Below, in pieces: positions 1-64,000 of a DNA stretch of 64,000 bases; positions within the stretch are counted from its first letter, which is position 1; each line of letters starts with the position of its first letter. The stretch spans positions 1,860,001 through 1,924,000 of the forward strand of contig NZ_JAENJG010000001.1 in assembly GCF_016597785.1 (NCBI RefSeq), given 5' to 3'. The notes under the pieces were generated by a model. It was given only the letters and a program-made list of their open reading frames with translations, was not told where the DNA came from and ran no database searches. Source of the DNA: Leucobacter sp. L43 (lineage in GTDB: Bacteria > Actinomycetota > Actinomycetes > Actinomycetales > Microbacteriaceae). Both the position numbers and the translations under genes were made by a program.

Positions 1-1465
1 CGTCGTCGCCGTCGGCGTCTATGCCCGGCTCAAATCAAAGCGAAGCAGCGCCAAGGACTACCTCACCGGAAGCGGCGACGTGAATGTCTGGGTCAACGGC
101 TTCGCGATCTTCGCGGCCTTCGCGACCGGCGGCACCATGCTCGGCAACATCGGACTCTCCTACGCCGGGGGATGGGGCTACATCACGGCCTACAACGGCG
201 GCGTTGCACTCGGGTACCTGATCACGACCTTCTTCCTCGCGAAGACGCTCCGCAACATGAGCGTGGCGACGGTACCCGAGTTCATTCGCAAGCGCTTCCA
301 CAACAAGCTCCTCAACTTCATCGTGCCGCTGATTCTGATCGGTACCCTGATCGCCTACCTCGTCGCCCAGATGAAGGTCGGCGGCCTGCTCGGCGAGCAG
401 CTCTTCGGTTTCTCCTACGGCTGGTCTGTCATCGGCGTCGGCGTGGTCTACATCTTCTACACGTTCTACGGCGGAATGCGAGCAGTGACGCTCACGGACT
501 TCGTCCAGGGGCTGCTCATGATCTCGGTCGTCGTGCTGTGCGGCGGCTTCGCGTTGGGATCCAACAGCGGCGCCGCTACTCTGTACGACCTCGCCATCAC
601 GTTGCGCCCGCAGTGGCAGGGCACAGAGGCCTTCCCTCTCGCCTCATACATCGGGGCGTTCGTGATCTGGGCCACCGTCAATGCCGTGCTGCCGCACACG
701 GTGATGCGCATCTTCGCCGCGAAGAACGAGCGTCAGGGTCGAGCTTCGCTCGCGATCGGCCTCGGTCTCTACGTCCTGACTGCCGTGGTGACCACGGTAT
801 TCATCGTTGCCGCCGTGGTCGTGCTGCAGGGCGGCGAGGATCTGGAGTCGCCCGACAGCACCTTCCTGATCTTCCTCGCACAGCAGACCCCCACCTGGTT
901 GGCGGGACTGGCGTTCGCCGGGATCTTCGCCGCCGTGATGTCCTCGGTGAGCGCGATGCTGCTGGCACTCGGTGGAGCCTTCGCCTACGATCTCGTGGCG
1001 GAGTTCAGGCCGAACATGAGCGACAAGTCCAAGCGTCGTCTGACCAGCTGGAGCGTACTCGGATTCGGGGTACTGACACTCGTGCTCTCGCTGAATCCGC
1101 CGGAGCTGCTGACGCTCCTCTACAGCGCGGCCGTCGGCCTGCTCGCGTCAGGTCTGTTCTTCCCGACACTGCTCGGGGTGTGGTGGAAGCGCATGAACAG
1201 CATCGGTGCGCTCTCGGGAGTGCTCGTCGGTGCCGTCTCGTATCTGGCACTGCTGTGGGGAACGGCGATGCCAGCGCTGTCGCAGGTGACGGTCTCGCTG
1301 CCGTTGTCGCTGGGGGCATGCATCATCGGGTCGTTGCTCACGAAACCACCGCGGCCAGAAGAGCTCGCGCGCATCACCATCGCGCACGAACGCGAATACA
1401 CCGAGCGGGATGACGCAGCCGTCGGTGCACCCAACCAGGCGCCCGTAACCGTCGAGAAGGACTAG
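1..1465 (+). CDS. Sodium:solute symporter (SSS family), 5' partial
   Basis: Integral membrane carrier that should import an organic solute with Na+. The frame is open from base 2 and reads into a typical SSS start (YARLK then DYLTGSGDVN), so the true start lies before the window; the GTG at 80 is internal. About ten hydrophobic segments follow, with the family-type stretch GGMRAVTLTDFVQG near the middle and a charged C-terminal tail ending in VEKD. Only about 10 bp separate it from a thioesterase, crotonase and acyl-CoA ligase, so its substrate is probably a carboxylate that is then activated to a CoA ester. The closest named family is PanF-like; the substrate cannot be read from sequence. 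Confidence 0.88.
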   Translation, partial: VVAVGVYARLKSKRSSAKDYLTGSGDVNVWVNGFAIFAAFATGGTMLGNIGLSYAGGWGYITAYNGGVALGYLITTFFLAKTLRNMSVATVPEFIRKRFHNKLLNFIVPLILIGTLIAYLVAQMKVGGLLGEQLFGFSYGWSVIGVGVVYIFYTFYGGMRAVTLTDFVQGLLMISVVVLCGGFALGSNSGAATLYDLAITLRPQWQGTEAFPLASYIGAFVIWATVNAVLPHTVMRIFAAKNERQGRASLAIGLGLYVLTAVVTTVFIVAAVVVLQGGEDLESPDSTFLIFLAQQTPTWLAGLAFAGIFAAVMSSVSAMLLALGGAFAYDLVAEFRPNMSDKSKRRLTSWSVLGFGVLTLVLSLNPPELLTLLYSAAVGLLASGLFFPTLLGVWWKRMNSIGALSGVLVGAVSYLALLWGTAMPALSQVTVSLPLSLGACIIGSLLTKPPRPEELARITIAHEREYTERDDAAVGAPNQAPVTVEKD

Positions 1466-1474
1466 GCAACCCAC

Positions 1475-1876
1475 GTGTACTCCACCATCATCACGCCCAG
1501 AATCAGCGAGACCGACGCCGTCGGGCACATCAACAACACCGTGCCGCCGGTGTGGTTCGAAGCGGGCCGGGCGCAGCTCTTCGCCGAGTTCCGCCCCGAC
1601 GGCTCTCTCGAGGGGTGGCCGTTGGTCGTCAAGTCATACACGGTGACGTTCGATCGCGAGATCATGTTCGGCGCCGACGTGGTGGTGGAGTGCCGTGTGG
1701 CCCGCATTGGAAACACTTCGCTCGCGCTGCGCGAGGAGATCGTGCAGCGCGGGGCCGTGTGCGCGACGGGTGAGGCCGTCTACGTTCACCTCGGCGAGGA
1801 TCGGCGGCCCGCTCCGATTCCGGCCGGGGTTCGACGGCGACTCGAAGCGCAGATGGCGGCGGTGTCCCATGACTGA
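1475..1876 (+). CDS. Hotdog-fold acyl-CoA thioesterase (4HBT type)
   Basis: A 133-residue single hotdog domain that should hydrolyse a cytosolic acyl-CoA. The active-site region reads TDAVGHINNT followed by WFEAGR, matching the 4-hydroxybenzoyl-CoA thioesterase/YbgC pattern in which the Asp of the first motif is catalytic. The start is GTG at 1475, ten bases after the symporter stop. The 3' end overlaps the next gene by 8 bp, which suggests translational coupling. With the crotonase and ligase it could release the final product of a short CoA-dependent pathway. The exact acyl group is unknown. Confidence 0.82.
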   Translation: MYSTIITPRISETDAVGHINNTVPPVWFEAGRAQLFAEFRPDGSLEGWPLVVKSYTVTFDREIMFGADVVVECRVARIGNTSLALREEIVQRGAVCATGEAVYVHLGEDRRPAPIPAGVRRRLEAQMAAVSHD

Positions 1877-2651
1877 GCGTGTGGCGGTGCGCGTTGCGGA
1901 TGGCGTCTGCACCATCAGCTTGAACCGGCCGGAGGCGCTCAACGCGCTGGAGAACAGCATGATCGCCGCGGTGAACGCGGCGCTCGATGCGGCTGAGGTC
2001 GACGATCAAGTTCGGGCGATCCTCATTCGCGGCGAGGGGCGCGCCTTCTGCGCGGGAGACGATCTCATCGACATGGGCACGCCAGAGCATCCCGAGCCTG
2101 AAGATCTCAGCGAGCGCTACACCAACGGGTATCCGAGCATCGTGCTGCGAATGCTCGCGATCGAGAAACCGATCGTGGTCGCAGTGCGCAAGTACGGGCT
2201 CGGGGCCGGATTCGAGATCGCGCTCGCCGCTGACCTCATCGTCGCGGAACCCACGGCGAAGTTCGGCCTCCCTTTCGTGCTGCGTGGGATCGCCGCGGGA
2301 ACGAGCCTGCTGCCGAAGCGCGCTCCCGCGCACCTCGCACGGCGATTGCTGTTCCTGGGCGACATGATCACGGCGACAGAGGCGCATCACGTCGGCATCG
2401 TTGCGACGCTGAGCGCCGACGGCGTCGACATCGATGATCTCGCCCGCGACGCAGCCGCGCGATTGGCGTCGTCGGCGACGCGGGCCATCGGCCTCATGAA
2501 GCGCGCGCTCGGCGGTTCGGAGGCACTCAGTGTCGTCGAGTCCTTCGGCGCGCAGGTCAAGGCGACGGTCAGCAGTGTGCAGACCGCAGATTTCGCCGAG
2601 GGGAAGCTCGCGTTCACGCAGAAGCGCCCCGCGGAGTACCAGGGGAACTAG
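1869..2651 (+). CDS. Enoyl-CoA hydratase/isomerase (crotonase) family protein
   Basis: A 260-residue crotonase that should act on a CoA ester. The ATG at 1869 is chosen because MTERVAVRVADGVCTISLNRPEALNAL aligns with family N-termini; a longer open frame to 1695 only overlaps the thioesterase. The oxyanion-hole segment (AFCAGDDL) and the first catalytic region (GAGFEIALAADL, with Glu) are present. The second usual glutamate, normally in a FG-P-E-V/A context, is replaced: the text is FGLPFVLRGIAAGTS. It may therefore be an isomerase or another crotonase reaction rather than a standard hydratase. Next to the CoA ligase it resembles a CaiD-like partner, but that is inference. Confidence 0.85.
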   Translation: MTERVAVRVADGVCTISLNRPEALNALENSMIAAVNAALDAAEVDDQVRAILIRGEGRAFCAGDDLIDMGTPEHPEPEDLSERYTNGYPSIVLRMLAIEKPIVVAVRKYGLGAGFEIALAADLIVAEPTAKFGLPFVLRGIAAGTSLLPKRAPAHLARRLLFLGDMITATEAHHVGIVATLSADGVDIDDLARDAAARLASSATRAIGLMKRALGGSEALSVVESFGAQVKATVSSVQTADFAEGKLAFTQKRPAEYQGN

Positions 2652-2653
2652 AG

Positions 2654-4273
2654 ATGAATTCAGTACCGATCCGCACGACTCAGGTGCGCGACCTGCCGCT
2701 TCATGCCTACGTCGAGGCGCACGCGCGAGCGCACCCCACGCGCCCGGCGATCCATTTCGCGGGAACGACGCTCACGTATGGGGAGGTGCAGCGTCAGGTC
2801 GAGCAACTCTCGACTTTTCTCGCGCATCGAGGAGTCGCGCACGGCGACACCGTCGCCGTATTCATGCAGAACTCCCCGCAGTTCATCATCGCGAGCCTCG
2901 CGATACAGCGTCTGGGGGCTGCACTCGGCCCGTGCAACCCGATGTTCAAGGAGTGGGAGCTGGAGTACCAGCTCACCGATCTCGAGGCTCGGGTACTGCT
3001 GACGTTCGACGACCTCGTCCCCGTCTTTCGGGCGACGAGCGGCACACTCATCGAGACGGTGGTGCTGTCGCGGTGGGATGACGTGATCGATGCCTCCGGC
3101 GACGCCGTGATTCGAGATGAGGGGCCCCCGGTACGCGACGCCGGGTCCCATGAGACCGTGCGATTTGCGGAGGTCGTGGCGGGCGTCGAGCCGGTGGTGC
3201 CGGGTGCCGAGATCGACATGGAACGCGATGTCGCATTGATCATCTACACGTCGGGCACGACGGGGAAGCCCAAGGGCGCGATGCTGTCGTACCGCAACAC
3301 GGAGTTCAAGACGGCCGTGACCGTGCAAACCTACGGCTTCACTCACGAAGACGTGTTCTCCGCGGCGATGCCGATCTTCCACATCGCCGGCATGACCGTC
3401 GGAGTCAACTGCCCGCTCATGGTGGGCGGTTCCATCGTCTTGCAGGCCCGGTTCGAGGCGGGCACCATGCTGCGTGACCTCGAGCAGCACCGGGTGACGG
3501 TCACCTACATGACGCCGCCCATGGTGACCGCGATGCTCGATTCGGATCGGATGCCGCACTGCGATCTGTCGGCTGTGCGCCTCTCGTTGGGAACGAGTTT
3601 CGGGGCGCAGATCACGGAGGAACTCTCGGACCGGTGGGAGCGTCACAGCGGTGTGCCGATGTTCGAGTGGGCGTACGGAATGAGCGAAACACACACGGGG
3701 AACACGCAGATGCCGCCCCAGGCGATTCGATACGGGTGCCACGGGAAGCCGGTGCTCGACACGGAGATCCGGATCGCGGACCCCGAGGATCCCACGCGTT
3801 CGATGCCGCAAGGTCAGCCGGGCGAGATTCTCATCAAGTCGCCGAGTGTCTTCCTCGGATACCGCAACCGCCCCGACGCCACGGCGGCAGCGATGTTCGA
3901 CGGGTGGTACCGCACCGGAGACGTGGGGCGGATGGACAGAGACGGCTACCTGCTGTTCGAGAGCCGCAATCAAGACATGATCAAGTGCAACGGATACTCG
4001 GTGTATCCCGAGGAGGTCGAAGGCATGCTCGTGCGGCACGAGGCGGTGCGGGAGGCCGCGGTGGTCGGGTATCCGGATGCGCGACGGGGTGAAAGCGTGC
4101 GGGCGTACGTAGTGCTCGAGCCGGGGGCTGCGCTCTCGGAAACGGACCTGATCGCGTGGACGCGTGAGCGCATGTCTGCTTACAAGTATCCGCGTCAGAT
4201 TCGGTTCGCCGAGCGGCTGCCCACGACGACGACCGGCAAATTGCAGCGCGTGAGGCTTCGCGACCTCGACTGA
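2654..4273 (+). CDS. AMP-forming acyl-CoA synthetase (CaiC-like)
   Basis: A 539-residue adenylate-forming ligase that activates a carboxylate with ATP and CoA. The P-loop signature YTSGTTGKPKGAML lies near residues 198-211. The adenylation motif YGMSETHTGN, the hinge region YRTGDVGRMDRDGYL and the C-terminal lysine region TTTGKLQRV are all in order, so the enzyme looks complete. It starts two bases after the crotonase stop (ATG 2654). Overall layout and the phrase QDMIKCNGYSVYPEEVE fit the crotonobetaine/carnitine-CoA ligase and long-chain ligase groups. With the upstream genes it suggests uptake and CoA-dependent breakdown of one acid, perhaps a betaine such as carnitine; this is not proven. 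Confidence 0.9.
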   Translation: MNSVPIRTTQVRDLPLHAYVEAHARAHPTRPAIHFAGTTLTYGEVQRQVEQLSTFLAHRGVAHGDTVAVFMQNSPQFIIASLAIQRLGAALGPCNPMFKEWELEYQLTDLEARVLLTFDDLVPVFRATSGTLIETVVLSRWDDVIDASGDAVIRDEGPPVRDAGSHETVRFAEVVAGVEPVVPGAEIDMERDVALIIYTSGTTGKPKGAMLSYRNTEFKTAVTVQTYGFTHEDVFSAAMPIFHIAGMTVGVNCPLMVGGSIVLQARFEAGTMLRDLEQHRVTVTYMTPPMVTAMLDSDRMPHCDLSAVRLSLGTSFGAQITEELSDRWERHSGVPMFEWAYGMSETHTGNTQMPPQAIRYGCHGKPVLDTEIRIADPEDPTRSMPQGQPGEILIKSPSVFLGYRNRPDATAAAMFDGWYRTGDVGRMDRDGYLLFESRNQDMIKCNGYSVYPEEVEGMLVRHEAVREAAVVGYPDARRGESVRAYVVLEPGAALSETDLIAWTRERMSAYKYPRQIRFAERLPTTTTGKLQRVRLRDLD

Positions 4274-4409
4274 GCGTGGCCCCGTGGTGTCACCAGGGCT
4301 GAAGCGACCGCTTCGTCGCGCGACCTCGCGGAACAACTTCGTGCTTGCGGTGAGCAGTGCGACGGGAGTTTACTGGGCGCAGGGGGGACTCGACTCAGGG
4401 GAGGCCTCG

Positions 4410-5420
4410 ATGTTCGAAGTCGATATGGAAGGGGTGCGTCAGCGCGCGTTCACGGGCTCGCTTCCGGGCCAGGGGCGCGTCGATGAGCTACTGCACGAGG
4501 CGCACGCACGGTATGCGGCGCTCCAGGACGGGGTCGTCGCCGACTACATTCCGGTGCTCGCGAGAGCCGATCCCGATCGCTTCGGACTCTCTCTTATCGG
4601 GGTGGACGGCGCGACGTACGAGGCGGGTGCCGCTGACGACGCCTTCACCATCCAGTCGATCTCGAAGGCGTTCGTCTTCGCGCTGGTGTGCGAGGAGATC
4701 GGTCACCGGGCGGTGCACGAGCGCGTCGGCGTGAACAACACCGGCCTCCCGTTCAACTCGGTGATGGCGCTCGAACTGAACCTGGGCAGCCCGATGAACC
4801 CCATGGTCAACGCTGGAGCGATCGCGACGACGGCGATGATGCCGGCAGCGTCGCACGATGCGCGGTGGGAGGCGATCCGAAACGGGCTCTCGCGCTTCGC
4901 CGGGCGGGAGCTCGCCGTCGACACCGAGGTCTACGAGTCGGAGATGCGGACGAATACGCGGAACCGGGCGATCGCACGACTCCTCGAAGGGTACGGGCGG
5001 CTCGAGCGGGACCCCGCCGCCATCGTCGACATGTACACGCGCCAGTGCGCTTTGGTGGTGACCGCTCATGACCTCGCGGTGATGGGCGCCACCCTCGCCG
5101 ACGGCGGAGTGAATCCGATCACGGGCGTGCGCGTGGTGGCGGAGGAAGTCGCGCGGGATACCCTCACCGTGCTCGCCTCGTGCGGCATGTACGAGCGATC
5201 TGGCGAGTGGCTCTTCGAGATCGGCCTCCCGGCGAAATCGGGGGTCTCCGGCGGCATCGTCGCGATCTCGCCGGGAAAGGGCGCGCTCGGCTCGTTCTCG
5301 CCGCCGCTCGACCCGGCGGGCAACAGCGTGCGGGGGCAGCGGGCGTGCGCGTTCCTCTCTCGCGCGCTCGGCCTCAACCTTTTCGCGAGCGGGGTGTCAC
5401 GGATGGAGACCGCAGGATGA
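4410..5420 (+). CDS. glsA: Glutaminase A
   Basis: A 336-residue serine-dependent glutaminase converting glutamine to glutamate and ammonia. The catalytic pair is visible in FTIQSISKAF (Ser83 and Lys86), followed by the conserved GLPFNSVMALEL and NPMVNAGAIAT segments. Later the family block SGEWLFEIGLPAKSGVSGGI is intact. The open frame extends back to 4284, but ATG 4410 has a purine-rich ribosome site just upstream and gives the usual family length. The stop overlaps the MFS start by 4 bp (ATGA), so the two are probably co-translated. Confidence 0.93.
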   Translation: MFEVDMEGVRQRAFTGSLPGQGRVDELLHEAHARYAALQDGVVADYIPVLARADPDRFGLSLIGVDGATYEAGAADDAFTIQSISKAFVFALVCEEIGHRAVHERVGVNNTGLPFNSVMALELNLGSPMNPMVNAGAIATTAMMPAASHDARWEAIRNGLSRFAGRELAVDTEVYESEMRTNTRNRAIARLLEGYGRLERDPAAIVDMYTRQCALVVTAHDLAVMGATLADGGVNPITGVRVVAEEVARDTLTVLASCGMYERSGEWLFEIGLPAKSGVSGGIVAISPGKGALGSFSPPLDPAGNSVRGQRACAFLSRALGLNLFASGVSRMETAG

Positions 5421-7048
5421 GCAATTCGCAGCAGCTGAAGAACGGCGCGGCGGTCGACGAGCGCCGCTCGTGGACGCCGATGATCGGTCTCTTCCTCGCC
5501 CAGGTGCTGATGTCGTTCAACGTCGCAGCGCTTCCGATCTCGCTCGGCGGGTTCGTCGAGGATTTCGGCGTGCCGCCGACGACGGCGAGCACCACGATCG
5601 TCGTCTACGGACTGGCGGTCGCCGCCCTGGTGATGACGGGGGCGAAGCTGGGCCAACGCGTCGGATGGGTGCTCATCTTCCGCATCGTCGTGGTGGCGTT
5701 CGCCGGTTCGTCGCTGCTCATGATCTTCGCGCCGACCATCGGGTGGGCGATCGCGGGGCAGGTGCTCGCCGGCGCTTCCGCCGCGATCATCGTGCCGTCG
5801 CTCGTGGCGCTCATCGCCGAGAACTATCGTGGCGATCAGCAGGCGACGGCGGTGGGTTCGCTGGGCTCCGCTCGCGCCTTCTCGGGCGTGAGCGCCTTCT
5901 TGATCGGCGGTACGCTCGGAACGCTGGTCGGGTGGCGCCCGGTGTTCCTGATCACGCTGGCTCTGGCCGTCGCCGTGTTCGCCCTGAGCTTCGGTCTGCG
6001 CTCCGATCGGGGCAATCGCGCCGTGCGCATCGACCTCATCGCCTCGGTGCTGATCGGTGCGGCGATCGTGATGCTGACGCTCGGCTTCAACAACCTCAAC
6101 GGGTGGGGGGTGCTGGCGGCGCGCGACACGGCGCCGTTCTCGATTCTCGGGCTCTCTCCGGCGCCCGTGCTCGTCGTGCTGGGCGTGATCTTCGGGCAGC
6201 TGTTCTTCATGTGGACGAGGCGTCGCACCCGCAGGGGGAAGACGCCGCTCGTCGACCTCAGCGTGCTCGACCGGCCCGAGGAGCGCGCGGCGATCTACGC
6301 GATGTTCATCATCGTGCTCATGGAGGCGGCGGTGAACTTCACGCTGCCGACCTATATCCAGGTGGTGCAGGGGCGAACGCCGTTCGACACCTCGCTCGCG
6401 ATGATGCCCTTCAACTTGACGGTGTTCATCACGGCGACCCTCATCGTGCGCTTCTACACCCGGTTCACGCCGCGCACGATCGCGTTGTTCTCCTTTGCGC
6501 TGACCACCGTCGCCCTCGTGTGGCTCGCCTTCGTCGTCACGAACAACTGGGAGACGATTCCGACGATTCTCGGCCTCATCGTCTTCGGGATCGGGCAGGG
6601 CGCGCTCGTCACGCTCGTGTTCAACGTGCTCGTCACGTCGGTGCCGAAGGAGCTGGCCGGAGATGTCGGCTCGATCCGCGGCACGACGCAGAATCTGGCA
6701 TCGGCGGTGGGCACGGCGGTGATGGGCGCGGTGCTGGTGACACTGCTCACGACGGGGGTGACGCAGGCGGTCGAGGATCACCCGGAGCTTCCCGCTGAGC
6801 TCGTCGAGCAGGTGGATCTCGACTCGGTCAACTTCGTCGGGAACGACGAGTTGCGCGACGTGCTGGCTTCGACGACGGCGACGCCCGCGCAGATCGACGC
6901 TGCGGTCGCGTTGAACGAGGATCAGCGTCTGCGCACGCTGAAGCTCGGCTTCCTCATTCTCGCGGGGATCAGTGCGGTCGCTGCGCTCCCGGCGTCGCGT
7001 CTGCCGAACTACAAGCCCGACGAGATTCCGGATCCCGAGACCGAGTAG
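5417..7048 (+). CDS. MFS transporter, DHA2/EmrB-like 14-TM type
   Basis: A 543-residue polytopic membrane protein of the major facilitator superfamily. The N-terminus (MIGLFLAQVLMSFNVAALPI) begins a long series of hydrophobic helices, and the length fits the 14-helix DHA2 drug/proton antiporter group rather than 12-helix carriers. A charged loop (RRRTRRGKTPLV) sits mid-protein. The ATG at 5417 overlaps the glutaminase stop, which outranks the longer in-frame start at 5180 inside glsA. It could export glutamate-derived or toxic compounds. The substrate is unknown. Confidence 0.85.
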   Translation: MSNSQQLKNGAAVDERRSWTPMIGLFLAQVLMSFNVAALPISLGGFVEDFGVPPTTASTTIVVYGLAVAALVMTGAKLGQRVGWVLIFRIVVVAFAGSSLLMIFAPTIGWAIAGQVLAGASAAIIVPSLVALIAENYRGDQQATAVGSLGSARAFSGVSAFLIGGTLGTLVGWRPVFLITLALAVAVFALSFGLRSDRGNRAVRIDLIASVLIGAAIVMLTLGFNNLNGWGVLAARDTAPFSILGLSPAPVLVVLGVIFGQLFFMWTRRRTRRGKTPLVDLSVLDRPEERAAIYAMFIIVLMEAAVNFTLPTYIQVVQGRTPFDTSLAMMPFNLTVFITATLIVRFYTRFTPRTIALFSFALTTVALVWLAFVVTNNWETIPTILGLIVFGIGQGALVTLVFNVLVTSVPKELAGDVGSIRGTTQNLASAVGTAVMGAVLVTLLTTGVTQAVEDHPELPAELVEQVDLDSVNFVGNDELRDVLASTTATPAQIDAAVALNEDQRLRTLKLGFLILAGISAVAALPASRLPNYKPDEIPDPETE

Positions 7049-7078
7049 CGCTGCACGTCGATCGGCGTGCGGCTCGGC

Positions 7079-8605
7079 TCACCAGGGGCTGGGCGCGTAG
7101 TCCTTCAAGAAGCAGCCGTAGAGATCCTCGCCCGCCTCGCCGCGAACGATCGGATCGTAGACGCGCGCTGCGCCGTCGACCAGGTCGAGCGGGGCGTGGA
7201 AGCCCTCCTCGGCGAGGCGGACCTTCGTGAAGTGCGGGCGCTCGTCGGTGATCCAGCCGGTGTCGACGGCGGTCATGAGAATGCCGTCGGTCTGGAACAT
7301 CTCCTCCGCGCTCGTGCGCGTCAGCATGTTGAGGGCGGCCTTCGCCATGTTGGTGTGCGGGTGCCCCGGTCCCTTGTAGCGGCGCGAGAACTGCCCTTCC
7401 ATCGCCGACACGTTCACCACGTACGTGCGCCGTGCAGCAGCTGCGACCATCGACGCGCGCAGGCGGCTGATCAGCAGGAAGGGCGCGGTCGTGTTGCAGA
7501 GCTGCACCTCGAGCATCTCGAGCGGATCGACCTGCTGCACGTGCTGCACCCAGCTGTTCACATGGCTGACGTCGGGCACGAGGCCGCCGGCATCGATCGC
7601 TGATCCGTCAGCGTGCTTCGCGAGCGACGAGGCGCCAGCCGACAGCGCGAGCGCGCTGAGCTCATCTCCGGTGAGCTGCTGCGAGAGCCCCTCTGCGATC
7701 GTGCCGACGAGGCCTCGCGGGCCCTCGGCAGCGTGCACCTCTGCATCGACCGACGCCTCGAGTGCGCGCGGGTGCAGCTGCGCGGACTTGCCGAGTACTC
7801 GCATCTCGGGCAGCGCCCCCTCGGGCAGCGGCTCCGACTCGGCCTCGGCGAGCAACGAGTACGATCCGGGTGAGCGTCGCACCGTCTGCGCCGCGTTGTT
7901 GATGAGGATGTCGAGCGGGCCCTGCGCCGCGACCGAGTCGGCGAGCGCGATGACCTGAGCCGGGTCGCGCAGGTCGATGCCGACGACCTGCAATCGATGG
8001 AGCCAGTCGGCGGAATCGGGGAGCGAGGCGAACCTGCGCGCGGCATCGCGGGGGAAGCGCGTGGTGATGGTGGTGTGGGCGCCGTCGCGCAGGAGGCGGA
8101 GCGCGATGTGCATGCCGATCTTCGCTCGCCCGCCGGTGAGCAGCGCGCGCTTGCCCGAGAGGTCGGCGCTCGCGGTGCGCTTCGCGTGGCTGAAGCGCGC
8201 GCACTCGGGGCAGAGCTGGTGGTAGAACGCATCGACGCGGGTGTAGGGCTGCTTGCAGATGTAGCAGTTGCGCGGCTTTATCAGCTCGCCCGCGATCGGC
8301 GACTCGCTGCTCGACGAGAGCGGGAGGCCCCGGGTCTCATCGTCGATGCGGTCGGGGGCCCCGGTCGCCGTCGCGGCGATCACGGCGCGGTCGGCGGCGG
8401 CGACCGTTTCACGATTCTGACGTCTCCGCTGGTCCTTCACCGATTTGAACATGGTGGAGGTGGCGCGGCGCACTGCGAGGAAATCCGGGTGATCGGCCGG
8501 GAGCTCGTGCACCGCGCCGATCACGCGCAGCGCGGTCGCGAGCTCCTGCGGATCGACGCCGAGCTCGGCGGAGGAGTCTGCCGAATCGGTCGTGGGTTCT
8601 GTCAC
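7079..8605 (-). CDS. SDR-type oxidoreductase with an internal zinc ribbon
   Basis: A 508-residue cytosolic protein starting at GTG 8605 (VTEPTTDS). An N-terminal helical part is followed by a four-cysteine zinc ribbon (Cys114, Cys117, Cys132, Cys135: CYICKQPYTRVDAFYHQLCPEC split by 14 residues). A Rossmann fold of the short-chain dehydrogenase family begins at about residue 150 with TGGRAKIG, and LINNAAQTVRR follows. The usual YxxxK active site is altered: the lysine is in HTNMAKAALNML, so Thr stands where Tyr is expected. The conserved serine region NVSAMEGQF is present. NAD(P) binding is likely; the substrate is unknown. It faces the MFS gene convergently and stands alone. Confidence 0.82.
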   Translation of the reverse strand: MTEPTTDSADSSAELGVDPQELATALRVIGAVHELPADHPDFLAVRRATSTMFKSVKDQRRRQNRETVAAADRAVIAATATGAPDRIDDETRGLPLSSSSESPIAGELIKPRNCYICKQPYTRVDAFYHQLCPECARFSHAKRTASADLSGKRALLTGGRAKIGMHIALRLLRDGAHTTITTRFPRDAARRFASLPDSADWLHRLQVVGIDLRDPAQVIALADSVAAQGPLDILINNAAQTVRRSPGSYSLLAEAESEPLPEGALPEMRVLGKSAQLHPRALEASVDAEVHAAEGPRGLVGTIAEGLSQQLTGDELSALALSAGASSLAKHADGSAIDAGGLVPDVSHVNSWVQHVQQVDPLEMLEVQLCNTTAPFLLISRLRASMVAAAARRTYVVNVSAMEGQFSRRYKGPGHPHTNMAKAALNMLTRTSAEEMFQTDGILMTAVDTGWITDERPHFTKVRLAEEGFHAPLDLVDGAARVYDPIVRGEAGEDLYGCFLKDYAPSPW

Positions 8606-8660
8606 CGGGTCAATGTTACGGCACGTGAGACGGCCCAGAACTGAACATGAGTAATGGTCA

Positions 8661-8674
8661 TCAATGCGCATTGA
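8661..8674. promoter_or_regulatory. 14-bp perfect palindrome upstream of the APC permease (candidate operator)
   Basis: TCAATGCGCATTGA is an exact inverted repeat in an unusually AT-rich stretch between the divergent SDR and permease genes. It lies about 100 bp before the permease start and about 35 bp upstream of a possible -10 element (TACAGT, 8709-8714). The TetR protein encoded just after the permease is the natural candidate to bind it. Function is inferred from symmetry and position. Confidence 0.5.
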
Positions 8675-8775
8675 AGAACTGATTCTCAGCAATTTCCTCG
8701 AAAAGTGATACAGTCGTTCAGAAATCTCGAGCGTCATGGGCGCTCGGTACTCGCACCGGAACAAAGGAGTTTCTC

Positions 8776-10269
8776 GTGTCACCAGATCTGCACCCCTCCC
8801 CAACGCACGACGTCGGGGACGGCACCCTCGCCAAGGGAAAACTCGGCACCCTCGACATCGTCTTCTTCGTCGTCTCGGCAGCGGCTCCGCTCACCGTCGC
8901 GGTGAGCTCGGCTCCGCTCGCGTTCCTCGTCGGCGGGATCGGGGCGCCGGGCGCGATGCTGGCGAGCGGCGTGGTGCTGATCCTCTTCGCGATCGGCTTC
9001 ACCGCGATGTCGCGATACGTGCGCAACACCGGCGCCTTCTACGCCTATGCCGCGGCGGGGCTCGGCAAACCGATCGGCGTCGGCGTCGCCTTCATCACGA
9101 TCGTCTCGTACGCCCTCCTGTGCATCTGCTTCTACGCGCTGCTGGGCTTCTTCGCGCAACTCACCTTCGCGCACCTGCTGGGCCTCGACCTCCACTGGGG
9201 CGTGTGGTCGATCGCTTCCGTGCTCGCGGTCGGCGTGCTCGGCTATCGCCGGATCGACGTCGGCGCCAAAGTGCTCGCCGTGCTCCTCACCGCCGAGATC
9301 GCCATTCTCCTCGTGATCTCGCTCGCCGCGATCATGCAGAACGGGGCGAACATCGGAGCTGCGACCGCCGCTTCGTTCGACCCCCGGAACGTGCTCTTCG
9401 CCTCGGGCGCGAGTGCGCTCTTCGTCTTCGGCTTCGGAGCGTTTCTCGGGTTCGAAGGCACCGTGATCTACGCGGAGGAGGCGAAACAGCCGAGACGAAC
9501 CGTACCGCGGGCGACGTACGTTGCGATCGCCTTCCTCGCCGTGTTCTACGCGTTCACCTTCTGGTCGCTCACCGTCGCATTCGGCGTCGACGGCATCATC
9601 GAACTCGCGCAGTCGGAGAACTTCGAGGAGATGATGTTCCTCGCCGGCGAGAGCGCGCTCGGCGCCTGGGCGGGCGTGACCGTCGAAGTGCTCATCGTGA
9701 CGAGCTTCTTCGCCTGCACGCTCGCATTCCACAACGCCTGCTCCCGCTACCTCTTCTCCCTCGGCCGCGAACGACTCCTGCCCGCGATGTTCGCCCGCAC
9801 GCATCCCCGTATGCGCTCGCCGTACGTCGCGAGCATCGTGCTCACCGCGATCAGCCTCGCTGCGATCCTCGCGGCCGCACTGACAGGAGCCGACCCGTTC
9901 CTCGGCATCGGGCTCTGGACCTACGCGATCGGCGTGGCCGGCCTCGTCTTCTCGCAGGGAATCGCCGCGGTCTCCGTCGTCGGGTTCTTCTGGAAGGACC
10001 GTCGCGGGCACGGCGTTTGGGAAGTGGTCGTCGCGCCGATCCTCGGGGCCGTCGGCCTGCTCGCCGCCTTCCTCGTCATCGCCACGCACTTCGACCTCGT
10101 CTCCGGCGTCGAAGGCCCGATCAACGGGCTCATGCTCGCCTGCGTGCCCCTGGTGTTCATCTCGGGCGTCGTCGTCGCTATCGTGATGAGACGGCGTTCG
10201 CCGGAGAAGTACGCGGCGCTCACCCAGTCGGTCAGCGTAGTGCCCCCAGCAGAAACGGAGTCCGACTGA
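8776..10269 (+). CDS. APC-superfamily amino acid/polyamine permease
   Basis: A 497-residue inner-membrane carrier. The first helix reads KLGTLDIVFFVVSAAAPLTV, the typical APC opening with unwound G-containing segment, and about 12 to 13 hydrophobic helices follow. The central FGAFLGFEGTVIYAEEAKQP matches the conserved glutamate-rich region of amino acid permeases. The GTG at 8776 has an AAAGGAG ribosome site 7 bases upstream. It begins an operon with a TetR regulator (1-bp overlap) and a DmpA-like peptidase, so it may import peptides' constituent amino acids or amines. The specific substrate is not evident. Confidence 0.88.
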   Translation: MSPDLHPSPTHDVGDGTLAKGKLGTLDIVFFVVSAAAPLTVAVSSAPLAFLVGGIGAPGAMLASGVVLILFAIGFTAMSRYVRNTGAFYAYAAAGLGKPIGVGVAFITIVSYALLCICFYALLGFFAQLTFAHLLGLDLHWGVWSIASVLAVGVLGYRRIDVGAKVLAVLLTAEIAILLVISLAAIMQNGANIGAATAASFDPRNVLFASGASALFVFGFGAFLGFEGTVIYAEEAKQPRRTVPRATYVAIAFLAVFYAFTFWSLTVAFGVDGIIELAQSENFEEMMFLAGESALGAWAGVTVEVLIVTSFFACTLAFHNACSRYLFSLGRERLLPAMFARTHPRMRSPYVASIVLTAISLAAILAAALTGADPFLGIGLWTYAIGVAGLVFSQGIAAVSVVGFFWKDRRGHGVWEVVVAPILGAVGLLAAFLVIATHFDLVSGVEGPINGLMLACVPLVFISGVVVAIVMRRRSPEKYAALTQSVSVVPPAETESD

Positions 10270-10955
10270 TGGCAGCAGCGAAGACCGCGCAGCGACGCCG
10301 CGATCTGCTCGAGGCGACGTCGCGCATCATCAGCGAGCGCGGACTGTCGGGCGTCAGCGTGCGCGCGGTCGCCGAACGCGCGCAGGTGAGCGCCGGGAGC
10401 GTGCTCTACCACTTCGAGAGCTTCGATCAGCTCGTCGAAGCCGCCGTGCGCGGGGCGATCAGAGAGTTCATCGACACCCGCCGCGCCGTCGCCGAGGGGC
10501 ACCGCGACCCGATCGATCGCCTGCGTGCGACCATCCACGCGGGCATTCCCGAGCGCATCAGCGACGACCTGCGCGTCGTCTACGAGGCCTCGGCGGTCGT
10601 CCGCGAGCAGCCGCGCTTTCGGCTGGACATCGCGCTGCTCCTCGAACGGCAGGTCGCGCTCTACACCTCGATCATCGATGTCGGTGTCGCGCTCGGCGCC
10701 TTCTCACCGCGCATGGGGGTCCCGGCGATCGCAGCCAATCTCGTCGCACTCGAGGACGCATACGACCTGTACCTGCTCGATCCCGACAATTGGCAGCGCG
10801 AGACGTACCTCAGCAACACCCTGCAGTTCGCCGAGATCGCGCTCGGCTGCCGGCTCTCGGGCGAACCGCCCACCGCCTCCACCGCTGCGCCCGCCGCTTC
10901 GACCGCTGCGCCCACCGCCTCCACCGCTGCCACCGATCCCGAGGAGACCGAATGA
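10269..10955 (+). CDS. TetR/AcrR-family transcriptional regulator
   Basis: A 228-residue DNA-binding repressor. The N-terminal helix-turn-helix (IISERGLSGVSVRAVAERAQVSAGSVLYHF) is canonical, followed by an all-helical ligand domain. Its ATG overlaps the permease stop by one base and its stop overlaps the next gene by four, so it is the middle gene of the operon. The last 25 residues are a low-complexity Ala/Ser/Thr/Pro tail of repeated TAS-TAAP units, which is unusual for TetR proteins. It probably controls this operon through the palindrome at 8661-8674. Confidence 0.88.
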   Translation: MAAAKTAQRRRDLLEATSRIISERGLSGVSVRAVAERAQVSAGSVLYHFESFDQLVEAAVRGAIREFIDTRRAVAEGHRDPIDRLRATIHAGIPERISDDLRVVYEASAVVREQPRFRLDIALLLERQVALYTSIIDVGVALGAFSPRMGVPAIAANLVALEDAYDLYLLDPDNWQRETYLSNTLQFAEIALGCRLSGEPPTASTAAPAASTAAPTASTAATDPEETE

Positions 10956-12100
10956 CGACATCCGCCGAACCGCGCCGTGCGCGCGACCTGGGCGTGCCCC
11001 TCGATGGCGAGCCCGGGCGCTGGAACGCGATCACCGACGTGCCCGGTGTGACGGTCGGGTACACGACCCTCGTCGCCGACGACCCGGCGGTCACGCGCAC
11101 AGGAGTCACCGCCATCCTGCCGCGCGGCGCCGATCTGGCCGGGGCGCCGTGCGCCGCAGGCGTCGCTGTGCTCAACGGGAACGGCGAACTCACGGGTCGC
11201 AGTTGGATCGAGGAGGCCGGCCAGCTGCAGACGCCCATCGCGATCACGAACTCCCACGCCGTCGGCGCGGTGCATCAGGGCGTCGATCAGTGGCTGGCTC
11301 AGCATCAGCCGGCCGTTGCCGCGCAGTGGATGCTCCCCGTCGTCGGCGAGACGTGGGACGGGTACCTGAACTCGATCAACGCCGGGAGCGTGCGGCCAGA
11401 GCACGCGCATACCGCCCTCGATGCGGCGGCCTCCGGAGTGATCGCAGAGGGCAACGTCGGCGGGGGCACCGGGATGAACTGCTACGGATTCAAGGGCGGA
11501 ACCGGCACGGCATCCCGGCTCGTGCCCGCGGGCGAGCGCACCTGGACGGTGGGGGTGCTGCTGCAGGCGAATTTCGGATCGCGACGCGAACTCCGCGTCG
11601 TGGGCCGGCCGCTGGGGCGCGATTCCGAGGCTCCGTGCCCGATGGAGACGAGCGGGTGGTTCGAGGGCGAGGTCGCGGCCGCCAGCGGCACCGCTCGCGG
11701 GCCGGCGGTGCCGGGAGCCGGGAGCGTGATCGTCGTCGTTGCGACCGACGCCCCGCTGCTGCCCGACCAGTGCCGCGCACTCGCGCGCCGCGTCCCCCTC
11801 GGCCTCGCGCGCACGGGCACCACGGGAAGCCACTTCTCCGGCGACATCTTCCTCGCATTCTCGACGGCGAACAGCGGCGGGCTGGGCTCCCGGATGGGCA
11901 CTCCGGCCGGAACCGTTGAATCGATCGAGCACGTCAGCTGGGGCGCGATCGACGGGCTCTACACGGCGGTCGTCGAGGCGACGGAGGAAGCCGTGCTCAA
12001 CGCGCTCGTCGCTGCTCGCGACATGGTCGGCCGCGACGGCCACGCCAGCTTCGCACTGCCGCACGACGAGGTGCGCGACGCGTTCGCGTCGGCGAGCTGA
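10952..12100 (+). CDS. P1/DmpA-family aminopeptidase (self-cleaving Ntn fold)
   Basis: A 382-residue member of the DmpA/BapA family, which remove N-terminal D- or L-amino acids or beta-amino acids from peptides and amides. The start VPLDGEPGRWNAITDVPGVTVGY and the block NVGGGTGMNCYGFKGGTGTASR are hallmarks of the family. SGDIFLAFSTAN near residue 290 is the segment where DmpA is cut and exposes its nucleophilic serine. Here Phe, not Gly or Asn, precedes that serine, so the exact cleavage point is uncertain. It is coupled to the TetR gene by an ATGA overlap and works in the cytosol by family precedent. Confidence 0.88.
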   Translation: MTTSAEPRRARDLGVPLDGEPGRWNAITDVPGVTVGYTTLVADDPAVTRTGVTAILPRGADLAGAPCAAGVAVLNGNGELTGRSWIEEAGQLQTPIAITNSHAVGAVHQGVDQWLAQHQPAVAAQWMLPVVGETWDGYLNSINAGSVRPEHAHTALDAAASGVIAEGNVGGGTGMNCYGFKGGTGTASRLVPAGERTWTVGVLLQANFGSRRELRVVGRPLGRDSEAPCPMETSGWFEGEVAAASGTARGPAVPGAGSVIVVVATDAPLLPDQCRALARRVPLGLARTGTTGSHFSGDIFLAFSTANSGGLGSRMGTPAGTVESIEHVSWGAIDGLYTAVVEATEEAVLNALVAARDMVGRDGHASFALPHDEVRDAFASAS

Positions 12101-13167
12101 TGCCGCAGCCCTGTCCGCGGCCCGCGCAGATGCGCAGACTGAGCGCGCTCGCCGCCAGCTGCCTCGCGACCGTGCTGCTCGGCGGGTGCGCCGGCACGCA
12201 GAGCGATGCGCCAGGGACCTCCGAGCCGAGCCGAGACGTGATCGCGAGCGGGCTCGAGACGCCGTGGTCAATCGCCTTCATCGCCTCGACGCCGATCGTG
12301 AGCGAACGCGACAGCGGCCGGATCCTCGCGCTCGACACTGCCGGAGCGACGAGCGAGCTCGCAACGATCGCCGGGGTCGGCGCGGGCGGGGAGGGCGGCC
12401 TGCTCGGGCTCGCGGCGAACGAGCGCGCGCTCTACGCATACGTGACCGCGGGCGACGAGAACCGCATCCTGCGTTTCGCGCTGCTCGACGGCGATGACGG
12501 GCCTGCGCTCGACGATCCCGACGTCGTGCTCGACGGGATTCCGGCAGCAGGCACCCACAACGGCGGCCGACTCGCCTTCGGCCCCGACGGCATGCTCTAC
12601 GCGACGACCGGCGACGCCGGTGTTCCCAGTGCTGCGCAGGATCCCGAGTCGCTCGCCGGGAAGATCCTTCGGATGGAGCCCGACGGCACGCTTCCCGCCG
12701 ACAATCCCGTTGCGGGGTCGCCGGTCTGGAGCCTCGGGCACCGCAACCCGCAGGGCATCGCCTGGGCCCCGGACGGCACGATGCTGGCTTCGGAGTTCGG
12801 GCAGAACACCTGGGACGAGCTCAACGTGATCGAACCCGGAGGGAACTACGGGTGGCCAGAGGTCGAGGGCGCAGCGGAAGATCCCGAGTTCGTCGATCCC
12901 GTGCAGCAGTGGCAGCCCGCCGACGCGAGTCCGAGCGGCATCGCGGTGCACGACGGGAGCGTGTGGATCGCGAATCTGCGGGGCGAGTCCATCCGCGAGG
13001 TGCCCCTGGATGATCTGACGGCGTCGAAGCTGCACGATGCCGGTGCGCTCGGGCGGATGCGCGATGTCGTGGTCGCGCCGTCGGGCGAGCTCTGGGCCGT
13101 GACGAACAACACCGACGGTCGAGGTGCTCCGCGCGATGGGGACGATCGCATCGTCGTACTGCAGTGA
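12100..13167 (+). CDS. PQQ-dependent sugar dehydrogenase-like lipoprotein
   Basis: A 355-residue exported six-bladed beta-propeller of the soluble glucose/aldose sugar dehydrogenase family. A signal peptide ends in the lipobox LLGGC, so it is probably membrane-anchored outside the cell. The catalytic-type histidine block is THNGGRLAFGPDGMLYATTGD (His153) and the cofactor-binding arginine is in LGHRNPQGIAWAPDG. The start ATG 12100 overlaps the peptidase stop; an internal ATG at 12130 also leaves a good signal peptide. Whether the host makes PQQ cannot be seen here. Confidence 0.87.
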   Translation: MPQPCPRPAQMRRLSALAASCLATVLLGGCAGTQSDAPGTSEPSRDVIASGLETPWSIAFIASTPIVSERDSGRILALDTAGATSELATIAGVGAGGEGGLLGLAANERALYAYVTAGDENRILRFALLDGDDGPALDDPDVVLDGIPAAGTHNGGRLAFGPDGMLYATTGDAGVPSAAQDPESLAGKILRMEPDGTLPADNPVAGSPVWSLGHRNPQGIAWAPDGTMLASEFGQNTWDELNVIEPGGNYGWPEVEGAAEDPEFVDPVQQWQPADASPSGIAVHDGSVWIANLRGESIREVPLDDLTASKLHDAGALGRMRDVVVAPSGELWAVTNNTDGRGAPRDGDDRIVVLQ

Positions 13168-13168
13168 C

Positions 13169-13786
13169 CTACGCAGGATCTGGGGCGACTGGGGCGACTG
13201 GGGCGTCGCGCGGCACATCGCGCAGCAGGGCGCCGAGCAGGCGGATCCCGCCGCGGAGCGTCTCGGTGTCAGCGCTGAAATGCCCGAACCACGTGCCGAT
13301 GATCGTGGTGTGCACCAGCGTGACCAGTGCCGCGAAGCCGCCCGGGAGCTGCGCATCCGCGCCGTCGCGCCAGGGCTCCAGCAGCTGCACGGCCTGCGCC
13401 CGAATCTGTTCGTGATTCGCATCGGCCAGTCCCGTCCCGCCCCGGCGCACAGAATGCGCGAGGATCTCGAACATCGCGAGATGGTCTTCGAGCGGCATCT
13501 CGATGGTCCGATCGAACAGCCACCCGATCTGCGCACCGAGATCGAATCCCGAGCCAGGGGTGCCGAGACCGGCATCCGTCGCTTGCTGCACGTGAGCGGC
13601 CACGGCGTCGAGGAGGGACTCCTTGCTGGCGAACCAGTAGTGCACGCTCCCCAGCGGTGTTCCAGCCACTTCGGCGACTCGGCGAGTGGTGACCCCCGCG
13701 AGGCCGTGCTGAGCGATGACGCTGATGGTCGCCTCGATGAGCGTGCGGCGCGTGCCGTTGGTGCGCCTGTGCGATTCTCGGTTCAC
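13169..13786 (-). CDS. TetR/AcrR-family transcriptional regulator
   Basis: A 205-residue regulator starting at GTG 13786 (VNRESHRRTNGTRRTLIEAT). The helix-turn-helix (VIAQHGLAGVTTRRVAEVAGTPLGSVHYWFASKESLL) is clear and the C-terminal domain is all-helical. Its stop lies one base from the stop of the convergent sugar dehydrogenase gene. A short palindrome GTACGTAC sits at 13796-13803, immediately upstream of the start, and could serve autorepression. It follows the MBL/hypothetical/alcohol dehydrogenase genes on the same strand at a 130-bp distance, so it may have its own promoter. Confidence 0.85.
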   Translation of the reverse strand: MNRESHRRTNGTRRTLIEATISVIAQHGLAGVTTRRVAEVAGTPLGSVHYWFASKESLLDAVAAHVQQATDAGLGTPGSGFDLGAQIGWLFDRTIEMPLEDHLAMFEILAHSVRRGGTGLADANHEQIRAQAVQLLEPWRDGADAQLPGGFAALVTLVHTTIIGTWFGHFSADTETLRGGIRLLGALLRDVPRDAPVAPVAPDPA

Positions 13787-13916
13787 CGGGTCAGTGTACG
13801 TACTTTCTGACGCGTTTCGAGGAGCGCACGCAGGTGATCGCGCACGAATCGGGCCCACGAGGGGCGCGGTGCTCCTGAATCGACAATGGAAACGCCGCCC
13901 TGTTGCTGAATCCCGC

Positions 13917-14687
13917 TCAGTCCACGCCGACCCGCCTGGCCTCCGATACCGCTCGCGCGGCTCCCCGAACGTCCGGCGCACCGTGCCCGGGGAGGAGCAG
14001 TGCGGCCCGCGTGCGCGCCAGGTCGTCGAGCGAACGGAAGCCGAGATCGGCGTCCGCGGTCGCAGCCCGTGCGACCATCCGCGGGCCGCGCTTCCCCGTG
14101 TAGGGGTCGTACGTGACGAGCGCGTCGCCCGTGAACAGCACGTCGACGGGTGCGCCCCCCTGCGAGCTCGAGTACCGCAGTGCGCAGTGCCCGAACGTGT
14201 GGCCGGGGCTGAACACGGAAGCGAAGCGACCCAGTGCGCCCGAACTCCCCGAGAGATCACCATCCGAGTCGACCCCGCGCACGCCCAGGGCGCCGGCCCC
14301 CACCATGCGGGCGAGCCCCGGGAGGGACGCCGGATACCGCAGCGGATACTTCAGCCGGACCGACTCGTGCGCGTACCGGTAGGGATGCCGCAGCAGGGGC
14401 GCGTCGGCGTCGTGCACCAGGACGGGAACCCCATGCTCGCGCTGCAGGGTGCGGCAGAGCCCGACGTGATCGAAGTGCGCGTGCGTCAGCAGCACCGCCG
14501 TGAGGTCGCCGGGGCGGTGCCCGAATCGGGTGAGAGCCTTCCGCACGAGGCTCCAGCTGCCCGGCAGGCCGGCATCGACCAGCACCGGCCCGTCTGAGGC
14601 GTCCACGAGGTAGCAGTTGACATTGGCCCGCGTGATCATCGCGATGTCGTCGGTGACGAGGCGCACGCCGTCGCGCGGCGGCACCAT
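13917..14687 (-). CDS. Metallo-beta-lactamase-fold hydrolase
   Basis: A 256-residue MBL-fold enzyme. The metal-binding motif is LLTHAHFDHVGL, later ligands are in FSPGHTFGHCAL and the bridging aspartate in LFTGDALVTYD, with LLLPGHG near the end. This set fits the glyoxalase II-like hydrolases with two metals. ATG 14687 follows the preceding gene closely; an in-frame GTG at 14702 would overlap it by 8 bp and is a fair alternative. It is the third gene of a minus-strand operon with an alcohol dehydrogenase. The substrate is unknown; a thioester or lactone from aldehyde detoxification is possible. Confidence 0.87.
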   Translation of the reverse strand: MVPPRDGVRLVTDDIAMITRANVNCYLVDASDGPVLVDAGLPGSWSLVRKALTRFGHRPGDLTAVLLTHAHFDHVGLCRTLQREHGVPVLVHDADAPLLRHPYRYAHESVRLKYPLRYPASLPGLARMVGAGALGVRGVDSDGDLSGSSGALGRFASVFSPGHTFGHCALRYSSSQGGAPVDVLFTGDALVTYDPYTGKRGPRMVARAATADADLGFRSLDDLARTRAALLLPGHGAPDVRGAARAVSEARRVGVD

Positions 14688-14694
14688 CCCGGCC

Positions 14695-15264
14695 TCACCC
14701 ACGGCGTCGTCCTCGAGTGAGCAGGGAGACGACGACGGCGGCCCAGACGACCCACGGGCCTGCCACGATGATGGGGTCGAGCCAGGCGTGCCGAAGATCG
14801 ACGCGACCCCGCCCGAGGCGCGAGCGGACCGGGTGGCGGCGGGACTCGCTGAGCACGCCGGTCTGCGTGACCGGATTGTCGGGTCGCGCAGAGGCGAAGG
14901 AGCGCAGGTGCGCTGCGACGGCATCGACGCGGTCCCCGAGCACGAGCAGGAGCCAGCGGGTGTTCTTCCCCTCTCCGAACCGGCGATACGCCAGCCGGCG
15001 GATGACGCCCGACGCGCCGTGCAACGGCTGCGCCGTGCCGAACACCGGGGGCAGCATCTCATGCTCGATCGACCGCTCGCGGTCGCCGCGCTCGCGCTGG
15101 CGGTCGGGGAAGTCCCAGTGCGCACCGGTGGGCTCCGGTGCGGCGGTCTCCATGGGCCAGGAGGGGCGGAGCGCGGTATCGAGATCGGCTCCCCAGCCGG
15201 GGATGCGAGCTCGCAGCGCCTCCGACGAGGGCGCGCGGTTCGGGTGATCGGCGCGATAGGGCAT
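14695..15264 (-). CDS. Hypothetical protein with one C-terminal membrane segment
   Basis: I do not recognise this 189-residue protein. It is polar and arginine-rich over most of its length, with a single hydrophobic helix near the end (LDPIIVAGPWVVWAAVVVSLL) followed by RGRRRG, suggesting a C-terminal tail anchor with the bulk in the cytosol. It starts 3 bases after the alcohol dehydrogenase stop and ends just before the MBL gene, so it is part of that operon. An alternative is that the C-terminal helix interacts with a membrane partner. Codon pattern looks like its neighbours. Confidence 0.6.
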   Translation of the reverse strand: MPYRADHPNRAPSSEALRARIPGWGADLDTALRPSWPMETAAPEPTGAHWDFPDRQRERGDRERSIEHEMLPPVFGTAQPLHGASGVIRRLAYRRFGEGKNTRWLLLVLGDRVDAVAAHLRSFASARPDNPVTQTGVLSESRRHPVRSRLGRGRVDLRHAWLDPIIVAGPWVVWAAVVVSLLTRGRRRG

Positions 15265-15267
15265 GGC

Positions 15268-16416
15268 TTACTCCGTTCCGGGGATGATCGCGGGCTTGAT
15301 GCAGTCGTCGAGCTTCGAGGAGAACATGTGATACCCCTCGCCGATGTGCTCGAGGGGGAGTCGGTGCGTGAGCAATTCGCCAGGGCGCACATCGCCGTTC
15401 CGGATGTGCTCGAGCAGGCGCGGCCACTGCCGTTTCACGGGCGCCTGGTTCGCTCGGATGGTCACTCCCTTGTTCATCGCGTCTCCGAAGCGGATGGCGG
15501 ACGGGAGCGGACCGTACGCGCCGAGCACGGCGACGCGGCCGCCCTTGCGCACCGAGTCGATCGCCCAGTTGAGTGCAACGGGGGAGCCCCCCTGCAACTT
15601 GAGCTTCGCGGAGGTGATGTGCTGCAGTGCGCCGCCATCCGCCTCGGCGCCGACCGCGTCGATGACGACGTCGGCCCCGAGCCCGTCGGTGAGTCGCTTC
15701 ATCTCGACGACCAGGTCGCGATGCTCGCCGATTGCGACGGTTTCGGCGAACGCGAACGTTCGTGCCTTCTCGAGCCGGTAGTCGAGGTGGTCGACCACGA
15801 TGACGCGACCCGCCCCCATGAACCACGCAGAGCGGGCGGCCGCGAGCCCGACGGGGCCGGCTCCGAGCACGACGACGGTCTCGCGTTCTGCGATCTCGCC
15901 GAGCTGCGCGCCGAAGTAGCCGGTCGAGAACGCGTCGGTCAGCATCAGGGCGTCGTCCTCGTCCAGCCAGTCGGGCATGATCATGGGTCCCACATCGGCG
16001 AACGGGACGCGCACGAGTTCGGCCTGGCCGCCGTCGTAGCCGCCGGCGGAGTGCGAGTACCCGTAGATGCCGCCGATCGCGGTCGCATTCGGGTTCACGT
16101 TGTGGCAGTTCGACAGCAGACCGCGGGAGCAGAAGTAGCAGGAGCCGCACGAGATGTTGAACGGCACCATGACGCGATCGCCGCGCGAGAGGTGACGCAC
16201 CGATGACCCCACCTCCTCGACGACCCCGACGATCTCGTGGCCGAAGGTGTGACCGATCCGCGTATCTGGGATCAGTCCGTGGTACAGGTGCAGGTCGGAC
16301 CCGCAGATCGCGGCCCGGGTCACGCGGACGATGGCATCGTTGGGGTGCTCGATTCTCGGTTCGGGCTTGTTCTCGACCCGCACCTTGTACGGCCCCCGAT
16401 AGGTCATTGCTCTCAC
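15268..16416 (-). CDS. Zinc-dependent alcohol dehydrogenase (MDR family)
   Basis: A 382-residue medium-chain dehydrogenase of the class including glutathione-independent formaldehyde dehydrogenases. The catalytic zinc ligand region is AICGSDLHLYHG then GHTFGHEIVGVVEEVG. The structural zinc site has four cysteines in CGSCYFCSRGLLSNC. The nucleotide fold begins at VVVLGAGPVGLAAARSA with the acidic VVDH that prefers NAD. GTG 16416 has a GGAGG site 6 bases upstream; ATG 16407 is the alternative. First gene of an operon with a hypothetical protein and an MBL hydrolase, divergent from an ArpA-like TetR gene. Confidence 0.92.
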   Translation of the reverse strand: MRAMTYRGPYKVRVENKPEPRIEHPNDAIVRVTRAAICGSDLHLYHGLIPDTRIGHTFGHEIVGVVEEVGSSVRHLSRGDRVMVPFNISCGSCYFCSRGLLSNCHNVNPNATAIGGIYGYSHSAGGYDGGQAELVRVPFADVGPMIMPDWLDEDDALMLTDAFSTGYFGAQLGEIAERETVVVLGAGPVGLAAARSAWFMGAGRVIVVDHLDYRLEKARTFAFAETVAIGEHRDLVVEMKRLTDGLGADVVIDAVGAEADGGALQHITSAKLKLQGGSPVALNWAIDSVRKGGRVAVLGAYGPLPSAIRFGDAMNKGVTIRANQAPVKRQWPRLLEHIRNGDVRPGELLTHRLPLEHIGEGYHMFSSKLDDCIKPAIIPGTE

Positions 16417-16632
16417 GTCATGCCTCCGCTCTCGTGTCGTTCCTGCGCCTTCCACCTTGAAAGGTCTCCGCGTGAAGGGTGAGTGCCTTGCCAGTGCGAG
16501 TCGCGTGTAGTAGATCGTGGAAGTCGCGGCAGAGCTGATGCGCGGAACCCGGCACGCGCCGGCGTGCCGGGGCGCGGTGGTTTTCGACACGCATACCGAT
16601 GGGCCGTATTCGTGGTCGCGGCGGCTATCTTG

Positions 16633-16642
16633 GAACCGGTTC
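16633..16642. promoter_or_regulatory. GAACCGGTTC palindrome (candidate TetR operator)
   Basis: A 10-bp perfect palindrome 40 bp before the TTG start of the ArpA-like regulator. AACCGGTT-like cores occur in binding sites of the gamma-butyrolactone receptor family, to which the regulator is similar. Autoregulation is inferred, not shown. Confidence 0.45.
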
Positions 16643-16681
16643 GGCTGTTCGAGCCGAGGCAGGGATACCGAGGGGGCGCCG

Positions 16682-17305
16682 TTGGCACCACACATCGAGG
16701 GAGCTGGCACGAAGCAGCAGCGCGGCATCGAGACGCGTATGGCGCTGCTCGAAGCATCAGGGCGGGTCTTCTCGAGGCTCTCCTACGATCAGGCCAAGCT
16801 CAAAGACATCTCCGATGAGGCCGGCGCGAGTCAGGGGTCCATCTACTTTCACTTCGGCAACAAGTACGACATCGCGGAGGCCGTGCTCGCGGTGCAGCAG
16901 GAACGCATGCGCGCCGCACTCGATGAGGAGCTCGCGGTCGGCCGCAACGGTTACGACACGGTCATCGTCATGCTCCGGCGTCTCGCGGATCTCATGGCGA
17001 CCGACCGACTCGTGCAGGCGGGCCTGCAGCTCGTCGACTCCCTGCCGGAGGCGCTCCGCGATCACGGTCACAACTCGTACGTCACCTGGCAGGGCAATGG
17101 CACGATGCTGATCGAACAGGGCATTCGCGACGGATCGATCACCTCGACCGAGTCGCCGCGACTGCTCGCCGAGATCATCAACGAGCTGTACGTCGGAGCG
17201 CAGATGATGGCGGGCATGGCGGATCGCTGGGGGTCCCTGCCCGACCGCGTGGACCGCTTCCTGCCCTTCGTGAAGCTGCTCCTCCGGCCGGAGCCCGGGC
17301 GCTGA
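16682..17305 (+). CDS. TetR-family regulator resembling gamma-butyrolactone receptors (ArpA-like)
   Basis: A 207-residue regulator. The DNA-binding domain runs GRVFSRLSYDQAKLKDISDEAGASQGSIYFHFGNKYDIAEAVLAVQQER, and the DIS-EAGASQGS-YFHFGNK wording is typical of the ArpA/ScbR group. The start is taken as TTG 16682, which has an AGGGGG ribosome site at 16671 and gives normal TetR length; the open frame reaches 16517 but its first 55 residues look unlike any N-terminus. It is divergent from the alcohol dehydrogenase operon and convergent with the MarP gene, so the dehydrogenase operon is a likely target. Ligand unknown. Confidence 0.82.
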   Translation: MAPHIEGAGTKQQRGIETRMALLEASGRVFSRLSYDQAKLKDISDEAGASQGSIYFHFGNKYDIAEAVLAVQQERMRAALDEELAVGRNGYDTVIVMLRRLADLMATDRLVQAGLQLVDSLPEALRDHGHNSYVTWQGNGTMLIEQGIRDGSITSTESPRLLAEIINELYVGAQMMAGMADRWGSLPDRVDRFLPFVKLLLRPEPGR

Positions 17306-17315
17306 GCCCGCGGCG

Positions 17316-18500
17316 TCAGCCGGAGAGGCAGGCCCCGGTCGATACCGGCGCCGTCGCCGTCTCGAGCGTCGCGAGCACGGGGAGCAGTTCGGCGAGGGTC
17401 ATCGCGTACCCCACACTCGCCCGCTCCGTGTCTCTCGCGAAGACGACTCCCGCGACGCCGCCCTCCTCGGTCAGGAGGGGGCCTCCCGAATTGCCGGGCC
17501 GCACATCGGCCGAGAGCACGTGGATCGAACGCGGCGTCGACGACGTGCCGTAGATGTCCGCGATCGGAGCGTCGCGCGTCGCGAGCACTCCGGCGCCGAC
17601 CGTCGTGAACGGACCGCCGTACGGGTAGCCCTGCACCGCACCTCCGCTTCCCGGCACGAGCGAATCGTCGAGTGGAAGCGGGCTGGCGTCGACGTCCGCA
17701 GCGATCACCGCGATATCGTCGATCGGATCGAAGTACACGACCCGGCCGTCGCGCGCCGGTTCGCCCGGCAGCTCAACGAGCGGGGTCTCGATGCCGGCGA
17801 CGACGTGGGCGTTCGTGACGATGCGATCCTCGGCGACGACGAAGCCGGTGCCCGTCGGCATCGTGCCGCACCCGTATGCGAGACCCGAGATGCGTGCGAC
17901 CGAGGCGGCCGAGGCGGCGAGTGCTGGGTCGTCGGTGTCGATGGTCGCCGCGGGGGTGTCCGTGCTCAAGTCTGAGTCGAGCAGTGCATCGACCGTCGGG
18001 ATCACGGTGTCGCCGAGCACCGCCGCGTGCAAGCGGGCGGCAGCGTCGGTGAGCGGTTTCGGCGTCCACTGCTGCAGCGTGCGCAGCACCGTCGAGGAGG
18101 CGACCGCTGATGAGACGCCCGGCACGCCCGATGCTGTGATGGCGGCGCCGATGAGGGCCACTGCGGTGACCGAGGCGACGAGGCCGAGCGCCCCGCCGAG
18201 CAGGCGTTCGATCGCGCGCAGCTTGAGCCGGTCTGCACCGCGGCGCAGGAAGGAGCCGATCACGGAGCCGAGCCAGGCGCCGAGGGCGAGCAGCAGAATC
18301 GCCGAACCGATCACCGCGGTGCTGCGCCAGCCGTTCTCGGGCAGTTCGCGGGCGATGATCGGCAGCAACCAGGGCGAGACCGCCGCGCCCGCGACGAGAC
18401 CGGCGAGCGCACCGACCACGGAGAAGAATCCCGAACGCACACCGGCGAGCGTGGAGACGATGAGCACGACCACGATGATGATGTCGACGATCGGCAGCAC
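17316..18500 (-). CDS. MarP-family membrane serine protease (CvpA domain plus trypsin-like domain)
   Basis: A 394-residue protein with four N-terminal membrane helices forming a CvpA/colicin V production-like domain (residues about 1-125) and an extracytoplasmic chymotrypsin-like protease. The triad is complete: His232 in TNAHVV, Asp262 in IDDIAVIA and Ser338 in RPGNSGGPL. Cys211 and a cysteine near the C-terminus (GACLSG) could form the disulfide known in mycobacterial MarP. MarP protects against acid and oxidative stress in mycobacteria. The start is GTG 18500. It ends 10 bp from the convergent TetR stop. Confidence 0.92.
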   Translation of the reverse strand: MLPIVDIIIVVVLIVSTLAGVRSGFFSVVGALAGLVAGAAVSPWLLPIIARELPENGWRSTAVIGSAILLLALGAWLGSVIGSFLRRGADRLKLRAIERLLGGALGLVASVTAVALIGAAITASGVPGVSSAVASSTVLRTLQQWTPKPLTDAAARLHAAVLGDTVIPTVDALLDSDLSTDTPAATIDTDDPALAASAASVARISGLAYGCGTMPTGTGFVVAEDRIVTNAHVVAGIETPLVELPGEPARDGRVVYFDPIDDIAVIAADVDASPLPLDDSLVPGSGGAVQGYPYGGPFTTVGAGVLATRDAPIADIYGTSSTPRSIHVLSADVRPGNSGGPLLTEEGGVAGVVFARDTERASVGYAMTLAELLPVLATLETATAPVSTGACLSG

Positions 18501-18721
18501 CCGGCCTCGTTCCTCTTCACGCTCGGGCCGCCTGCCCGTTGCTTCTCAGGAACTGTACTGACACGGCCTGGGAGCGCTCCGCAGAATCGCTGAGCACTCC
18601 CCGCGGGCTCTCGGTGAGAGATCGCGCTTCGGTGAGACGCCATCAGGGTTTCCAGCCTCACCGAAGCCCGTCTGCTGACCGAGTCCCGTCTGCTCCCCGG
18701 CGCCGTCGACACCGGCTGCGT
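18501..18721. other. Non-coding stretch between marP-like gene and the copA stump
   Basis: Together with the copA stump and its leader this is part of a 393-bp interval without an intact gene. Translations here give only low-quality Arg/Ser-rich text. The one clear element is the inverted repeat at 18626-18667. It probably holds the marP promoter at its left end and the scar of a lost copA body. Confidence 0.5.
18626..18667. repeat. 11-bp perfect inverted repeat (possible old terminator)
   Basis: GCTTCGGTGAG (18626-18636) pairs exactly with CTCACCGAAGC (18657-18667) over a 20-nt loop. There is no T-run on either side. It lies just downstream of the copA stump on the minus strand, where the operon terminator would be if the copA body had been deleted. 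Confidence 0.45.
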
Positions 18722-18817
18722 CAGCTTCTTCCCGATGTGCATGACGCAGGAGGCGCACGTCGTCCCGCCGATCTTGAGATCGTACGAGGTCGGGGAGAGG
18801 CTGTTCAGCAGGGTCAT
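18722..18817 (-). pseudogene. 5' stump of a copper-transporting P-type ATPase (copA remnant)
   Basis: Directly after copZ on the same strand, an ATG at 18817 with a GAGAGG ribosome site opens a frame reading MTLLNSLSPTSYDLKIGG then TTCASCVMHIGKKL. This is the start of the N-terminal heavy-metal domain of CopA ATPases (usual form GGMTCASCVxxIxKKL), with the Met of MTCASC already changed to Thr. After residue 32 the similarity stops abruptly and the frame runs into unrelated Ser/Arg-rich sequence; none of the ATPase body (CPC, DKTGT) exists in the window. I read it as a deletion remnant. A free short peptide is less likely. Confidence 0.6.
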
Positions 18818-18893
18818 GGGGAGGGCCTCTCGAGGAGAGCGAGGTGCAGCCGACTGGGTCTGCCCGCGGGCCGCAGCACGTACCTGGCGCGGC

Positions 18894-19106
18894 TCAGGCG
18901 AGTTGCGCGGTGTACCCGGCTTCGTCGACGGCCGCGAGTACGGCAGCGGTGTCGACCGGGTCTCCTGCGGTCGTGACGCTGAGCTGACCGGAGGCCGCGC
19001 TCACCGAGATGCCGGTGACTCCAGCGATCTCGCCGACTTCCGATCGCACTGCGCGCTCGCAGTGATCGCAGGTCATTCCGGTGACGGTGAATGCAGTCGT
19101 AGCCAT
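18894..19106 (-). CDS. copZ: Copper chaperone, heavy-metal-associated domain
   Basis: A 70-residue single HMA domain, the cytosolic carrier that hands Cu(I) to a CopA exporter. The metal motif is GMTCDHCERAV (MxCxxC) at residues 10-15, and the rest has the expected beta-alpha-beta-beta-alpha-beta pattern ending in AVDEAGYTAQLA. A CsoR-like operator lies about 50 bp upstream. Its normal partner, the ATPase, survives only as a stump immediately downstream, so this chaperone may now serve an exporter encoded elsewhere. Confidence 0.92.
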   Translation of the reverse strand: MATTAFTVTGMTCDHCERAVRSEVGEIAGVTGISVSAASGQLSVTTAGDPVDTAAVLAAVDEAGYTAQLA

Positions 19107-19156
19107 GCGTATGCTCCTTCGAGGTGAGGGACGGAGTGCTCCTTCACATCGACAGT

Positions 19157-19173
19157 ATACCCTATGGGGGTAT
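19157..19173. promoter_or_regulatory. CsoR-like copper operator upstream of copZ
   Basis: ATACCCTATGGGGGTAT is a near-symmetric ATACCC-N3-GGGGGTAT sequence, matching the known CsoR operator type (TACCC and GGGTA arms around a short AT-containing centre). It sits 50 bp before copZ on the minus strand, where Cu-responsive derepression would be expected. No csoR gene is in the window, so the repressor must be encoded elsewhere. Confidence 0.65.
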
Positions 19174-19185
19174 GCTGCAAGGGTG

Positions 19186-19815
19186 TCAGGAGTCCATCCG
19201 GAGCTCGCGGCGGCCCGCCGAGAGCCGGACGCGGCTCAGCGACCAGACCAGCGCGCCGCTCGCGAGCAGCGCGATCAGCAGCCCCAGGATCGTGCCGACG
19301 AGAGCTCCCCCGCCGCGCTCCGGGAGGAGAAACCCGTACGGCACCCACCCGTCGGTCGCACCGCGCACCAGTACGACCCCGATCCACGCGAGCGGATACG
19401 GCAGCACCAGCCATAACCGGCGCCACGGGAGCGGCGGGCGATCGCCGACGCCGATCCAGTCGAGCAGGAGGAGCGCGGGGAACACGATGTGCAGCACGGC
19501 GCTGACCCACGGAGGCGCCGCACCGGTGCCCGGTACGAGTGCGTTGTAGATCACGCCGACGATGAGCATGCACGTGACGGCGACCCCGCGCGCCGTCGCG
19601 GCCCAGCGCGGTGCTGGGCGCTTCCGCGCTCCGCTGCTACCGAGTGCGATGAGCAGGATGGCGGAGAGCAGGCTCGTGAGGTTCGTGAAGTAGCCGAAGA
19701 AATCGAATGGGTTCATGCCGCCGACGCCCTGCAAGTACGTGGTGCAGAGAATGACGATGACGATCGCGCCGACGGCGATGCGCGCCCAGGCGACGGTCAC
19801 GGATGCCCGGCTCAT
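19186..19815 (-). CDS. Pr6Pr-family integral membrane protein
   Basis: About 209 residues with six hydrophobic helices. The segment FFGYFTNLTSLLSAILL is characteristic of the Pr6Pr/FAR-17a-like membrane family, and a second conserved region is VLHIVFPALLLLDWI. The function of the family is not established in bacteria. The start is taken as ATG 19815 because it overlaps the stop of the AAA ATPase by four bases; ATG 19827 is possible and adds four residues. The overlap implies coupled expression with the ATPase. Confidence 0.78.
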   Translation of the reverse strand: MSRASVTVAWARIAVGAIVIVILCTTYLQGVGGMNPFDFFGYFTNLTSLLSAILLIALGSSGARKRPAPRWAATARGVAVTCMLIVGVIYNALVPGTGAAPPWVSAVLHIVFPALLLLDWIGVGDRPPLPWRRLWLVLPYPLAWIGVVLVRGATDGWVPYGFLLPERGGGALVGTILGLLIALLASGALVWSLSRVRLSAGRRELRMDS

Positions 19816-20957
19816 CGCCTCGGCCATTCCCAGCGCGGCACGTCGAGCAGACCCTGGCCCGCGACTTCCGTGCCGTCCCCGTCGGAGACGAGTTCGATGG
19901 CGGAACCCGCGTCTTCGAGCGCCCGGCGCAGTACGCTCGAGTGGGTGACGACGACGACCTGCGTGCGGTTCGCCGCGGTCGCGATCAGCGAGGCGAGCGC
20001 CGGGATCAGGCTTTCGTGGAGCGATGCCTCCGGTTCGTTGACGACGATCAGCGGCGGCGGATCGGCCGGCAGCAGCGCCGCGCAGAGCAGCAGGTATCGC
20101 AGGGTGCCGTCGGAGAGCTCCGCCGTCGAGAGCGGCCGGAGGAGGCCGGGCTGACTGAGCATGAGGCGGAACACGCCGCTGACGACGTCGATCGAGACGC
20201 GCGATCCCGGAAACGCGTCGGAGACGGCATTGGTCAGATCGTGATCCTGCGCCGCCTCGATCGCGGTCGCCCAGACCGCGGCCAGATCGGCACCGTCATC
20301 GCTGAGCCACCGCGTGCGCGTGCCGACCTGCGGAGCGCGGGCCCGGGCGTCGCGGTCGGTGCGGAAGTGATCGTAGAAGCGCCATTGCGCCATGCGGTGC
20401 CGCAAGCGGAGCGTGTCGGGCAGTGCGGTCGCGTCCTCGAGATCGAGCAGCACGCTCTGCCCGGGGCCGAGGGTCTGCTGCAGCACGCGCCATCCGTCGT
20501 CTCGCACGCGCACCGCCGCACGCGTGCGATCGACGATGACGGATGCCGGCCGGGCGAACGGCCCGACGAAGACCTGCTCCCGCTTCACCTCCGGATCCTG
20601 CGTGAAGAAGCTGCGGCCGCGGTCGAGCTGCGGCAGGCCGAGATCGGTGAGGTAGCCGAACTCATCCGATCCGAAACCCAGCCTGAGGGAGACCGGGCGC
20701 CCCGGGGAGGCGCCCTTGATCGGACCCGATGCGCGACGCGACACCTCTGGACCCGCCCAGAGCACGCTCGCGAGCCCGCCTTCCCGGGCGATCGACCCCA
20801 CGATGCGACCCTCGCCGGCTGCCGCGAGCAGACGCAGCGCCCGATACAGATTGGACTTGCCGGTGCCGTTCGCTCCCGAGACGATCGTGAGCCGGTCGAG
20901 TGGCACGATCAGGTCGACGAGCGATCGGTACCCCGAGACCGCGAATGTGGTGAGCAT
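19812..20957 (-). CDS. AAA/RecF-like ATPase (OLD/SMC-type ABC fold)
   Basis: A 381-residue soluble ATPase. Walker A is GANGTGKSN (residues 28-36) after the RecF-like opening LTTFAVSGYRSLVDL. The C-terminal half has a signature-like ELSDGTLRYL, Walker B LIVVNEPEASLHESL and the switch histidine in VVVVTHSS. This is the minimal AAA_21/AAA_15 arrangement found in many proteins of unknown function and in some defence modules. No nuclease or TOPRIM domain is visible. It is coupled to a six-helix membrane protein; its role is unknown. Confidence 0.82.
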   Translation of the reverse strand: MLTTFAVSGYRSLVDLIVPLDRLTIVSGANGTGKSNLYRALRLLAAAGEGRIVGSIAREGGLASVLWAGPEVSRRASGPIKGASPGRPVSLRLGFGSDEFGYLTDLGLPQLDRGRSFFTQDPEVKREQVFVGPFARPASVIVDRTRAAVRVRDDGWRVLQQTLGPGQSVLLDLEDATALPDTLRLRHRMAQWRFYDHFRTDRDARARAPQVGTRTRWLSDDGADLAAVWATAIEAAQDHDLTNAVSDAFPGSRVSIDVVSGVFRLMLSQPGLLRPLSTAELSDGTLRYLLLCAALLPADPPPLIVVNEPEASLHESLIPALASLIATAANRTQVVVVTHSSVLRRALEDAGSAIELVSDGDGTEVAGQGLLDVPRWEWPRR

Positions 20958-20992
20958 GGCTGCATTCTTGCAGCGGCTCCCGACAATCGCCG

Positions 20993-21574
20993 CTACGCCG
21001 CCGCGATGAGGGCGAGCGCCGTATCCACGGCCGCGGTCGCACTGCTCCGGTCGATGCGGGCGAGCGCGAGTGCCGCCACCACCTGGCCGGTGCAGGCGTC
21101 GGCGAGGCGATCCGCCGCACCCGGGTCGAGGTGGGGGAGCCGGGCGGTGATGCCGCGCTTGAGGGCTGCGCGCAGTTCGTCGCGGTACGCCGAGACCGAT
21201 GCGGCGACCGCCGAGTCTTCGCCGATCGGAGCGCCGGCCGTGTTGATGAGCATGCACCCGCTGCGCGCGGCGAGCGACGCGGGATCCGCGAAGGCGTCGC
21301 GCAGTCCTGCCAGGTAGCCGATGACGGCATCGGGTGAGACCGGCGCTGCCGTCAACGGCTCCAGGCGGGGGCGGATGACGTCGTCGAGGTACTGCTCCAC
21401 GGCAGCGTCGAAGAGTCCGCGCTTCGAGCCGAAACTGTTGTAGATGCTCGAGCGCCGCAGCCCGGTGGCCCGTTCGAGGTCGGCGATCCCGGCGCCCTCG
21501 TAGCCGGTCGTCCAGAAGGCGTCCATCGCGGCGCGCACGACTGCGTCGCGGTCGAAGGAAGCTGTACGTGCCAT
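20993..21574 (-). CDS. TetR-family repressor divergent from an NADP-dependent reductase
   Basis: A 193-residue regulator starting at ATG 21574 (MARTASFDRDAVVRAAMDAFW). The helix-turn-helix GIADLERATGLRRSSIYNSFGSKRGLF is typical of the AcrR/NemR-like group that senses reactive or aromatic chemicals, and a cysteine lies at about residue 110 (SGCMLINT) as often seen there. A triple half-site operator lies between it and the divergent reductase gene, which is its likely target. It is 35 bp from the ATPase gene on the same strand but probably separate in function. Confidence 0.88.
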   Translation of the reverse strand: MARTASFDRDAVVRAAMDAFWTTGYEGAGIADLERATGLRRSSIYNSFGSKRGLFDAAVEQYLDDVIRPRLEPLTAAPVSPDAVIGYLAGLRDAFADPASLAARSGCMLINTAGAPIGEDSAVAASVSAYRDELRAALKRGITARLPHLDPGAADRLADACTGQVVAALALARIDRSSATAAVDTALALIAAA

Positions 21575-21596
21575 GAGTGCGCCTTTCAGGACTGAT

Positions 21597-21627
21597 CGTT
21601 CCAGTATATATTGGAACGACCGTTCCA
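21597..21627. promoter_or_regulatory. Triple half-site operator in the tetR/reductase intergenic region
   Basis: Three alternating 7-bp half-sites, CGTTCCA (21597-21603), TGGAACG (21612-21618) and CGTTCCA (21621-21627), form two overlapping inverted repeats with spacers of 8 and 2 bp around an AT-rich GTATATAT core. It sits 23 bp from the tetR start and 69 bp from the reductase start, ideal for repression of both genes by the TetR protein. Confidence 0.7.
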
Positions 21628-21695
21628 TATAGCCCGGTTCGTTCCGAGCCGGCATCCGAGGGCGCAGGATCGCCCGCACACTCTGGAGGTTCCAC

Positions 21696-22706
21696 GTGAC
21701 CGCACCCGTCAGCACACAGATTCAGCTCGTCTCCCGCCCGAGCGGTTGGCCAACGCACGACGACTTCCGCACCGTGCAGGTCGAACTCGGCGAACTGCAG
21801 CCGGGCGAGGTGCGCGTGCGCAACGAGTTCGTGTCGGTCGATCCTTACATGCGCGGCCGCATGAACGACGCGCGCAGCTACGTCGCGCCGTACGCGCTCG
21901 GCGAGCAGATCCAGGGCGGCGCCATCGGCCGAGTCGTGGCCTCCGCCTCTGACGAGGTGCCAGAGGGCGCGGTCGTGCTCCACCAGCACGGGTGGTCGGA
22001 CCTGGTGCAGGCAGACGCAGCGACGTTCCGCGTCGTCCCGGAGATCGACGGGGTGCCGCTCTCATTGCGCCTCCACATCATGGGAATGACGGGCCTCACG
22101 GCGTACGTCGGTCTCACCGCCATCGCCGGCCTGCGCGAAGGCGAGACCGTCTTCATCTCGGGCGCCGCGGGAGCGGTCGGCACAGCGGCGGGCCAGATCG
22201 CGAAGCTCCTCGGAGCGGCGCGGGTGATCGGCTCGGCGGGATCCGCTGAGAAGGTGGCGCTGCTCACCGAGAAGTACGGATACGACGCGGCCTTCAACTA
22301 CAAGGACGGCGACGTGCGCGGCCAACTCGCCGCCGCAGCTCCCGACGGCATCGACGTCTTCTTCGACAACGTGGGGGGCGACCACCTCGAAGCGGCGCTC
22401 GATGCGTTCAACGACGACGGCCGCGCGGCGCTCTGCGGCGCGATCGCCGAGTACAACACCTCGGAGACCACCCCGGGGCCAGACAACATGGCGAATCTCA
22501 TCACACGCGCTCTGAAGCTCGAGGGCTTCACCGTCGGCAAGCATCTGCAGCACGCGCCCGAGTTCCAGCAGCGGATGGGCGAATGGTTCGCCGCTGGGAA
22601 GATCGCGTACGACGAGACGATCGTCGACGGCATCGACCACACCGTCGACGCGTTCCTCGACATGATGCGCGGCGCGAACGTGGGCAAGATGCTCGTGCGC
22701 GTGTAA
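21696..22706 (+). CDS. NADP-dependent zinc-free MDR oxidoreductase (CurA/alkenal reductase type)
   Basis: A 336-residue medium-chain reductase that should reduce alpha,beta-unsaturated carbonyls with NADPH. No zinc cysteines are present. The nucleotide-binding part reads GETVFISGAAGAVGTAAGQIAKLLGAARVIGSAGS, and the conserved DVFFDNVGGDHLEAAL and KLEGFTVGKH segments define the curcumin/leukotriene B4 reductase group. GTG 21696 follows a CTGGAGG ribosome site. The divergent TetR gene with its operator suggests induction by a reactive electrophile. Confidence 0.92.
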   Translation: MTAPVSTQIQLVSRPSGWPTHDDFRTVQVELGELQPGEVRVRNEFVSVDPYMRGRMNDARSYVAPYALGEQIQGGAIGRVVASASDEVPEGAVVLHQHGWSDLVQADAATFRVVPEIDGVPLSLRLHIMGMTGLTAYVGLTAIAGLREGETVFISGAAGAVGTAAGQIAKLLGAARVIGSAGSAEKVALLTEKYGYDAAFNYKDGDVRGQLAAAAPDGIDVFFDNVGGDHLEAALDAFNDDGRAALCGAIAEYNTSETTPGPDNMANLITRALKLEGFTVGKHLQHAPEFQQRMGEWFAAGKIAYDETIVDGIDHTVDAFLDMMRGANVGKMLVRV

Positions 22707-22837
22707 GGCGGCGAGATCCGCCGCGGGCATCTCTCCGAGCGAGCGACCAGCTCGAAAGCGCAGTTGATGCTCGCCGCTCAGTGCGAATGGTGCCGGATCG
22801 CGCTCTCGCGTCCGTCCCCATCCGCCGTCCGCAGACG

Positions 22838-22879
22838 ACGCAGCGCCCGGACTCCATCCTCGGGGCCCGGGCGCTGCGT
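22838..22879. terminator. Strong hairpin between convergent reductase and FAS1 genes
   Basis: ACGCAGCGCCCGG (22838-22850) pairs perfectly with CCGGGCGCTGCGT (22867-22879), a 13-bp stem with a 16-nt loop. There is no clear T-run, but its place between two gene ends suggests termination in both directions. The rest of 22707-22997 shows nothing else recognisable. Confidence 0.6.
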
Positions 22880-22997
22880 GTCACTGCGAACAACAATGTG
22901 CCCGCCTCTCCTGTGCGAGCGACGGACACATTGGCCTTGCGGGCGATCGAGCCGCGACTGCGCTGGCTCTCACGCCGAGATTACTGCACCGGCGAGA

Positions 22998-23672
22998 TTA
23001 CTTGGCCGGGGGCATCAGAACGGTGTCGACCAGGTACACGGTCGCGTTCGCGGTCTGGACTCCGCCGCAGATGATGTTCGAGTCGTTGACCATCATCTCG
23101 TCACCCGAGCCGGTCACCTCGAGGTCAGCGCCCTGCACAGTGGTGTGCATGCCTGCGATGTCAGCCGGCTCGATCTGGCCGGGCACCACGTGGTAGGTGA
23201 GGATGCTGCTGAGCAGGTCGCTATCGGTCTTCAGCGTATCGATGGTGCCGGCGTCGATCTTCGCGAAGGCGTCATCCACCGGTGCGAACACGGTGAACTC
23301 GTCACCGTTCAGGGTGTCGACGAGGTCGACGTCAGGGTTCAGCTGACCGCTGACCGCCGAGACGAGCGTCTTCAGCATCGGGTTGTTGGATGCCGCGACT
23401 GCGACCGGATCCTGCGACATGCCCTGGATCGAGCCGTCGCCCTCTGGCACTGCTTCAGCGTATGCCGCGCAGCCGGGGCCGACCAGGTTCGCTGCCGGAT
23501 CCATGGCGTCCGACGACTCCGCCGGCTCCTCCATGGGGGTCTCTTCCATCTGCTCCGTGGTCTGGTCTTCGGCGGCTTCGTCCGACGCTCCCATGGAGCA
23601 GCCGGTGAGCATTGCGGCGCCGACAAGCGTCATTGCGAACGCGGCGCCGAGGGTCTTCTTCTTGGTGAACAT
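22998..23672 (-). CDS. FAS1 (fasciclin) domain lipoprotein, MPT83/MPT70-like
   Basis: A 224-residue exported lipoprotein. The signal peptide ends in the lipobox MLTGC (Cys25), then an acidic Glu/Met/Thr linker leads to one fasciclin domain of about 140 residues ([14 protein letters not shown] to [11 protein letters not shown]). The FAS1 signatures [14 protein letters not shown] and [10 protein letters not shown] are intact. Two cysteines (GPGCAAYAE and NIICGG) could form the disulfide seen in MPT70, a possible DipZ substrate. The start ATG 23672 has a GAGGA site. A SigK-type promoter lies about 50 bp upstream, and dipZ-sigK-rskA is divergent. Confidence 0.92.
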
Positions 23673-23718
23673 GGTTCCTCCTCGAGATGAGATCCGCAGA
23701 TTTCCGCGGCTTGTAAAC

Positions 23719-23747
23719 GTCTTCGGAGCCCTCCCGCGGTCGGATGG
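23719..23747 (-). promoter_or_regulatory. SigK-type promoter of the FAS1 lipoprotein gene
   Basis: On the minus strand CCATCC (23747-23742) is followed after exactly 15 nt by CCGAAGAC (23726-23719). This matches the M. tuberculosis SigK promoter pattern as known (-35 CCATCC, -10 CCGAAT-like). Transcription would begin about 40 nt before the ATG. Confidence 0.72.
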
Positions 23748-23909
23748 GAAATTGATCGAAAAAGTTTTCCGGGTGCCTTCGCGGTGTCGTGTCCGTGCGC
23801 GGGATCGCGGGAGCGTGCGCCCTCGCGCGCGCCCGCGCGCGGACAAGAACTGCTGGCCCGGCATCCGCAGTGGGGCCCGCACGAGACCCGAGCTCTCCTG
23901 GCCTCAGAC

Positions 23910-23937
23910 CCATCCGATCGGCGCTCCGCTCCGAAGT
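23910..23937 (+). promoter_or_regulatory. SigK-type promoter of dipZ-sigK-rskA
   Basis: CCATCC (23910-23915), a 15-nt spacer and CCGAAGT (23931-23937) repeat the pattern found before the divergent FAS1 gene; in both cases the spacer starts GA and ends CT. The leader to the dipZ ATG would be under 20 nt and still holds an AGGAAGG ribosome site, which supports the chosen dipZ start. Confidence 0.75.
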
Positions 23938-23960
23938 ACCTCGCAATAGGAAGGCCTCTC

Positions 23961-25682
23961 ATGGACATCGTGCTTATCGGTCTGCTCGGCGGACTCATCA
24001 CCGGCATCTCGCCGTGCATTCTCCCGGTACTGCCGGTCATCTTCCTGACGGCCGGCGCGCAGCCGGCCGCGCCGGGCAAGGCGCCGGAGGTCATTCCGGC
24101 GAAGCGCAGCCGCCCGTTCTGGATCATCGCGGGGCTCGTGCTGAGCTTCTCCGTGGTGACGCTGCTCGGATCGGTGCTGCTCGGGCTGTTGAACATTCCG
24201 CAGAGCGCGATCCGCTGGGCCGGCGTCGCCGTTCTGCTGATCATCGGCGTCGGCATGCTCTTCCCCGGGTTCGAGCAGCTGCTCGAGAAGCCGTTCCAGC
24301 GGCTGCCCCGCCGGAAGGTCGGCGAGGGAGGCAACGGGTTCGGCATGGGTCTCGCGCTCGGAACGGTATTCGTGCCGTGCGCCGGCCCCGTGCTCGCTGC
24401 GATCATCGTGGCGGGTGCGACCGGCCAGATCGGCATCGAGACCGTCCTGCTCACCTTCTCCTTCGCGATCGGCGTCGCGCTGCCGCTGCTCGTCTTCGCG
24501 CTCGCCGGCAGCAAGGTCGCCCAGCGCATCCGCGGCTTCCGCAAGCGGGAGCGCACGCTGCGCATCGTCGGCGGCGTCGCCCTGATCGCCCTCGCCGTCG
24601 GGCTCGCGTTCAACGTGCCGCAGGCGCTGCAGCGTCTGCTGCCCGATTACACGGCCGGCATCCAGAAGGATCTGGCCGAGAGCGACGCAGGCAAGAGCGC
24701 CCTGAATCTGGGCGGTCTCGTCACCGACGAGAACCGCGATCTCGACAAGTGCGCGAACGACGCCGACGAGCTCGCGTCGTGCGGCAAGGCGCCCTCGATC
24801 AAGGGCATCGACACCTGGTTGAACACGGAGGGCGGCGAGGCGCTCGATCTCGACGAGTTGAAGGGCGAGGTCGTGCTCATCGACTTCTGGGCTTACTCCT
24901 GCATCAACTGCCAGCGCTCGATCCCGCACGTGGTCGCCTGGGATGAGGCGTACGGCGACAAGGGACTGAAGGTGATCGGCGTCCACTCGCCCGAGTACGC
25001 ATTCGAGAAGGAGCAGTCGAACGTCGAGGCCGGCATCAAGGACTTCGGCATCGAGTACGCGGTCGCCATGGACAACAATCTCTCGACCTGGACGAACTAC
25101 CGCAACCGCTACTGGCCCGCCCACTACCTGATCGATGCGGAGGGCACGGTGCGACACATCTCGTTCGGCGAGGGCAACTACGAGACCACCGAGAAGCTCA
25201 TGCGAGAACTGCTCGAGGATGCGAATCCCGACGAGGAGCTGCCCGCTGAGACCAACATCTCGGATGCGACGCCGGAGGTCGGCAGCACCAGCCCTGAGAC
25301 GTTCCTCGGCTCGTCCAAGGACCGCAACTTCGCGGGCCCCGGCGACTACCGGGCCGGTGAGGGCGAGTACGAGTTCCCGAAGGATCAGAAGCAGGACACG
25401 TTCGCGCTCGACGGCAAGTGGACGATCGAGACGCAGTACGTGACTCCGACCGACGATTCGGAGACGAACATCCGCCTCGACTACCGCGGCCAGGAGGTGC
25501 GAGCCGTCATCGCGGGCAGCGGCACGATCGAGGTCGCGGTCGAGGGCGGTGGCACCCGATCCATCGAGATCGACGGAACGCCGCGCTCCTACCGAGTGGT
25601 GGAGGCGGATGATCCGGCCGAGGGCACGCTCGATGTGCAGGTTCCCCAGGGCGTGCAGGTCTACTCGTTCACCTTCGGGTAG
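23961..25682 (+). CDS. dipZ: DipZ: CcdA-like membrane domain fused to a TlpA-type thioredoxin
   Basis: A 573-residue membrane thiol-redox protein. The N-terminal CcdA domain (about residues 1-230) opens with GLITGISPCILPVLPVIF and contains a second cysteine motif FVPCAGPVLAA, the pair that carries electrons across the membrane. An extracytoplasmic thioredoxin domain has the active site SCINCQ (Cys314 and Cys317). The last 140 residues form a beta-rich carbohydrate-module-like domain as in M. tuberculosis DipZ. ATG 23961 is used; a longer frame to 23784 runs through the promoter. It is followed after 66 bp by sigK. Confidence 0.93.
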   Translation: MDIVLIGLLGGLITGISPCILPVLPVIFLTAGAQPAAPGKAPEVIPAKRSRPFWIIAGLVLSFSVVTLLGSVLLGLLNIPQSAIRWAGVAVLLIIGVGMLFPGFEQLLEKPFQRLPRRKVGEGGNGFGMGLALGTVFVPCAGPVLAAIIVAGATGQIGIETVLLTFSFAIGVALPLLVFALAGSKVAQRIRGFRKRERTLRIVGGVALIALAVGLAFNVPQALQRLLPDYTAGIQKDLAESDAGKSALNLGGLVTDENRDLDKCANDADELASCGKAPSIKGIDTWLNTEGGEALDLDELKGEVVLIDFWAYSCINCQRSIPHVVAWDEAYGDKGLKVIGVHSPEYAFEKEQSNVEAGIKDFGIEYAVAMDNNLSTWTNYRNRYWPAHYLIDAEGTVRHISFGEGNYETTEKLMRELLEDANPDEELPAETNISDATPEVGSTSPETFLGSSKDRNFAGPGDYRAGEGEYEFPKDQKQDTFALDGKWTIETQYVTPTDDSETNIRLDYRGQEVRAVIAGSGTIEVAVEGGGTRSIEIDGTPRSYRVVEADDPAEGTLDVQVPQGVQVYSFTFG

Positions 25683-25748
25683 GCCCCGATCGCATAACGG
25701 ATTTGGACTCGAGGCACGAGACGAAGGCAGAGTGGAGGTGAATGAGGC

Positions 25749-26348
25749 ATGCTGAGTGTGATGGTCATTGACGGGGTGGAAATACCGGAGGACGGCGCGA
25801 GCGTCGATCCGGCGGATAGGGCGCTCGCACGCGCCGCGGTGGGAGACCAGCGCGCCTTCGCCGAGCTGTACGATCTGCTCTCGGCCCGAGTGTTCGGTCT
25901 GATCCTCAGGGTCCTGGTCGACCGGTCGCAGAGCGAGGAGGTACTGCAGGAGGTCTTCCTCGAAGCGTGGCAGACCGCGGATTCGTTCAATCCGGAACGG
26001 GGCCGGGCTCGCACGTGGCTCCTCACGATCGCCCACCGGCGAGCGGTGGATCGTGTCCGCGCCTCGCAGGCGTCCCGTCGCAGGGACCTCGCCGCCGGTA
26101 CGCGCGACTTGGCGGAAGCGCAGCCGGCAGTCGATGAGGAGGTGGAGCTCATGATCGACGGCACGCGTGCCGTGCACGGCCTCAGCGAACTCCCCGAGCC
26201 TCAGCGCCGCGCGATCGTGCTCGCCTACTTCGGCGGGTACAGCCAGAGCGAGATCGCCGTGCTCCTCGGAGCGCCGCTCGGCACCATCAAATCAAGAATT
26301 CGAGACGGTTTGACCCGTCTCAGGAAAGAAATGGAGGCGACGCGATGA
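25749..26348 (+). CDS. sigK: Extracytoplasmic-function sigma factor SigK
   Basis: A 199-residue ECF sigma factor. Region 2 is present (FAELYDLLSARVFGLILRVLVDRSQSEEVLQEVFLEAW, with the WLLTIAHRRAVDRVR end) and region 4 has a clear helix-turn-helix (IVLAYFGGYSQSEIAVLLGAPLGTIKSRIRDGLTRLR). The sequence and the anti-sigma partner place it in the SigK group. Its stop overlaps the rskA start by four bases. No own SigK-type promoter is seen in the 66 bp before it, so it is probably read through from the dipZ promoter, giving positive feedback. Confidence 0.93.
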   Translation: MLSVMVIDGVEIPEDGASVDPADRALARAAVGDQRAFAELYDLLSARVFGLILRVLVDRSQSEEVLQEVFLEAWQTADSFNPERGRARTWLLTIAHRRAVDRVRASQASRRRDLAAGTRDLAEAQPAVDEEVELMIDGTRAVHGLSELPEPQRRAIVLAYFGGYSQSEIAVLLGAPLGTIKSRIRDGLTRLRKEMEATR

Positions 26349-27160
26349 ACGAGCAACAGTTCCGCGAGCTCTCCGCTGCCCGCGCCCTGCATGCGCTCTC
26401 CCCGGAAGAGGAGCAGAGCTTCTCGGAGGCGCTGGCGGCTCATCCAGAATGGCTCGAGGTCGTCGACGAGGATCGCGAGACGGTCGCGGCCATCGCCGTT
26501 TCGACGCCCGAGGTCGCGCCGCCCGCTGGAGCCCGCGCCGCGATCCTCGATCTGATCGCGCGCTCGCCGCAGTTCGAGGCCGGTCACGAGCCCGAACCCC
26601 GCGCGGAGGCGACTCCGACGCCTCGACCGACGCCCGCCCGCCCGGGCGATCTGGTGCCGGAGCTGATCGAGGAGCCGGATGATCCGGAGCTGGCGTTCAA
26701 GCGTTCGCGCCGCAAGGCGGCCTGGTTCGGGCTTGCGGCGTCGGTCGCGGTGCTGCTCGCGATCGCGCTCGCGCTGCCGATGGGTGGAATCGTGGCCCCG
26801 CAGGATCCCGTTTCGGTCGCCCTGCAGCAGGTCGAGTCGGCGCCCGACTCGCAGTCGACGACGGTCAGCGTCGGATCGGCGGAAGCGACGCTGCACTGGT
26901 CGGACTCCACGCAGCAGGCCGTGTTCATGACGGACGGCATGGAGGCGGCGCCCGAGAATCACGATTACGAGGTGTGGCTCGTACGCGGCGATCAGCCCAT
27001 CTCGCTCGGCGTCATGCATGCCGACGCGAACGGCGGCGCTGCGGTGCTCGCCGAGGGGTTCACGCCCGGCGATGCGCTCGCGGTGACGGTCGAGGATCGC
27101 GGCGGGTCGCCCACGGGCGCCCCGACCACCGATCCGATCGTGGTGGTCGCTTCGGCCTGA
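26345..27160 (+). CDS. rskA: Anti-sigma-K factor RskA
   Basis: A 271-residue single-pass membrane anti-sigma factor. The cytosolic N-terminus (FRELSAARALHALSPEEEQSF) is the sigma-binding part, with a Pro-rich linker, one transmembrane helix at about 126-147 (AAWFGLAASVAVLLAIALAL) and a 120-residue extracytoplasmic RskA domain ending in PTTDPIVVVASA. The GxxHxE-like wording AAPENHDYEVWLVRGDQPISLG is typical of that domain. RskA normally holds SigK inactive until cut by membrane proteolysis. Coupled to sigK by ATGA overlap. Confidence 0.92.
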   Translation: MNEQQFRELSAARALHALSPEEEQSFSEALAAHPEWLEVVDEDRETVAAIAVSTPEVAPPAGARAAILDLIARSPQFEAGHEPEPRAEATPTPRPTPARPGDLVPELIEEPDDPELAFKRSRRKAAWFGLAASVAVLLAIALALPMGGIVAPQDPVSVALQQVESAPDSQSTTVSVGSAEATLHWSDSTQQAVFMTDGMEAAPENHDYEVWLVRGDQPISLGVMHADANGGAAVLAEGFTPGDALAVTVEDRGGSPTGAPTTDPIVVVASA

Positions 27161-27191
27161 GCCGGCCGCGGGCGCGCAGACACATGCCCAC

Positions 27192-27247
27192 CGAAAGCGC
27201 GTTTCGTGCGCTCTCCTCACAGGAACAGAGCACGAAACGCGCTTTCG
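27192..27247. terminator. 18-bp perfect stem-loop after rskA
   Basis: CGAAAGCGCGTTTCGTGC (27192-27209) pairs exactly with GCACGAAACGCGCTTTCG (27230-27247) across a 20-nt loop. It lies 30 bp after the rskA stop, between convergent genes, and should end the dipZ-sigK-rskA transcript. Confidence 0.75.
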
Positions 27248-27252
27248 TCGCA

Positions 27253-27288
27253 GAAGTCCCCGCGATCCACTCGGATCGCGGGGACTTC
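27253..27288. terminator. Second, tighter stem-loop (16-bp stem, 4-nt loop)
   Basis: GAAGTCCCCGCGATCC (27253-27268) and GGATCGCGGGGACTTC (27273-27288) form a perfect stem with an ACTC loop, only five bases after the first hairpin and 8 bp from the stop of the convergent CBS gene. It probably serves the minus-strand operon. Confidence 0.75.
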
Positions 27289-27295
27289 GCGGTGG

Positions 27296-28342
27296 TTACA
27301 GCGCGTGCGCGGTGTCTTCGACCTCGCCCACGAGTTCCTCGACGATGTCCTCCAAGAAGAGCACACCGGTGAAGCCGCCCGCCTCTGAGCCGACGCGAGC
27401 GATGTGCGCACCGCGCTCGCGCAACAGCTCGAGTGCGTCCTCGACCTCGGCGCCCGCCGCCACGGTGGGCAGGTCGCGCGCGCGGCTCGAAGGAATCGGG
27501 GCGTCGATCTCCGCCGCGGAGGAGAGGTCGAGAATGTCCTTGAGATGCAGGTAGCGCTCGGGCTGACCGTCGGCGGAGTGCAGCACGTAGCGCGAGTAGC
27601 CGTGCTCGGACACCGCCTGCTGCACCTGGCGCGGGGTCGCATCGAGGGGCAGTCGCACGAGGGCGTCGAGCGGCACCTCGACATCGGAGACGTGCTTCTC
27701 GGTGAACTCGAACGCGGCGGAGATCGTCCCGCTCGTATCCTCCAGGGTTCCCTCGCGGGTCGACTGCTCGACGATGCTCGCGACCTGGTCGATGGTGAAC
27801 GCCGTGTTCGCCTCGTCTCTCGGCTGCACGCCGCAGAGGCGGAGGAAGCCGTTGGCGATCCAGTTGAGCGACCGGATCACGGGCCCGACCACCTTGGACA
27901 CGAAGACCAGCGGCGGGGCGAGCAGGAGCGAAGCGCGATCCGGCACCGAGAACGCGAGGTTCTTCGGCACCATCTCGCCGAAGACGACGTGCAAGAACGT
28001 GACGAGCAGCAGTGCGACGATGAACGCCGTGACGGATACGGCTTCCGCGGTGAGCCCCGTCCATGCGAGCAGCGGGATCTCGAGCAGGTGGTGGATCGCC
28101 GGCTCCGAGACGTTCAGAATGACGAGCGAGCAGACGGTGATGCCCAGCTGGCTCGTCGCCAGCATGAGGGTGGCGTGCTCCATGGCCCAGAGCGTCGTCT
28201 TGGCGGCCTTGCTGCCCGCTGCGGCGCGCGGTTCGATCTGCGACCGCCGAGCGGAGATGACGGCGAACTCGGCGCCGACGAAGAACGCGTTCACCACGAG
28301 GAGCACGACGAGCCAGATGAGCCCGGGAAGATACTCGTTCAT
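27296..28342 (-). CDS. CNNM/CBS-domain membrane protein (short form)
   Basis: A 348-residue protein of the HlyC/CorC-CNNM family, implicated in Mg2+/Co2+ homeostasis. A membrane CNNM/DUF21 domain (about residues 1-190) contains NAFFVGAEFAVISARRSQIE and VVFGEMVPKNLAFS. A pair of CBS repeats follows, ending FTGVLFLEDIVEELVGEVED, and there is no C-terminal CorC_HlyC domain. Its start overlaps the stop of the longer paralogue upstream by four bases, so the two are co-translated and may pair as a heterodimer. Confidence 0.88.
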   Translation of the reverse strand: MNEYLPGLIWLVVLLVVNAFFVGAEFAVISARRSQIEPRAAAGSKAAKTTLWAMEHATLMLATSQLGITVCSLVILNVSEPAIHHLLEIPLLAWTGLTAEAVSVTAFIVALLLVTFLHVVFGEMVPKNLAFSVPDRASLLLAPPLVFVSKVVGPVIRSLNWIANGFLRLCGVQPRDEANTAFTIDQVASIVEQSTREGTLEDTSGTISAAFEFTEKHVSDVEVPLDALVRLPLDATPRQVQQAVSEHGYSRYVLHSADGQPERYLHLKDILDLSSAAEIDAPIPSSRARDLPTVAAGAEVEDALELLRERGAHIARVGSEAGGFTGVLFLEDIVEELVGEVEDTAHAL

Positions 28343-29754
28343 CGTTCGACTCCCTGGCGTCGGTTCTGCTGATCGGTCCGGCCCGGCTGCGCGGGCTGGC
28401 GGCCCTGCTCGAAGGCGTCCATCACCTTGGTGCGCGTATTGAACGCTGGGTCGCTCTCGCGATCGGATGTGGCGTACCGCAACCGCGTGATGCGCGAGCC
28501 GTCGAACTCCTCGACGCGCAGCGTGCCGTTGGCCAGCGCGAGCTCCTCTCCGAGGTCGGGGATGCGCTCCAGGGTTTCGAGCACGTACCCGGCGACGGTC
28601 TCGTACTCTTCGCTCTCCGGCACGCGGATCGCGAGCCGGTCCCAGAGCTCGTCGGGGCGCAGCGAGGCGGGGAAGAAGATCTCATCGCCGCTCACCACGA
28701 CGTCTTCGAGGAGTGCGTCGTGTTCGTCGCGCACCTCTCCGAGCAGCTCCTCGACGAGGTCTTCGAGCGTCACGACCCCTGCGGTGCCTCCGTGCTCGTC
28801 GACGACGACCGCCATCTGGTAGCTGCGCTGCCGCAGCACCTCGAGCAGCGAGGCCACTCCCGCGGCTTCCGGGACGCGAACGGGCTCTGACATGAATTCC
28901 GACACGGAGGTGTAGTCGCGGCGATCGAAGTCGACCGCGTAGGCCGACTTCACGTGCACGATGCCCACGATGTCGTCGACGCTCTCATCGAACACCGGGT
29001 ACCGGGAGTGGCCGGTCTCGACGCTGCGCGCGACGACTTCGGCCGCGGACGCGGTGCGGGGCAGCATCTCGGCGACGACGCGGGGCGTCATCACGTCTTC
29101 TGCCGTGCGGGACGAGAAGGAGAGGGTGCGGTGCAGCATGGTGGCTTCGTCGTGGTCGAGGGATCCCTCGAGCGCCGAGCGGCGCACGAGGAAGCTCAGC
29201 TCTTCAGCGGTGCGCGCCCCGGAGAGCTCCTCCTTCGGTTCGATGCCCATCGAGCGGATCAGCCGGTTGGCGGTGCCGTTGAGCAGTGCGACCACGGGGC
29301 GGAAGGTGAAGGTGAACGCGATCTGCAGCGGGATGACGACCTTTGAGGTCGCAAGCGGCACCGCGAGTGCGAAGTTCTTCGGAATCAGCTCGCCGAAGAT
29401 CATCGAGAACAGTGTGGCGAGCGTGATCGCGACGACCGCGCCGACGCCGACGACGCCCGCCTCTGGCACCCCCGCGTTCATGAGCGGACCGCGCAGCAGC
29501 GCGCTGATCGCCGGCTCGAAGGTGTACCCGGCGAGCAGCGTCGTGAGCGTGATCCCGAGCTGCGCCGCCGAGAGGTGGGTCGACGTGATCTTGAGCGCCG
29601 AGATGGTGGGCCCGAGTCGCCGTTCGCCGCGCGTGCGGCGCTGCTCGAGCTCCGGCCGGTCCAGGTTCACGAGTGCGAACTCGGACGCCACGAAGACGCC
29701 CGTGCCGAGCGTCAAGAGGACCCCCGCGAGGAGGCCCCAGATTTCCCCTGTCAT
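28339..29754 (-). CDS. CNNM/CBS membrane protein with CorC_HlyC domain (long form)
   Basis: A 471-residue relative of the next gene. The CNNM domain begins LGTGVFVASEFALVNLDRPELEQR, and the family GEL-PKNFA block is IFGELIPKNFALAVPL. Two CBS repeats (DIVGIVHVKSAYAV; MAVVVDEHGGTAGVVTLEDLVEELLGEVRDEHD) are followed by the C-terminal CorC_HlyC transporter-associated domain (DEIFFPASLRPDELWDRL to GSRITRLRY). Start ATG 29754. First gene of a two-gene operon; hemolysin is an old misleading label for the family. Confidence 0.9.
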   Translation of the reverse strand: MTGEIWGLLAGVLLTLGTGVFVASEFALVNLDRPELEQRRTRGERRLGPTISALKITSTHLSAAQLGITLTTLLAGYTFEPAISALLRGPLMNAGVPEAGVVGVGAVVAITLATLFSMIFGELIPKNFALAVPLATSKVVIPLQIAFTFTFRPVVALLNGTANRLIRSMGIEPKEELSGARTAEELSFLVRRSALEGSLDHDEATMLHRTLSFSSRTAEDVMTPRVVAEMLPRTASAAEVVARSVETGHSRYPVFDESVDDIVGIVHVKSAYAVDFDRRDYTSVSEFMSEPVRVPEAAGVASLLEVLRQRSYQMAVVVDEHGGTAGVVTLEDLVEELLGEVRDEHDALLEDVVVSGDEIFFPASLRPDELWDRLAIRVPESEEYETVAGYVLETLERIPDLGEELALANGTLRVEEFDGSRITRLRYATSDRESDPAFNTRTKVMDAFEQGRQPAQPGRTDQQNRRQGVER

Positions 29755-29990
29755 CGCTCACCCCCAACGCGCGCTGAAAGGGTGAGCTTCGTACTATGAC
29801 CGGGTCTGTCGTCCATGAGTACTGAAACTAGCGGTGGCAGCCGTGAAAGTGCCGTGACTGCAGGACGCTGAACTGCGGAGGATCATGCCGCTTTCGGCGG
29901 GATGCCGCGATCCGGGGCCACGGCTAGCGCGAGCGCGCAGAATGCGAAACCCCCTGATGCCGTCTCGGCGCCCGCCCGTAGTCTCGGCCC

Positions 29991-30641
29991 ATGTCAGGAT
30001 ACGAAACCACCTTTGATGCCCATAACGAATCCTTGATCGCCGCTCCCAGGGCGCTGCTCATCAACTGCACGCTGAAGCCGTCGCCCCAGCCCTCGAGTGG
30101 TGACGTGCTCGGCGGGCAGGTGCTGCAGCAGTTGCAGGAGCACGGGGTGCAGGGCTCGTCGATCCGCGCGGTGGATCACCGGATCCTCCCCGGCGTCGAG
30201 AACGACATGGGTGAGGGAGACGCCTGGCCCGAGATCAGGGAGGCGGTGCTGCAGGCCGACGTGCTCGTGTTCGTGACGCCGACGTGGCTGGGGCAGCACT
30301 CGAGCGTCGCGCAGCGCGTGCTCGAGCGGCTCGACGCCGAGATCTCCGCGACCGACGCATCGGGTCGTCCCACCCTCTTCGGCAAGGTCGCGATTCCCGT
30401 TGTCGTCGGCAACGAGGACGGCGCGCACCACATCTGCGGCATTCTCGCGCAGGCACTCGGGGACACCGGCTTCACGATTCCGACGCAGTCCTCGGTCTAC
30501 TGGAACGGTCAGGCGATGGGCGGCACGGATTACCGCGAGCTCGACGAGACGCCGGAGGCGGTGGCGACGACCATCCGCATAGCGGCGGCCAATGCCGCGC
30601 ACCTCGCGGAACTGCTGCGGGGCGAGCCCTACCCCGTGTGA
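29991..30641 (+). CDS. Flavodoxin-like NAD(P)H-dependent FMN reductase family protein
   Basis: A 216-residue flavodoxin-fold protein. RALLINCTLKPSPQPS is the phosphate-binding strand-loop, and DVLVFVTPTWLGQHSSVAQRVLERLD is the second FMN-contacting segment of the NADPH-dependent FMN reductase/WrbA-like group. It lacks membrane helices. The reaction is likely flavin or quinone reduction, but the substrate is not evident. The 29755-29990 interval upstream should hold its promoter and the divergent CNNM promoter. Its 3' end overlaps a tiny opposite-strand gene by 13 bp. Confidence 0.83.
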   Translation: MSGYETTFDAHNESLIAAPRALLINCTLKPSPQPSSGDVLGGQVLQQLQEHGVQGSSIRAVDHRILPGVENDMGEGDAWPEIREAVLQADVLVFVTPTWLGQHSSVAQRVLERLDAEISATDASGRPTLFGKVAIPVVVGNEDGAHHICGILAQALGDTGFTIPTQSSVYWNGQAMGGTDYRELDETPEAVATTIRIAAANAAHLAELLRGEPYPV

Positions 30642-30793
30642 GTCGTCGCGTCGTCGCGCTGCATCGCGGAGCGGCGGGCGCGCTGAGCGCGGATCGCGAT
30701 GTTCCAGCGCTTCGCGTTGAGCGCGGTGACGACGGCGGCGACAACGCCGGGAACGGCGATCGTCATGATCATGATGAGGGCCTGGGGTTCCAT
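30629..30793 (-). CDS. Small single-helix membrane protein (54 aa)
   Basis: A short frame read on the minus strand from ATG 30793: MEPQALIMIMTIAVPGVVAA, a hydrophobic helix continuing VVTAL, then a basic tail rich in Arg (NIAIRAQRARRSAMQRDD). The pattern is a classic N-out/C-in small membrane protein. The ribosome site is weak and no homologue is recognised. It ends inside the last codons of the flavodoxin-like gene on the opposite strand. A chance frame is possible. Confidence 0.45.
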   Translation of the reverse strand: MEPQALIMIMTIAVPGVVAAVVTALNAKRWNIAIRAQRARRSAMQRDDATTHTG

Positions 30794-30927
30794 GGTTCGA
30801 GCCTAAGCAGGTTCGCGGCGCACCGCCTCCCCCGAGAGGATGACTCCCGGCGAGGTCCGCCGCGCACGCATTCCCGAGGGGCGTGGGTACAGTGGGACGC
30901 GGAGCCGCGTGATCTCATGCGGATCCT

Positions 30928-30943
30928 GGCGCGTCGACGCGCC
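30928..30943. promoter_or_regulatory. 16-bp perfect palindrome in the leader of the aldehyde dehydrogenase gene
   Basis: GGCGCGTCGACGCGCC lies 25 bp before the start and just ahead of the GGAGG site. A possible -10 (TACAGT, 30888-30893) is upstream, so the palindrome would be in the mRNA leader as well as being a possible repressor site. Confidence 0.4.
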
Positions 30944-30967
30944 GCCCTATCTGGAGGAAAGATAACC

Positions 30968-32344
30968 ATGTCCAAGTACCGGGTGCAGAATCCTGCCACG
31001 GGTGAGGTTCTCGAGACGTTCGAGGCCGCGACCGATGCGCAGATCGAGGAGGCGCTCGCGGGCGCCGACGCCGTATACCGGGAATGGCGGGAGCGGAGCG
31101 TGCAAGAGCGCGCCGCTGTCGTCAAACGGGTCGCCGAGTTGTTCATCGAGCGCAAGGACGAGCTCGCTCGTCTGATCGCGCTGGAGATGGGCAAGTCGAT
31201 CGCCGAATCGATCGACGAGGTGGAGTTCGCGGCCCAGATCATCGACTACTACGCGGTGCACGGTCCGAGCCTGATCACCGATTACGAGATCCCGAGCACG
31301 ATTCCGGGGAAGGCGTACATCGAGCACCTGCCGGTGGGCGCGCTCCTCGGCGTGATGCCGTGGAATTTCCCGTACTACCAGGTGGCGCGCTTCGCAGCGC
31401 CGAACCTGGTGCTCGGCAACACGATCCTGCTCAAGCACGCCGACGTCTGCGCGCGTTCTGCGCTGACGATCCAGGAGATCATGGAAGAGGCCGGCGTTCC
31501 CGTCGGCGGATACCAGAACGTGTTCGCCTCGCACGATCAGATCGCGACGATCATCGCCGACCCGCGGGTGCAGGGAGTGTCGCTCACGGGCTCCGAGCGC
31601 GCTGGAGCGATCATCGGCGCGCAGGCCGGATCGCATCTGAAGAAGGCGGTGCTCGAGCTCGGCGGCATCGACGCGATGGTCGTGCTCGACTCCGCCGATG
31701 TGGCCGATGTCGCGAAGCAGGCGTGGGATTTCCGCGTCTACAACGCCGGCCAGGTGTGCAACTCGAACAAGCGCCTCATCGTGATGGACGACATCTACGA
31801 TGAGTTCGTCGCTGAGCTCGTGAGACTCGCCGAGGGCCTGGAGCCGGGCGACCAGCTCGATCTCCAGGAGGGCCAGTACGTGCCGCTCTCGTCGCGCACA
31901 GCTGCGGAGACCGTAGACGCGCAGGTGCAGAAGGCCGTCTCCGAGGGGGCGCGGCTGCTCGCGGGCGGCACGCTCTCCGAGGGGCCGAGCGCGTACTACT
32001 CGCCAGCGGTCCTGGTCGACGTGCCGCGGGATTCCGAGTCGTACGGCGAGGAGATCTTCGGGCCGGTCGCCACGGTGTACCGGGTGTCGAGCGACGAGGA
32101 GGCGCTCGAGCTCGCGAACGACTGCGCGCTGGGGCTGGGCGGTTCGGTGTTCTCGACCGACGAAGCCCGCGCCACTCGGGTCGCCTCGCGACTCGAGACC
32201 GGCATGAGTCACGTGAACATCATCGCCGCGGAGTCGGCTGAGATTCCGTTCGGCGGCGTGAAGCGCTCGGGCTTCGGCCGTGAGATGGGTCCGATCGGCA
32301 TCGGGGAGTTCGCGAACAAGCGACTCTTCTTCGTCGCCGAATAG
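30968..32344 (+). CDS. NAD(P)-dependent aldehyde dehydrogenase, succinate-semialdehyde type
   Basis: A 458-residue ALDH. The cofactor region MPWNFPYYQVARFAAPNLVLGN, the general-base glutamate in VLELGG and the catalytic cysteine in YNAGQVCNSNKR are present, as is the closing GIGEFANKRLFF. Sequence style and length match the NAD-dependent succinate-semialdehyde dehydrogenase (GabD/Sad) group. The residue after ELGG is Ile rather than the common Lys/Ser, so substrate range may be shifted. ATG 30968 follows a GGAGGAAAG site. It is a single-gene unit, with a hairpin just downstream. Confidence 0.9.
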   Translation: MSKYRVQNPATGEVLETFEAATDAQIEEALAGADAVYREWRERSVQERAAVVKRVAELFIERKDELARLIALEMGKSIAESIDEVEFAAQIIDYYAVHGPSLITDYEIPSTIPGKAYIEHLPVGALLGVMPWNFPYYQVARFAAPNLVLGNTILLKHADVCARSALTIQEIMEEAGVPVGGYQNVFASHDQIATIIADPRVQGVSLTGSERAGAIIGAQAGSHLKKAVLELGGIDAMVVLDSADVADVAKQAWDFRVYNAGQVCNSNKRLIVMDDIYDEFVAELVRLAEGLEPGDQLDLQEGQYVPLSSRTAAETVDAQVQKAVSEGARLLAGGTLSEGPSAYYSPAVLVDVPRDSESYGEEIFGPVATVYRVSSDEEALELANDCALGLGGSVFSTDEARATRVASRLETGMSHVNIIAAESAEIPFGGVKRSGFGREMGPIGIGEFANKRLFFVAE

Positions 32345-32361
32345 CGCTCTCGTCGCGGTGC

Positions 32362-32400
32362 TGCGAGCGGGTCGGGGGATGCGCCTCCGGCCCGCTCGCA
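32362..32400 (+). terminator. Hairpin after the aldehyde dehydrogenase gene
   Basis: TGCGAGCGGGTCGG (32362-32375) pairs with CCGGCCCGCTCGCA (32387-32400) with one G-U pair, 18 bp after the stop. It overlaps the leader of the next gene, so termination may be partial. Confidence 0.55.
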
Positions 32401-32424
32401 TGCGCGGGGTGCAGACTGGGATGC

Positions 32425-32901
32425 ATGCGCATCCGCACCGAGTTCGAAGCCGCTTGCCCGCCTGACGTCGCCTGGCGCGCGCTCCACGACCCGAGCGTCG
32501 CGGCCGAGCTGTACGCGCCGTTCCTCGTCATGCAGCCCGAACGCGCGTTTCCGGAAGCGCTGACCACTGGCACCGAGATGCGCGCGCGGCTGCGCGTCTT
32601 CGGCGCGCTGCCGGGCGGCGCCCAGATGATCCGGATCACCGATCTTCCCTCGGCCGCGGGCGCCGACTGGCCCCGTACGATGCGCGATCACGGTCGTCCG
32701 CTCACGGGACCGCTCGCACTGCTCGCCGAGTGGCGGCACGAGATGACGATCTCGCGATCCCGCGCCTCGGAGCACCGTGCGGTCTGGACGGATGAGCTGC
32801 ACATCGGCGGCGCGATCGCACCCCTCTTCCGCCCGGTGCTCGCCCTGATGTGGCGCTGGCGTGGGCGCAAGCTGCGCCGCCTCGCCCGGAACTGGCAGTA
32901 G
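32425..32901 (+). CDS. SRPBCC-like hypothetical protein
   Basis: A 158-residue protein that begins MRIRTEFEAACPPDVAWRALHDPS, the usual opening of polyketide-cyclase/START-like (SRPBCC) lipid-binding folds, and ends with a basic helix WRWRGRKLRRLARNW. No catalytic motif can be named. There is no strong ribosome site; ATG 32421 is out of frame. It sits 28 bp before an alpha/beta hydrolase on the same strand and may be co-transcribed with it. Fold assignment is by pattern only. Confidence 0.6.
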   Translation: MRIRTEFEAACPPDVAWRALHDPSVAAELYAPFLVMQPERAFPEALTTGTEMRARLRVFGALPGGAQMIRITDLPSAAGADWPRTMRDHGRPLTGPLALLAEWRHEMTISRSRASEHRAVWTDELHIGGAIAPLFRPVLALMWRWRGRKLRRLARNWQ

Positions 32902-32929
32902 ACGCCCACGCGAACGGGAGGGACGGGGA

Positions 32930-33715
32930 ATGGCCAACGTGCGCATCGGCGGCGTCGCCCTGTACGAGGAGGTCACGGGCACGGGCGAGCCCGTCGTGAT
33001 GCTCCACGGCGGCTTCTGCTCGCTCGAGTCGCTCGCCCCGATCGCGGGCGCGCTCGCCGCATCGCGCCGCGTGCACGCCTACGAGCGGCCCGGGCACGGT
33101 CGTTCCGCGGATATCGCCGGGGGCTACTCCTACGAAAGCGGGGTCGCCGATGCGCTCGCCTATCTCGACGCGCACGATCTCGCCGACGCCCACATCGTCG
33201 GATACAGCGACGGAGCGATCATCGGGCTGCTCCTCGCAATGCAGCATCCGGAACGAGTGCGCACGCTGACCGCGATCAGTGCGAACCTCGACCCTTCGGC
33301 CTACGACCGAGACCAGGCGGTGAACGGGCCGATCCTGCCGGCACTGCCGCCGGCCGGCGGCGCGGTGCACGGCCCCGAAGCGCAGGATCGCGTGAGCCCC
33401 GAGCGCGAAGCCTTCGAGCGCCTGTCGCCCGATGGCGCCGCCCACGCCGACGCCGTCTGGGAGAAGTGCATGCGACTCTGGACGACCGAGCCGCACATCG
33501 ACCCGACCGACCTCGCGCGCGCCACCTCGCCGGTGCTGGTGCTCGCCGGCGACCGCGACACGGTGCGACCGCTCCACGCGCTGCGCATCGCCGCGGCGCT
33601 GCCGAACGCGCGCCTCGGCCTCATCCCCGGCACGACGCACGGTCTCGTCGCGGAGAAGCCGGCGCTCGTCGCGGCGCTCATCGAGGACTTCCTCGGCGAG
33701 GCCATCACCGGCTGA
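32930..33715 (+). CDS. Alpha/beta-fold hydrolase
   Basis: A 261-residue hydrolase. The nucleophile elbow is VGYSDGAIIG (serine), the oxyanion region is MLHGGF, the acid is in LAGDRDTVRP and the histidine in PGTTHGLV. These are the complete triad of the superfamily. ATG 32930 is preceded by GGGACGGGG; the longer frame from 32861 overlaps the previous gene. Substrate may be an ester or lactone. The end is close to the convergent iron permease gene. Confidence 0.87.
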   Translation: MANVRIGGVALYEEVTGTGEPVVMLHGGFCSLESLAPIAGALAASRRVHAYERPGHGRSADIAGGYSYESGVADALAYLDAHDLADAHIVGYSDGAIIGLLLAMQHPERVRTLTAISANLDPSAYDRDQAVNGPILPALPPAGGAVHGPEAQDRVSPEREAFERLSPDGAAHADAVWEKCMRLWTTEPHIDPTDLARATSPVLVLAGDRDTVRPLHALRIAAALPNARLGLIPGTTHGLVAEKPALVAALIEDFLGEAITG

Positions 33716-33733
33716 GCGGGGTGCGCCCCCGCC

Positions 33734-35890
33734 TCAGGCTGAGCGCCGCAGCAGCCACACGAAGTATGGGGCGCCGATGAGTGCGAGCATCAGCCCGGCG
33801 GGCAGCTGGGCGGGCGAGATGAGGGTGCGCCCGAGGGTGTCGGCCACGCAGACCAGCAGGCCGCCGAGCAGCATGGAGACGGGAATGATACGCGTATGCC
33901 TGGCGCCGACGATGGCGCGCGCCAGGTGCGGGGCGACGAGTCCGACGAAGCCGATGACTCCGACCGCCACCACGCTGACCGCCGCGAGTGCGGCTGCGAT
34001 GGCGAGCAGCGAGAAGCGCGTCTTCTCGAGCCCGATGCCGAGAATGCGCGGGGTGTCCTCGTCGATGGCGAGCAGGTCGAGATGGCGGCGCAGCCCGATG
34101 AGGATCGGCAGGGCGATCACCAGCGCGATCGCGACGGGCAGCACGTCCGGGAGCGACCGCCCGTAGGTGGTGCCGGAGAGCCACGTCAGGATGCGCGGGG
34201 CGTTCCAGGGGTCGGCGCGCAGCAGCAGGAACGTGGTGAGCGCGGTCAGGCCGTACCCGCAGCCGATGCCGATGAGCACGAAGCGATCGGGCAGCATGCC
34301 GCCGCGCCAGGAGAGCACTGCGATGAGCGCGAACGTGGCGAGGCCGAAGGCGAGGGCGAGCACCACGAGCAGCGGTCGCCCGCCCCCGTTGGTCACGGCG
34401 ATCACGGCGCCGAGCCCGGCACCCGCCGTGATTCCCAGCAGTCCGGGCTCCGCGAGCGGGTTGCGCACGGTCGACTGCACGACGCAGCCGGAGAGCGAGA
34501 GCGCCGCGCCCGCAAGCAGCGCAGCGGCCACGCGCGGAACGCGTTCGTCGATGGCGCGCGTGACCAGGTCGGGAGCGGCTCCCTGCAGCCAGAGTGCGAG
34601 GTCGCCCGTTCGCAGCCACAGGCTGCCCGCGAGGAGCCCGACGATCGCGGCGGCGACGAGGAGCACCCCGGCGATGGCGATGACGACGCCGAGACGGCGG
34701 CGGGAACGCCCGGGGGCTTTCGCCTGGGGCGGGTTCCGCACGCCCCCCGCGTCTCGCATGCGGAGCGCGAGCACCACGATGACCACGGCGCCGAGCAGCG
34801 CGGTCGGAATTCCTGTGGGCACGGACGTCGCACCCTCCGCGCCGAGGATCGCGCGGAGCCCGGCATCGGCGAGGAGGATGAGGAGCGCGCCGAGCAGGCC
34901 GGAGACCGGGATGAGCAGCACGTGCCGTGCGACGGGCCGCACCTTCGCGGCGATGAGCCGTGCGAGCACGGGTGCTCCGAGTCCGACGAAGGCGATGGGC
35001 CCCGCCAGCATGACGGCGGTGCTCGTGAGCAGCACGGCGCAGGTCACCGAGATGAGTCGGGTGGCGCGAATCGGCACCCCGACCGCGGAGGCGGTGTCGT
35101 CGCCGAGGCCGAGCACGTCGAGTCGGCGCGCGAGCAGCAGCGCCACCGCGAGCACGACGACGATGAGGGGGATGGCGCGCAACGAGGCGTCGATGTTGAG
35201 CTGCGCCAGAGATCCGCTGCCCCAGGCGAAGAGGCCGGTGGTGTTCTCCTTGAACAGGATCAGCAGCATCGCGGTGCCGGCATCGAGCGCCATCGCGAGC
35301 GCAGAACCGGCGAGGATCAGTCTGGTTGTGCCGGTACCAGCGGTACTGCCGGCGAGGGTGAGCACGAGCGCGGCTGCCGCGAGACCGCCGACGAAGGCGA
35401 CGCCGCCAGACGCCCACATGGGCAGCGACAGCCCGAAGGCCGCGACTGCAGTGAGCGCGAAGTACGAACCCGCGGTCACCGCGAGCGTGTCGGGAGAGGC
35501 GAGCTGGTTGCGCGTGATCGATTGCAGCAGCGCGCCTGCGACTCCGAGCGCGACTCCGACGGCGATGCCGGCCGCGAGACGCGGCAGCCGGGAACCGGTG
35601 AGCACGTCGCCCACCGGGACGCCGTTCACCGATTCTCGGGCGCCGCCCGCGTAGCGCATGAGGTCCCAGACCCCGACGCCCGAGGTTCCCTGGGTGATGT
35701 GCCAGGCGCCGACGGCAACGACGCCGACCGCCAGTGCGACGAGCACCGCGACACCGCTCGCTCCACCGCGCAGGCCCAGATTCCGCAGGCCGGGTCCCTG
35801 CGGCCTCGGGCCCTGGGACCCAGTGGTGCCGGCATCCGTGACCGCGGGTCCTCGCGGCCCCGCGGTCACGGGAGCGGTGCTCGTCGCCAT
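33734..35890 (-). CDS. Fused double FecCD permease of an iron-siderophore/heme ABC importer
   Basis: A 718-residue membrane protein made of two FecCD/BtuC-like halves in one chain, as in FhuB. Half one (about residues 45-365) contains SRLPRLAAGIAVGVALGVAGALLQSITRN, and half two (about 390-715) repeats it as ERVPRVAAALLAGAALSLSGCVVQSTVRNPLAEP. Each half should have about ten helices and an EAA-like loop for the ATPase (AAKVRPVARH and VGARHTR regions). ATG 35890 is used; a longer frame overlaps the binding protein. It is the last gene of an ATPase-binding protein-permease operon. Confidence 0.92.
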   Translation of the reverse strand: MATSTAPVTAGPRGPAVTDAGTTGSQGPRPQGPGLRNLGLRGGASGVAVLVALAVGVVAVGAWHITQGTSGVGVWDLMRYAGGARESVNGVPVGDVLTGSRLPRLAAGIAVGVALGVAGALLQSITRNQLASPDTLAVTAGSYFALTAVAAFGLSLPMWASGGVAFVGGLAAAALVLTLAGSTAGTGTTRLILAGSALAMALDAGTAMLLILFKENTTGLFAWGSGSLAQLNIDASLRAIPLIVVVLAVALLLARRLDVLGLGDDTASAVGVPIRATRLISVTCAVLLTSTAVMLAGPIAFVGLGAPVLARLIAAKVRPVARHVLLIPVSGLLGALLILLADAGLRAILGAEGATSVPTGIPTALLGAVVIVVLALRMRDAGGVRNPPQAKAPGRSRRRLGVVIAIAGVLLVAAAIVGLLAGSLWLRTGDLALWLQGAAPDLVTRAIDERVPRVAAALLAGAALSLSGCVVQSTVRNPLAEPGLLGITAGAGLGAVIAVTNGGGRPLLVVLALAFGLATFALIAVLSWRGGMLPDRFVLIGIGCGYGLTALTTFLLLRADPWNAPRILTWLSGTTYGRSLPDVLPVAIALVIALPILIGLRRHLDLLAIDEDTPRILGIGLEKTRFSLLAIAAALAAVSVVAVGVIGFVGLVAPHLARAIVGARHTRIIPVSMLLGGLLVCVADTLGRTLISPAQLPAGLMLALIGAPYFVWLLRRSA

Positions 35891-35906
35891 CGCGTTCCTG
35901 TGTCCG

Positions 35907-36959
35907 CTACTTCTCGAGGATCGCGTCGACGAATGCGTCGACGGCCTGCTGGCCCGAGAGCGGACCGCCCGCACCCCAAACCCCGGAGGGGAATGCGCGC
36001 GCACGGCCCTCCTCGACGGCGGGGAGCGAGTTCCAGATCGCGCTCTTCTCGAGCTCGTCGGTGTAGCCGCCCTCCTCCGTGTAGAAGAGGTTCGCATCGC
36101 CGACGGCCGTCAGGCCTTCCAGATCGGTCTGCGCGAGGCCGTAGGCGGGATCCACCCCGCCGTTGCCGTACGCCTGGTCGATGTCGTCCGACCACGCCGG
36201 GGTGAGGCCGAGCTCTTCGCCGAAGGCGGTGAACAGCGCGCCCTCGCCGTAGGGGCGGATCACGAGGTTGCTGCCCTCGATCCAGCCGTCGAAGTAGACG
36301 AAGTCGGTCGTGGGCAGGTCGGCGGTGGCGACCTCCTCCTTCGCGTCGGCGAGGTGCTGGTCGAAATCGGCGAGCACCGCCTCGGCGCGCTCGGTGCGGC
36401 CCGTGGCCTCGGCGATGAGCGTGAACACGTTCTTCATGTTGCCGATCGGGTCTTTCGTGTCGGCTCCGACCGTCACGAGAACGGGCACATCGCTCTCCTG
36501 CTCGAGCGTCTGCACGATATCGGCGTCGGCCTCGAAGGCCTCGACGATGATGAGGTCGGGCTTCGCGCCGTAGAGCGCATCCAAATCGGGCTCGCCTCGG
36601 GTGCCCAGGTCGACCACGTCCTCGGGAAGCTTCTCCGCGCTCACCCACGTGGCGTACCCCTCGGGGTCGGAGACCGCGACGGGCGCGACGCAGAGCGTCA
36701 TCGCGTCTTCGGCCTGCTGCCATTCGAGCACCGCGATGCGCTCGGCCGGTGCGTCGAGCTGCACGGTGCGACCGACGCCGTCGGTGATCTCGATCGGACC
36801 GGTCGACGTCGTGGTCGAGTCGTTCTGGCAGGCCTCTGATGTCGCCTGAGGCGCGTCGTCGGCGCCTCCCTCGACAGAGGTCGTGCCGCAACCGGCTGCG
36901 GTGAACGCGACGGCGGTGACGACCGCGGCCGCGGCTGCGGTGCGAAGAGTACGGATCAT
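35907..36959 (-). CDS. Iron-siderophore/heme ABC substrate-binding lipoprotein
   Basis: A 350-residue FepB/FecB-type binding protein. The signal peptide ends in the lipobox TAAGC at residue 24. The mature part has the family opening DGVGRTVQLDAPAERIAVLEWQQAEDAM and DLDALYGAKPDLIIV, with a long connecting helix before the C-terminal lobe. Its start overlaps the ATPase stop by four bases and the permease follows after 16 bp. The ligand may be a ferric siderophore or heme; the HtaA gene nearby favours heme. Confidence 0.9.
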   Translation of the reverse strand: MIRTLRTAAAAAVVTAVAFTAAGCGTTSVEGGADDAPQATSEACQNDSTTTSTGPIEITDGVGRTVQLDAPAERIAVLEWQQAEDAMTLCVAPVAVSDPEGYATWVSAEKLPEDVVDLGTRGEPDLDALYGAKPDLIIVEAFEADADIVQTLEQESDVPVLVTVGADTKDPIGNMKNVFTLIAEATGRTERAEAVLADFDQHLADAKEEVATADLPTTDFVYFDGWIEGSNLVIRPYGEGALFTAFGEELGLTPAWSDDIDQAYGNGGVDPAYGLAQTDLEGLTAVGDANLFYTEEGGYTDELEKSAIWNSLPAVEEGRARAFPSGVWGAGGPLSGQQAVDAFVDAILEK

Positions 36960-37879
36960 GCGGGGTTCCTCTCGGAGGGGGTGGCTGGAGTGAACGAGAC
37001 GTGGGGGATGCCGGCAGGGCTTCCGGCGCTGGGCGATCGAGGCGCGTGCCTGCTGATCGGGTCGACGCGCACGCGACCGGTCAGTTCGTCGACGTCGACC
37101 TCGACGGGGATGCCGTAGACCTCGCTGAGGTGCTCAGCGGTGAGCACGTCGGCCGGGGCGCCCGAAGCGCGGATGCGCCCGTGATCCATCAGGATCAGGT
37201 GGTCGGCGACGCGCGCGGCGTGGTCGAGATCGTGGAGCACGATGCCGACGGCGACACCGGTCTCTTCGACGAGATCGCGCACGAGGTCGAGTGTTTCGAT
37301 CTGATAGCGCAGGTCGAGGTGGTTGGTGGGTTCGTCGAGGAGCACCGCGCCGGTCTCCTGCGCGACGCATGCCGCGAGCCACACGCGCTGCATCTCGCCG
37401 CCCGAGAGTTCGCCGACCGGGCGGGTGGCCATGTCGCGCACGCCCGTGGCACCGAGCGCATGATCGATCGCCCGTCGATCGGTTTCGGTGAGGCCGGCGA
37501 AGCGGCGACGGTGCGGATGGCGGCCGAAGGCGACGACTTCACCGACGGTCAGTCCCTGCGGAGCTGGGCGCGACTGCGAGAAGAGGGTCACCTCGTGGGC
37601 GAACTCGCGGGCGGTGAGCAGCGAGACGGGGCGGGCGTCTGAGGTCCCGGCGGCCCTGATCGTCACCGCGCCGCTGGGCGCCGGGTGGAGACGGGCGAGC
37701 GCGCGCAGCAGTGTGGACTTGCCGCTGCCGTTCGGCCCGACGAGGGCGGTCGCGCATCCGGGCCGCAGCGTGATCGACACGTCGCGCACCACGTCGGTCT
37801 TGCCGTACGCGAGATCGAGATGCTCGCCGCGCAGGGTCACGGGTTCGCGCGACGCAGATGCTGGACTGGCTGGTGGCAT
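36956..37879 (-). CDS. ABC transporter ATPase for iron/heme uptake (FecE/HmuV-like)
   Basis: A 307-residue cytosolic ATPase. Walker A VGPNGSGKSTLLRAL, signature ELSGGEMQRVWLA, Walker B AVLLDEPTNHLDL and the switch LHDLDHAARVADH are all intact. The Q-loop reads FSQSRPAPQ. It is the first gene of the operon. A DtxR/IdeR-like box at 37943-37961 lies upstream, so transcription should rise when iron is scarce. The last 40 residues (after DELTGRVRVDPI) are an extra Pro/Ser tail. Confidence 0.92.
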   Translation of the reverse strand: MPPASPASASREPVTLRGEHLDLAYGKTDVVRDVSITLRPGCATALVGPNGSGKSTLLRALARLHPAPSGAVTIRAAGTSDARPVSLLTAREFAHEVTLFSQSRPAPQGLTVGEVVAFGRHPHRRRFAGLTETDRRAIDHALGATGVRDMATRPVGELSGGEMQRVWLAACVAQETGAVLLDEPTNHLDLRYQIETLDLVRDLVEETGVAVGIVLHDLDHAARVADHLILMDHGRIRASGAPADVLTAEHLSEVYGIPVEVDVDELTGRVRVDPISRHAPRSPSAGSPAGIPHVSFTPATPSERNPA

Positions 37880-37942
37880 GCGGTGGATCCTGAATCGAAA
37901 GGGGCGGGGACGAGGCGACTCCGACTCGGTCGCTCGTGCAAC

Positions 37943-37961
37943 TTAGGACAGCCTTGCTTAC
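37943..37961. promoter_or_regulatory. DtxR/IdeR-like iron box before the ABC iron operon
   Basis: TTAGGACAGCCTTGCTTAC resembles the DtxR/IdeR 19-bp consensus (TTAGG-AG-CTAACCTAA type) at its left arm, centre and the TTA of the right arm. It sits 64 bp before the ATPase start. The box before the HtaA gene shares its TTAGGACA-CCT part. Confidence 0.65.
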
Positions 37962-38090
37962 ATCAGACTAGTTGCGGGCGGTCCGCCTCTGCAATTTCCA
38001 TGCAAACTCTGAACGCGCGGATCACCGTCCTGAACGCGTGAGTGCGCGCCGACGCTGGCGAGCATCGACGGGGTGCGCGAGAATCGACCC

Positions 38091-38537
38091 ATGGACGGTC
38101 TGGTGCTGCAGGAGCGAGCCGCGGCGCGCACGAACGAGCTGCCGGGGGCCGCACTCGAGCACCCGTTCGGCCCCGAGTTCGACGTCTACAAGGTGTGCGG
38201 CAGAGTCTTCATGCTGGTGTCCGATCTGCGTGAGACGCCCATCGTGACGCTCAAGGCCGCCCCCGCCGACGCGACGGCGCTGCGCGAGGCCTACGCCGAG
38301 ATCAATCCGGGCTACCACATGAACAAGAAGCACTGGATCACCCTCACGGGGGGAGGGGCACTCGAACCCGAGATGCTCGACGATCTGGTGACCGAGTCGT
38401 ACCTGCTCGTGGTCGAGAAGCTGCCCCAGCGCCTGCGTCCGGTCGACCCGGCGACGTTCGGCCGCCGCGTGGAGAGCATCGCGGGTGACTCCGCTGAGCC
38501 GGCCCCGGACCCGGACGAGTCGCGAGGCCGGCCCTGA
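38091..38537 (+). CDS. MmcQ/YjbR-family protein
   Basis: A 148-residue protein with the YjbR fold: PFGPEFDVYKVCGRVFMLVSDL, then TLKAAP and INPGYHMNKKHWITLTG are the conserved blocks, giving a CyaY/DNA-binding-like alpha/beta domain. Its cellular role is not firmly known. ATG 38091 is used; GTG 38073 in frame would add six residues. It is divergent from the iron ABC operon and convergent with the HtaA gene, and probably a single gene. Confidence 0.85.
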   Translation: MDGLVLQERAAARTNELPGAALEHPFGPEFDVYKVCGRVFMLVSDLRETPIVTLKAAPADATALREAYAEINPGYHMNKKHWITLTGGGALEPEMLDDLVTESYLLVVEKLPQRLRPVDPATFGRRVESIAGDSAEPAPDPDESRGRP

Positions 38538-38548
38538 TCGGTGCGATC

Positions 38549-40663
38549 TCAGCGCGTGGTGCGGCGAGCGGCGCGTGCGCCCAGCACGAGGACCCCGGCG
38601 AGCGCGAGGGAGGCCGCGAGCCCGGCCAACGGTGCGGTGTCGGCCCCCGTCGCGGCCAGTTCAGGAGAACCGGCCGTCTGCGCAGCAGCACGCGCCGGGG
38701 CACCCGTCGACGCACCCGGTTCGACCGCACCCGCCTCGCCGGCACCGTCGACGCCGCCGTCTGCGGCTCCGGTGGCCGTCCCCGCGCCGTCTGCGGCTCC
38801 CTCGGCACCGGTGTCGGCATCGGCTCCAGCCGCGGCTTCGACGACCGTCGCGGTCACGGAGAACGGCAGCGGCACCTTCTCGGAGTCCATCGCTGCACCG
38901 GTGGTCAACCACCAGGGCTGCAGTTGCGGATCGAGCCACTGCACGAAGTCTGCGGGGTAGGAGTCCGGGTAGGTGCGTCCGTTGAGTTCGAGCGCGCGCC
39001 CGGTGAAGTCAGGGGTTGCGGTCAGTGAGAGTCGGTCTCCCTCACGCGTGATCACCGCGTCGGAGAACGTCGCGAGAGCGACTCGTCGATAGCCGTCGCT
39101 CGCGAGTTCGCCGGACACCTTCCACGCCGCATCGAAGGTCAGCGATCCCGTGCCGTCGGCGGCGATCTGCAGGCGGGGGTTGCCCAGGGTGGTGCTCACC
39201 TCGGGCGCGAGGCCCGGGTAGTGCTGCACGAAGATGCCGTCGTTCCAGACGATGTCGGCCGCGCCGCTCACGGTGTCGTACCAGCCCGATCCGTCGGCGA
39301 ACCCGAACTCCGCGTTCTCATGCGTGGTGGCTCCGAGCGGTCTCGGTGACCAGGCCAGCATGTACTCGTTGAGCGCCCACGCCAGGCCGCCGTCACTCGT
39401 CTCCGACGCGCCGGCGGGTGCCGGGCTCGCCGCTGGCGCCTCCGGACCCTCCCACGGGGCCTGCTCGCCCGGGGGCTCTTCGGTGTCGCCCTGACCGGGA
39501 GTCTCCTCGCGGATCATCGGGGTCACCAGGTCGCCCGTTCGAACGAGCTCGCTCAGCCTGTCGGAGTACGGGTGGCTGATGTAGGCCCGCGTGCCATCGG
39601 CATTCACGTCGAGCCCCCATGTATCGGCATTCCCGGCGCCGGTGCCGGCGGTCACTCCGGCAGCGGTGAAATCGACGGCCGTCTGCGCGGTCCAGGTATC
39701 CGGGCTGATGACGGAGACGGTGTTCGAGAATCCGTCTGTCGTGAAGACCTCGTGCGTCGTCGGATTGACGGTCATCTCGTAGACGTTCTCACCCACCTCG
39801 ATGGGCGTGCCGACGAAGCGGCCGTCTGCGACGCGAAGGCTCACCACCTTCGTGCGGTCCCACGAATCGGTGAGCGTCGGCGACACGGCGATATGCAATT
39901 CGCCGAGGCCCTCATCCATCGCCAGCGCCGCGGCGCGGCCCCCCACCGGCTCCCCCTCGACGGCGAGAGCGGAGACGGGGAAGGCGAGCGAATCGACCCA
40001 GGTGCCGGTGATGGTGCTGTAGCCGGTGATCACCTTGGCGCGCCCCTCGGCGATCCAGATCATGTGGTTCGTCGAGTCGTAGACCGCGTCCTTGATCAGG
40101 GGGTAGCGCTCGGTGCTGATCGCGATCGGCGCGGAGACGGCGCCCGTTGCCACGTCGACACGGGTGAGGGCGCTCGAATCGTAGACGTAGAGCATTCCGG
40201 TGTCGCGATCCTCGACCACGCCGCTCGGGAAGGCGGGCACCCCTCCGATCTCGCGCACCTCGTGGTCGGCCGACTCGAGGTCGACGATGCTGATGGTGCC
40301 CGATCGGTTGTGCAGCACGTAGAGGCTGGCACCGTCGGCGCTCAGCGCGATGTCCGTTGGCTCTGCCTGCGGCAGGTCGATGCTCTCGGCGGCAGGAGAT
40401 CCGGTCTGCATGTCGAACCACGCGATCCGGCTGAGCGGTCCTTCCGCGGAGTCGCCGTCGACGGTCACGTAGACGCGCTGGCGGGCGTCGTCGACTACTG
40501 CGGTGCGGCTCACCTCGCCGACGCTGTGCGTGCCGGCGATGGCGAACTGCGAGCTCGCGGCCCGGGCCGGTTGCGGATTGAGGATGAGCGCGAGGCCGGC
40601 GAGGAGCAGCGCGGCGAGCGCGACTGGGAGGAGGCGCAGAGGGTGTGCTGGAGCGGATCGCAT
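38549..40663 (-). CDS. Surface heme-uptake protein: beta-propeller fused to an HtaA domain, sortase-like tail
   Basis: A 704-residue exported protein. A signal peptide (LLPVALAALLLAGLALIL, cut after ARA) is followed by a YVTN/NHL-type beta-propeller with repeats such as GTISIVDLES and NTVSVISPDTW (residues about 36-400). After an acidic Pro/Glu/Gly linker an HtaA heme-binding domain covers about 425-586 (starts GGLAWALNEYMLAWSP, contains FVQHYPGLAPEVS and NPRLQIAADGTGSL). The C-terminus has an Ala/Gly-rich spacer, a LAATG sorting-type motif near 669, a membrane helix and RR. An iron box lies upstream. HtaA proteins capture heme for the HmuTUV ABC importer. Confidence 0.85.
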   Translation of the reverse strand: MRSAPAHPLRLLPVALAALLLAGLALILNPQPARAASSQFAIAGTHSVGEVSRTAVVDDARQRVYVTVDGDSAEGPLSRIAWFDMQTGSPAAESIDLPQAEPTDIALSADGASLYVLHNRSGTISIVDLESADHEVREIGGVPAFPSGVVEDRDTGMLYVYDSSALTRVDVATGAVSAPIAISTERYPLIKDAVYDSTNHMIWIAEGRAKVITGYSTITGTWVDSLAFPVSALAVEGEPVGGRAAALAMDEGLGELHIAVSPTLTDSWDRTKVVSLRVADGRFVGTPIEVGENVYEMTVNPTTHEVFTTDGFSNTVSVISPDTWTAQTAVDFTAAGVTAGTGAGNADTWGLDVNADGTRAYISHPYSDRLSELVRTGDLVTPMIREETPGQGDTEEPPGEQAPWEGPEAPAASPAPAGASETSDGGLAWALNEYMLAWSPRPLGATTHENAEFGFADGSGWYDTVSGAADIVWNDGIFVQHYPGLAPEVSTTLGNPRLQIAADGTGSLTFDAAWKVSGELASDGYRRVALATFSDAVITREGDRLSLTATPDFTGRALELNGRTYPDSYPADFVQWLDPQLQPWWLTTGAAMDSEKVPLPFSVTATVVEAAAGADADTGAEGAADGAGTATGAADGGVDGAGEAGAVEPGASTGAPARAAAQTAGSPELAATGADTAPLAGLAASLALAGVLVLGARAARRTTR

Positions 40664-40718
40664 AAGAAGTCGGTCTCCCTGAAACGGTGGTGTGGACAGA
40701 CCACTCATCATATGAAAG

Positions 40719-40737
40719 TTAGGACACCCTACACAAC
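40719..40737. promoter_or_regulatory. DtxR/IdeR-like iron box before the HtaA gene
   Basis: TTAGGACACCCTACACAAC, 56 bp upstream of the HtaA gene start (minus strand), shares the TTAGGACA-CCT core with the box at 37943. The right arm is weak, so affinity may be lower. It supports joint iron control of the surface protein and the ABC importer. Confidence 0.55.
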
Positions 40738-40775
40738 ATCCGATCAATCTCGGCGCGTTGCCCGCCTTCGGTTCG

Positions 40776-41687
40776 TCAGCGGCGGGGAAGCCGCGGCGCG
40801 CGCGGCACCCAGCAACCCACGTCGCGCTCATAGGCCTCGAACTCCGAGCCGAAGCGCGCGCGCAGATCGGACTCCTCATGCGGTCGGATCAGCCAGTTCC
40901 ACACGATTGAGCCTGCGAGCGCGTAGAGGACGACGAGCCACGATCCGAGCATGCACCCCACCCCGACGCCCTGCACCACGCCCGCGAGCGCCATCGGATT
41001 TCGCACCCACCGATAGGGCCCGGCGATGACGAGACGCCGCGCCGACGCAGACGGAAGCGGTGTGCCCTCACCTCGGGTCGACATGGTGAGCGCCGACCAG
41101 ATGCCGAGCGCACTTCCGGCCGCGAAACACGCACCGCCGGCGACCGCTGCGAGCAGCGGAAACGCGATCCTCACCCCCCAGCGCGCCTCGATCACGGCGA
41201 TGACGAGGGGCAGCACCCCGAGGAAGCACCCCCAGAACACGATGATCTGGCGCCCGGTCCGGGCGACGTATCCGCCGCTCGTCGCGTGATCCGCCTCACG
41301 GAACGCGAACGGACCGACGAGCAGCTTGTCGCTCGGAAGGCGCCCGTACCGATCGAGTGCTCCGGCGCCGATGCTGCCGAACGCAGCCGCCGCCATCGCG
41401 ATGGCGCCCCACCCGCCGAGTCCTGTCACCGTCGCGTACGTGGCCATGCCGAGGGCGACGAGCAGCGTCCAGGGGACGGCGACCCAGACTGCCGACCGCA
41501 CGCCGGCCGCGACGAGCGCCGAAGCGCCGACGAAGAGCGGGATGTCGAACACCGCGATGGTCTCAGCGTCGAGGCCGCCGAGCGTCGCCTGCCGCACTCC
41601 AGGGACGGTGAACACGCCGACCCACCACAGCGCGCCGGCGCCTGCCTGCATCCCGAAGTACCAGCGAGCCATCGCGCGCGCGAACAT
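40776..41687 (-). CDS. Isoprenylcysteine carboxyl methyltransferase-like membrane protein
   Basis: A 303-residue polytopic protein with about seven hydrophobic helices. The C-terminal catalytic block of the ICMT/phospholipid methyltransferase family is plain: GPYRWVRNPMALAGVV, then IRPHEESDLRARFGSEFEAYERDVGCWVPR, which binds S-adenosylmethionine and the lipid. The N-terminal half adds several helices not needed for catalysis. Substrate in bacteria is unknown. ATG 41687 is the start; the next gene on the strand lies 70 bp away. Confidence 0.82.
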   Translation of the reverse strand: MFARAMARWYFGMQAGAGALWWVGVFTVPGVRQATLGGLDAETIAVFDIPLFVGASALVAAGVRSAVWVAVPWTLLVALGMATYATVTGLGGWGAIAMAAAAFGSIGAGALDRYGRLPSDKLLVGPFAFREADHATSGGYVARTGRQIIVFWGCFLGVLPLVIAVIEARWGVRIAFPLLAAVAGGACFAAGSALGIWSALTMSTRGEGTPLPSASARRLVIAGPYRWVRNPMALAGVVQGVGVGCMLGSWLVVLYALAGSIVWNWLIRPHEESDLRARFGSEFEAYERDVGCWVPRAPRLPRR

Positions 41688-41757
41688 GCTCCGAGTCTAG
41701 GAGGCGGGCGCGATACCGCGTCTGCAGCAGCGCGCCGCGCAGGCAGGCGGTCGCCCG

Positions 41758-43989
41758 TCACGCCCGCAACACCGCGGAGATCCGATCTGCGAAGGGATCT
41801 GCGAGCATCTCGGCGTAGGCCCAGCTGACATGGTGCGAATCGCGAAAGGCGAGTACCCCGCCGATCACCGGCGGGCACGAATCCTCGACGATGAAGTACT
41901 CGCTCATGTCGACGAGGTCGACGACCGGCGTCGCGTCTGCGGTTCGGCTGCGAGGCGTCGCCGTGGAGAGCGACTCCGCGGCGTCGGCGAGAGGGTCGGC
42001 GCCCAGCGCCTCGGCCATCGGCACCGCGCACGCGTCGGCCGCCGTCGTGCCGTGGCCGGATACGCACTGCAGCACGCGCTCGGCCATCTGAGGGGTGTCG
42101 CGGATCGCGAGGACCCGCTGCACGGAGGGGGGCAGCTCCCGCCACCGCTCGGCGTATCCGCGCTCCGCCGCCGCTCGCCAGTCACCACTTCCGGAGACCA
42201 TCCGATTCGTCGACTTCGCCGCCGTCATCACCGTGTCGATCGACGGATCGTCGACGAGGCGCTGCAGGACCGCATCGTTCCAGGCCGCGCAGTCGGAGCG
42301 CAGCGCCACGTTTTCGGCCTCGGGCGAACTCGCGAAATCGCGCTCGGCGGCGGTGAACGGGCACGACGCCTTCGCCATCACGATCACGCGCCACCGCTGC
42401 TGCTCGGCCCGGTGCACGAGCGCCGGGAGCCACTGCTCCGCGTGCGAATCGCCCACGAGGGCGATCGTGTGCGTTGCGCGTGCGGCGTCCGCTCCGTATT
42501 CGCACGGCTCGACCGCGGTTCCCGCTCGCGGGCTGAGGCACCGCTCGGGGGAGACCGCCGCGAGTGCCGGCTCGGGAATCGGCAACTGCTCGGGCAGCGC
42601 TTCGCACCCCGACTGCGGGTCGAGAGCGGAGACGCCGAGGCACGGATCGGGATCTTCCAGCACCAGGGCCACCCGATCCCGCTCCGCTTCCACCTGCTGA
42701 TCGGCCGGGTGCACACCGACGAGCGCGCCGGCGAGCAGCACCACCATGCCGGCGCTGGTGATCGCCAGCGCGCGAGCATCGGGCCAGTCGCGGGAGAGTT
42801 CCGCACGGAACGGGTCCTCGACCCAGACCTTCGAACCCCACGCCAGCAGAATCGTCGCACCGATCACCGCCATCGCGCCGAGCACGCCGGCGCTCCTCCC
42901 GAGTGCGAACGGCAGCAGCACGATGAGCGGGAAGTGCCAGAGGTACGCGCCGTACGAGATGTCGCCCAGCCACTGCATGGAGGGCGCGCCGAGCCAGCGC
43001 GTCGGAGCGGCTGCCCCGGCGGGCTCCTGCGCCGCGATGATGAGCAGGGTGGCGATCACCGGGAGCAGCGCGGCCGCGCCGGGAAACGGGGTGGCATCCG
43101 TGAACCAGAGGGCCGCCGCGGCGATGCCGGCGAGCCCCGCCCACGCCGCTGCGCTGCGCACCCGCACCGGCAGACGGTGGAGGATCGCGCGGCGCGATGT
43201 CGCCGCCCAGGCCAGCAGGCCGCCCGCCGCGAACTCCCACGCCCGGGTGGTCGTCACGAAATACGCCTGCGCCGGGGCGGCGGAAGTGAGCACGATCGAA
43301 GTGATGAGCGAGGCGACGCAGACGCACGCGATGAGCCCCGCGAAGACGTGACGGAAGCGGAGCCGCGTGACACGCGCTGCGACCGCGACGGCGAGTACGG
43401 CGACGAGCGGCCACACGATGTAGAACTGCTCTTCCACGGAGAGCGACCAGTAGTGCTGCACGGGGGAGACCTGGGATTCCGCCGCCATGTAATCGACCGA
43501 CTGCGCCGCCAGCACCCAGTTCTGCACGTATGCCGCCGACGCGGCCACCTGCGCGAGGAACTCGGGAAGGTAGCCGCGAGGTGCGAAGCACCAGACCGAG
43601 ACCAGTGTGACGGCGAGCACGAGGAGCGCGGCCGGCAGCAGTCTCCTGGCGCGGCGCGCCCAGAAGCGCACGAGATCGACGGTGCCCGAGGTCTCGGCCT
43701 CGCGGAGCAGCTGACCCGTGATGAGGAACCCGGAGATCACGAAGAACACATCGACGCCGATGTACCCGCCCGGAAGGGCTTCGGGGGAGAGGTGGTAGAG
43801 CAGCACGAGGGCCACAGCGATGGCGCGCAGGCCCTGAATGTCGCGACGCACGCGGTGCTCCGATCGAGGCGGTGCGCCGAACGCCGCCCCCGACGCGCCG
43901 CCGCTCGCGCCGCCACGCTCGCCTCCGGGGGCCGCTACCGCTGCCGGTACCGGCGCCGCTGCCGCTTGCGCGCGCGTCGAACGGGACAT
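41758..43989 (-). CDS. OafA/YrhL-type acyltransferase with C-terminal SGNH domain
   Basis: A 743-residue membrane acyltransferase that likely O-acetylates a cell-surface glycan. The acyltransferase-3 domain (about residues 48-410) begins DIQGLRAIAVALVLLYHL with the catalytic histidine, and GGYIGVDVFFVISGFLIT follows. About ten helices lead to an extracytoplasmic SGNH domain, with the block IALVGDSHAEQWLPAL and a C-terminal DSHHVSWAYAE carrying the Asp-His pair. The first 45 residues are a low-complexity Ala/Gly/Pro stretch. It starts at ATG 43989. Same strand as the LuxR gene, 80 bp after it. Confidence 0.9.
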   Translation of the reverse strand: MSRSTRAQAAAAPVPAAVAAPGGERGGASGGASGAAFGAPPRSEHRVRRDIQGLRAIAVALVLLYHLSPEALPGGYIGVDVFFVISGFLITGQLLREAETSGTVDLVRFWARRARRLLPAALLVLAVTLVSVWCFAPRGYLPEFLAQVAASAAYVQNWVLAAQSVDYMAAESQVSPVQHYWSLSVEEQFYIVWPLVAVLAVAVAARVTRLRFRHVFAGLIACVCVASLITSIVLTSAAPAQAYFVTTTRAWEFAAGGLLAWAATSRRAILHRLPVRVRSAAAWAGLAGIAAAALWFTDATPFPGAAALLPVIATLLIIAAQEPAGAAAPTRWLGAPSMQWLGDISYGAYLWHFPLIVLLPFALGRSAGVLGAMAVIGATILLAWGSKVWVEDPFRAELSRDWPDARALAITSAGMVVLLAGALVGVHPADQQVEAERDRVALVLEDPDPCLGVSALDPQSGCEALPEQLPIPEPALAAVSPERCLSPRAGTAVEPCEYGADAARATHTIALVGDSHAEQWLPALVHRAEQQRWRVIVMAKASCPFTAAERDFASSPEAENVALRSDCAAWNDAVLQRLVDDPSIDTVMTAAKSTNRMVSGSGDWRAAAERGYAERWRELPPSVQRVLAIRDTPQMAERVLQCVSGHGTTAADACAVPMAEALGADPLADAAESLSTATPRSRTADATPVVDLVDMSEYFIVEDSCPPVIGGVLAFRDSHHVSWAYAEMLADPFADRISAVLRA

Positions 43990-44069
43990 TGCATCGCCTT
44001 CGCTTCACCTGTGAGCTCGTCCAGACAGGCTATGCAACGATTCGGCCACGATTCAAGGCCTTGCGCGAC

Positions 44070-46646
44070 TCAGACCAGCCCCATCTGGCGCGCCCTGGCG
44101 AGGGCCTCCGTGCGGCTCGAGACCTTGAGCTTCTTGTAGATGCTGCGCGTCTGCGTCTTGATCGTGTTGGAGGACACGTGGAGATCGCCCGCGATGTCGT
44201 CGATGGATCCGCCCCTCGCGAGTTCGATCAGCACCAGCGCTTCGCGCTTCGACAGCTCTTCGAGCACGACCTCGTCGCCCGCGAAGGGGCTGCCCGGGGG
44301 AACGCGCCAGATATCGAGCGGCACGAGCGTCCTGATGATGGCCATCTCGCCCGACGGGATCCAGAGGAGCGGCAGTCGATTGTCGAGCCGGTCGAGTGCG
44401 AGGAACGCCTGCGTGGCGAGGGATGTCGCGCACTCCGCATTGCCCTGCCGTGCATACGCCGCCGCGCGGAGCAACTGCTGCTGCACGGCTTGCGCCGGAA
44501 ACGGGCCGCTGTCGTTCGCGCTCGAATCGTGGGCGTCGCGCTCGAGCGCGTCGAGATGGGTGAGAGCGTCGATCGGCTGCGATGCGAGGATCGCGAGTCG
44601 TGCGCGCGCCAGACGAGACGAGGCGCCGATCCCGGGGTGCGCGAGGGCTGCTCGTGCGCCGACGAGATCTCCGGTCGCGAGCAGGAACTCGCCGCGGAGC
44701 GTCTGCAGCTCTTCGGCCCACCCGGCGCTGAGCGGCAGATGCTCGCGCGCGGCGAGCGCCCCGTCGAGCTCTTGATATCCGAGCGCTGCCTGATCCGCGA
44801 CCAGCCGCGCGATTCCGCGCGTCCAGACGATCGCCGGCCACAGCTCCGACTCGTCGAGGTGCGTCTCGGTCGATCGCAGCGCCTCGAACGCCTCGTCGTG
44901 TCGCCCGAGGCTCGACGCCCGCAGCGCTCTGGCGAGGTGCCAGCCGATGCTGTGCGGGGAGTCCCACCAGTCGGCCCGCGAGGCATCGACGGCGGCGAGT
45001 TCGCGTTTGGCCGCCCGCAGGTCGCCCATGCGCGCGTGCGCGAAGGCGAGCATCGAATGCTGGTGAGTTCGACGGGCCGGGTGCGCATCGTCGGCCAGCC
45101 CCTCGGCGAGTGCGAGTGCGCGAGGAATGCGGGCTGCGAGGAGTTCGGTGAGGACGACCTGCAAGCGGGCGGCGTGCATTCCCGACCGCCAACTCGGGGA
45201 GCCGAGTCCGCTCTGCCGTAAGAACTGCTCTCCAGCCTCAGCCGCTGCTTCGTAGGAGCGGCTCACGCGCAGCCCGGCGAACCGGGCGAGCTGCAGCAGG
45301 CGGCCCGCAGCCCCGCCCGCCTCCGCCACTCGATGCTCGAGCGTCGGCATGCCCAGCTCGAGCAGCTGCCGCATGCGCGGCGTCGGCACCAGGGAGTCCT
45401 CGCTCAGGGCGACGGCGATCATGATCGGGATCGTGCCCTCGCGCTGCTGCCGCTCCGCTGAGATGCCCTCCGTCACCGCGACGAGTTCGCGCGAGCGCTT
45501 CAGGTTGATCTCCGAGTAGTTGCGCACGAAGTGGGGGAAGATGGCGCGATCCATGTTTCCGTCGATGAGGAGTTCGAGGATGTCGATCGGATCGGCGTGC
45601 TCGTACAGGTGCTCGAATGCGAGTCGGCGCACCTCGGCGATGCGCTCCTGCGGGAGCTCGGTGAGCGCTCGAGTACGCAGGGCGCCCGCGATGAGCGTGT
45701 GCAGCCGAAACGCCGCGCGACCGTGCCGGGATTCCACGCGGCCGTATCCGAGCGCGTCGAGGCGCTCGAGATTCGCCCAGGCGTTGGCTCCCCCCAGTCG
45801 ATCCGCGAACGATCGATCGATCTCCGGCACCAGTGCGGCCATCAGGGCGAGCGTGCGGTCTTCGGGAGCCGGGAACTGCGGAGCGAAGTCGGCGAGCGCA
45901 CCCTCGATGCCGTATTGCACCTCGTCGGGAGTGGGACGGCGCGCACCGTCTCGCGACAGGCTCGACATGACGGACAATGCGAGGCGCACCGCAAGCGGGT
46001 GGCCCCGAGTCGACCGTCGCAGAGCGGCGAGCTCGGGCGTCGACAGCTGATAGGGCAGCGTCGCCGCGAGCGCAGCGATCTCGTCGGTCGTGAATGCGAG
46101 ATCGCTGATGCTGAGGGAGGTGACGGCGAGCCCTGCCGCGGTCAGGGGAACCTCGAAACGGGTGCGCGATCTCGATGCGGCGAGCAGTCTCAGGTTCGGG
46201 GATCGGCGAAGCAGCGACACCAATTGATCCTGCAGCTCGCCCGCGACGAAGTGCAGGTCGTCGAGCACGAGCGTGACGGGATGCGGGTCGCGCATCGTGG
46301 CCGAGGTGATGAGCGAGAGCGCTTCTTCGGGGCGAATGCGTCCCGCCAGGTAGTCGTTCGCGAGCGACGCGAAGGTCTCGGGGCGTGCGGCCTGCAGCGC
46401 CTGGAGGAGTCTGGACCACAGACTGTGCGGATCGCTCGCACCGGAATCGAGTGCGACCCATGCCGGTGCGGAGGGGCGGTGATACGCCAGCCACTGCGAC
46501 ATGAGCTCGGTCTTCCCCGCGCCCTGCTCGGCGTGGATGATGACCACGCGCCCGGAATGGCCGATCCGGTGGAGGAGGCGGTCGCGCCGTACGTGCCCGT
46601 GCGCGTCGACCGCGGCGCGCGCTTCGGCCACAACGTCCCCCGGCAC
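44070..46646 (-). CDS. LuxR-family large ATP-binding regulator (LAL/MalT-like)
   Basis: An 858-residue STAND-type regulator. The N-terminal NTPase has Walker A AEQGAGKTEL (Lys45) and Walker B VTLVLDDLHFV, followed by a winged-helix region and a long helical TPR-like repeat domain (about 330-780). The C-terminal DNA-binding domain reads LSKREALVLIELARGGSIDDIAGDLHVSSNTIKTQTRSIYKKL. The start is GTG 46646. It is divergent from an amino acid ABC importer, 282 bp away, which is a candidate target. Ligand unknown. Confidence 0.9.
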   Translation of the reverse strand: MPGDVVAEARAAVDAHGHVRRDRLLHRIGHSGRVVIIHAEQGAGKTELMSQWLAYHRPSAPAWVALDSGASDPHSLWSRLLQALQAARPETFASLANDYLAGRIRPEEALSLITSATMRDPHPVTLVLDDLHFVAGELQDQLVSLLRRSPNLRLLAASRSRTRFEVPLTAAGLAVTSLSISDLAFTTDEIAALAATLPYQLSTPELAALRRSTRGHPLAVRLALSVMSSLSRDGARRPTPDEVQYGIEGALADFAPQFPAPEDRTLALMAALVPEIDRSFADRLGGANAWANLERLDALGYGRVESRHGRAAFRLHTLIAGALRTRALTELPQERIAEVRRLAFEHLYEHADPIDILELLIDGNMDRAIFPHFVRNYSEINLKRSRELVAVTEGISAERQQREGTIPIMIAVALSEDSLVPTPRMRQLLELGMPTLEHRVAEAGGAAGRLLQLARFAGLRVSRSYEAAAEAGEQFLRQSGLGSPSWRSGMHAARLQVVLTELLAARIPRALALAEGLADDAHPARRTHQHSMLAFAHARMGDLRAAKRELAAVDASRADWWDSPHSIGWHLARALRASSLGRHDEAFEALRSTETHLDESELWPAIVWTRGIARLVADQAALGYQELDGALAAREHLPLSAGWAEELQTLRGEFLLATGDLVGARAALAHPGIGASSRLARARLAILASQPIDALTHLDALERDAHDSSANDSGPFPAQAVQQQLLRAAAYARQGNAECATSLATQAFLALDRLDNRLPLLWIPSGEMAIIRTLVPLDIWRVPPGSPFAGDEVVLEELSKREALVLIELARGGSIDDIAGDLHVSSNTIKTQTRSIYKKLKVSSRTEALARARQMGLV

Positions 46647-46928
46647 TGAGCTTCCCCACTTCTTCAGCCCGGTTCGTTCCCGCGACCACGGGCTGAGGTG
46701 CTTCGCGTATCCTGCGGCTCCTGGTCGGGCCGGTCACAGCTTAACCGGAATGTTACCTCAGCCGCCCGGCCCGGGAAGCGGCGGATTCCAGCGCCGTACT
46801 GCCGGTGGCGGCAGTCGCTGTATGGACCGGGGGAGAGACTCTGTCACAGATCCGTTACCGGAGCGCAGTAGGCTCGGGGTCGAGATTCAGACCGGACTCC
46901 CAGTCCCTTCCGAAACATGGAGACATCA

Positions 46929-47828
46929 ATGAAGATTCGTTTCGCACTTCCCGCTCTCGCCGCAGCGGCCGTGCTCACACTCACCGGGTGCGTCAACAAC
47001 GCCGAGTCCGAAGGAGGCGCGGGGTCGGGCGATGCCGCGCCGGCGACCGAGATCACCGCGGATGACGCCGCGGTCGAACTCCTTCCGCAGGAGCTCAAGG
47101 ATTCCGGCGAACTCCGCATCGGCACCGACGCGGAGTACCCGCCGAACGAGTACAAAGACGCCGACGGCAACCCCGTGGGCTGGGGCGTCACCCTCGCCGA
47201 GGCGGTCTCCGCGAAGCTCGGTCTCGAGCCCAAGTGGGAGATCCTCGGGTTCGACAGCATCATCCCGCGCATCCAGGAGGGGGCACTCGACATGGGCTCC
47301 TCCTCGTTCACCGACAACGTCGAGCGCCAGAAGTCGGTGGACTTCGTCGACTTCCTGAACGCGGGCACGCAGTGGGCCGCTGCCAGCGGCTCCGACGTCG
47401 ACCCCGACGACGCGTGCGGCCTCACCGTGGCCGTGCAGGCGACGACCGTCCAGGACACCGACGAGCTGCCGGCGAAGTCGAAGGCCTGCACCGACGCCGG
47501 TAAGGATGCGATCGAGGTCCTGCGGTTCGACGGGCAGCCCGAGGTGACGCAGGCCGTCGTCGACGGCCGCGCCGACGCCTTCTCGGCCGACCTGCCCGTA
47601 ACGGGCGACGCGGTCGCGAAGCTGAGCGACCAGCTCGAGACCGTCGGGGACGTGTTCGATGCAGCTCCGTACGGGTTCGCCACGCAGAAGGACAGCGACA
47701 CCACGAAGGCGATCCAGGCGGCGCTGCAGTCGCTGATCGATGACGGCACCTACCTCGACATCCTCACCGAAGCGGGGATCGAAGACGGCGCGGTGGAGCA
47801 GGCCGACATCAACGCCGGCACGGAGTAA
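46929..47828 (+). CDS. Polar amino acid ABC transporter substrate-binding lipoprotein
   Basis: A 299-residue type-3 binding protein. The lipobox is TLTGC (Cys21). The mature protein opens GELRIGTDAEYPPNEYKDADGN and contains WGVTLAEAVSAKLGL and MGSSSFTDNVERQKSVDFVDF, the polar amino acid pattern; ligand arginine/aspartate contacts are in keeping with cationic or acidic amino acids. ATG 46929 with an upstream GGAG is chosen over ATG 46917. First gene of a three-gene operon. Confidence 0.9.
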   Translation: MKIRFALPALAAAAVLTLTGCVNNAESEGGAGSGDAAPATEITADDAAVELLPQELKDSGELRIGTDAEYPPNEYKDADGNPVGWGVTLAEAVSAKLGLEPKWEILGFDSIIPRIQEGALDMGSSSFTDNVERQKSVDFVDFLNAGTQWAAASGSDVDPDDACGLTVAVQATTVQDTDELPAKSKACTDAGKDAIEVLRFDGQPEVTQAVVDGRADAFSADLPVTGDAVAKLSDQLETVGDVFDAAPYGFATQKDSDTTKAIQAALQSLIDDGTYLDILTEAGIEDGAVEQADINAGTE

Positions 47829-47839
47829 ACGCGTAGATC

Positions 47840-48868
47840 ATGTCGCATACCCACTCCTCTGATGCGGGGCCAGAGGCCCCGCATCAGGAGTCGGCGCCGA
47901 TCGAGGCGATCCGACTCCGGCACCCCTGGCGCACGGTGTTCGCCGTCGTGCTCCTGCTCCTCGTGGCGCTCTTCATCTACGACACAGCGTTCAACCGTCC
48001 GGTGTTCAACTGGGGCGAGGTCGGCAAGTACCTGTTCGATGTGCGCATCGTGTCGGGCGCCGGCTACGCGCTGCAGCTGACGGTCTACTCGATGATCATC
48101 GCCGTGCTGCTCGGCGTCACCATCGCCGTGATGCGCCAGTCGCCGAACCCGGTCGTGAAGTCGATCGCCTGGGTGTTCCTGTGGCTCTTCCGCGGCACCC
48201 CGGTCTACGTGCAGCTCGTCTTCTGGGGCCTGGTCCCCACGATCTACAAGTCGATCAGCCTCGGGGTCCCGTTCACGGAGGCCGCCTTCACGCTCAACAC
48301 GAAAGATCTGCTGAGCTACTTCACGCTCGCCGTCATCGGCCTGGCCTTGAATGAAGCGGCCTACATGGCGGAGATCGTTCGCGCTGGGCTCCTCTCCGTG
48401 GAGAAGGGGCAGAACGAAGCGGCGACCGCGCTCGGCCTCGGCTGGTGGCACACGATGAGTCGCGTGATCCTGCCCCAGGCCATGCGCGTCATCATTCCGC
48501 CGACCGGCAACGAAGTCATCTCCATGCTGAAGACCACGTCGCTCGTGACCGCCGTGCCCTTCACGCTCGACCTGTACGGGCGGGCGCGCGACATCTCGGC
48601 GGTGACCTATCAGCCCGTGCCGATGCTGATCGTGGCGTCCATCTGGTACCTGGCCGTCACCTCGATCCTCATGGTGGGTCAGTACTTCCTCGAGAAGCAC
48701 TTCGCCAAGGGCGTGATGCAGCGACCGGACGTCATGAAGCCGACCGTCGCCACGCAGTCGGTCCGCGTCGTCGGCGTCGAGGACCCGGCGCATCCGACCT
48801 ACCCCAGTGCGAGCGGCGGCGAGAACATCGTGCCTCCCCACAATCGACCCGGAGGGGGCGGCGCATGA
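47840..48868 (+). CDS. Polar amino acid ABC transporter permease
   Basis: A 342-residue HisM/GlnP-type permease. After a cytosolic head, helices include [20 protein letters not shown], and the family block [16 protein letters not shown] is present. The ATPase-docking EAA loop reads [30 protein letters not shown]. The gene has its own permease only, so the transporter is likely a homodimer. It ends in a cytosolic tail of about 50 residues and overlaps the ATPase gene by four bases. Confidence 0.93.
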
Positions 48869-49644
48869 GCGTGCACGCGACAGATACGCCGATGGTGCTG
48901 GCGGAGGGCGTCTCGAAGTCCTTCGGCTCGAACCTGGTGCTCAAGTCGATCTCACTCGAGGTGCAGCGCGGCGAAGTGCTCTGCCTCGTCGGGCCCTCCG
49001 GCTCCGGCAAGTCGACGTTCCTCCGGTGCATCAATCACCTGGAGACCGTGAACGCCGGCCGACTCACCGTCGACGGGGTGCTCGTCGGGTATCGGCAGAA
49101 GGGCGACAAGCTCTACGAGATGCATCCCCGCGAGGCCGCGGCACAGCGTCGCGACATCGGCATGGTCTTCCAGCGGTTCAACCTCTTCCCGCACATGACC
49201 GCGCTCGAGAACGTCATGGTCGCCCCCACGCTGCTGAAGAAGGGCACCAAGGCAGAGCTGAAGTCGCGGGCGATGGAGCTGCTCGCGCGCGTCGGCCTCG
49301 CCGAGCGCCACGACTACTACCCGGCGCACCTGTCGGGCGGGCAGCAGCAGCGCGTCGCGATCGCGCGAGCGCTCGCGATGGATCCGAAGCTCATGCTCTT
49401 CGACGAGCCGACGTCGGCCCTCGATCCCGAGCTCGTCGGCGAGGTGCTCGACGTGATGAAGGGTCTCGCGGAGAGCGGCATGACGATGATCGTCGTGACG
49501 CACGAGATGGGATTCGCGCGGGAGGTCGCCGACAAGCTCGTGTTCATGGACGGCGGCGTCGTCGTGGAATCGGGAGACCCTGCAGAGGTGCTCGCGAATC
49601 CGAAGCGCGAGCGCACCAAGGCCTTCCTGTCGAAGGTGCTGTAG
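48865..49644 (+). CDS. Polar amino acid ABC transporter ATP-binding protein
   Basis: A 259-residue GlnQ/HisP-type ATPase. Walker [17 protein letters not shown]-loop [18 protein letters not shown], signature [15 protein letters not shown], Walker [15 protein letters not shown] and the switch [13 protein letters not shown] are all exact for the family. The ATG at 48865 overlaps the permease stop. A strong terminator follows at 49691. Confidence 0.95.
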
Positions 49645-49690
49645 ACGCCGACAACCTCAGTGCTCGACGCCTCGGCGTCGGCGCGGGATC

Positions 49691-49720
49691 GTGGCGGGGG
49701 CCCGTTCGGGCCCCCGCCAC
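49691..49720 (+). terminator. Rho-independent-type hairpin after the amino acid ABC operon
   Basis: GTGGCGGGGGCCC (49691-49703) and GGGCCCCCGCCAC (49708-49720) form a 13-bp perfect GC stem with a GTTC loop, 47 bp after the ATPase stop and 77 bp before the next gene. No T-run follows, as is common in high-GC actinobacteria. Confidence 0.8.
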
Positions 49721-49796
49721 GTGTGCAATACCCGGCCGCATCGGAGAAGTCTTCCGACGCGGTTGGAGTCAATGACGACTGAACAGAAAGGCAACG

Positions 49797-52700
49797 ATGG
49801 TTACGAAACGGTCATCAACGGCCATGATCGGTGCGGGAGCACTGGTCGCGGCGTTGTTCGTGGGGGGGATTCCCACCGCGGCCACTGCAGCTCCGGGCGA
49901 TGCGCCCACTCCCATCACCTATGAGATCTCCGACCGCGTGCAGGGGCCGGCCAGCTATCCGGTGCAGTCGCCGCTGCCCGAAGCGCCCGATGATGCGAAC
50001 GATCGCTCCATCGCGCGCGGTGCCGTGCCGTACGCGGAGGTGGCCCGCACGGTGAACCGCCTGATGACCGAGAGCGATCGTGTCTCCGCGCAGGTCGTGG
50101 GCAGCTCCGTGCAGGGGCGCGACATTCAGCTCGTCACGCTGACGTCGCCGGAGACGGCCGAGCAGACCGCGCAGCAGCGCGCCTGGAAGGAGCGGATCAA
50201 GCAGGATCCCGCCGGTGCCTCGGCCGATACCGCCCTCACCGAGGGCTACAAGGTGCCGATCTGGTTCAACGGCAACATCCACGGCAACGAGTGGGAGGGC
50301 GCGGACATCATTCTCGAGTACATCGAGAAGCTCGCCACCTCCGAGGATCCCGCGATCGTCGAGATGCTCGAGCAGTACCGGTTCTACTTCACCGTGACCA
50401 ACAACCCCGACGGGCGCGTCAACGGCACCCGCGCGAACGCCGACGGCTTCGACGCGAACCGCGACATGATCACCGGCGTCACCCCCGAGTCCCGCGTGAT
50501 CCGCGACCTCGCAGGGATCATCCAGCCGACCTTCTACGTCGACCTCCACGGGTACACCGACGTGCTCCAGATCGAGCCCTGCGGCCCGCCGCACGGTGAG
50601 AACTACGAGTACGACCTCTTCCTGCCGCACGCCTACTCGGCAGCGCTCGCGATCGAGCAGGCCGTGGTCGGAGCGAACATCGAGGGCAACACCTACGTGG
50701 GCGCCGACGGCAACGCGACGACGGAGAACACGGGCAAGATCCTGATTCCGTACCGCGACATCCGTTCGGGCTGGGATGACTGGCCCCCGCTCTTCACGCC
50801 CCAGTTCCTCGCATACCAGGGCGCCGTCACCAACACGGTCGAGTTGCCTCTCGGACGCGGCGGCAACCCGGATCAGGCCGAGAGCCAGCGCCGCACCGAC
50901 GTGAATGTCGAGGTCGGCATGGTCACGGTCGAGAGCGCGACGGATTACTTCGCCACGAACTCGGCAGCCCTGCTGCAGAACCAGATGGAGATCTTCCGCC
51001 GGGGCGACGCGGGCGAGCCGCTGAAGTCGATTCCGGCCGACCCGAATCCCGCGGACTACCCCGGTATGCCGCACGAGTGGATCGACGTCTGGGACGAGAC
51101 CGACGTGTACGGCGCGGAGTTCCCGCGCGCCTATGTGATCCCGGAGAACACGGATCAGCAGCGGTCGGTGACCGACGCTGCGCGACTGGTCGACCAACTC
51201 ATCGCCAACGGGGTCGAGGTGTCGCGCGCGACCTCGCCGCTGACCGCCGGAGACACGACGTATCCGGCCGGGAGCTATGTGGTCGACATGCACCAGCCGC
51301 TCCGAGGAATGGCGAATGTGCTGCTCGCAGACGGCTCGGACATCACGGAGCGCGTGCCCGACATGTACGACATGTCGGCGTGGAGCCTGTCTCTGCTGTG
51401 GGGCGCTGACGTCTTCCCCGTCGGCGCGTCGCAGGACGCCTCGCTGGACGGAGTCGGGCTGGAGGCCGTCGCGGCGGCCGCACCGACGGGCGTGCTGCCA
51501 GATGCAGCCGGCTACCTCGAACTCGAAACTCCCGGAGCCGCCGAGTACCAGGCGATCAACGTGCTGCTCGAGCAGGGCGTCGCCGTGTCGTCGTTCTCCG
51601 ACGGATCCGTGATCATCGGCGGCGACGAGGCGACACGCGCCGCAGCGCTGGCCGTGGCCGACGCCTACGGCGTGCAGTTCACCGCGACGACGGGGGTGCG
51701 ACTCCTCACCGAGACGAGCACCGCGTTGAAGCCGCTGCGGGTCGCCTACACCGGCAACCAGGACGACCGCGTGACGTTGAACCGGCTCGGGTTCACCGAC
51801 CAGGTGCGCGTCGACGCGGCGTCGCTCACGGCCGACCCGTCGCTGCTCGACGACGTCGACGTGCTGTGGGTCGGCGGCAACCTCGCCTTCACCGCTGCCC
51901 AGACGGCGGGAGCCGACGCCGTGGCTGCGTTCATCGCGGCCGGCAACGGCGTCGCGGGCCGCGGCACGGCGGTCGCGAATGTCGCGAACGCTTTCGGGCT
52001 GACCCAGGTGACCGCGACGGCCGGAACGAACAGCTCGAACGGCATCGTCCGCGTGGACAACACCGAGGGCGGCCTGCTCTCGACCTATCCGCAGGACACG
52101 GCCTTCGTCACTCCGGCGGTCTGGTACACCGGGTTGGCCGAGAACGCCGTGATCGAGCAGAGCTACGCGGCGGAGAACCTCTTCGTCTCGGGGCACTGGG
52201 CAGATGGCGAGGGCACCGGCCGTGCAGCGGCCGCAGGCCAGGCGTCCGCGGTATCGGCGGTCGCCGAGTCGGGCAGCGAGCTCGTGATGTTCGGCACGTC
52301 GGTCAACTACCGCACGCACCCGGTCGGCAGCTACCCGTGGATCGCTCGCGCGCTCTTCGAGGTGAATGCGAACGTCGGCACCGCGGTCCCGGTGACGCTC
52401 GGCGAGGAGCACCTCACCGACGACACCCGCGGTGGCGTGCAGGTGCCCGATGAGATCGAGATCGGCGCATCGTTCGACGTGACCTTCGCGGACATCGCCG
52501 ACGGCACCGAAGTCGCGCTGAGCTACTTCGGTGCAGGCGTGCCGGCCTCGGACTCGACGGAACCGGCCGCGATGTCACTCCTCGCGATGGGCACCGTCAC
52601 CGGCAACACGCTCACCGTCGATGCGCTCCCAGAGGGCATCGAGCCCGGTGAGCTGCGGATCGCGGCGACGCGGGACGCGGGCACCGTGCTCATCGGCTGG

Positions 52701-53051
52701 GACGACACGGTCGCGGTCGCTGCCGAGGTTCCGGGCGGAGACCCGGGTGCTGAAGCCGACGGCGCCGCGGCAGGCGGTGCTGCCGGTGCAGCCGACGGCG
52801 GCGCGAGCGGCGCGGCCGCTGGTGCGGCCGACGGCAGCGCGTCCGCCGGTGGAGCATCGGCCGGCGGGGCATCGGCATCGGCCGACGCCGCATCGGCGAA
52901 TGGTGCCGCTGACGGCGGCCGTGGCGAGCTCAGCAACACCGGCGGCATCGAGCTCACCGGTGGAATCGCGCTCGCACTGCTGCTGGTGCTCGGTGGCGGA
53001 GCAGTGCTGGTCGCGCGTCGCAAGCGTCTCGCACAGGAGACCGGCGCCTAA
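49797..53051 (+). CDS. Large surface-exposed M14 zinc carboxypeptidase
   Basis: A 1084-residue exported protein. The signal peptide ends ATAAPG near residue 32. The M14 catalytic domain has zinc ligands in HGNEWE (His162, Glu165) and VDLHGYTD (His251), the NPDGRVNGTRANADGFDANRD block and a catalytic glutamate in NTVELPLGRG (Glu349). The central 500 residues are beta-rich with no clear catalytic motif. An Ala/Gly/Asp/Ser-rich spacer, an LSNTG sorting-type motif, a membrane helix and RRKR end the protein, so it is probably wall- or membrane-anchored. It likely trims peptides outside the cell. Single gene between two terminators. Confidence 0.9.
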   Translation: MVTKRSSTAMIGAGALVAALFVGGIPTAATAAPGDAPTPITYEISDRVQGPASYPVQSPLPEAPDDANDRSIARGAVPYAEVARTVNRLMTESDRVSAQVVGSSVQGRDIQLVTLTSPETAEQTAQQRAWKERIKQDPAGASADTALTEGYKVPIWFNGNIHGNEWEGADIILEYIEKLATSEDPAIVEMLEQYRFYFTVTNNPDGRVNGTRANADGFDANRDMITGVTPESRVIRDLAGIIQPTFYVDLHGYTDVLQIEPCGPPHGENYEYDLFLPHAYSAALAIEQAVVGANIEGNTYVGADGNATTENTGKILIPYRDIRSGWDDWPPLFTPQFLAYQGAVTNTVELPLGRGGNPDQAESQRRTDVNVEVGMVTVESATDYFATNSAALLQNQMEIFRRGDAGEPLKSIPADPNPADYPGMPHEWIDVWDETDVYGAEFPRAYVIPENTDQQRSVTDAARLVDQLIANGVEVSRATSPLTAGDTTYPAGSYVVDMHQPLRGMANVLLADGSDITERVPDMYDMSAWSLSLLWGADVFPVGASQDASLDGVGLEAVAAAAPTGVLPDAAGYLELETPGAAEYQAINVLLEQGVAVSSFSDGSVIIGGDEATRAAALAVADAYGVQFTATTGVRLLTETSTALKPLRVAYTGNQDDRVTLNRLGFTDQVRVDAASLTADPSLLDDVDVLWVGGNLAFTAAQTAGADAVAAFIAAGNGVAGRGTAVANVANAFGLTQVTATAGTNSSNGIVRVDNTEGGLLSTYPQDTAFVTPAVWYTGLAENAVIEQSYAAENLFVSGHWADGEGTGRAAAAGQASAVSAVAESGSELVMFGTSVNYRTHPVGSYPWIARALFEVNANVGTAVPVTLGEEHLTDDTRGGVQVPDEIEIGASFDVTFADIADGTEVALSYFGAGVPASDSTEPAAMSLLAMGTVTGNTLTVDALPEGIEPGELRIAATRDAGTVLIGWDDTVAVAAEVPGGDPGAEADGAAAGGAAGAADGGASGAAAGAADGSASAGGASAGGASASADAASANGAADGGRGELSNTGGIELTGGIALALLLVLGGGAVLVARRKRLAQETGA

Positions 53052-53065
53052 CCGGCGGGCAGGGT

Positions 53066-53104
53066 CAGTGCGGGGGCGGGAGCTGGTCTTCCGCCCCCGC
53101 ACTG
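53066..53104. terminator. Bidirectional hairpin between the M14 and TagD genes
   Basis: CAGTGCGGGGGCGG (53066-53079) pairs perfectly with CCGCCCCCGCACTG (53091-53104), a 14-bp stem with an 11-nt loop between two convergent stops. Confidence 0.75.
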
Positions 53105-53108
53105 CGCG

Positions 53109-53507
53109 TTACGCGCCCTCGCCGAGGTCGTTCTTGATCTTGGTGGTGGAGACGCCCTCGGTGCGATCGAGGTAGACGACCTCGCAGTAGTCGCGCAGGA
53201 TCTCGAAGCGCGGGTCGCCCTCCCAGTCGCCGCCCATCACGACGGTGTCGATCTCGTACTTCTGCACGTCGCGGATCTTCTGATCCCACGCTTCCTCCGG
53301 GATCACGAGGTCGACGTAGCGCACAGCCTCGAGCATGTTCTTGCGCGTCTCGAAGTCGTGGTACGTCTGCTTGCCCTTGCCGGCGTTGAACGCTTCGGAT
53401 GATGCCGCGACGACGAGGTAGTCGCCGAGCGCTCTGGCCCGGCGCAGGAGTCGAATGTGGCCCCAGTGCAGCAGGTCGAACGTGCCATAGGTCAGGATCC
53501 GCTTCAT
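53109..53507 (-). CDS. tagD: Glycerol-3-phosphate cytidylyltransferase-like enzyme
   Basis: A 132-residue nucleotidyltransferase that should form CDP-glycerol from CTP and glycerol-3-phosphate, a precursor for teichoic-acid-like polymers. The ILTYGTFDLLHWGHIRLLRRA opening holds the HxGH motif, and DRTEGVSTTKIKNDL is the RTxGISTT signature that binds CTP. Length matches TagD (about 130). ATG 53507 starts right at MKRIL. A related cytidylyltransferase for other polyols is possible. Confidence 0.88.
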   Translation of the reverse strand: MKRILTYGTFDLLHWGHIRLLRRARALGDYLVVAASSEAFNAGKGKQTYHDFETRKNMLEAVRYVDLVIPEEAWDQKIRDVQKYEIDTVVMGGDWEGDPRFEILRDYCEVVYLDRTEGVSTTKIKNDLGEGA

Positions 53508-53542
53508 CCTCCCAGTGTACGGTTCGCGGCGTCGGCGAGGAC

Positions 53543-53758
53543 TCAGGCGACGAGCACCCAGACCCCCGCGATCGCGGAGGCGATCGCGATGAGCAAAGCG
53601 ATGCCGATGAGCACGGCGTGCACCGTCAAGAATGTGGTGGCCCGGCCCTGCTCGTCGCGTGCGCGCGGATCCTTCGCGATGCGCGTCCAGAACCGCGGCC
53701 ACACCACCACGTTGTAGAAGGCGTTGACGAGCAGCAGGATTCCGGCGAAGACGACCAT
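53543..53758 (-). CDS. Small two-helix membrane protein (SCO4848 family)
   Basis: A 71-residue protein with two hydrophobic helices: VVFAGILLLVNAFYNVVVW at the start and LTVHAVLIGIALLIAIASAIAG at the end, joined by a charged loop RIAKDPRARDEQGRATTF. This matches the actinobacterial SCO4848 small membrane family, function unknown. ATG 53758 is the start; longer upstream frame has no sense. It sits between the TagD and MFS genes on the same strand. Confidence 0.8.
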   Translation of the reverse strand: MVVFAGILLLVNAFYNVVVWPRFWTRIAKDPRARDEQGRATTFLTVHAVLIGIALLIAIASAIAGVWVLVA

Positions 53759-53814
53759 CTGATCAGTGTAAATGCCCGCGGGCGCCCGTGCATCGTCGCG
53801 CTCGCGGGCAGAAT

Positions 53815-55002
53815 TCACGCGCTCGGGGGGCGGGAGGCGCGGGCGCTCGCGATCCCGAACCCGAGTTCGCAGAGGGCGACGGCAGCCAGCATGAGCAGCA
53901 CCGCCGGCCAGGTCACTCCGGCTTCGACGAGAAGCCCGGGTACGAGCGGACCGGCCGCCGCACCGCCGTACCCGATGCCCTGGCTGACCGCGGAGAAGGC
54001 GGCGGTCTGCGCGACGTTCGGGGAGGTGAACACGATGAGCGCGATCGAGAGACCGAATGCGGAGCTCAGCGCGACGCCGAGAATCGCGATGGCCACCGGC
54101 ATGAGCGCCACCGGTGCGAACCCGAGGCCGACGAGGCCAACGATGGCGAGGAGCGCAGCCGCGACGATCAGGCCGATGCGCCAGCGCGCACGCGAGGCGA
54201 GGCTGGGGGCGATCAGCGATGCGGGGAGGCCGGCGATGCTCATCCACGCGAGGAGGAGGCCCGCTTGAGCCGGATCCGCGCCGCGTGCGATCGCGATGGT
54301 CGGCAGCCAGGCGGTGAGCGAGAAGTAGATCAGAGCCTGGCATCCGAAGAACCCGGTGACCGGCCACAGTCCGCGTGCCGCGAAGATCGACTCGCGCGGC
54401 TGCGCGGTGACGACCGTTCCAGAGCGCCCGCCGCCGTCGACGCGACGCCCGAACGCGATGGCGAGGGCGCAGGCGATGAGGAGCGGTACCGCCCATGCTG
54501 CGAGCGCCGGGCCGACGTGCTCGCCGAGCGCGTGGAACAGCGGAATGGAGAGTGCGGCACCCGTTGCGGCGCTGACGCCGAAGGAGGTGGTGTACACCCC
54601 GGTCCAGAATCCGCCTCGCGCGGAGAGGGAGTGGCGGATGATCTGAGGGGCCAGGATCCCGAGGAGTGCGATGGACGCTCCGACGGCGACGGTGCCGATG
54701 AACAGGGACGCCGGAACCAGCGGCCGCAGCAGCGTTGCGACGGCGAGCACGGCGAGGAGCAGTGAGATCGCCCGCGTCAGGCCGAGGCGCGACACCAGGA
54801 CCGGTGCGAGGGGCGAGGCGATGCCGAAGAGCAGCACCGGAATCGAGGTCAGCACCGCGATCGCCGTGTGCGACAGCCGGTACGCGTCGCCGATCTCGCC
54901 GAGGAGCGGCGACACGCTGGTGATCGGGTAGCGTACGCTCAGCCCGACGGCGACGACGAGTATTCCTGCTGCGATCCCCTGACTGCGGCTAGGGCCGCTC
55001 AT
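53815..55002 (-). CDS. MFS transporter, cyanate permease-like (CynX type)
   Basis: A 395-residue 12-helix carrier. It begins GIAAGILVVAVGLSVRYPITSVSPLLGEI, with a typical cyanate/nitrate-type MFS helix 1, and the helix 2-3 loop SRLGLTRAIS. The ATG at 55002 lies inside the end of the GntR gene (14-bp overlap), so the two are one operon. In this locus it could move the amide or heterocyclic substrate or product of the amidohydrolases across the membrane. Confidence 0.85.
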   Translation of the reverse strand: MSGPSRSQGIAAGILVVAVGLSVRYPITSVSPLLGEIGDAYRLSHTAIAVLTSIPVLLFGIASPLAPVLVSRLGLTRAISLLLAVLAVATLLRPLVPASLFIGTVAVGASIALLGILAPQIIRHSLSARGGFWTGVYTTSFGVSAATGAALSIPLFHALGEHVGPALAAWAVPLLIACALAIAFGRRVDGGGRSGTVVTAQPRESIFAARGLWPVTGFFGCQALIYFSLTAWLPTIAIARGADPAQAGLLLAWMSIAGLPASLIAPSLASRARWRIGLIVAAALLAIVGLVGLGFAPVALMPVAIAILGVALSSAFGLSIALIVFTSPNVAQTAAFSAVSQGIGYGGAAAGPLVPGLLVEAGVTWPAVLLMLAAVALCELGFGIASARASRPPSA

Positions 55003-55672
55003 CGAGCAGACGTTCCTGCTGGGCGAGCACGCCGAGCGCGGCGTCGCGCGCCTGTTCGGGATCACCGGCGGCGATCGCCCGAAGCAGGGACTCGTGCTGA
55101 TCCGCGCGATCCGGATCCCCGCCTGCGGCGAGGCACGAGGCATCCGAAACGGATTCGCGCAGGGAAGTGTCGAAGCTCGCGTAGATGTCGAAGAGCAGCT
55201 GATTGCCGGAGGCCGACGCGATGGCGAGGTGGTACGCCACGTCTGCCTCGGTGAAGGCCTCCGAATCGCGCGCCGCGATCGCTGCACGGCGCTGCTCGAG
55301 CAGCTCTGTGAGGCGCGCGAGATCCTCGTCGGTGCGTGAGGTCGCCGCCTCCGACGCTGAGAGGGCGTCGAGGGCGCGGCGCACGCGGATGACTTCGCGG
55401 CTGTCGGCCGAGTGGAGCGCCCGGCGCAGGGCTACCTGCGTCGGATCGGTCGCGATGACGTAGGTGCCGTCGCCCTGCCGGGTTTCGAGCAGGCCGAGCT
55501 GCACGAGGGCGCGAACCCCCTCCCGCACCGAGGGGCGACTGACGCCGAGCACCACGGTGAGCTCGGCTTCCGAGGGGATGCGGGTGCCGAGCACCCAGCG
55601 CCCCTCGCTGATCTCGCGCTTCAGCTCATCGACCACCGTGTCGACGAGTGAGCGCCGTTGAATATGTCGCAC
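54989..55672 (-). CDS. GntR-family (FadR subfamily) transcriptional regulator
   Basis: A 227-residue repressor. The winged helix (LKREISEGRWVLGTRIPSEAELTVVLGVSRPSVREGVRALVQLGLLETRQGDGTYV) is canonical and the C-terminal FCD effector domain has the metal/ligand-type DVAYHLAIASASGN and the histidine in DQHESLLRAIAAGD. GTG 55672 (VRHIQ) is the start. It is divergent from the amidohydrolase-ABC operon, with an inverted repeat between them, and co-transcribed with the MFS gene. It likely senses the locus substrate. Confidence 0.9.
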   Translation of the reverse strand: MRHIQRRSLVDTVVDELKREISEGRWVLGTRIPSEAELTVVLGVSRPSVREGVRALVQLGLLETRQGDGTYVIATDPTQVALRRALHSADSREVIRVRRALDALSASEAATSRTDEDLARLTELLEQRRAAIAARDSEAFTEADVAYHLAIASASGNQLLFDIYASFDTSLRESVSDASCLAAGGDPDRADQHESLLRAIAAGDPEQARDAALGVLAQQERLLDERP

Positions 55673-55701
55673 GTCACCATCCTTGCAGATTCGGGTACTT
55701 G

Positions 55702-55714
55702 TATGGTTATCATA
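55702..55714. promoter_or_regulatory. TATG-N5-CATA inverted repeat (candidate GntR operator)
   Basis: TATGGTTATCATA is an AT-rich inverted repeat, 30 bp from the GntR start and 59 bp before the amidohydrolase start. FadR-type regulators often bind short TGGT-ACCA-like repeats of this size, so it is a plausible shared operator. Confidence 0.5.
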
Positions 55715-55772
55715 TGTCTTACGTTTAACCGGCGCTATCCCGAACCTGCACGGACGCATGAAAGGCTCTCCA

Positions 55773-56822
55773 ATGACGGCGACCCCCACTCCGACCCGGC
55801 TCCGCACCCCCGGCCTCGTTGATGGCCACGTCCACCCGGACAAATCGTCGTGGGGCGCTCCGTGGATGTCGCGCCGGCCGGCCTCGACGCTCGCGGAGCT
55901 CATCGAGAACGACCGGGCGACGCAGTTCTCGTACGCGCGGAGCGTCGAAGAGCGCGCGCACGCCCTGCTGTCTCACGCGCTCGCCAACGGCACGCTCGGC
56001 ATGCGTGCGCACGTCGATGTCTCCTCCGAGCTCGGCACCGCGAACGTCGAGGGCGTGCGCGCCGCGGCCGAGCGGCTCCCCGGCCTCACGGTGCAGATCG
56101 TCGCGTTCCCCCAATTCGGCCTGGTCACCAACCCCGGCACGCTGGAGGCGATGGCTGCATCGCTCGACACCGGCGCCGATCTCGTCGGAGGCATCGACCC
56201 GGGCGGTATCGAGGGAGATCTGCACGGGCATCTCGATGTCGTGTTCGGTCTGGCCGACCGCGCGGGGCGCGACATCGACATCCACCTGCACGACGGCGGT
56301 GAAGACGGCCTCGCGCAGATCCGCGAGATCGCCCGCCGGACGACAGCCGCCGGGCGTCACGGTCGCGTGACGATCGGGCACGCCTTCGCGCTCTGCGACA
56401 CCGAGCTGCCGAGCCTCGGCGAGACGCTCGATCTCGTCGCAGAAGCCGGTATCTGGATCGCGACCTGCGCACTGGGGCCGGATCCGGTGCCCGAGCTCGA
56501 CCGCTTCGAGCGCCACGGCGTTCGACTGGTCGCCGGCTCCGACGGAGTCCGCGATTCGTGGAGCCCCTTCGGCACCGGCAGCATGGTCGATCGAGCGCAC
56601 CTGCTCGCGTATCGCACCGGCGCGATCACCGACGCCGAACTCGAGCGCGCTTTCAGCATCGCGTCCGTCGCGGGCGGGGCCATGCTCGGACTCCCCGAGA
56701 TCGCCGAGTGGACCCCCGAGAGCACCACGTACCTCGAATTCGAGGCTGAGAATCTGGCGCAACTCGTCACCGATCGGCCCGCACCTCAGCGCGTGGTGCG
56801 CGGCGGCGTCTCCGTCGTCTGA
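55773..56822 (+). CDS. Amidohydrolase of the cytosine deaminase group
   Basis: A 349-residue metal-dependent hydrolase of the TIM-barrel superfamily. The first ligand pair is in VDGHVHPDK (HxH), further ligands are in DIDIHLHDGG and VTIGHAFAL, and the catalytic aspartate is in VAGSDGVRDSWSP, the exact phrase of the cytosine/isoguanine deaminase (CodA) branch. ATG 55773 has AAAGG upstream; ATG 55758 is a weaker option. It opens the operon with a Dpp-type importer, so it probably deaminates an imported N-heterocycle or related amide. The precise substrate is unknown. Confidence 0.88.
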   Translation: MTATPTPTRLRTPGLVDGHVHPDKSSWGAPWMSRRPASTLAELIENDRATQFSYARSVEERAHALLSHALANGTLGMRAHVDVSSELGTANVEGVRAAAERLPGLTVQIVAFPQFGLVTNPGTLEAMAASLDTGADLVGGIDPGGIEGDLHGHLDVVFGLADRAGRDIDIHLHDGGEDGLAQIREIARRTTAAGRHGRVTIGHAFALCDTELPSLGETLDLVAEAGIWIATCALGPDPVPELDRFERHGVRLVAGSDGVRDSWSPFGTGSMVDRAHLLAYRTGAITDAELERAFSIASVAGGAMLGLPEIAEWTPESTTYLEFEAENLAQLVTDRPAPQRVVRGGVSVV

Positions 56823-56905
56823 CGCGCCGGCGCGCACCCACTCACACTCGAACCACGCTTACCGCAACACTCATCGCAGCACCTCGCAGGAACAAAGGAG
56901 TCCCC

Positions 56906-58555
56906 GTGTCCAAACGACCTCTCACGCTGATCGGCGCATTCGCCGTCGCAGCGCTGACCCTCACCGCGTGCGCCGGAGGCGGGGGATCCGCTTCCGGTGG
57001 AGACGGCGCAGGCGCAGCCTTCGACATCGACGCCGCGAACCTCGCGACCACGACGGAGCCGGGCACGGCCCCCGTCGATGAGGTCACGTGGAACCTCCCG
57101 TACGAGCCGCTCTCCCTCGACCCCATGCTCTCGTTCAACTACGCCGAGAACACAGTCGACGCGAATCTCTGCGAGGGCCTGACCCGCATCACGCCCGACC
57201 TCGACATCGAGAACGCGCTCGCCGAGTCGGTGGAGTCGCCCGACGACACCACCTACGTCTACACGCTGCGCAACGACGTCACCTTCTGGGACGGCACGCC
57301 GCTCACCGCCGACGACGTGGCCTACTCGCTCGCACGACAGGTCGGGCCCGACTCGGCGACGTACTGGGCCGACTACTTCGCCAACGTCGCATCGGTCGAG
57401 AAGACGGGCGACCTCGAAGTGACTGTCACGCTGACGCAGCCGGATGCGCTCTTCGAGCAGGGCATGTCGAGCGCTGCCGGTGCGGTCGTCTCGAAGGCCG
57501 CAGCCGAGGCCGCCGGCGAGCAGTTCGGCACCCCCCAGGGGGGCCTGATGTGCACGGGACCCTTCTCGCTCGAGAACTGGGAGCCGGGCAAGGCCATCAC
57601 CCTCGCGAAGAATGCGGACTACTGGGACGCCGAACTCGTGCCGAAGGTGGAGCGGCTCACCTTCAGCTTCATCGCAGACGAGTCCACCGCGGTGAACGCG
57701 CTGCGCACCGGCGACGTCGACGGTCAGTTCTTCTACCTGCCCCCGGCCGGGCTGACGCAGCTCGAGGACAGCGATGCGACGATCACGTTCGGCGAGTCGT
57801 ACATCTTCTGGTCGCTCCGCGCGATTCAGGAGACCGGAACCTTCTCGAACCCGAAGGTGCGCGAAGCGCTGCTCGCGGCGATCGACACGGAAGCCATCGC
57901 CGACGTCGTGTTCCAGGGCGCGGCCATCCCGTCTCCCGTGCTCACCGGCCCCGCCTACTACTCCGACGACGAGGCGGGCGAGCTCTTCCAGGAGGCGTAC
58001 GACAGCTACTCGATCGAACCCGACATCGAGCGGGCCAAGTCGCTCCTCGCTGAAGCGGGCGACATCTCGGCTCCGATCGTGCTCGGCGTGCAGGGCTCGT
58101 CGGCGGTGCACGAGCAGACGGCCAACCTGATCCAGGCCGCAGGTGAGGCGATCGGTCTCACCATCGAGACGAAGGTGATCCCGGTCGAGCAGTTCGGCAA
58201 CCTCTACTTCGACGAGACGGCGCGCGAGGGTCTCGACGGCTTCTTCACGACCTACTACGGCAACGTGACGGATCCGCTCGACGTCTACACCACCTTCACC
58301 CCCGACAGCACGAACAACTTCATCAAGTACGACGGGGCCGCGGAGGAGCTCGCCGAGGCCCGCAGCACGCTCGACCCGGTCGAGCGCGCGAAGCACACGA
58401 TCGCCGCGCAGGAGAAGATCACGCGCGACCTGCCGTGGCTGCCCATGGGCGATCTCCCGGTGATCCTCGTGCAGAACGAGGCGATCTCGGGCGCCACCGC
58501 ATCATCGGCCTACCTCGGATACCCGTGGGCCGCGACCATCGGGGGCGTGGAGTAA
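56906..58555 (+). CDS. ABC transporter substrate-binding lipoprotein (peptide/opine type, SBP family 5)
   Basis: A 549-residue family-5 binding protein. The lipobox is LTAC (Cys22). The mature part contains the family blocks VTWNLPYEPLSLDPMLSFNYAENTV, VTFWDGTPLTADDVAYSLARQV and GPFSLENWEPGKAI. GTG 56906 has an AAAGGAG site like that of the APC permease gene at 8776. It begins the transport part of the operon (two permeases and two ATPases follow without gaps). The ligand may be a peptide, nickel complex or heterocycle; the amidohydrolases suggest the last. Confidence 0.92.
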   Translation: MSKRPLTLIGAFAVAALTLTACAGGGGSASGGDGAGAAFDIDAANLATTTEPGTAPVDEVTWNLPYEPLSLDPMLSFNYAENTVDANLCEGLTRITPDLDIENALAESVESPDDTTYVYTLRNDVTFWDGTPLTADDVAYSLARQVGPDSATYWADYFANVASVEKTGDLEVTVTLTQPDALFEQGMSSAAGAVVSKAAAEAAGEQFGTPQGGLMCTGPFSLENWEPGKAITLAKNADYWDAELVPKVERLTFSFIADESTAVNALRTGDVDGQFFYLPPAGLTQLEDSDATITFGESYIFWSLRAIQETGTFSNPKVREALLAAIDTEAIADVVFQGAAIPSPVLTGPAYYSDDEAGELFQEAYDSYSIEPDIERAKSLLAEAGDISAPIVLGVQGSSAVHEQTANLIQAAGEAIGLTIETKVIPVEQFGNLYFDETAREGLDGFFTTYYGNVTDPLDVYTTFTPDSTNNFIKYDGAAEELAEARSTLDPVERAKHTIAAQEKITRDLPWLPMGDLPVILVQNEAISGATASSAYLGYPWAATIGGVE

Positions 58556-58558
58556 CCC

Positions 58559-59509
58559 GTGTCCATTCCCGCATTCCTGCTGAAGCGAACGGGTGGGCTC
58601 CTGCTCGTTCTGCTCGTCACCTCGTTCGTGGTGTTCGGCATGCTCTATCTCGCTCCCGGGAGCCCGCTCAGCTTCGTGCTCGGGCCCCGGGGCGGCACGG
58701 CCGAGCAGATCGCGCGGGTGACCGCGCAGTACCACCTCGACGACCCGTTCTTCGTGCGGTACTTCGCCTGGATCCGCGACATCCTCAGCGGTGACCTCGG
58801 CGACTCGGTCGTGTACCGGCAGCCCGTCTCCGATCTCATCGGCGGCCGCATCGGCACCACGGTGGCGCTCATCGCGCTCGCGACGCTCATCATCGCCGTG
58901 GTCGGCGTCGGCCTCGGCCTCATCGCCTCGTTGAAGGGCGGCTGGGCCGACCAGGTCATCACGACGCTCTCGACGCTCGGCCTCGCCACGCCGGCATTCG
59001 TCGTCGGTGTCGCACTCATCAGCGTCTTCGCGGTCGGACTGGGGTGGTTCCCGACGAACGGCAGCGGCAGCGGGGGCGTCGATACGCTCTACCACCTCGC
59101 GCTCCCCGCCATCGCGCTCGCCGTGGCGAGCGCCGCCTACCAGACCCGCATCACGCGGGCCTCAGTGCTCGAGGAGGAGGGGCGCGAGCACGTGCAGACC
59201 GCGGTCGCCCGCGGACTGCGACCCCGCATCATCATCCAGCGGCACATCCTCCGCAACGCGCTGATCCCGATCACCACGGTGCTCGGCCTGACCGTGGCGA
59301 CCCTGATCGCGGGCGCCGTCGTGATCGAGAACGTCTTCGCGCTCGACGGCCTTGGGTCGCTGCTCGTGCGGGCGATCCTGCAACGCGACTTCGCCGTCGT
59401 GCAGGCCGTCATCCTCGTCCTGGTCGTCGCCTTCGTCGTCATCAACGCCGTCGTCGACTTCCTGTACACGATCATCGATCCGCGCATCCAGCTGGGGAGC
59501 AAGCAATGA
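58559..59509 (+). CDS. ABC transporter permease (DppB-like)
   Basis: A 316-residue permease with six helices. The start is GTG 58559 (SIPAFLLKRTGGLLLVLLV), three bases after the binding-protein stop. The family phrases AQYHLDDPFFVRYFAWI and the EAA loop VARGLRPRIIIQRHILRNALIPITTVLG are intact. Pairs with the next gene to form the channel; the two genes overlap by 4 bp. Confidence 0.93.
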   Translation: MSIPAFLLKRTGGLLLVLLVTSFVVFGMLYLAPGSPLSFVLGPRGGTAEQIARVTAQYHLDDPFFVRYFAWIRDILSGDLGDSVVYRQPVSDLIGGRIGTTVALIALATLIIAVVGVGLGLIASLKGGWADQVITTLSTLGLATPAFVVGVALISVFAVGLGWFPTNGSGSGGVDTLYHLALPAIALAVASAAYQTRITRASVLEEEGREHVQTAVARGLRPRIIIQRHILRNALIPITTVLGLTVATLIAGAVVIENVFALDGLGSLLVRAILQRDFAVVQAVILVLVVAFVVINAVVDFLYTIIDPRIQLGSKQ

Positions 59510-60390
59510 CCGCGCCGCGCACGACACAGATCGCCCTGCGACGATCGCAGACGAACGACCCCGGCCGCCTCGTGCTCGCCGGCCGCAAGCTTGGCCCGAC
59601 CGGCATCATCGCGGTCGTCGTGCTCGCGGTGTTCGTCATCGCCGCCGTCTTCGCGCCGTGGCTCGCGCCCTACGATCCCGACTTCCCCGACCTCTTCGCC
59701 GCGCTCTCCGGGCCGAGTGCCCAGCACCTGCTCGGCGCCGATGCGCTGGGCCGGGATCTCCTGTCGCGCCTGATGTACGGGGCGCGCATCACCCTGCTGG
59801 GGCCGACGCTCGTGATTCTCATCGCGACCGTCGTCGGCACCGCGCTCGCGTTGATCGCCGCCTGGAATCGGGGCCGGGTCGACACCGTGATCTCGTGGGT
59901 GCTCGACGTGCTCTTCGCCGTGCCCGGCATCGTGTTCGCGCTGATCGCCGTCGCGATCTTCGGACCCAACCTGCCCACGGTCGTCGTCGGCCTCTCGATC
60001 GGCTACATCCCGTACGTGGCCCGCGTGGTGCGCGGTGCGGCCCTCCGCGAGCGAGGCATGCCGTACGTGCAGGCGGCATGGTTGCAGGGCCAGTCGGGCG
60101 TCGGCATCAGTCTGCGCCAGATCTTCCCCAACGTGCAGCCCATCGTCGTGGCGCAGGCCGTCTCGTCGCTCGGCTTCGCGGTGATCGACCTCGCGGCCGT
60201 CTCCTTCCTCGGTCTCGGGGTGCAGCCGCCGACCGCGGACCTCGGTCTCATGGTGAAGAGCGGCTTCGACTCCCTCCTGCGCGGCCAGGCACTCGAAGCT
60301 ATCGCCGCGGGTCTCGCGATCGTGCTCATCGTGTGGAGCATCACCGTCATCGGCGACCGGCTCGCCTCGAACGCAAGGAGCATCCGATGA
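59506..60390 (+). CDS. ABC transporter permease (DppC-like)
   Basis: A 294-residue second permease. After a cytosolic head, LGADALGRDLLSRLMYGARITLL is the DppC signature and the EAA loop is YVQAAWLQGQSGVGISLRQIFPNV. ATG 59506 overlaps the DppB stop, and the stop overlaps the next ATPase start, so the five transport genes form one unit. Longer frames beginning at 59044 or 59352 are shadows. Confidence 0.93.
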   Translation: MTAPRTTQIALRRSQTNDPGRLVLAGRKLGPTGIIAVVVLAVFVIAAVFAPWLAPYDPDFPDLFAALSGPSAQHLLGADALGRDLLSRLMYGARITLLGPTLVILIATVVGTALALIAAWNRGRVDTVISWVLDVLFAVPGIVFALIAVAIFGPNLPTVVVGLSIGYIPYVARVVRGAALRERGMPYVQAAWLQGQSGVGISLRQIFPNVQPIVVAQAVSSLGFAVIDLAAVSFLGLGVQPPTADLGLMVKSGFDSLLRGQALEAIAAGLAIVLIVWSITVIGDRLASNARSIR

Positions 60391-61244
60391 GCGCGCCACT
60401 GCTCGAAGTGCACGACCTCCACGCCAGCCTCATCACGAAGTACCGTCGCCTCGACCTGCTGAACGGCGTGAGTTTCACACTCGACCGGGGCGAGGCGCTC
60501 GGCCTCGTCGGCGAGTCGGGATCGGGCAAGTCGCTGACCACCCGCGCGATCACCCGCATGCTCGCCCCCGGATTCCGCACGACGGGGACGGTGCGCTTCG
60601 ACGGAGAGTCGGTGCTCGACATGAAGCGAGAGCGACTGCGCGGCTACCGGGCCCGGGACGTCGGCATGATCTTCCAGGATCCCCGCGCCCACGTGAACCC
60701 CGTGCACACCGTCGGAGACTTCCTCACGGAAGCGCTCGTGCGCGACCGCGGGGTGAAGCTCGACGACGCGAAACGTCGAGCCGTGCAACTGCTCGACGAG
60801 GTGGGCGTGCGGCACGCGGAGCGCCGACTCGCGCAGTACCCGCACGAGCTCTCGGGCGGGCTGCTCCAGCGCGTGATGATCGCGAGCGTGCTGCTCGCGG
60901 AACCGCAGTTGATCCTCGCCGATGAGCCGACGACCGCGCTCGACGTCACCGCGCAATCCGACGTCATGGCGATCCTCGACGAGCAGCGCAAGGCGCGCGG
61001 CCTGTCACTGCTCTTCATCACGCACGATCTCGAACTCGCGAACGCCTGCTGCGACCGACTCGCCGTCATGTACGCCGGGGAGATCGTCGAGCAGGGTGCG
61101 CAGGTCTACGAGGCGCCGCAGCACCCCTACACGGTCGAGCTGCTCGGAGCGCGGCCGAGCATCGCGGAGCGGCTCGATCGGCTGCCCGTGCTCGAGTACA
61201 ACCTGGAGATCCACGAAGCACTGAAGGCGAGGGCCGACGCATGA
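60387..61244 (+). CDS. ABC transporter ATP-binding protein (DppD-like)
   Basis: A 285-residue ATPase. Walker A GESGSGKSLTTRAI, Q-loop MIFQDPRAHVNPVHTV, signature ELSGGLLQRVMIASVL (GLL in place of the usual GQ) and Walker B LILADEPTTALDVT are present, with the oligopeptide-type C-terminus HPYTVELLGARPSI. ATG 60387 overlaps the permease gene by four bases. It would pair with the following ATPase as a heterodimer. Confidence 0.92.
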   Translation: MSAPLLEVHDLHASLITKYRRLDLLNGVSFTLDRGEALGLVGESGSGKSLTTRAITRMLAPGFRTTGTVRFDGESVLDMKRERLRGYRARDVGMIFQDPRAHVNPVHTVGDFLTEALVRDRGVKLDDAKRRAVQLLDEVGVRHAERRLAQYPHELSGGLLQRVMIASVLLAEPQLILADEPTTALDVTAQSDVMAILDEQRKARGLSLLFITHDLELANACCDRLAVMYAGEIVEQGAQVYEAPQHPYTVELLGARPSIAERLDRLPVLEYNLEIHEALKARADA

Positions 61245-62077
61245 GCGCACCCATCATCACCGTGAGCGACCTGCGCAAGGTGTTCGCCGCCCCGCGCGGC
61301 TCGAAGGGCGAGGACGTGGTCGCCGTCGACGGCGTCTCCTTCGAGCTGCACCCCGATGAGTGCCTCGCGATCGTGGGGGAGTCGGGGTCGGGAAAGACCA
61401 CGGTCGCGCGCATGATCGTGGGCCTCGAGACCGTCACCTCCGGCACCGTGACGGTGCTCGGCGCGGATCGCACTGCCGCACCGCGCAGCCTCGCCGCCCG
61501 CCGGGAGCGCGCGCGCGAGGTGCAGTACGTGTTCCAGGACCCGTACTCGTCGCTCAACGGGCGGCAGCGCATCGGCGAGGTCATCATGTCGAATCTGCGG
61601 CTGCACGCGAAGGCGGTCGGGGCGCGGCCGACTGAGGGCACGGTCAAGCAGCGCGCGCAGGGCATTCTCGACTCGGTCGGGCTTCCGCAGCGCTTCTTCG
61701 ACCGCCTCCCGCGAGAACTCTCCGGCGGGCAGCGGCAGCGCGTCGCGATCGCGCGTGCGCTCGCCGCAGACCCGAAGGTGATCGTGCTCGACGAGGCCGT
61801 CGCGGCCCTCGACGTGTCGATCCAGGCGCAGATTCTCAATCTGCTCGCCGACATCAAGGCGGAGCGGCAGGTGAGCTACCTCTTCATCTCGCACGACCTC
61901 GCGGTCGTCAACCAGATCTCCGACCGGATGGTGGTGATGGAGAACGGTGTGATCGTCGACCACGGCGCCACGGCCGAGTTGCTCGCGCACCCCACGCATC
62001 CGTACACCCGGTCGCTGCGCGCGGCGGTTCCGGGGCCGGGGTGGAAGCCGACCCGGCGCGAGAAGCTGGCGTCGTGA
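61241..62077 (+). CDS. ABC transporter ATP-binding protein (DppF-like)
   Basis: A 278-residue second ATPase. Walker A GESGSGKTTVARMI, Q-loop YVFQDPYSSLNGRQRI, signature [16 protein letters not shown] and Walker B VIVLDEAVAALDVSIQ are clear; the usual DEP becomes DEA. The C-terminus HPYTRSLRAAVPGPGW is the family tail. It overlaps the preceding ATPase and the next amidohydrolase by four bases each, placing an enzyme directly in the transporter operon. Confidence 0.93.
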   Translation: MSAPIITVSDLRKVFAAPRGSKGEDVVAVDGVSFELHPDECLAIVGESGSGKTTVARMIVGLETVTSGTVTVLGADRTAAPRSLAARRERAREVQYVFQDPYSSLNGRQRIGEVIMSNLRLHAKAVGARPTEGTVKQRAQGILDSVGLPQRFFDRLPRELSGGQRQRVAIARALAADPKVIVLDEAVAALDVSIQAQILNLLADIKAERQVSYLFISHDLAVVNQISDRMVVMENGVIVDHGATAELLAHPTHPYTRSLRAAVPGPGWKPTRREKLAS

Positions 62078-63603
62078 GCGCCGCCGCAAGCATCGCGGTG
62101 CGCGCCGCGCACGCCATCGTGTTCGACGAGGGGCGCGACGGCGGCCCGGGCTTCACCCTGATGCGCGACGCGACGGTGCTCGTGACCGGCGACCGCATCA
62201 CCGCGATCGCGCACGGAGGCGCGGGAGAGGAGCTCGTCGCGGAGGCGGCCGAAGTGATCGACCTCGGCGAGAGTCTGCTGATGCCCGGCCTCATCGACCT
62301 CGAGGGGCTCGTCGACATCGACCACCTGCTGCTCGACTCCTGGTGGAGCCCAGAGCACGAGGCGCGCCTCGACTGGTCTGCCGACTACGCGAGGGCGCCC
62401 CGCGAGGTGCTCTCCCCCGCTGATCGCAGCCTGCTGCGCCGATACGGTCTCGTGCAGCTGATCCTCCACGGGATCACGAGCGCGATGCCGATCTCGTCCG
62501 AGATCCACGGCGCCTGGGCTGAGACGCACGACGACCTGCTCGATACGGCCGGCATCGCGAGCGAACTGGGCATCCGCACTTTTCTCGGTCCCTCGTACCG
62601 CTCCGGGGTGCACGTGACCCGTGCCGACGGATCGACCGGAGTGCACTGGGATGAGGCTCGAGGCGAAGAGGCCTTCGCCGGTGCCGTGCGCTTCCTCGAC
62701 ACCGTAGACGCGATCGCCGACCCGCTGGTCACTGGCGTGCTCGTGCCGTGCCGCATCGAGACGGTGACCGATGCGATCCTCGCCGAGACCGGGCGCGTCT
62801 CCGCGGAACGCGGCGTGCTCGTGCGCGCCCACGCGACGCAGGGACTCGATTCCGAGATCGGGGTGCTCGCGGGGGATGGCCGAGGAGCGCCGCTCGACGT
62901 TCTCGATCGCGCTGGCCTGCTCACCGATCGCCTGATCCTCGCCCACGGCGTCTACCTCGACGTCCACCCCGACGTGCACGGGGAGGATCGCGGTGACCTC
63001 GCCAGGCTCGCCGCAGCAGGCGCGTCGATCGCCCACTGCCCGCTCACGAATGCGCGCTACGCGTTCTGGCTCGAACGGCTGTCGCAGTACCTCGACGCCG
63101 GGGTGAACATCGCCCTCGGCACCGACTCGTTCCCACCCGACCTCGTGCGCGCCATCGATGCCGGCGTGCAACTGGCGAAGGCGCAGCACGACGACCTCGG
63201 ACGCGGCATGCTCGCCGAGTACGTCGAGGCCGCGACGCTCGGCGGGGCCAGGGCGCTGCACCGGCCCGACCTCGGACGCATCGCACGGGGCGCAGCCGCC
63301 GATCTCGTCGCCTTCGCGCTCGACGACGTTCGGATGGGAGCGGTCGACGATCCGATTCGTACGCTCGTGCTCGCGGGGTCGGGTCGCGATGCGCACTTCA
63401 GCATGGTGGCTGGCCGCGTCGTGATGCGGGACGCGGCGATTCCCGGCGTCGATCTCGATGCGCTGCGTCGCGAGGGTCAGCGCGTCTTCGAGCAGTTGCG
63501 AGCCGCGTACCCCGAGCGCGACGCACTCGCCGGGCCGCACGGGTCGAGCGAGGCCGAGCTCTTCCCGCCGGTGTTCCCGGCGTACCCGCCGCGTCACGGT
63601 TGA
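62074..63603 (+). CDS. Amidohydrolase-family protein with an altered first metal motif
   Basis: A 509-residue protein of the ATZ/TRZ-like COG0402 group (S-triazine, guanine and adenosine deaminases). The start is GTG 62074 (SAAASIAVRAAHAIVF), overlapping the ATPase stop. Later metal ligands are visible in VRAHATQGLDS, LAHGVYLDV and the aspartate of GTDSFPPDL, and SIAHCPLTNARYAF is the family helix. The first metal motif, normally PGFI(N/D)xHxH, is replaced by PGLIDLEGLVDIDH, so the HxH pair is missing. It may bind metal differently or belong to a divergent subgroup. Last gene of the operon. Confidence 0.85.
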   Translation: MSAAASIAVRAAHAIVFDEGRDGGPGFTLMRDATVLVTGDRITAIAHGGAGEELVAEAAEVIDLGESLLMPGLIDLEGLVDIDHLLLDSWWSPEHEARLDWSADYARAPREVLSPADRSLLRRYGLVQLILHGITSAMPISSEIHGAWAETHDDLLDTAGIASELGIRTFLGPSYRSGVHVTRADGSTGVHWDEARGEEAFAGAVRFLDTVDAIADPLVTGVLVPCRIETVTDAILAETGRVSAERGVLVRAHATQGLDSEIGVLAGDGRGAPLDVLDRAGLLTDRLILAHGVYLDVHPDVHGEDRGDLARLAAAGASIAHCPLTNARYAFWLERLSQYLDAGVNIALGTDSFPPDLVRAIDAGVQLAKAQHDDLGRGMLAEYVEAATLGGARALHRPDLGRIARGAAADLVAFALDDVRMGAVDDPIRTLVLAGSGRDAHFSMVAGRVVMRDAAIPGVDLDALRREGQRVFEQLRAAYPERDALAGPHGSSEAELFPPVFPAYPPRHG

Positions 63604-63625
63604 GCGCCCCCATTAGGCTGACGGC

Positions 63626-64000
63626 ATGAACGAGTACCGCCAGATCGTCCGCAAATGGGTGAAGCCGGAAGACCTCAATCAGCACGGGGCGCTGTTCGGC
63701 GGCCGCCTGCTCCAGTGGGTCGACGAGGAGGCGGCGATCGTCGCCGTCGCGCAGCTCGGCACCATCGACGTCGTGACCAGGCACATGTCGGCGATCGACT
63801 TCTCGGCGCGCGCCGACCGGGGCGACCTGCTCGAGCTCGTCTACTCGATCGTCGCCTACGGCCGCACCTCGATCACCTTGGCGTGCCGTGTGGAGAACGC
63901 GGTTACCGGTGCCGAGATCCTCACGCTCGAGCGCATCGTCTTCGTCGCGGTCGATGCGACGGGCGCTCCGGTCGTGCACGGGCGCACCGCCCCGACGCCG
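63626..64000 (+). CDS. YciA/BACH-type acyl-CoA thioesterase, 3' partial
   Basis: The first 125 residues of a hotdog thioesterase, cut by the window end with the frame still open. The signature is EDLNQHGALFGGRLLQWVDEEAAIVA, where Asn and Asp of the family are catalytic, followed by RHMSAIDFSARADRGDLLELV. This is the YciA/ACOT7-like group that hydrolyses medium- to long-chain acyl-CoA. It starts 22 bp after the amidohydrolase operon and may be separately controlled. Confidence 0.88.
   Translation, partial: MNEYRQIVRKWVKPEDLNQHGALFGGRLLQWVDEEAAIVAVAQLGTIDVVTRHMSAIDFSARADRGDLLELVYSIVAYGRTSITLACRVENAVTGAEILTLERIVFVAVDATGAPVVHGRTAPTP

Follow-up and report, generated by a model that had tools for sequence, protein, structure and literature searches.

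In the window, i.e. the whole 64,000-nucleotide stretch of Leucobacter sp. L43 DNA that was analysed, a gene for a FAS1-domain lipoprotein is read from the minus strand, and dipZ, sigK and rskA are read from the plus strand, divergent from it across a gap of 288 bases. The locus is flanked by genes for a zinc-type dehydrogenase and a CNNM/CBS protein. Its features are:

22998..23672, minus strand: FAS1 lipoprotein of the MPT70/83 type, 224 aa (PF02469, 1nyo match, lipobox Cys25)
23722..23747, minus strand: putative SigK-type site for FAS1, CCATCC-N16-CGAA, 75 bases upstream of the start codon
23910..23935, plus strand: putative SigK-type site for dipZ-sigK-rskA, CCATCC-N16-CGAA, 51 bases upstream of the dipZ start
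23961..25682, plus strand: DipZ, 573 aa (DsbD_TM, thioredoxin-like, PF17991; CINC)
25749..26348, plus strand: SigK, an ECF sigma factor of the ECF19 type, 199 aa, zero cysteines (NCBIfam SigK model, 4nqw match)
26345..27160, plus strand: RskA anti-sigma factor, 271 aa, zero cysteines (PF10099, NF052375, AlphaFold2 model)
27192-27247 and 27253-27288: two inverted repeats downstream of rskA, probably terminators

Pfam domains are recognised in all four proteins, and an NCBIfam cut-off is passed by SigK and RskA only. The first-pass annotation had read SigK, RskA, DipZ and a FAS1 lipoprotein as gathered in one locus, and all four are indeed found there by family models and/or solved relatives.

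The FAS1 protein matches PF02469 at 99.5 bits, and its nearest solved chain is 1nyo (MPT70; E 2.2e-64), which, like the DipZ chains 5cyy and 2hyx, we take to be from M. tuberculosis. Its likely start is at 23672, preceded by GAGGAGG; the listed open reading frame of 294 aa begins farther upstream. The lipobox, LTGC with Cys25, was read by eye, and two further cysteines are present, namely Cys68 and Cys202. A single FAS1 domain, the cysteine pair, an export signal and a grouping in the FAS1 tree with MPT70/83-like genes from f10, a mycobacteria-like group, all agree with an MPT70/MPT83 type; MPB83 is described as a lipoprotein in passages of PMC10540498.

DipZ combines in one chain a CcdA-like membrane part (Cys19, Cys140), a thioredoxin-like part with the CxxC motif CINC (Cys314/317) and a C-terminal PF17991 domain. 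Residues 245-573 match the solved DipZ chains 5cyy and 2hyx (E about 1e-106); no NCBIfam model is matched above any cut-off. When the genome was searched with PF02683 for a second thiol system, only DipZ scored above the cut-off, with one weak match at C1:1409928.

The sigma factor passes the NCBIfam SigK model narrowly (228.6 bits against a cut-off of 226; next model, 125.5); in G014 and G096, which are also from the genus, the score stays just under this cut-off. The nearest solved chain, 4nqw (E 1.7e-40), is the SigK structure of M. tuberculosis (organism according to PMC7406223). In the SigK tree, which had been named beforehand as a check, the protein lies inside the SigK group, whose 77 rows stand apart from 16 ECF paralogues with support of 87/94 and with long-branch warnings; these paralogues come from three genomes and represent some ECF groups only. 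The proposed identity of the 25749-26348 product as SigK is therefore supported at the level of sequence.

The start of rskA (26345) overlaps the end of sigK (26348). Its product carries the RskA_C domain (PF10099, 80.5 bits) and scores above the cut-off of NF052375; no solved relative was found by sequence. The AlphaFold2 model (mean pLDDT 84.3, pTM 0.49) has four N-terminal helices, predicted to bind the sigma factor, a loose linker, one long helix (122-149) that is probably the membrane helix, and an outer beta domain. A search for a known fold of RskA gave no match with an E-value of 0.001 or lower. In the stretch that separates rskA from the CNNM/CBS gene, both inverted repeats are strong, and the arm of the first (27192-27247) has no other copy within the window.

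Linkage of the four genes in Microbacteriaceae and beyond

From 381 confirmed FAS1 relatives in the named genome collection, 80 related loci were obtained, mostly from Leucobacter or Microbacterium. The closest named locus is that of Leucobacter chromiiresistens, with a FAS1 protein 95% identical. dipZ is present in 57 of the 80 loci and sigK in 55 of these 57; sigK was not found in L030, at a contig end, or in L072. With the window included (81 loci), FAS1 is divergent from dipZ over less than 700 bases in 56 and directly from sigK in 22, and the other three are L005, which carries a 6-kb insert, L028, in which dipZ is in two frames, and L052, which has no dipZ.

Two of the 80 loci, L036 and L038 (Microbacterium stercoris), are one locus counted twice: a 20.7-kb stretch with the whole locus has two copies in the same assembly, which differ by one mismatch. 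This doubling may be a recent duplication or an assembly artefact.

Among 150 Microbacteriaceae genomes, 44 have a FAS1 gene of the MPT type (of the 64 FAS1 matches, 20 belong to other types and were not counted), and each of these genomes also has a SigK-model match at E 1e-44. FAS1 and dipZ are both found in 27 of the 150 genomes, and in every one of the 27 dipZ adjoins FAS1 and is divergent from it; one genome, G057, has a second dipZ elsewhere. Four genomes have dipZ without an MPT-type FAS1. The association of dipZ with FAS1 has a Fisher p of 2.8e-14, kinship being ignored in this figure. sigK lies within 9 kb of FAS1 in 33 of the 44 genomes, on the FAS1 strand in six of these, and 11 have no SigK match in that range. 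Both dipZ and sigK are near FAS1 in 24 genomes, of which 19 (19/44) have the layout of the window, and three genomes resemble M. tuberculosis in having dipZ next to FAS1 but sigK at another place. Thus, given the 27/27 adjacency and the incomplete linkage of sigK, the steady unit is FAS1 plus dipZ, with sigK-rskA usually linked. The search for the four-gene neighbourhood that the first-pass annotation had asked for bears the grouping out in nearly all dipZ-bearing related loci and in part of the genomes with an MPT-type FAS1.

FAS1 domains and sigma factors are common families, and one could ask whether their grouping here is due to chance or to an annotation artefact. We regard this as next to impossible: the 3.15-Mb genome has one FAS1 match, one SigK-model match (E 1e-44) and one PF17991 match, the layout is kept in dozens of loci, and the paired sites described below are conserved.

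In other families, 19 of 28 fetched loci with FAS1 and sigK, hand-chosen and many of them for the closeness of the two matches, have a collinear FAS1-sigK-rskA order without dipZ. The pairwise linkages also occur separately elsewhere, namely: FAS1-dipZ in L115 and L117; dipZ-sigK-rskA in L118, L120 and L121; and FAS1-sigK-rskA in the 19 loci just mentioned.

SigK-type sites in the divergent gap

Mycobacterial SigK sites have the elements CCATCC and CGAA. This motif was tested on the 81 gaps, each with 60 bases of the facing gene added. In the window, an exact CCATCC-N16-CGAA is found on both sides of the FAS1/dipZ gap, and across the 81 gaps the two elements occur at a spacing of 16 only, with none at the other spacings from 8 to 24. 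The strict site is present on the FAS1 side in 62 of the 81 loci and on the divergent side in 10, the window included; L030 and L072 are among these 10, with the site at other distances. With A, C or G allowed at position 2 (the relaxed form, C[ACG]ATCC-N16-CGAA), a site lies upstream of FAS1 in 80 of the 81 loci, the window included and L052 being the exception; after dinucleotide shuffling, the number averages 0.37 and never exceeds 2. The relaxed site faces dipZ in 48 of 56 loci (54 when spacings of 15-17 are allowed), and in the loci without dipZ it faces sigK in 6 of 22 (11 at spacings of 15-17). Leucobacter sites are mostly at -74 to -79 before FAS1 (-103 in L022) and at -49 to -53 before dipZ.

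Five strict sites occur in the genome, with none for the backward-read control, and only the two in the FAS1/dipZ gap are non-coding as judged from open frames. Since the strict pattern is found in 120 of the 150 Microbacteriaceae genomes, frequently in more than one copy and even where the locus is absent, the count of five is not telling in itself. Among further loci from across the class, a site lies upstream of 28 of 44 FAS1 genes (11/11 in Microbacteriaceae, 17/33 outside), with a background of 0.020 per 330 bases; the 16 FAS1 genes without a site include all those fetched from groups f21, f23 and f24. No site for dipZ was found in the mycobacteria-like dipZ-sigK-rskA loci L118, L120 and L121. 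Where FAS1 is not linked to sigK in Microbacteriaceae, 7 of 11 genes have the site, with L192 and L202 at spacings of 15 and 17, and four have none.

In L005 (Leucobacter musarum), a 6-kb insert at about 3.9-9.9 kb, with rhamnosidase-like and sodium/calcium-exchanger-like genes, separates FAS1 from dipZ. FAS1 and the displaced dipZ each keep their own intact SigK-type site, and the locus offers a natural test of two separate promoters.

The pairing of the sites suggests that one switch runs all four genes. The two sides differ in quality: in the window, the dipZ-side site scores 14.2 vs. 38.9 for the FAS1-side site, with a matrix that was built from FAS1-side sites and hence favours that side, and in Microbacterium the dipZ-side site is mostly CAATCC. 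These differences would fit a scheme in which SigK controlled FAS1 while dipZ-sigK-rskA were transcribed mainly from another promoter, to which we assign a real but minor chance, as 10 of the 81 loci do have the strict form on their divergent side, L005 has it beside the displaced dipZ, and the relaxed form faces dipZ in most loci that have the gene.

Further SigK targets were also sought. In the own genome, the relaxed pattern occurs in 7 places vs. 1 for the backward control; besides the two in the gap, these fall within other open frames or at their margins, and they were rejected as targets. Nor do we claim a wider regulon in other genera: for 10 places picked by eye among the matches listed, the frames that follow show no likeness to one another, except for one pair. 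In this pair (L215 and L216, from genomes G035 and G110 of one genus), a SigK-like site lies about 190 bases upstream of the same small frame, helix-turn-helix-like by eye, possibly by chance.

Cysteines and gene histories

The cysteine pair of M. tuberculosis SigK is described as redox-sensitive (PMC7509140, section 3). At the corresponding positions 133 and 183, located through their spacing of 50, SigK of the window has Ala and Glu; both cysteines are found in 0 of 78 SigK proteins of the related loci and the window, and in 32 of 56 other SigK proteins. According to section 11 of PMC7509140, the pair is present in 94% of ECF18 and 56% of ECF19, and 85% of SigK proteins without it still have an RskA. 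Because the pair is not universal, it is a trait rather than a criterion of membership. Section 12 of the same source associates the pair with a full-length RskA; Microbacteriaceae are an exception to this link, consistent with that source's own figures. In this locus, a SigK that by nature contains no cysteine is paired with an RskA of full length, and therefore the SigK disulfide switch is not required in every SigK-RskA pair. Pairs without the disulfide cysteines were already counted in PMC7509140, outside the present locus setting.

Within this set of four, cysteines are confined to FAS1 and DipZ. Together with the adjacency of dipZ and FAS1 in all 27 Microbacteriaceae genomes having both, this would suit a redox module built on oxidation or reduction of the FAS1 cysteine pair by DipZ, the compact locus being ancestral to the mycobacterial system. 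The pair is, however, invariant irrespective of dipZ: Cys68 and Cys202 are kept in 58/58 loci with dipZ, 23/23 without it and 42/42 further loci, and also in all 10 fetched loci (L195-L203, L208) from Microbacteriaceae genomes without a PF17991 match. MPT70 has a FAS1 cysteine pair as well. The pair is thus independent of the presence of DipZ. The first-pass annotation had DipZ acting on two cysteines of the lipoprotein; the cysteines exist, but the link to DipZ is weakened.

The trees bear on the ancestral part of the same reading. The MPT type of FAS1 forms one clade (100/100), within which Microbacteriaceae plus f8 joins the mycobacteria-like group f10 (100/97); the alternative with f24 nearer to Microbacteriaceae than f10 is not rejected (p-AU 0.388). 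In the DipZ tree, the sister group of Microbacteriaceae plus f8 consists of f10 rows, six out of seven (100/98), and the seventh, L123, is placed with f22. The sister relationship of FAS1 and DipZ to f10 speaks for this reading, as does the separate occurrence of each pairwise linkage elsewhere, but SigK does not follow that relationship. When the outgroups and two long rows are left out, 33 Microbacteriaceae SigK rows (related loci plus f1) form one clade (99/97); with the outgroup, Microbacteriaceae come out as three open basal branches within SigK. A grouping of Microbacteriaceae SigK with the core of f10 is rejected at a p-AU of 0.027, the tested grouping having been named after the trees had been inspected. 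The output genes (FAS1 and dipZ) and the sigma factor appear to have partly different histories, a conclusion that is only moderate because of long branches and short proteins. This mismatch, and the collinear order without dipZ being the commonest among the hand-chosen loci of other families, leave the compact ancestral form claimed by the first-pass annotation without support, and the redox module as a whole seems to us improbable. That thiol sensing of the SigK system has moved outward in Microbacteriaceae, with DipZ and FAS1, outside the membrane, as the redox-responsive part feeding back on RskA, is a still more remote idea.

Proposed mechanism and known SigK systems

With the gene identities, the paired sites, their conservation and the absence of cysteines from SigK and RskA as observed, we consider it likely that this is a self-contained SigK-RskA envelope-response locus with two divergent SigK promoters. 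As to its regulation, the passage of the signal and the direction of DipZ, we infer the following. RskA would sit in the membrane with its N-terminal helices holding SigK, until it is altered or cleaved in response to a signal received by the outer beta domain. SigK would then be freed or activated, either through Rip1-like proteolysis or in the activator mode set out in PMC7509140, and would join RNA polymerase, so that the two divergent promoters in the 288-base gap fire. The FAS1-side promoter would yield the surface FAS1 lipoprotein, and the dipZ-side promoter would yield DipZ plus more SigK and RskA as feedback. DipZ, in turn, may shuttle reducing equivalents through the membrane for use by exported proteins with thiols. 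FAS1 and dipZ would form the steady output pair, with sigK-rskA usually linked to it and at times elsewhere. In M. tuberculosis, SigK is reported to raise its own expression and Rip1 to cut RskA (PMC10449499; PMC7509140, section 3). RskA is reported to be lower under ultraviolet light in another actinobacterium (PMC8965627), which is at most a hint at the signal. Of the SigK-controlled redox/secretion module outside mycobacteria that had been proposed at the outset, the presence outside mycobacteria stands and common control is suggested by the paired sites; the thiol link between DipZ and FAS1 is weakened.

The four-gene locus extends the known SigK system rather than being a new system. In passages of PMC10540498, SigK of M. 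bovis and M. tuberculosis is described as controlling mpb83-dipZ-mpb70. The same four protein families are involved there, with FAS1 and dipZ adjacent, but in two loci (sigK-rskA and mpb83-dipZ-mpb70) and with two FAS1 genes, whereas the window has one locus with one FAS1 gene divergent from dipZ. An mpt83-sigK-rskA cassette with a SigK site, found also outside mycobacteria and in Gram-negatives, is described in section 12 of PMC7509140 (citing Veyrier 2008). It likewise brings together an MPT83-type FAS1 gene, sigK, rskA and a SigK site; in contrast to its collinear order, FAS1 in the window is divergent, dipZ is interposed between FAS1 and sigK, two sites face each other, and SigK is without Cys133/Cys183 though RskA is full length. 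The island PiCp2 of Corynebacterium pseudotuberculosis, as described in PMC3078919, holds cskE, sigK and dipZ together and so resembles the locus in having dipZ with sigK and an anti-sigma gene, but no FAS1 is among the genes listed for it there.

Many Leucobacter and Microbacterium species are environmental. The presence of dipZ in the loci of these genera speaks against the statement, made in PMC3078919 with reference to 2008 work, that full-length dipZ is exclusive to pathogens among Actinobacteria. In the open-access literature, searched by titles, abstracts and passages, no paper was found on the four-gene locus in Leucobacter or Microbacterium, and fasciclin is not mentioned in the accessible passages of a paper on Leifsonia RskA (PMC6323826). 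Within the open literature searched, the new elements are the joint presence, in Leucobacter and Microbacterium, of all four genes and of SigK-type sites that face each other, the 27/27 linkage of FAS1 and dipZ, and the test separating the FAS1 cysteines from dipZ. With this locus, the RskA signal and the roles of FAS1 and DipZ could be sought in non-tuberculous species that have the SigK system in one place.

Elsewhere in the window (17316-18500, minus strand), a CvpA-like (Colicin_V) membrane domain and a trypsin-like protease are fused in one protein, which presumably resembles mycobacterial MarP.
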